Below are positions 1-12,784 of a DNA stretch of 12,784 nucleotides, piece by piece. The position numbers were made by a program, and so were the translations under genes. The stretch spans positions 1-12,784 of the forward strand of contig CABJAJ010000010.1 in the NCBI GenBank assembly GCA_902363575.1, given 5' to 3'. The DNA is from Rikenellaceae bacterium (GTDB lineage: Bacteria; Bacteroidota; Bacteroidia; Bacteroidales; Rikenellaceae). The notes below the pieces were generated by a model that had not been told where the DNA came from, did no database searches, and was given only the letters and a program-made list of their open reading frames with translations. Within the stretch, counting starts at the first letter, position 1, and every line of letters starts with the position of its first letter.

Positions 1-32
1 CGGAATCGAAAATCCGTCGTATTTTTGCCGCC

Positions 33-117
33 GGAGAGATGGCAGAGTGGTCGATTGCGGCGGTCTTGAAAACCGTTGAACCGCAAGGTTCCGGGGGTTC
101 GAATCCCTCTTTCTCCG
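33..117 (+). tRNA. tRNA-Ser (anticodon UGA)
   Basis: A type II tRNA can be folded. The acceptor stem pairs 33-39 with 110-116, the anticodon loop is 65-71 with anticodon TGA at 67-69, the long variable arm has a GAACC/GGTTC stem, and the T-loop TTCGAAT (98-104) sits on a five-pair stem. The discriminator is G117, as expected for serine. CCA is not encoded; the following bases are CAA. One acceptor pair is G38-T111, a G-U wobble. The 3' end is shared with the attachment site, so this part may come from the integrated element rather than the original chromosome. Confidence 0.96.
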
Positions 118-120
118 CAA
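106..120. repeat. Left attachment site copy (attL) in the tRNA-Ser 3' end
   Basis: CCTCTTTCTCCGCAA matches 12675-12689 (CCTCTCTCTCCGCAA) with one T/C difference. Extending left to GGTTC (96-100 versus 12665-12669) gives 20 of 25 identities overall. This is the standard footprint of a tyrosine integrase that inserts in a tRNA 3' end and restores the gene. Which side of the T/C difference the crossover lies on cannot be decided from one integrated copy. Confidence 0.85.
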
Positions 121-121
121 T

Positions 122-164
122 AAAGGGTGTAAATCAAGCATTTGCGAGATTTACACCCTTTTTT
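122..164 (+). terminator. Rho-independent terminator after tRNA-Ser
   Basis: AAAGGGTGTAAATC (122-135) pairs perfectly with GATTTACACCCTTT (148-161), a 14-bp stem with a 12-base loop, followed by T residues to 164. It lies two bases after the attachment core, so the element probably supplies a replacement terminator for the tRNA whose own terminator has been moved to the right end. The AAAGGG/CCCTTT ends also allow some termination in the other direction, for the minus-strand AraC gene. Confidence 0.8.
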
Positions 165-190
165 ACACCCAAGAATGTAAAATTGGGTGT
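125..190. repeat. Left-end TACACCC repeats, candidate integrase or excisionase arm sites
   Basis: TTTACACCC occurs at 150-158 and 162-170. The inverse, GGGTGT, occurs at 125-130 and 185-190. ACACCCAA (165-172) and TTGGGTGT (183-190) form a second inverted repeat. TACACCCAA (164-172) is repeated exactly at the other end of the element (12549-12557). Short repeats shared by both ends and lying inside the core are typical of arm-type binding sites. Part of the group overlaps the terminator hairpin, so a role only in termination is also possible. From 191 to 343 the DNA is AT-rich and I see nothing else in it. Confidence 0.45.
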
Positions 191-343
191 TTTTGTATTT
201 TTTAAGATTCTTCAAAAGAATGTCAATTACAAAGCGATTGGTATTTCTATGGACTGGCAGAATGAACCTTTATGACGAAAAATATAGTTATTCAAAAAAA
301 TAAATATCTTAAATATGGAATTCATTTGCCAAATATGAAATTT

Positions 344-1243
344 CTATTCATATATTCCTCTTTTGTAATTCATTAGATATTGGGTAAAAGTCTTGCCTGT
401 TTCTTTTTTGAAAAAACGCATGAGGTGACTGGGGTCGGAAAAGTGGAACTCGTCTGCCAGTTGGCTCACATTCAGATTGGAGAACAGTAGCTCATTTTTC
501 AGCTCTTCCAAAAGACGTTGCTTGAGTAAGTGAATGGCTGATACACCAAATTGCGCCATGACAGAATTATTCAAGGTGATACGACTTACCCGAAGCATAT
601 CAGCATATTCTTGAACGCGCTGTGTCGTTCGGATATGTTTTTCGAGTAAGTCCTTGAATTTGAATGCGTAATTGTTTTTTGGCACTTCGACAGGTAGACG
701 ATAAGTTTGAGCGTATGCCCGGTTGATAATTACCAGTAGATAATAAAGCACTGACACAATGAGGTTGTAAGTGTCTACCACAGGATGTTGTAGTTCTTGT
801 TTTATCTTTTTTAAGAGGCGCATATATTCCGTCAGCTCCTCCGGCTCGGCAAACAAGTAGGGCGGTGTATCAGTCTGATAATAATACAACAGCCGATATA
901 CGAAGAACTTGTCAGCAATGAACGTGCGCATAAAGTCTTCGCGGAAAATAAGAAAAGTGTAATCTAGTTCTACCTCGTTCACGTGCCATTCCTGTTGCTG
1001 GTGCGGCGACAAAAGCAGCACCATACCATCCCGTAACTCCACTTTTCGGAAGTTCAGCAACAAATATCCATTGGCACGACGAAAGAAATAGAAGCTGAAA
1101 AAATCTGTCTTAAACGCCTTATGCTCGGTCAAGACACCACAGATGTCCTTGCTTTCGCCTGTGTTAATGTAGAAATCTACGCCACATTGCGTTTTATTGA
1201 ACGGAACGCTTACAAGTCTTTTGGGATTGATTATAGCTTTCAT
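344..1243 (-). CDS. AraC-family transcriptional regulator
   Basis: The 299-residue protein starts at MKAIINPKRL. Residues about 20-180 form an N-terminal sensing region of the cupin-like type seen in this family. About 195-295 is a double helix-turn-helix of the AraC/XylS class, with a recognisable second half (NVSQLADEFHFSDPSHLMRFF, then KKETGKTFTQY). The frame is open for 63 codons upstream, but those would encode a lysine- and phenylalanine-rich stretch running into the divergent gene, so ATG at 1243 is preferred; AAGAG lies just before it. A TATATTTG -7 box (1273-1266) lies upstream. The gene is divergent from the metallo-hydrolase/cupin/radical-SAM operon and is probably its regulator. 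The effector cannot be read from sequence. Confidence 0.88.
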   Translation of the reverse strand: MKAIINPKRLVSVPFNKTQCGVDFYINTGESKDICGVLTEHKAFKTDFFSFYFFRRANGYLLLNFRKVELRDGMVLLLSPHQQQEWHVNEVELDYTFLIFREDFMRTFIADKFFVYRLLYYYQTDTPPYLFAEPEELTEYMRLLKKIKQELQHPVVDTYNLIVSVLYYLLVIINRAYAQTYRLPVEVPKNNYAFKFKDLLEKHIRTTQRVQEYADMLRVSRITLNNSVMAQFGVSAIHLLKQRLLEELKNELLFSNLNVSQLADEFHFSDPSHLMRFFKKETGKTFTQYLMNYKRGIYE

Positions 1244-1379
1244 CACTCTTGTTTTTTGCTTTCTGCAAATATACATCATTCTTTTATCAAAATGGCATAT
1301 ATTCCTGTTTTTAAGGCATAGAGACATTGGGATATCCTTTCGAACTTTGTACCCGAAAAATAATACAAAACATAACATC
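1244..1379. promoter_or_regulatory. Divergent promoter region between the AraC gene and the cargo operon
   Basis: On the minus strand TATATTTG (CAAATATA at 1266-1273) fits the Bacteroidota -7 consensus TAnnTTTG and lies about 22 bases before the AraC start. A TTTG (CAAA at 1288-1291) is 14 bases further up, closer than usual for the -33 box. GGCATA occurs at 1294-1299 and 1315-1320, exactly 21 bases apart, the spacing at which AraC-type proteins bind direct half-sites. For the plus-strand operon only a weak box is seen (GAACTTTG, about 1340-1347), as might fit an activator-dependent promoter. Confidence 0.5.
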
Positions 1380-2159
1380 ATGAACGAAAAAGCAATTATT
1401 CGGTTGGTACGCAGTGCCACCTTGAAAATCAACTATGCAGGACATACCATTCTTATTGACCCCGTATTTGCCGACAAAGGAACCCTGCAATCAGCTCTCG
1501 GTGTATATAAGAATCCGAGGGTACATCTCGTAATGCCTATTAGCGACATTACTGAAGGTGTTGATATGGTACTGCTCACCCACAACCACATCGACCATTA
1601 CGAACCAAGTGTAAAGCAGCATTTGCCGAAAGACATTCCTTTCTACACCCAGCCACAAGATAAGGCCGCCATCCTGAAAGATGGTTTCTCAAATGTAGAA
1701 GCGATTGAAGAGAGCATAACCTTAGGTCATCTGACCATCCACCGTGCTATTGGCCATCACGGTTTCGGTCAGATAGGCCAGATGATGGGACCTGTTTCGG
1801 GCTATGTGCTGATGTCCGAAGGGCTTCCGACTATTTATATCATGGGCGATTGCAAATGGGAAGAATGTACTCTTGCTACCGTGGAAAAGTATCGTCCTAA
1901 TTATATTGTGGTGAACAGTGGCGGTGCGGTATTCCCCGAATTCTCTAAGACGGACGGTTGTATCATCCCCAATGAACAGGAAGTAATGGCGATGCTTGAC
2001 ACACTCCCCCCACACATCAAGCTGATTACCGTACACATGGATGCCATCGATCATTGCCAGACCACCCGTGCCATCCTTCGCAACGAAGCTCGCCATCACG
2101 GGACGGATATGAGCCGACTGATTATACCGGAAGACGGAGAAAGCATAACACTTAAATAA
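1380..2159 (+). CDS. MBL-fold metal-dependent hydrolase (UlaG-like)
   Basis: A 259-residue cytosolic protein with no signal peptide. It begins like UlaG-type hydrolases (RSATLKINYAGHTILIDP, residues 11-28). It carries the metal motif HNHIDH at 68-73, followed by candidate ligands H126/H127, D157 in MGDC, and H219/H225. It belongs to the metallo-beta-lactamase superfamily, whose members hydrolyse lactones, phosphodiesters and other substrates; nothing points to antibiotic hydrolysis, and there is no export signal as true beta-lactamases have. The frame is open further upstream (to 1197), but those codons overlap the AraC gene, so MNEKAIIRL at 1380 is the start. It is the first gene of the cargo operon, with 33 bases to the cupin gene. 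Substrate unknown. Confidence 0.88.
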   Translation: MNEKAIIRLVRSATLKINYAGHTILIDPVFADKGTLQSALGVYKNPRVHLVMPISDITEGVDMVLLTHNHIDHYEPSVKQHLPKDIPFYTQPQDKAAILKDGFSNVEAIEESITLGHLTIHRAIGHHGFGQIGQMMGPVSGYVLMSEGLPTIYIMGDCKWEECTLATVEKYRPNYIVVNSGGAVFPEFSKTDGCIIPNEQEVMAMLDTLPPHIKLITVHMDAIDHCQTTRAILRNEARHHGTDMSRLIIPEDGESITLK

Positions 2160-2192
2160 CTGTATAAACAATCATTTCAAAATATTAGAAAG

Positions 2193-2657
2193 ATGAAAAA
2201 GATTAGGAAAATCGCGGTAGAACAGAATTTCGCCGCGATCAGTGTCGGTAAGTTGAATGAACTGAATGAATACGAACTTCAGCTTGGCCCGGATGTGAAA
2301 ATTCCCGGAAAAGTATTCTGCAGCACCGCTCTCGGAACTACGGGAAGCGAGTTTTCTTTCCAGTCATTCGCCCCGGGTACAGAAACCGGATTTCTGCATA
2401 GTCACAAGAGTCATGAGGAACTTTATTTTTTCCTCTCCGGTAAAGGTGAATTTCAAGTAGACGGAACAGTGTTCCCAGTGGAAGAAGGTAGCGTTGTCAG
2501 GGTATCTCCTGCAGGAAAACGAAGTGTCCGTAACAACGGAACGACTCCGCTCCTCATGCTCTGCATACAATATTGCAGCAATACATTCTCACAGGAGGAT
2601 GCCACTGACGGAATCATACTGAAAGAACCGGTAAAATGGAAAGTCTCTCCGAAATGA
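2193..2657 (+). CDS. Small cupin-domain protein
   Basis: The 154-residue single-domain cupin has motif 1 around residues 66-83 (HSHKSHEELYFFLSG: H69, H71 and E75/E76 as likely metal ligands). Motif 2 around 99-115 is GSVVRVSPAGKRSVRNN. The usual motif-2 histidine is replaced (S111), so metal binding may be weaker or different from that of an active dioxygenase or isomerase. The start ATG at 2193 follows the purine-rich TTAGAAAG. The stop codon overlaps an ATG of the next gene (ATGA at 2654-2657). Cupins of this size act as small-molecule-binding proteins, isomerases or dioxygenases. The tight link to two radical-SAM genes suggests a part in the same pathway, but the substrate cannot be inferred. 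Confidence 0.85.
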   Translation: MKKIRKIAVEQNFAAISVGKLNELNEYELQLGPDVKIPGKVFCSTALGTTGSEFSFQSFAPGTETGFLHSHKSHEELYFFLSGKGEFQVDGTVFPVEEGSVVRVSPAGKRSVRNNGTTPLLMLCIQYCSNTFSQEDATDGIILKEPVKWKVSPK

Positions 2658-3349
2658 TTCTAAAAAGGAACTCTAAGCAGATGACTATCTGTATAAAATC
2701 CCTGATAAAGAATATGAACATAGTGGTAGGCTGCTCCATCGGGTGCAGCTACTGCTATGCCCGTAACAACTGCCGCCGCTTCCATATTACGGACGACTTC
2801 TCCGTACCGGAATATATGGTGCGAAAGCTGCGTATCATCGACACGCCCAAGCCTCACGTATGGCTGATGACCGGAATGAGCGATTTCTCCGATTGGAAGC
2901 CTGAATGGAATGCGGAAATATTCAGACGAATGAAAAGCAATCCGCAACACGCTTATATATTCCTTACGAAATGTCCGGACAAGATCAGTTTCTCTACAGA
3001 TGACGAGAATGTATGGATGGGCGTGACCGTCACGCGCAATTCCGAAAAAAAGCGGCTAGACGATTTGAAAAGAAATATCAAGGCCAAGCACTACCATGTC
3101 ACTTTCGAACCTATTTTCGATGAAATCGGCGATATAGATTTCGAGGGTATCGACTGGATTGTCATAGGTACGGAGACCGGACATCGGAAAGGCAAAGTGG
3201 ATTCCCGTCCCGAATGGGTGCTTCACATTGCCGACCAAGCCCAAACACAGGGCGTCCCCGTGTTTATGAAAGAGGATTTGCTGCCTATAATGGGCAAAGA
3301 AAGGATGATTCAGGAACTGCCGGAACAATTTACAAAACGCTTACAATGA
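2654..3349 (+). CDS. Radical SAM protein, probable 'mobile pair' protein A (DUF5131/Gp37-Gp68-like)
   Basis: With the start at 2654 the protein has 231 residues. C27, C31 and C34 (GCSIGCSYCYARNN) form the CxxxCxxC site for the 4Fe-4S cluster that cleaves S-adenosylmethionine. Later blocks recall the phage Gp37/Gp68 (DUF5131) family: TGMSDFSDW (73-81), IFLTKCP (102-108), WMGVTV (121-126), FEPIFDEIGDIDFEGIDWIV (151-170), GTETG (172-176) and GVPVFMKEDL (200-209). It also fits the 'radical SAM mobile pair protein A' group, known as a tandem partner of a second radical-SAM protein on mobile DNA. Alternative starts are 2636, and 2681, which has AAGGA upstream. ATG 2654 was chosen for its 4-base overlap with the cupin stop. 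It overlaps the next gene by ATGA as well. Reaction unknown. Confidence 0.8.
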   Translation: MILKRNSKQMTICIKSLIKNMNIVVGCSIGCSYCYARNNCRRFHITDDFSVPEYMVRKLRIIDTPKPHVWLMTGMSDFSDWKPEWNAEIFRRMKSNPQHAYIFLTKCPDKISFSTDDENVWMGVTVTRNSEKKRLDDLKRNIKAKHYHVTFEPIFDEIGDIDFEGIDWIVIGTETGHRKGKVDSRPEWVLHIADQAQTQGVPVFMKEDLLPIMGKERMIQELPEQFTKRLQ

Positions 3350-4221
3350 ATACCGAAATAATCAAAGAAATAGACGTACAGAGCGTTATGACCAAATCCT
3401 CACTGCCGGTCGGAGGATATTCGGTCAACCCTTACGTGGGCTGTCCCCACGCCTGTAAGTATTGCTACGCATCGTTTATGAAACGATTCACCGGGCATAC
3501 AGAACCGTGGGGTGCATTTCTGGACGTGAAGAACTGGAAACCGATAGCCAATCCGCACAAATATGACGGAGAGCGCATTGTGATAGGTTCCGTGACGGAT
3601 GGTTACAACCCGTATGAGGAGCAATTTTGCCGTACCCACAGGCTGCTCGAAGAGCTGCGTGGGAGCAACGCCGAGATTATGATATGCACTAAGTCCGACC
3701 TTGTCCTGCGCGACCTCGACCTGTTGAAGCGTTTTCCCAAAGTAACGGTGTCATGGTCGGTCAATACGCTTGACGAGCGGTTTCGTACGGATATGGACAA
3801 TGCCGTGAGCATAGAACGTCGTCTGAACGCAATGCGTCAGGTCTATGAGGCGGGCATCCGTACCGTGTGTTTTGTATCGCCCATATTCCCCGGAATAACC
3901 GATATGAAGGCGATTATCGAGAAAGTGAAAGGATATGCCGATTTGATATGGCTCGAAAACCTGAATCTGCGCGGGCAGTTCAAGGGAGGGATAATGACGT
4001 ATATCCGTGAGAAGCATCCCGACCTCTTTCCGTTATACGAAGAAATATACAACAAAAAGAGGCTTGATTACTGGCAGGCATTGGAACAGGACATTTCCCA
4101 ATACGCCAAGGCACAGGGGTTTCCATATAGAATAAATGATTTGCCTTACGGGCGCTCGGAAAAAGGCAAGCCGGTTATCGTAAATTATTTCTACCACGAA
4201 AAGATACGATTGACTAAATGA
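3346..4221 (+). CDS. Radical SAM protein, probable 'mobile pair' protein B (SplB-like)
   Basis: A 291-residue protein. C33, C37 and C40 (NPYVGCPHACKYCYASF) form the CxxxCxxC cluster site. GSVTDGYNPYEEQ (81-93) and the spacing of the following strands resemble the spore-photoproduct-lyase-like radical-SAM group (SplB-like), where 'radical SAM mobile pair protein B' belongs. The frame is open further upstream (to 3214), but ATG 3346, overlapping the stop of protein A as ATGA, is clearly the start and implies translational coupling. It is the last gene of the operon. The resemblance to a DNA-repair lyase does not show that this protein acts on DNA. The obligate pairing suggests two steps on one substrate or a two-enzyme complex. 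Confidence 0.82.
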   Translation: MNTEIIKEIDVQSVMTKSSLPVGGYSVNPYVGCPHACKYCYASFMKRFTGHTEPWGAFLDVKNWKPIANPHKYDGERIVIGSVTDGYNPYEEQFCRTHRLLEELRGSNAEIMICTKSDLVLRDLDLLKRFPKVTVSWSVNTLDERFRTDMDNAVSIERRLNAMRQVYEAGIRTVCFVSPIFPGITDMKAIIEKVKGYADLIWLENLNLRGQFKGGIMTYIREKHPDLFPLYEEIYNKKRLDYWQALEQDISQYAKAQGFPYRINDLPYGRSEKGKPVIVNYFYHEKIRLTK

Positions 4222-4331
4222 GGGAAAGATATTGACAATATGGTATATTAATAGTGAATAAGATATTCTTTTATTGCTTATTTTACTTTAGAATAGTTAG
4301 ACAACTTAGATTTTGTACTATATATTACGAT

Positions 4332-4362
4332 AGAAGTACAATCCATGATGAATTGTACTTCT
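4332..4362. terminator. Hairpin between convergent genes
   Basis: AGAAGTACAAT (4332-4342) pairs perfectly with ATTGTACTTCT (4352-4362): an 11-bp stem and 9-base loop between the 3' ends of the radical-SAM B gene (plus) and the relaxase gene (minus). There is no real T tract on either side, so it is a probable but weak bidirectional terminator. The rest of 4222-4367 is AT-rich with nothing else visible. Confidence 0.5.
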
Positions 4363-4367
4363 CTATA

Positions 4368-5771
4368 TTACATCCTGAATCCTCTGGATTTTTGTTCTTT
4401 CTGCACTGAGTTACGCAGATGCTGCTGTAACTTCTCCCATTGTTCCTTGAACCATTCGCTGATTGGCTGTTGGTTTATAGTCAGCATCAATTTATTCTTA
4501 TCGATCGGGCTTCGTTCAATTTTGAAAATTACATTTTTTGTTTCAAATCTCTGTCTATATTCTTCGGAATAGATTTTTCCACTACATCTGAGAGCTTCCT
4601 TTTTGTATAAAAGAGAATCAACCATCCCCTTGGTAAAACCAGTGACATAGCATAATTTTTCCATTCTCAGCATTTCTTTGAGCAATGGGAACCAGCATAA
4701 TGCTTTTTCGAGAATGGTATTCAATCGTGATATTTCCTTGTCTTTGGCTTCAAGTTCTTGATTGTGTATTCCTTGAAGATTACGAATTTGTCTGCCATGC
4801 TGTTCCTGTATTTGTTGTATCTGAATTTTCAATTCATCAGTAGCTTTGTCCCGTTTGGTAATTTCCTGATGTAGCTGCTCGATGTGATGTTCCAGTTCTT
4901 TCAGCTTACCGCTTCCGAAAAGAGAACCTACACTGCTGGTTATGGCTGTGGCTACATCGGTAGCTGCACTTTTGAGTTTGTCCGTACGTATCTCTGCTTT
5001 TACCTGTTTGAGTTCCTGTTCGGCAAGGCTTACCTGTTGCTCCTTGTGTCGCTTGGTTTCCTCTATACGTTGCAGTTCGGCTTTCTGCTTCTCAATGATG
5101 AAATCATTTCGTTCCAGATGCTCTTTACCTGTGACAGCTTTTGCCTGCCCACGTTCCATCAGGAGAATATCGGAAGCCAAGGTCTGCATGATTGCCATAT
5201 CTTCGTCATTGAGTTTTCGGCTCTTTCCGGTTTCGTGGTTCATCCAGTCGAATACGATATGGGCATGATAGTTCGGCTTGAACCATCTGCTTCCTATTTG
5301 AAAACTCTCTTTGTCTTCCGCTTCCGGCTGACCGTTTAGCCAATGTCCTTCGTCTTTGTGCAGGAAAATTTGTAGTGGAGTGATGCCCCAACGCTTTTGA
5401 CACTCTTCACCGAATCTGCGTACATCAGCCAGTGTGGTGTCCGGTCTGATAAGCAATACTCCTTCACGGATGGGTGAACATCCCGCCACTTTGATAATCC
5501 TTCCATTCTTTCCCTTGCGTTCCCTTTCCTTTTCCTGCATGGCACGGCCTGTCTTTTCCTTGACCATGCGTTTGATGTTCTCATAATGCGTCTGCAATTC
5601 GAGACTGCCGAAATCCGGATTTATCCACTGTTCATTATCGGCTGTGAGTTCGGGCACGATGTAGATTTTGGACTTGCCGATGTTGCGCATATACTCGGCA
5701 GTTCTTCGGTTGTGTGCCTCGCTCGATGCGATGTTGCAAGGCTTGATATGTATGCTTGATTTTGTTGCCAT
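4368..5771 (-). CDS. MobV/Pre-type relaxase (MobN-like mobilization protein)
   Basis: A 467-residue protein that would nick the element's oriT and lead the strand into a conjugation channel supplied by another element. The relaxase domain occupies about residues 1-215. It has EAHNRR at 19-23, matching the MobV first motif (HNxR), and a split histidine motif: HKDE at 138-141 and NYHAHIVFDW with H169 and H171. About 225-365 is a long charged coiled coil, and the C-terminal 100 residues are lysine-rich. Domain order and length fit NBU-type MobN proteins. The gene lies just downstream of a 280-base structured region, as expected for a relaxase beside its oriT. Start MATKSSIHIK at 5771 is preceded by purine-rich AAAGAAAAGAAG. 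Confidence 0.9.
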   Translation of the reverse strand: MATKSSIHIKPCNIASSEAHNRRTAEYMRNIGKSKIYIVPELTADNEQWINPDFGSLELQTHYENIKRMVKEKTGRAMQEKERERKGKNGRIIKVAGCSPIREGVLLIRPDTTLADVRRFGEECQKRWGITPLQIFLHKDEGHWLNGQPEAEDKESFQIGSRWFKPNYHAHIVFDWMNHETGKSRKLNDEDMAIMQTLASDILLMERGQAKAVTGKEHLERNDFIIEKQKAELQRIEETKRHKEQQVSLAEQELKQVKAEIRTDKLKSAATDVATAITSSVGSLFGSGKLKELEHHIEQLHQEITKRDKATDELKIQIQQIQEQHGRQIRNLQGIHNQELEAKDKEISRLNTILEKALCWFPLLKEMLRMEKLCYVTGFTKGMVDSLLYKKEALRCSGKIYSEEYRQRFETKNVIFKIERSPIDKNKLMLTINQQPISEWFKEQWEKLQQHLRNSVQKEQKSRGFRM

Positions 5772-6052
5772 AGCTTCTTTTCTTTGTTTGCAATTGATTA
5801 TTTTGCTCGCTTTCGCAGAGGGGTTATTTTATGAATCTCGGCTGCATTCGGCATAGGTCAAGCAAGCTTGCCTCTGCTCTCATTTGCACGAGATTTCTTA
5901 GGGGTAACCCATAAGCGGAGATTGCAAAGAGAGGGTCACTCTTTGCTCGGGGTTCTCAGGGGTGAAACGCCTTGAGTGGGTCATTAGGGCAAAGCCCTAA
6001 TCCCCTCGGGAGAGCCCACAACTACGAAAGCGGAGCGTGTAGTTATAGTGGG
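5772..6052. other. Probable origin of transfer (oriT) region
   Basis: This 281-base gap between relaxase and primase genes is GC-richer than its flanks and full of symmetry. It holds a palindrome GCAAGCTTGC (5862-5871), GGGTAACCC (5902-5910), an 8-bp stem GCAAAGAG/CTCTTTGC (5924-5931 with 5939-5946), and a 7-bp stem TTAGGGC/GCCCTAA with loop AAA (5984-6000). A long stem (6013-6025 with 6039-6054) runs into the primase stop. TTCTTAGGGGT (5895-5905) and TTCTCAGGGGT (5953-5963) are direct repeats. In NBU1 the oriT lies directly upstream of the mob gene, as here. The nick site cannot be named from sequence. No open frame of interest is present. Confidence 0.6.
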
Positions 6053-7009
6053 CTATAACCGGAAGCCGTTCTTCTTCTCCGGTGATTGGCTGCGCACCCC
6101 TTTGGCGGACTGGAGCTGCCTTTTTCTTTCAATCTGTTTCTGTAAGTATTCGTTCAGGTCTTTGCACCCGCCATAAATCTGCGAAGCGTCCCGGATGTAT
6201 CGGTCTCTGCCGTATTCCATGCGGATTTGTTGGAGTACTTCCAGTCCTGCATGGTCGTTGTCGAAAAAGCAGTGGATGCGCTCATAGTTGCCCAGCGGAT
6301 AGAGAGCCTTGTTTATATTCGATACGGAGTTCAATACAATGTAGTCCTGCCCGTCCAATTCCGGATAATTCGGGCAGCTTTCCTGTCTCAATGTCAGAAA
6401 GGAAAGGTAGTCCATGAAACCCTCGAACACATAGCAGGTAGTCCTTGCTTTTCCCGACTGTCTGATGTGGGAGATTTCCTTGGGGGCGATGCAGCCCTTG
6501 AAATAGGGGTTACGAACCTCAAACCCACCCGAACCGTTAGGGAAGGCAATGGCAAAGTAACGCTTGCCGTTGTGGGTGTAACGGGCTTCTCTACATTCTC
6601 TTTTTGCCAGCTCCAGATTTATTCCTCTACCTTGTAAATAGGCAAGCAGGGCAGGGGAAGAAAGCGGCACGATTTCCAACTGTTGGAAACTCGGCTCCGT
6701 AAAGGACTGCTTGCGAAAAGAGAAAGAAACGGGGTGCACGTGCGGTGCCTGTTCCTCTATGCGTTTCAAAAGGTACGGCACACTGTCCGTTGCATAGAGG
6801 TGCGAAGCCAGTGCGATGATGTTGCCGCCCTTGCCAAGTGCAAAATCATACCATTGGTTCCGCTCGGTATTCACCTTGAACGATGCTTCGGTTTCTTCCC
6901 TGAACGGCGATTTGTACCAAAGATTGATGCCCTGCCGCTTCACCGGGCTATATCCCAAGCTGTGAAGATACTCTTCCAGCCTGATTTGTTTTGCTGTCTG
7001 TATATCCAT
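6053..7009 (-). CDS. DnaG-like primase with CHC2-type and Toprim domains (PrmN1-like)
   Basis: The 318-residue protein is about half the length of chromosomal DnaG and lacks the helicase-interaction domain. Residues about 22-70 resemble the CHC2 zinc-finger fold (YKSPFREE, then QWYDFALGKGGNIIALA), but the zinc cysteines are absent. The Toprim domain spans about 190-285, with EGFMD at 196-200 and the acidic pair D250/D252 in FFDNDHAG. Such primases occur in NBU elements beside the mob gene, where they are thought to help copy the element after excision or transfer. Start MDIQTAKQIR at 7009. The gene is separated from the RepA-like gene by a hairpin-rich spacer, and its stop lies in the arm of a strong stem at the edge of the oriT candidate. 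Confidence 0.88.
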   Translation of the reverse strand: MDIQTAKQIRLEEYLHSLGYSPVKRQGINLWYKSPFREETEASFKVNTERNQWYDFALGKGGNIIALASHLYATDSVPYLLKRIEEQAPHVHPVSFSFRKQSFTEPSFQQLEIVPLSSPALLAYLQGRGINLELAKRECREARYTHNGKRYFAIAFPNGSGGFEVRNPYFKGCIAPKEISHIRQSGKARTTCYVFEGFMDYLSFLTLRQESCPNYPELDGQDYIVLNSVSNINKALYPLGNYERIHCFFDNDHAGLEVLQQIRMEYGRDRYIRDASQIYGGCKDLNEYLQKQIERKRQLQSAKGVRSQSPEKKNGFRL

Positions 7010-7049
7010 AAATGATTGTCTTTATCGCTTATTGCTTGTTTTTCTTTTC

Positions 7050-7204
7050 GCCAGTACCTTTTCATATAGGTTACTGGCCGTATAACCACTTCACTTTATT
7101 GTCGTATATATAGGATACGGCTTAAAGTGAAGCGGTTTGATGCACTCCTGCAACCACTTCGCTTTATTCTAATATATAGACCCGGAGAATAAAGTGAAGT
7201 GATT
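7050..7204. repeat. Three hairpins, two sharing a fourfold repeated unit; candidate replication or priming origin
   Basis: Hairpin 1: GCCAGTACCT with AGGTTACTGGC (7050-7059 with 7068-7078). Hairpin 2: AACCACTTCACTTTA (7084-7098) with TAAAGTGAAGCGGTT (7123-7137), one mismatch, plus inner CGTAT/ATACG. Hairpin 3: a 21-base arm starting GCAACCACTTCGC (7151-7170) with 7186-7205, two mismatches. The unit AACCACTTC(A/G)CTTTA therefore occurs four times in alternating orientation. It lies between the RepA-like helicase and primase genes, recalling the hairpin priming sites of RSF1010-type replicons, where helicase and primase are also plasmid-encoded. Attenuation or RNA processing between the two genes is an alternative. 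No gene is seen in 7010-7216. Confidence 0.5.
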
Positions 7205-7216
7205 GCGAGGATTGGG

Positions 7217-8293
7217 CTAATAGTGGAAATCCGGTTCGTACCTGTACTTTCTGCCGTTTTCCTGCACTATCATCCGCTTGTTCTTTAACACTGTGATGAG
7301 TTTGACCAGCTTGTTGTCACTTAACGGAATGCCCACCAAGGCATACGATTCTTTCAGCGCCTTGCCCAGTTCCTTATACCCATACTCGTCCTGCAACGAG
7401 AATGCGGCTTCCAGAGCTATCCGGTGCTGTTGCTCGGAAATGTCCTTGCAGGCATCGAACCTTTCACCTTGGGGTCTGCCGGGTGCTTTGGTTTCTGTCT
7501 GGTAGTCCTCCATCAGTTCAGGCAATGCCCTGTCATTGATGCGGAAGGCAAACGGCTCGAAGTCCATCGCACGGATGTGCATGGCGGAAACCTTGCTTAT
7601 GTCCCCGTTGCTCTTGTCCTTTTCAACGAGCAGCACGGTTTCAGCCTTGTTGTTCAGCTCCGTGCCGATATGTCCCCTTGCGTTCTCATCCCCCTTGTTC
7701 TGATGGAGTATCGTGTGGATATGTATCTGCCTGTCGTCCGTCCACTGCATCAGCTTTGATATGATGCGTGTCGATTCACTGGGGCTGTTGATGTCATATA
7801 CCATGTCACGGATGCCGTCTATTATCACCAGACCAAGGTTTGGCGTATGGTAGATTGCCTGTTCGACAATCCTTATGCGCTGCTCCGGCGTGTACTTCCG
7901 CAGGGCAAGGAATTCAAGGTTTTCGTTGTCCCTGTCATCGGGCAGCCCTGCCATACGCATGATGCGCTCCATCACATTCAGACAGTGGTGGGGGCTTTGC
8001 TCCGTATCCACATAAAGCACTTTCCGTTTGGCTTCGGGAAGTTCAGCCGCATACCTGAGCACCGTACCGTTTTTCAATGCCGCCGCCACGATAGCCGACA
8101 CATTGAATGTCTTCTTGCTTTTGGCTTTGCCGATGGATGCGCTGAAATTTCCCAACGTGCCGATAACGGAACCTTTCACACTGAGGATTTCAGGGGCTTT
8201 CTCGTATTTTCCCGACAGGCTCAGCCGTGAGGCTTGCCAGAGGATTACCGCCTGTTCGTCCGATATTTCCCGGATGTCTTTCATATAGTCCAT
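7217..8293 (-). CDS. RepA-like AAA ATPase / hexameric helicase
   Basis: A 358-residue RecA-fold ATPase of the plasmid RepA type. The phosphate loop is GKAKSKKTF (55-63), a Walker A in which the second glycine is lysine, as in related Bacteroides proteins. YVDTEQSPHHC (94-104) and the Walker B strand LVIIDGIRD (155-163) follow, then HQNKGDENARGHIGTELNNKAE (197-218), the sensor-like loop of this family. The C-terminal third (about 275-358) is helical and basic and probably binds DNA. It would open the element's origin for the primase encoded next downstream. It starts 14 bases after the DUF3853 gene and is probably cotranscribed with it. ATG 8293 is used; ATG 8284 is possible. Confidence 0.85.
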   Translation of the reverse strand: MDYMKDIREISDEQAVILWQASRLSLSGKYEKAPEILSVKGSVIGTLGNFSASIGKAKSKKTFNVSAIVAAALKNGTVLRYAAELPEAKRKVLYVDTEQSPHHCLNVMERIMRMAGLPDDRDNENLEFLALRKYTPEQRIRIVEQAIYHTPNLGLVIIDGIRDMVYDINSPSESTRIISKLMQWTDDRQIHIHTILHQNKGDENARGHIGTELNNKAETVLLVEKDKSNGDISKVSAMHIRAMDFEPFAFRINDRALPELMEDYQTETKAPGRPQGERFDACKDISEQQHRIALEAAFSLQDEYGYKELGKALKESYALVGIPLSDNKLVKLITVLKNKRMIVQENGRKYRYEPDFHY

Positions 8294-8307
8294 AGTGATT
8301 CCTCCCG

Positions 8308-8616
8308 TTACTTGCGTCCGCCTGTTTTCTTCCCTGCCAGTTCAAGGGCAAGTTCCGCGTCCACGATAATCTTGCGCCCTATCTGGGTGATGGCCTTGTC
8401 TATCTTTCCGCTTTTCTTTATGCGGTTGGCGGTAGGCAGGCTGCACCCGAACAGCTTGGCTATGCCGAGTATTCCGTACACATACTTCCTGCCTGTGTCC
8501 GTTACGGGCTGCGGCTGCGCTTCCGGCTGACCGGATGCGTGCCTGCTTAACATGATGAACTCTTCGCCTGTCATCTGCCAGACGGGTTTGGATAATAATT
8601 CTTGGATATTTGTCAT
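8308..8616 (-). CDS. DUF3853 family helix-turn-helix protein
   Basis: The 102-residue protein has a short N-terminal helix (about 1-25, MTNIQELLSKPVWQMTGEEF), a proline- and glutamine-rich linker (29-40), and a C-terminal winged-helix-like region (46-92, GILGIAKLFGCSLPTANRIK then IGRKIIVDAELALEL) of the excisionase/MerR type. I recognise it as the DUF3853 family of Bacteroidales mobile elements. In NBU1, small genes at a comparable place are needed for excision, so a role as directionality factor or as regulator of the RepA-primase-mob genes is likely but inferred. It is the first gene of the downstream core, with a clear -7 box 70 bases upstream and a terminator isolating it from the preceding unit. 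Confidence 0.85.
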   Translation of the reverse strand: MTNIQELLSKPVWQMTGEEFIMLSRHASGQPEAQPQPVTDTGRKYVYGILGIAKLFGCSLPTANRIKKSGKIDKAITQIGRKIIVDAELALELAGKKTGGRK

Positions 8617-8685
8617 AGTCCAATCTAATTAGTCGTTAAACAATCAGCCCTGCGCACTGGCTGTTATTTCTGTTCTCGAACGATG

Positions 8686-8693
8686 CAAAATTA
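8686..8693 (-). promoter_or_regulatory. Candidate -7 box for the DUF3853-RepA-primase-mob genes
   Basis: On the minus strand the bases read TAATTTTG, an exact match to the Bacteroidota TAnnTTTG -7 element, leaving a leader of roughly 60 bases before the DUF3853 start. No TTTG at -33 is seen. The leader contains a small CAGCC/GGCTG stem (around 8645-8663). It is downstream of the 8773-8800 terminator in the minus direction, which is where a new promoter is needed. Confidence 0.5.
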
Positions 8694-8772
8694 GATATGG
8701 ATACGGGTGGTAAGGATGGGGATGATATAATCCGAATTTCGTTGTATCTTATTGAATATCAGAAAATAAAAA

Positions 8773-8800
8773 TACCACTCAAAAATTAATTTGAGTGGTA
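8773..8800 (-). terminator. Rho-independent terminator of the nuclease/helical-protein unit
   Basis: TACCACTCAAA (8773-8783) pairs perfectly with TTTGAGTGGTA (8790-8800), an 11-bp stem with a 6-base loop. On the minus strand it is followed by TTTTTATTTTCT. It lies 40 bases past the stop of the gene at 8840-9859. It separates that gene and the nuclease from the RepA core, showing they are an independent transcription unit. Confidence 0.85.
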
Positions 8801-8839
8801 AAAGTGGAACTTTCGTAAAGAATCAGGATATATCACGGA

Positions 8840-9859
8840 TTATCTGAATATATGTTCCATTTCCTTGGCGAAATTCTGGTTGCTGTCACTGGGGAAATCA
8901 GAAACTGGCTCCTTGTACTTTGACTTGTAGTAGCTGTCATCAATATCCAGCAGTTTCAGTATTCCGGCTTTCCATTTGTCCCTGTCCTGTTTGGGGAGCT
9001 TTTCGCTCATGAGGAATATCAGATAACATACACGTATCTTCTCTCTCGGTTTGGTTTTCAGCTTGCAGTTGCAGGGGTGCAGGTTCATGTTGGCATAGAA
9101 ATCCGGTGCGGAAATTTCTTCGAACTGTTCTCCCACACATACCTCATGAATGAGCGAAAGTAATTTCATGCTGAAGTATTCGTGTCGTTCCGTTGTTGTT
9201 TCCTGCTGGCTGACCGGTTTGCCCGGCTCGTCCTGTCGTTTCCCGTCAGGAATGTATTTCTTCAATATATCCAGAAAAAGACAGCTTTGGCGGTATATGT
9301 CCGCACAACGGTTCTTCATATATTGGAATGCCTCATTTCTTGCAGCCTTTTGCAGGTCATAGAGTTCGTTCAGTCTGGCTTTTTCCCTGTCATATTCAGC
9401 CTTGCAGCGTTCATATTCTTTTTCTGCCTGTTTTTCCTCTTCGGCAGTATGTTCCCGGTAGCCAATGGAATCATACCTGTTGTTGGCTTCATTCAGCGGC
9501 TTGTTCAGACTTCTTGTGACATCCAGCTGGGCTTCAATTTCAAGGGAATACCTTTCCATGTGCTGATGGCAGACACGCTCTATGGCACTGTTACTTATGG
9601 GGCGTGTTTCATAAGCCTGTATGCTCTTTTCTATTTCAGTTTTCAGGCTGTTGAGTATCAGGGTGTATTGTTCTTTTTGCCTGTCAAGCACCAGTTCAAG
9701 GATGGCGGCTTCAAAAGATTTCATGTCATTGTACTGCTGACAGAAATCGGAAATGAATTTTTGCCTGTCAAAAGAAAAAGTGCTGTTGTCCATATAGTCC
9801 CTGTATATTCTGTTGAGTTCCCCGTATCGGGGAATCATCGTCTGTATATTGTCTGCCAT
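8840..9859 (-). CDS. Uncharacterised helical / coiled-coil protein
   Basis: A 339-residue protein I cannot assign to a named family. It has no signal peptide or membrane segment. Residues 1-60 contain ELNRIYRDYM and FSFDRQKFISDFCQQY. About 135-185 is a highly charged predicted coiled coil (EEEKQAEKEYERCKAEYDRE). The C-terminal third has a cysteine/lysine patch (HPCNCKLKTKPREK, 261-274) and ends in a short acidic tail. ATG 9859 is chosen over 9895: it has AGGA five bases upstream, leaves 7 bases after the nuclease stop and avoids a 29-base overlap. It is therefore the second gene of a two-gene operon with the nuclease. Similar proteins lie near the integrase in Bacteroides elements, so it may be an element gene rather than a nuclease partner. 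Confidence 0.75.
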   Translation of the reverse strand: MADNIQTMIPRYGELNRIYRDYMDNSTFSFDRQKFISDFCQQYNDMKSFEAAILELVLDRQKEQYTLILNSLKTEIEKSIQAYETRPISNSAIERVCHQHMERYSLEIEAQLDVTRSLNKPLNEANNRYDSIGYREHTAEEEKQAEKEYERCKAEYDREKARLNELYDLQKAARNEAFQYMKNRCADIYRQSCLFLDILKKYIPDGKRQDEPGKPVSQQETTTERHEYFSMKLLSLIHEVCVGEQFEEISAPDFYANMNLHPCNCKLKTKPREKIRVCYLIFLMSEKLPKQDRDKWKAGILKLLDIDDSYYKSKYKEPVSDFPSDSNQNFAKEMEHIFR

Positions 9860-9866
9860 AGGTGTC

Positions 9867-11162
9867 CTACTTTTGTCTGTTCTTTTCATTGTCAAGAAGC
9901 ATCGTCAGTTCTTCTTCCACCTGTTCTATGCTCGGCAGTGCCGATTTCAGGTTTTCCGGCACAGCCTTGCTGAGCTGATAATCGCTGATGCCGATAGGCT
10001 GGTCATAGCCGGTCAGCGCATATTGTGCGACAATCTCATCCTTGCCTTTGCACAACAGCAGCCCGATGGTCTTGTTGTCATTCTCTCCCCTAAGTTTGTC
10101 GTCCACCACATTGATGTAGAAGTTCAACTGCCCGGCGTATTCCGGTTTGAACGGGGTAGCTTTCAGTTCCACGACCACATAGGCATGGAGTTTTATGTTA
10201 TACAGGATTAGGTCGGCATAGAAATCGCTGTCGCCAATCTGGAAATGCTTCTGCCTTGCGACAAAGGCGAATCCGTTGCCCATTTCCAACAGGTAACGGG
10301 TGACGTGCTTCACCAGTTGTTCCTCTATGTCCCTTTCGTCCGCACGTTCTTTGGCTCCCGCCAAGTCAAAGATATACGGGTCTTTCAACAGGTAGTTGGC
10401 AAGGTCGCTTTGGGGCACAGGAAGCGTGGCGGTAAAATTATTGACCTTGTGGCTGTTGATTTGCCTTTCGTACAATTTGCTTTCAATCTGCGTTTTAAGA
10501 GTATTACTGCTCCAACCCATTTCCACGGATTGCTTCATATACCAGTAATCGACACCCAACGGAAGGGAACTGTTCAGCAGAATCACATGGCTTGCCCAAT
10601 TGATTCTTGCAACAGGTGATGCCAGGAACAGTTTTTCTATGTCCTCAATCGCTATTTGGTAAGCGGCAGCGACTGTTTGGGCTACATCCTGAATTTGTGC
10701 AAGAGGTTCTTGCACAATTGCAACTTCCTTGTTGTCTGAAGATTGAATTTGCGCAAGAGGCTCTTGCGCAAATGTCATATTGTTCAGGCTTTGAAGTTCA
10801 TCCGTGATTTTCTGCACACTTGGAGTAAGTAATTTCGTATCGGTTTCTATAAAACTCCGTAATGCGCCCAATGGATAGGAGCGTGCGAACTGGCACATAT
10901 AAGCCAAGTTCCTGACCGAATATCCTTTCTTTTCGGGATAACTGAACCGTATCGCCTGCGCCAGTCTCTTGATGACCTTGCCGCCCCAGCCTTGTCGGTT
11001 CTGGTGGTACAATATGTAATTGCCCATCTTCCAGTAGTGGAACAGCATCTGCGCATTGGCTGCACTGATGAGCCGGACTTGCGCCTGCTCTATTTCCGAG
11101 CCGATGGCATTGACGAAAGCCTCGAAACTTCTTTTCTCTATGTTGTTATCGTTGTTGCTCAT
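9867..11162 (-). CDS. PDDEXK nuclease domain protein (DUF1016 / YhcG-like)
   Basis: The 431-residue protein follows the YhcG/DUF1016 plan. The N-terminal domain (about 10-125) contains HYWKMGNYI and GWGGKVIKRLAQAI. A central block (about 186-230, INWASHVILLNSSLP then GWSSNTLKTQIES) is the family's 'IPWGHN...GWSR' block with changes. The C-terminal nuclease domain has D317 (YADLILYN), E332 and K334 (VVVELKA) as the D-ExK site, then QLNFYINVVDD. Between the domains (about 131-158) QEPLAQIQ is repeated with an 18-residue period; at DNA level these are two perfect palindromes. YhcG-like nucleases are often found on mobile DNA and near restriction loci; substrate unproven. TATCTTTG lies about 21 bases before ATG 11162, so the gene probably starts its own unit. 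Confidence 0.87.
   Translation of the reverse strand: MSNNDNNIEKRSFEAFVNAIGSEIEQAQVRLISAANAQMLFHYWKMGNYILYHQNRQGWGGKVIKRLAQAIRFSYPEKKGYSVRNLAYMCQFARSYPLGALRSFIETDTKLLTPSVQKITDELQSLNNMTFAQEPLAQIQSSDNKEVAIVQEPLAQIQDVAQTVAAAYQIAIEDIEKLFLASPVARINWASHVILLNSSLPLGVDYWYMKQSVEMGWSSNTLKTQIESKLYERQINSHKVNNFTATLPVPQSDLANYLLKDPYIFDLAGAKERADERDIEEQLVKHVTRYLLEMGNGFAFVARQKHFQIGDSDFYADLILYNIKLHAYVVVELKATPFKPEYAGQLNFYINVVDDKLRGENDNKTIGLLLCKGKDEIVAQYALTGYDQPIGISDYQLSKAVPENLKSALPSIEQVEEELTMLLDNEKNRQK
10695..10773. repeat. Two palindromic repeats inside the nuclease coding sequence
   Basis: TTGTGCAAGA (10695-10704) pairs with TCTTGCACAA (10708-10717). ATTTGCGCAAGA (10747-10758) pairs with TCTTGCGCAAAT (10762-10773). 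Both are perfect stems of 10 and 12 bp with 3-base loops (GGT, GGC), 54 bases apart, so the reading frame is kept and both encode EPLAQI. They differ mainly by paired, compensating changes (T-A versus C-G), so the hairpin itself seems conserved. Confidence 0.85.
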
Positions 11163-11183
11163 TGTTGTATGTATTGAAAGTTA

Positions 11184-11191
11184 CAAAGATA
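11184..11191 (-). promoter_or_regulatory. Candidate -7 box for the nuclease unit
   Basis: The minus strand reads TATCTTTG, an exact TAnnTTTG match about 21 bases before the nuclease ATG. TTTC (GAAA at 11214-11217) lies 22 bases further upstream, one base away from the -33 TTTG consensus. Together with the terminator at 8773-8800 this defines a separate two-gene unit. Confidence 0.55.
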
Positions 11192-11231
11192 AGCCCAATA
11201 ACAGGCATACCATGAAACTTGCTGATTGTTT

Positions 11232-12515
11232 TTATAGTTGGTTGAATTTATTCATTGCATTTGCCTTAATGTCATCTGCGATGTCAATGTAAGGTTTCAT
11301 GGCTTTATAATCGCTGTGTCCCGTCCATTTCATTACAACCTGTGCCGGGATGCCGAGAGCCAAGGCATTGCAGATGAAAGTTCGTCTTCCTGCATGGGTA
11401 CTGAGCAATGCGTATTTGGGTGTCACTTCATCTATACGCTCATTTCCTTTGTAGTAGGTTTCCCGTACAGGCTCGTTGATTTCTGCGAGTTCCCCCAGTT
11501 CTTTCAAATAATCGTTCATTTTCTGATTGCTGATAACGGGCAGTGCCATGTTGTTCTCAAAGTGAATGTCCTTGTATTTTTCAAGTATGGCTTTGCTGTA
11601 TTTGTTCAGTTCAATGTTTAGGCTGTCTGCCGTTTTGACGGTAGTAACTTCTATGTGGTCGGATTTGACATCACTTCGCTTCAAGTTACGGACATCTGAA
11701 TACCTTAGACTTGTGAAACAACAGAACAGGAAAACATCCCTGACACGTTCCAGATATTGTTTGTCTTTGGGTATCTGATAATCTTTCAATCTATTCAATT
11801 CGTCCCATGTCAGAAAGATTACCTTCTTTGAGGTGGTTTTCAATTTCGGTTTAAATGTATCGTATGCAATGTTTTGATTATATCCCTTTTTGAAGCTCCA
11901 TCGCAGGAACCATTTGAGAAATCCTATCTGTTTGCCGATGGTACTGTTTCTCATGTCTTTTTTGTCACGCAGGAAGTTTACATACTCGTTTAGTCCGAAC
12001 TCATCGAAATACTCAAAAGTCACATCTTCTTTGAACTCTTTCAGGTGATTTTTTACGGCTGCAAATTTTTCGTATGTGGATTCTGTCCAGTTGTTCTGAT
12101 TGCCACATTCCTTGACAAACTCATCAAATATCTCCCAAAAACTTATTTTAGTATCTTCCTGCTGCTCCTCGTTGTTATTTTTCATTTTCAGATTGAACGC
12201 ATCTTTTAACTGTTGGGTGGTCGGCATGGTTTCCTGTACCTCAAATTCTTTGAATACGTTTTGAATTTCGGCATAGTATCTTAGCAAATCCGCATTGATT
12301 TCGGATGCGCTTTGCTTTAATTTATTGGTACATCCGTTCTTTACACGCTGCTTGTCTGCATCCCACTTGGCTATATCAATGCGGTAGCCGGTTGTAAACT
12401 CGATGCGATGGCTTGCGTATATGACACGCATACGGATGGGTACGTTCTCCACGATTGGAACGCCGTTCTTTTTGCGGCTTTCAGGTGCAAAAATGATGTT
12501 TCGTTTGATGTTCAT
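11232..12515 (-). CDS. Tyrosine recombinase / integrase (NBU-type)
   Basis: A 427-residue site-specific recombinase that would integrate and excise the element at tRNA-Ser. The N-terminal part (about 1-120) is an arm-binding-like domain of the Bacteroides type. About 125-220 is the SAM-like core-binding domain (FWEIFDEFV, then LKWFLRWSFKKGY), and about 230-420 the catalytic domain. Catalytic residues are visible: R271 (SLRYSD), K294 (TVKT), H374 and R377 (HAGRR), H400 (GHSD) and the nucleophile Y409 (KPYID). The frame extends 14 codons upstream to 12557, but MNIKRNIIF at 12515 is preferred: a -7 box overlaps the longer version, whose start would lie upstream of transcription. The protein lies next to the right end, the usual position in NBU elements. 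Confidence 0.93.
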   Translation of the reverse strand: MNIKRNIIFAPESRKKNGVPIVENVPIRMRVIYASHRIEFTTGYRIDIAKWDADKQRVKNGCTNKLKQSASEINADLLRYYAEIQNVFKEFEVQETMPTTQQLKDAFNLKMKNNNEEQQEDTKISFWEIFDEFVKECGNQNNWTESTYEKFAAVKNHLKEFKEDVTFEYFDEFGLNEYVNFLRDKKDMRNSTIGKQIGFLKWFLRWSFKKGYNQNIAYDTFKPKLKTTSKKVIFLTWDELNRLKDYQIPKDKQYLERVRDVFLFCCFTSLRYSDVRNLKRSDVKSDHIEVTTVKTADSLNIELNKYSKAILEKYKDIHFENNMALPVISNQKMNDYLKELGELAEINEPVRETYYKGNERIDEVTPKYALLSTHAGRRTFICNALALGIPAQVVMKWTGHSDYKAMKPYIDIADDIKANAMNKFNQL

Positions 12516-12519
12516 GACT

Positions 12520-12557
12520 GGGTGTATTTGAAATTCCGCACCCAAATATACACCCAA
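12520..12557. repeat. Right-end TACACCC repeats, candidate arm sites
   Basis: GGGTGTA (12520-12526), GCACCCAAA (12538-12546) and TACACCCAA (12549-12557) lie between the integrase start and the right core. The last is identical to 164-172 at the left end. They match the left cluster at 125-190 in motif. From 12558 to 12674 the DNA is AT-rich with no other feature seen. Confidence 0.45.
12543..12550 (-). promoter_or_regulatory. Candidate integrase promoter -7 box within repeat motifs
   Basis: The minus strand reads TATATTTG, an exact TAnnTTTG match, 27 bases before the chosen integrase ATG. It is flanked by GGGTG on both sides, part of the end repeats, so a protein bound there could repress the integrase gene. 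No clear -33 TTTG at the usual distance. Confidence 0.5.
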
Positions 12558-12674
12558 AAATTGAAATAGCGAGCGATATTCGATAATATTTAGATTTAAT
12601 TATGATTGTAATAAGTTGGTTATTAATAGGTATTTGCAATTGTGTGATATTTTGAGATAGCAAAGGTTCAAGAG

Positions 12675-12689
12675 CCTCTCTCTCCGCAA
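12675..12689. repeat. Right attachment site copy (attR)
   Basis: CCTCTCTCTCCGCAA repeats the tRNA-Ser 3' end at 106-120 with one difference. Here the acceptor half TCTCTCC would pair perfectly with GGAGAGA at 33-39, whereas the copy now in the tRNA gives one G-U pair. The bases to its left (GGTTCAAGAG) diverge from the tRNA T-arm, so this copy is only a tRNA fragment. Confidence 0.85.
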
Positions 12690-12696
12690 GAGCCGG

Positions 12697-12726
12697 AAAA
12701 GCTGCGATGAAGTCGCAGCTTTTTTT
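12697..12726 (+). terminator. Rho-independent terminator, probably the original one of tRNA-Ser
   Basis: AAAAGCTGCGA (12697-12707) pairs perfectly with TCGCAGCTTTT (12713-12723), with loop TGAAG, and a run of seven T ends at 12726. It begins 8 bases after the right core, where the terminator of the uninterrupted tRNA gene would lie. A second hairpin (GGGCGACT 12735-12742 with AGTCGCCC 12755-12762) follows without a T tract in either direction; its role is unknown. This is chromosomal flank. Confidence 0.85.
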
Positions 12727-12784
12727 ATTCTGCGGGGCGACTGAGTTTACTCAAAGTCGCCCGGCATAATAAAAAAACGGCCTT

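What the first reader, a model, noticed from the sequence alone, without database searches (positions are those of the whole stretch)
344..4221. AraC-controlled MBL hydrolase, cupin and radical-SAM pair carried as cargo on a mobilizable element
Seen: four plus-strand genes in one tight unit (33-base gap, then two ATGA overlaps), divergent from an AraC regulator, set between the element's left end and its mobilization genes. Known: radical-SAM 'mobile pair' A and B genes occur together on mobile DNA with no reaction assigned to my knowledge; protein A resembles phage Gp37/Gp68 (DUF5131) proteins and B resembles SplB. Inferred: MBL hydrolase and cupin are working partners, making a four-enzyme inducible pathway that modifies or detoxifies a small molecule, or alters a nucleic acid or tRNA, to the benefit of element or host. 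It replaces the antibiotic-resistance cargo expected in an NBU element.
Basis: partly seen in the sequence, partly recalled or inferred. Interest (0 to 1): 0.78.

Follow-up and report, generated by a model that had tools for sequence, protein, structure and literature searches.

The report
Mobile radical-SAM pair gene cassette
A small jumping DNA element of gut Bacteroides carries a switchable set of genes built around two partner radical enzymes of unknown job; the two enzymes turn up in other gut bacteria, plasmids and phage-like DNA, while the helper genes around them are swapped from place to place.

Summary
In detail: AraC (344-1243, minus) diverges from MBL, cupin, A and B (1380-4221, plus) in an NBU2-like element at tRNA-Ser. 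A and B are NCBIfam 'radical SAM mobile pair' A and B. The fixed four-enzyme pathway does not hold: of 95 pair loci, 22 have the MBL and 11 a cupin; others have flavin reductase, MarR, DUF3786 or no called leader, under AraC, HxlR, MarR or Rrf2 regulators. The constant unit is A+B, mostly with a local regulator. New here: (1) a conserved AraC operator, TTTATCAAAATGGCATA-15 bp-GGnATA, phase-locked to a TTTG box in MBL-led and A-led operons alike; the exact pattern is in 4 of 201 genomes of the nearest family, each time at this locus; (2) the cassette is 99-100% identical between two species whose element backbone genes are 69-95% identical, in a slot where sister elements carry lnu(AN2)+mef(En2); (3) both predicted folds match spore photoproduct lyase best after re-alignment (A only narrowly), and A has a nearly invariant Cys at the position of clostridial lyase C74, while B lacks both lyase donors. 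Best reading: an inducible detoxification or damage-reversal cassette. The architecture is well supported; the reaction is inferred.

The parts
33..118 (+). tRNA-Ser (tga); its 3' end is the integration site
   Evidence: ARAGORN and Rfam
96..120 (.). attL-like repeat (partner 12665-12689)
   Evidence: 20 of 25, last 15 bases 14 of 15 identical
344..1243 (-). AraC-family regulator, divergent from the operon
   Evidence: HTH_18 56 bits; relatives beside the pair in many Bacteroidota loci
1283..1299 (+). AraC operator site 1, TTTATCAAAATGGCATA
   Evidence: exact in 17 of 18 distinct AraC-divergent intergenic regions, one base off in the 18th; binding not tested
1315..1320 (+). operator site 2, GGCATA, 15 bp after site 1
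   Evidence: GG[CT]ATA in 16 of 18; spacing 15 bp in 17 of 18
1342..1349 (+). promoter -7-like box GAACTTTG; its TTTG starts 46 bp after site 1
   Evidence: offset 46 in 17 of 18, 47 in one; the Bacteroidota -7 consensus is recalled
1380..2159 (+). MBL-fold metallo-hydrolase, SaxA/UlaG-like
   Evidence: Lactamase_B_2; best solved relative 6brm SaxA, 147 bits
2193..2657 (+). cupin; optional member
   Evidence: Cupin_2 52 bits; best solved relative 3cew, 66 bits
2654..3349 (+). radical SAM mobile pair protein A (DUF5131); true start perhaps 2681
   Evidence: TIGR04471, 425 bits
3346..4221 (+). radical SAM mobile pair protein B
   Evidence: TIGR04470, 584 bits
4332..4362 (.). AT-rich palindrome between the convergent ends of B and the relaxase-like gene; possible transcription end
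   Evidence: folds as a hairpin, but the whole gap folds no better than shuffles (z -0.93); no terminator-scan hit; inference
4368..5771 (-). mobilization (relaxase-like) protein of the element; the label is by context
   Evidence: no Pfam hit; 78-96% identical copies in 20 regions examined, 18 of them with a tRNA on the cargo side
6053..7009 (-). primase-like (CHC2 zinc finger, Toprim_2)
7217..8293 (-). AAA_25 ATPase
8308..8616 (-). DUF3853 small protein
11232..12557 (-). tyrosine integrase
   Evidence: Phage_integrase, Phage_int_SAM_5, Arm-DNA-bind_5
12665..12689 (.). attR-like repeat

Best explanation
The unit is a mobile, inducible 'mobile pair' cassette. Its constant core is radical-SAM proteins A and B, made together and probably acting as one two-part enzyme or two successive enzymes. 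An exchangeable local regulator (here AraC, bound upstream of the operon promoter) switches them on, and exchangeable accessory genes (here a SaxA-like MBL hydrolase and a captured cupin) lead or follow them. Most likely it answers a toxic electrophilic or redox-active compound: the accessory enzyme attacks the compound or its product, and A+B use SAM-radical chemistry to undo or remove the adduct or damage. Shown: gene content, conservation, operator sequence, modularity, mobility, cargo slot, predicted folds. Inferred: AraC binding, joint action of A and B, the stress, and the reaction.
Against: No inducer, substrate or product is known. The RrpA/RrpB scores are far below their cut-offs and may reflect only the HxlR fold. 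The SPL match of A barely exceeds other radical-SAM folds; Foldseek alone ranked other barrels first, none under E 0.001, and the profile match to SPL is weak (32%, failing in global mode). B lacks both SPL donor Cys. The literature itself calls C74(Ca) less well placed as donor (PMC5368176, passages). 25 of 95 loci have no called leader gene, so an accessory enzyme is not required. SaxA and another hydrolase of unknown role are similarly close to the MBL (147 and 120 bits). One carrier (L134) has MBL-B without A; B was not called in 3 of 95.
Confidence: 0.42

Rival explanations
1. Dedicated small-molecule pathway: MBL, cupin, A and B successively convert one compound.
For: Tight co-directional unit; MBL leads the pair throughout one clade; purifying selection on MBL.
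Against: MBL in 22 and cupin in 11 of 95 pair loci; elsewhere the leader is flavin reductase, MarR, DUF3786 or none called.
Confidence: 0.15
2. Anti-phage or inter-element defence: A+B modify nucleotides, nucleic acid or a protein to block invaders.
For: A matches PADLOC candidates PDC-M41B and M30B (107 bits); pair copies lie on prophage-like contigs and plasmids as well as this element; a candidate defence gene (YhcG) lies in the same element.
Against: Only the B component of those candidates matched; no partner among the 6 window proteins scanned. The partners that were called are metabolic or regulatory types, though only the 21 modelled families could be called.
Confidence: 0.1
3. Enzymes that install a modification (tRNA, peptide or cofactor maturation) rather than remove damage.
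For: The models are also close to SuiB, RlmN, viperin and NifB.
Against: In the window the plus-strand gaps of the unit hold only ORFs of 21 aa (1249-1314, across the operator) and 51 aa (4254-4409, running into the relaxase-like gene); short ORFs of other loci were not examined. The resistance-type slot fits stress better.
Confidence: 0.16
4. Isothiocyanate detoxification: MBL is a SaxA and the pair is an accessory, giving gut Bacteroides resistance to mustard-oil compounds.
For: Best solved relative is SaxA, with the HxHxDH motif and the HM[DE]xI[DN]HCxxTRAxLR segment shared. SaxA lies on mobile elements in other bacteria (PMC7036374, passages). Pseudomonas sax genes include a transcriptional regulator (PMC12903958, passages).
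Against: Remote match; the MBL is absent from most pair loci; substrate untested.
Confidence: 0.12

Closest known systems
Radical SAM mobile pair system (NCBIfam TIGR04470/TIGR04471, MarR regulator TIGR04472)
   Same: A and B score over both curated cut-offs; carried on mobile DNA.
   Different: AraC with a conserved operator instead of MarR; MBL and cupin added. No paper in the held library has the phrase 'radical SAM mobile pair' or both 'radical SAM' and 'DUF5131'.
Spore photoproduct lyase (SPL)
   Same: Best VIA-align match of both models; CxxxCxYCY motif with both Tyr; A has Cys at the C74(Ca) position.
   Different: No PF20903 hit in Pfam at E 0.001; B has Val and Ser/Asn/Thr/Ala at the two donor positions.
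SaxA isothiocyanate hydrolase
   Same: Best solved relative of the MBL, over nearly the whole length.
   Different: Remote; part of a radical-SAM operon; activity unknown.
NBU2-type mobilizable elements (NBU2 label recalled)
   Same: tRNA-Ser site, tyrosine integrase, mobilization block, cargo slot beside tRNA; relaxase-like protein about 87% identical to that of the six lnu(AN2)/mef(En2) carriers.
   Different: The slot holds the radical-SAM cassette, not resistance genes.

Membership tests
Radical SAM mobile pair A/B (TIGR04471/TIGR04470) | scores over both curated cut-offs | tested here: met
   425.2 against 355 and 584.1 against 410
Radical SAM mobile pair A/B (TIGR04471/TIGR04470) | A and B adjacent, on mobile DNA | tested here: met
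   overlap 3346-3349; att repeats, integrase, relaxase-like gene
Radical SAM mobile pair system with MarR (TIGR04472) | MarR-family TIGR04472 regulator beside the pair | tested here: not met
   window regulator is AraC/HTH_18; TIGR04472 hits L113's regulator with 263 bits
Spore photoproduct lyase | fold resemblance | tested here: met
Spore photoproduct lyase | hydrogen-donor Cys at the C141(Bs) or C74(Ca) position in B | tested here: not met
   profile alignment: GSVTD/GTVTD in 93 of 93 B copies; S, N, T or A 14 residues before the first cluster Cys in 92, one cut short
Spore photoproduct lyase | hydrogen-donor Cys in A | tested here: inconclusive
   Cys 14 residues before the first cluster Cys in 94 of 96 copies (71 distinct sequences), as in 7 of 10 fetched SPLs (one cut short, two distant ones without) and in S76C of 4rh0; role unproven; hhalign probability of A with SPL 32%
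Spore photoproduct lyase | match to Pfam SPL model PF20903 | tested here: not met
   not among Pfam hits of A or B at E 0.001
SaxA | MBL metal motif HxHxDH and near whole-length match | tested here: met
SaxA | hydrolysis of isothiocyanates | not testable with these tools
   needs an enzyme assay
NBU-type mobilizable element | tRNA-end att repeat, tyrosine integrase, mobilization block | tested here: met
   the definition is recalled
PADLOC PDC-M41/M30 candidates | all components of the candidate system present | tested here: inconclusive
   only the B component matched, among 6 window proteins scanned

The most novel reading that the evidence does not exclude
A and B together are a two-subunit, spore-photoproduct-lyase-like radical enzyme in which A supplies the C74-type hydrogen-donor Cys and B the larger lyase-like fold. 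It directly reverses an adduct or cross-link (most likely on nucleic acid) caused by electrophilic or redox-activated compounds, and it spreads as an inducible resistance cassette through Bacteroidota, Clostridia, plasmids and prophages of animal guts.
Probability: 0.14. Interest if true: 0.88.

Novelty: new variant of a known kind. Interest (0 to 1): 0.6.

Why it matters
NCBIfam names this pair of radical enzymes, but no function was found in our three library searches. Copies lie on this mobilizable element, on Bacteroidales plasmids including a pMMCAT, and in phage structural gene clusters. The fixed operator gives a simple reporter to find the inducer, and the conserved Cys in A gives a testable chemical hypothesis. 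If the cassette is a resistance or repair system, gut bacteria are trading a class of protection that resistance-gene surveys would not list.

Tried and rejected
Fixed four-gene pathway: rejected by the census. Operator genome scan with a wrong spacer (0 of 295 genomes): my pattern error, uninformative; redone with the right spacer. Rv2578c literature as a clue to B: 2 listings, neither read. Reactive-chlorine regulators as an analogy for AraC: search listing only, no link made. PDB sequence search for A and B: nothing credible. Plain Foldseek for A: no hit with E under 0.001. Cupin in viral contigs by a single-sequence scan: none confirmed. B as a true SPL: rejected on donor Cys. RrpA as proof of a redox sensor: weakened, since the HxlR first scored at 148 bits is a second copy 1.3 kb downstream of B in L076, and three HxlR beside the pair score 61-88 bits.

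Census limits: neighbour families were found by models built from the same loci, so other families are invisible. The 95 loci hold near-identical and probably duplicate entries (L002 and L030 look like one locus reached twice), so the 75 distinct pairs are the safer base. Four distant loci (L122-L125) were dropped before the counts (A at or below 250 bits), and L127, a second copy of a contig already in the set, was not in the neighbour rows. Several loci end near the pair (L002 lacks its AraC for that reason). Four of the 11 cupin loci (L115, L117, L118, L119) are weak cupin matches of about 60 bits. Leader genes had to lie within 100 bases, so the Rrf2 of L115 and L117 (147 bases away) and the DUF386 of L049-L051, L053 and L054 (188-219 bases) are not counted. 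The 20 cargo-slot regions were picked by me from the best matches; two show no tRNA (L166; L174, whose contig ends). The tree is a quick one with SH-aLRT only and flags L110 and L052 as long branches. The background for the Cys position is small: 1 of 20 radical-SAM proteins of three Bacteroides genomes has Cys there, B itself being one of the 20; none of the 8 non-pair DUF5131 proteins (of 15) whose motif the script could place; a first control found only 3 proteins.
Full report
What is there. The window holds a 12.6-kb mobilizable element at the 3' end of a tRNA-Ser gene (33-118). Its ends are marked by a direct repeat (96-120 and 12665-12689; the last 15 bases match at 14 positions). A tyrosine integrase lies at the right end. 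A and B exceed the NCBIfam cut-offs for radical SAM mobile pair A and B. The A-B ATGA overlap is sure. The cupin-A one depends on which start A uses: 2654 gives the overlap, while 2681, favoured by homologues, gives a 23-base gap.

Who else has it. Neighbours were called with profile models built from the same loci. Of 95 loci with A over 250 bits, 88 read A-B, 4 read B-A, and in 3 B was not called. The leader gene (within 100 bases) is flavin reductase in 19 (two more precede a MarR, one follows a Sir2-like gene), MBL in 22 (three of them MBL+cupin), MarR in 17, cupin alone in 5, patatin in 2, DUF3786 in 2, none called in 25. Regulators called: AraC 37, HxlR 31, MarR 19, Rrf2 2; five loci carry both AraC and HxlR, and 11 none. 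On 75 distinct A+B pairs a quick tree shows the MBL-led operons as one Bacteroidota clade (10 rows, SH-aLRT 98). Cupin occurs at three separated places with clear homology (L002 with MBL; L059 after B; L075, L078, L080 before B-A), and at two more with weak homology (L115/L117 and L118). Thus the pair, mostly with a local regulator, is the core, and the accessory gene is exchangeable.

Where the helpers come from. The MBL is rare: 5 of 41 related genomes have a match, 3 of them close (62-100% identity), and all 3 lie next to this AraC, although in one (L236) the locus ends before A could be seen. The cupin is common: 3331 database relatives and 12 of 41 genomes, one of them at the pair. Of 8 non-pair copies whose neighbours I looked at (of 11), 4 have a divergent HxlR regulator beside them. 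The three cupin-B-A loci also carry a divergent HxlR. So the cupin may be a captured member of an HxlR-cupin unit.

Regulation. The 18 distinct intergenic regions between a divergent AraC and the first gene (30 sequences including the window) share TTTATCAAAATGGCATA exactly in 17, with one base different in L058. GG[CT]ATA follows 15 bp later in 16; L052 and L058 have variants. A TTTG starts 46 bp after the first site in 17 of 18; L059 has one extra base in both spacings. This holds whether MBL or A is the first gene. In the window the 17-mer occurs once even with three mismatches allowed, against 0.10 expected. The exact two-site pattern occurs in 4 of 201 genomes of the nearest genome's family, zero times in the reversed control, and all 4 hits lie at AraC-MBL loci with A and/or B. 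In the viral collection the 17-mer occurs 6 times, once at such a locus. The seven loci whose AraC is convergent (L047-L051, L053, L054) lack the motif. I read it as a dedicated AraC operator; a wider regulon with degenerate sites is not excluded, and binding is inferred.

Mobility. The cassette has thus moved between diverged backbones. In 20 regions next to relatives of this relaxase-like gene, picked from the best matches, the cargo side holds this cassette in 2, lnu(AN2)+mef(En2) in 6, and other genes in 12; 18 of the 20 show a tRNA on that side (the resistance families were named on one of the six and the others match it at 99.4-100%). Relatives of A at 80-90% identity lie on 24 plasmid records; the one I opened is a pMMCAT with AraC-MBL-A-B (pMMCAT described in PMC12056005, passages). 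Other copies lie upstream of RteA/RteB-like genes (label recalled). In IMG/VR contigs MarR-A-B lies between portal and terminase genes (L113) or between a tape-measure and a minor head gene (L111), and Rrf2-cupin-A-B before a tape-measure gene (L117).

The MBL. Its only solved relatives under E 0.001 are SaxA (6brm, 147 bits) and a 'possible metal-dependent hydrolase' (3rpc, 120 bits). It shares with SaxA the HxHxDH motif and the HM[DE]xI[DN]HCxxTRAxLR segment. That makes an electrophile-detoxifying hydrolase plausible, not shown.

Regulators elsewhere. HxlR proteins beside the pair (L090, L108, L001) and beside a non-pair cupin (L224) are Pfam HxlR (81-96 bits). Their best NCBIfam matches are the redox regulators RrpA/RrpB, but at 61-88 bits for RrpA against a cut-off of 185, so a redox sensor is a hint, no more. 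The MarR beside the pair in L113 is TIGR04472, the known regulator of the mobile pair system.

Most likely working. An incoming toxic compound is sensed by AraC. AraC at 1283-1320 activates the promoter whose TTTG box lies at 1346-1349. MBL, cupin, A and B are made together. MBL, and perhaps the cupin, act on the compound or a by-product; A+B act on the damage or adduct by radical chemistry. The sensed compound is unknown; the operator step rests on conservation; the rest is inference from families, partners and the cargo slot.

Literature. In the held library 'radical SAM mobile pair' gave 0 papers, 'radical SAM' with 'DUF5131' 0, and 'radical SAM' with 'mobilizable', 'Bacteroides' and 'cupin' 0. 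NCBIfam already names the pair and a MarR regulator for it, so the core is a known but unexplained kind. The AraC/MBL/cupin version with its operator, its cargo swapping and the SPL-position Cys in A are what this work adds.

Noticed in passing
window 9867-11162: YhcG/DUF1016 nuclease-type gene in the same element, matching PADLOC candidate defence family PDC-S02 (400 bits).
   Followed up: no
window 8840-9895: ORF of 351 aa with no Pfam, NCBIfam or PADLOC family at the limits used; at 69% DNA identity the least conserved backbone gene compared with G001.
   Followed up: no
L134 about 600-720: A natural cassette with AraC, MBL and B but no A gene; MBL's stop is followed directly by B.
   Followed up: partly
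L113 6232-11508; L111 4197-11505; L117 7063-12612: The pair with MarR, or with Rrf2 and cupin, sits inside phage structural gene clusters (portal/terminase, tape measure).
   Followed up: partly
L132 4297-9087: On pMMCAT, AraC-MBL-A-B lies 15 bp upstream of a short histidine kinase gene, with a second AraC gene nearby.
   Followed up: no
L076, L081, L083, L084, L088 within 5 kb upstream of the pair: These clostridial pair loci lie beside a gene group of a Sir2-like protein (weak match, 28 bits), an Rrf2 regulator and a patatin; all but L088 also have a P-type ATPase downstream.
   Followed up: no
L224, L225, L228, L229: Divergent HxlR-cupin unit away from the pair in Bacteroidales genomes, a possible source of the captured cupin.
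   Followed up: partly
L241 3334-4206: A 5.5-kb unverified 'Bacteriophage sp.' record from human faeces carries B at 100% identity; its link to phage particles is not shown here.
   Followed up: no
L158, L159, L160, L162, L174, L176: Sister elements carry lnu(AN2)+mef(En2) in the slot that holds the cassette here.
   Followed up: yes
window 4332-4362: AT-rich palindrome between the convergent ends of B and the relaxase-like gene.
   Followed up: partly
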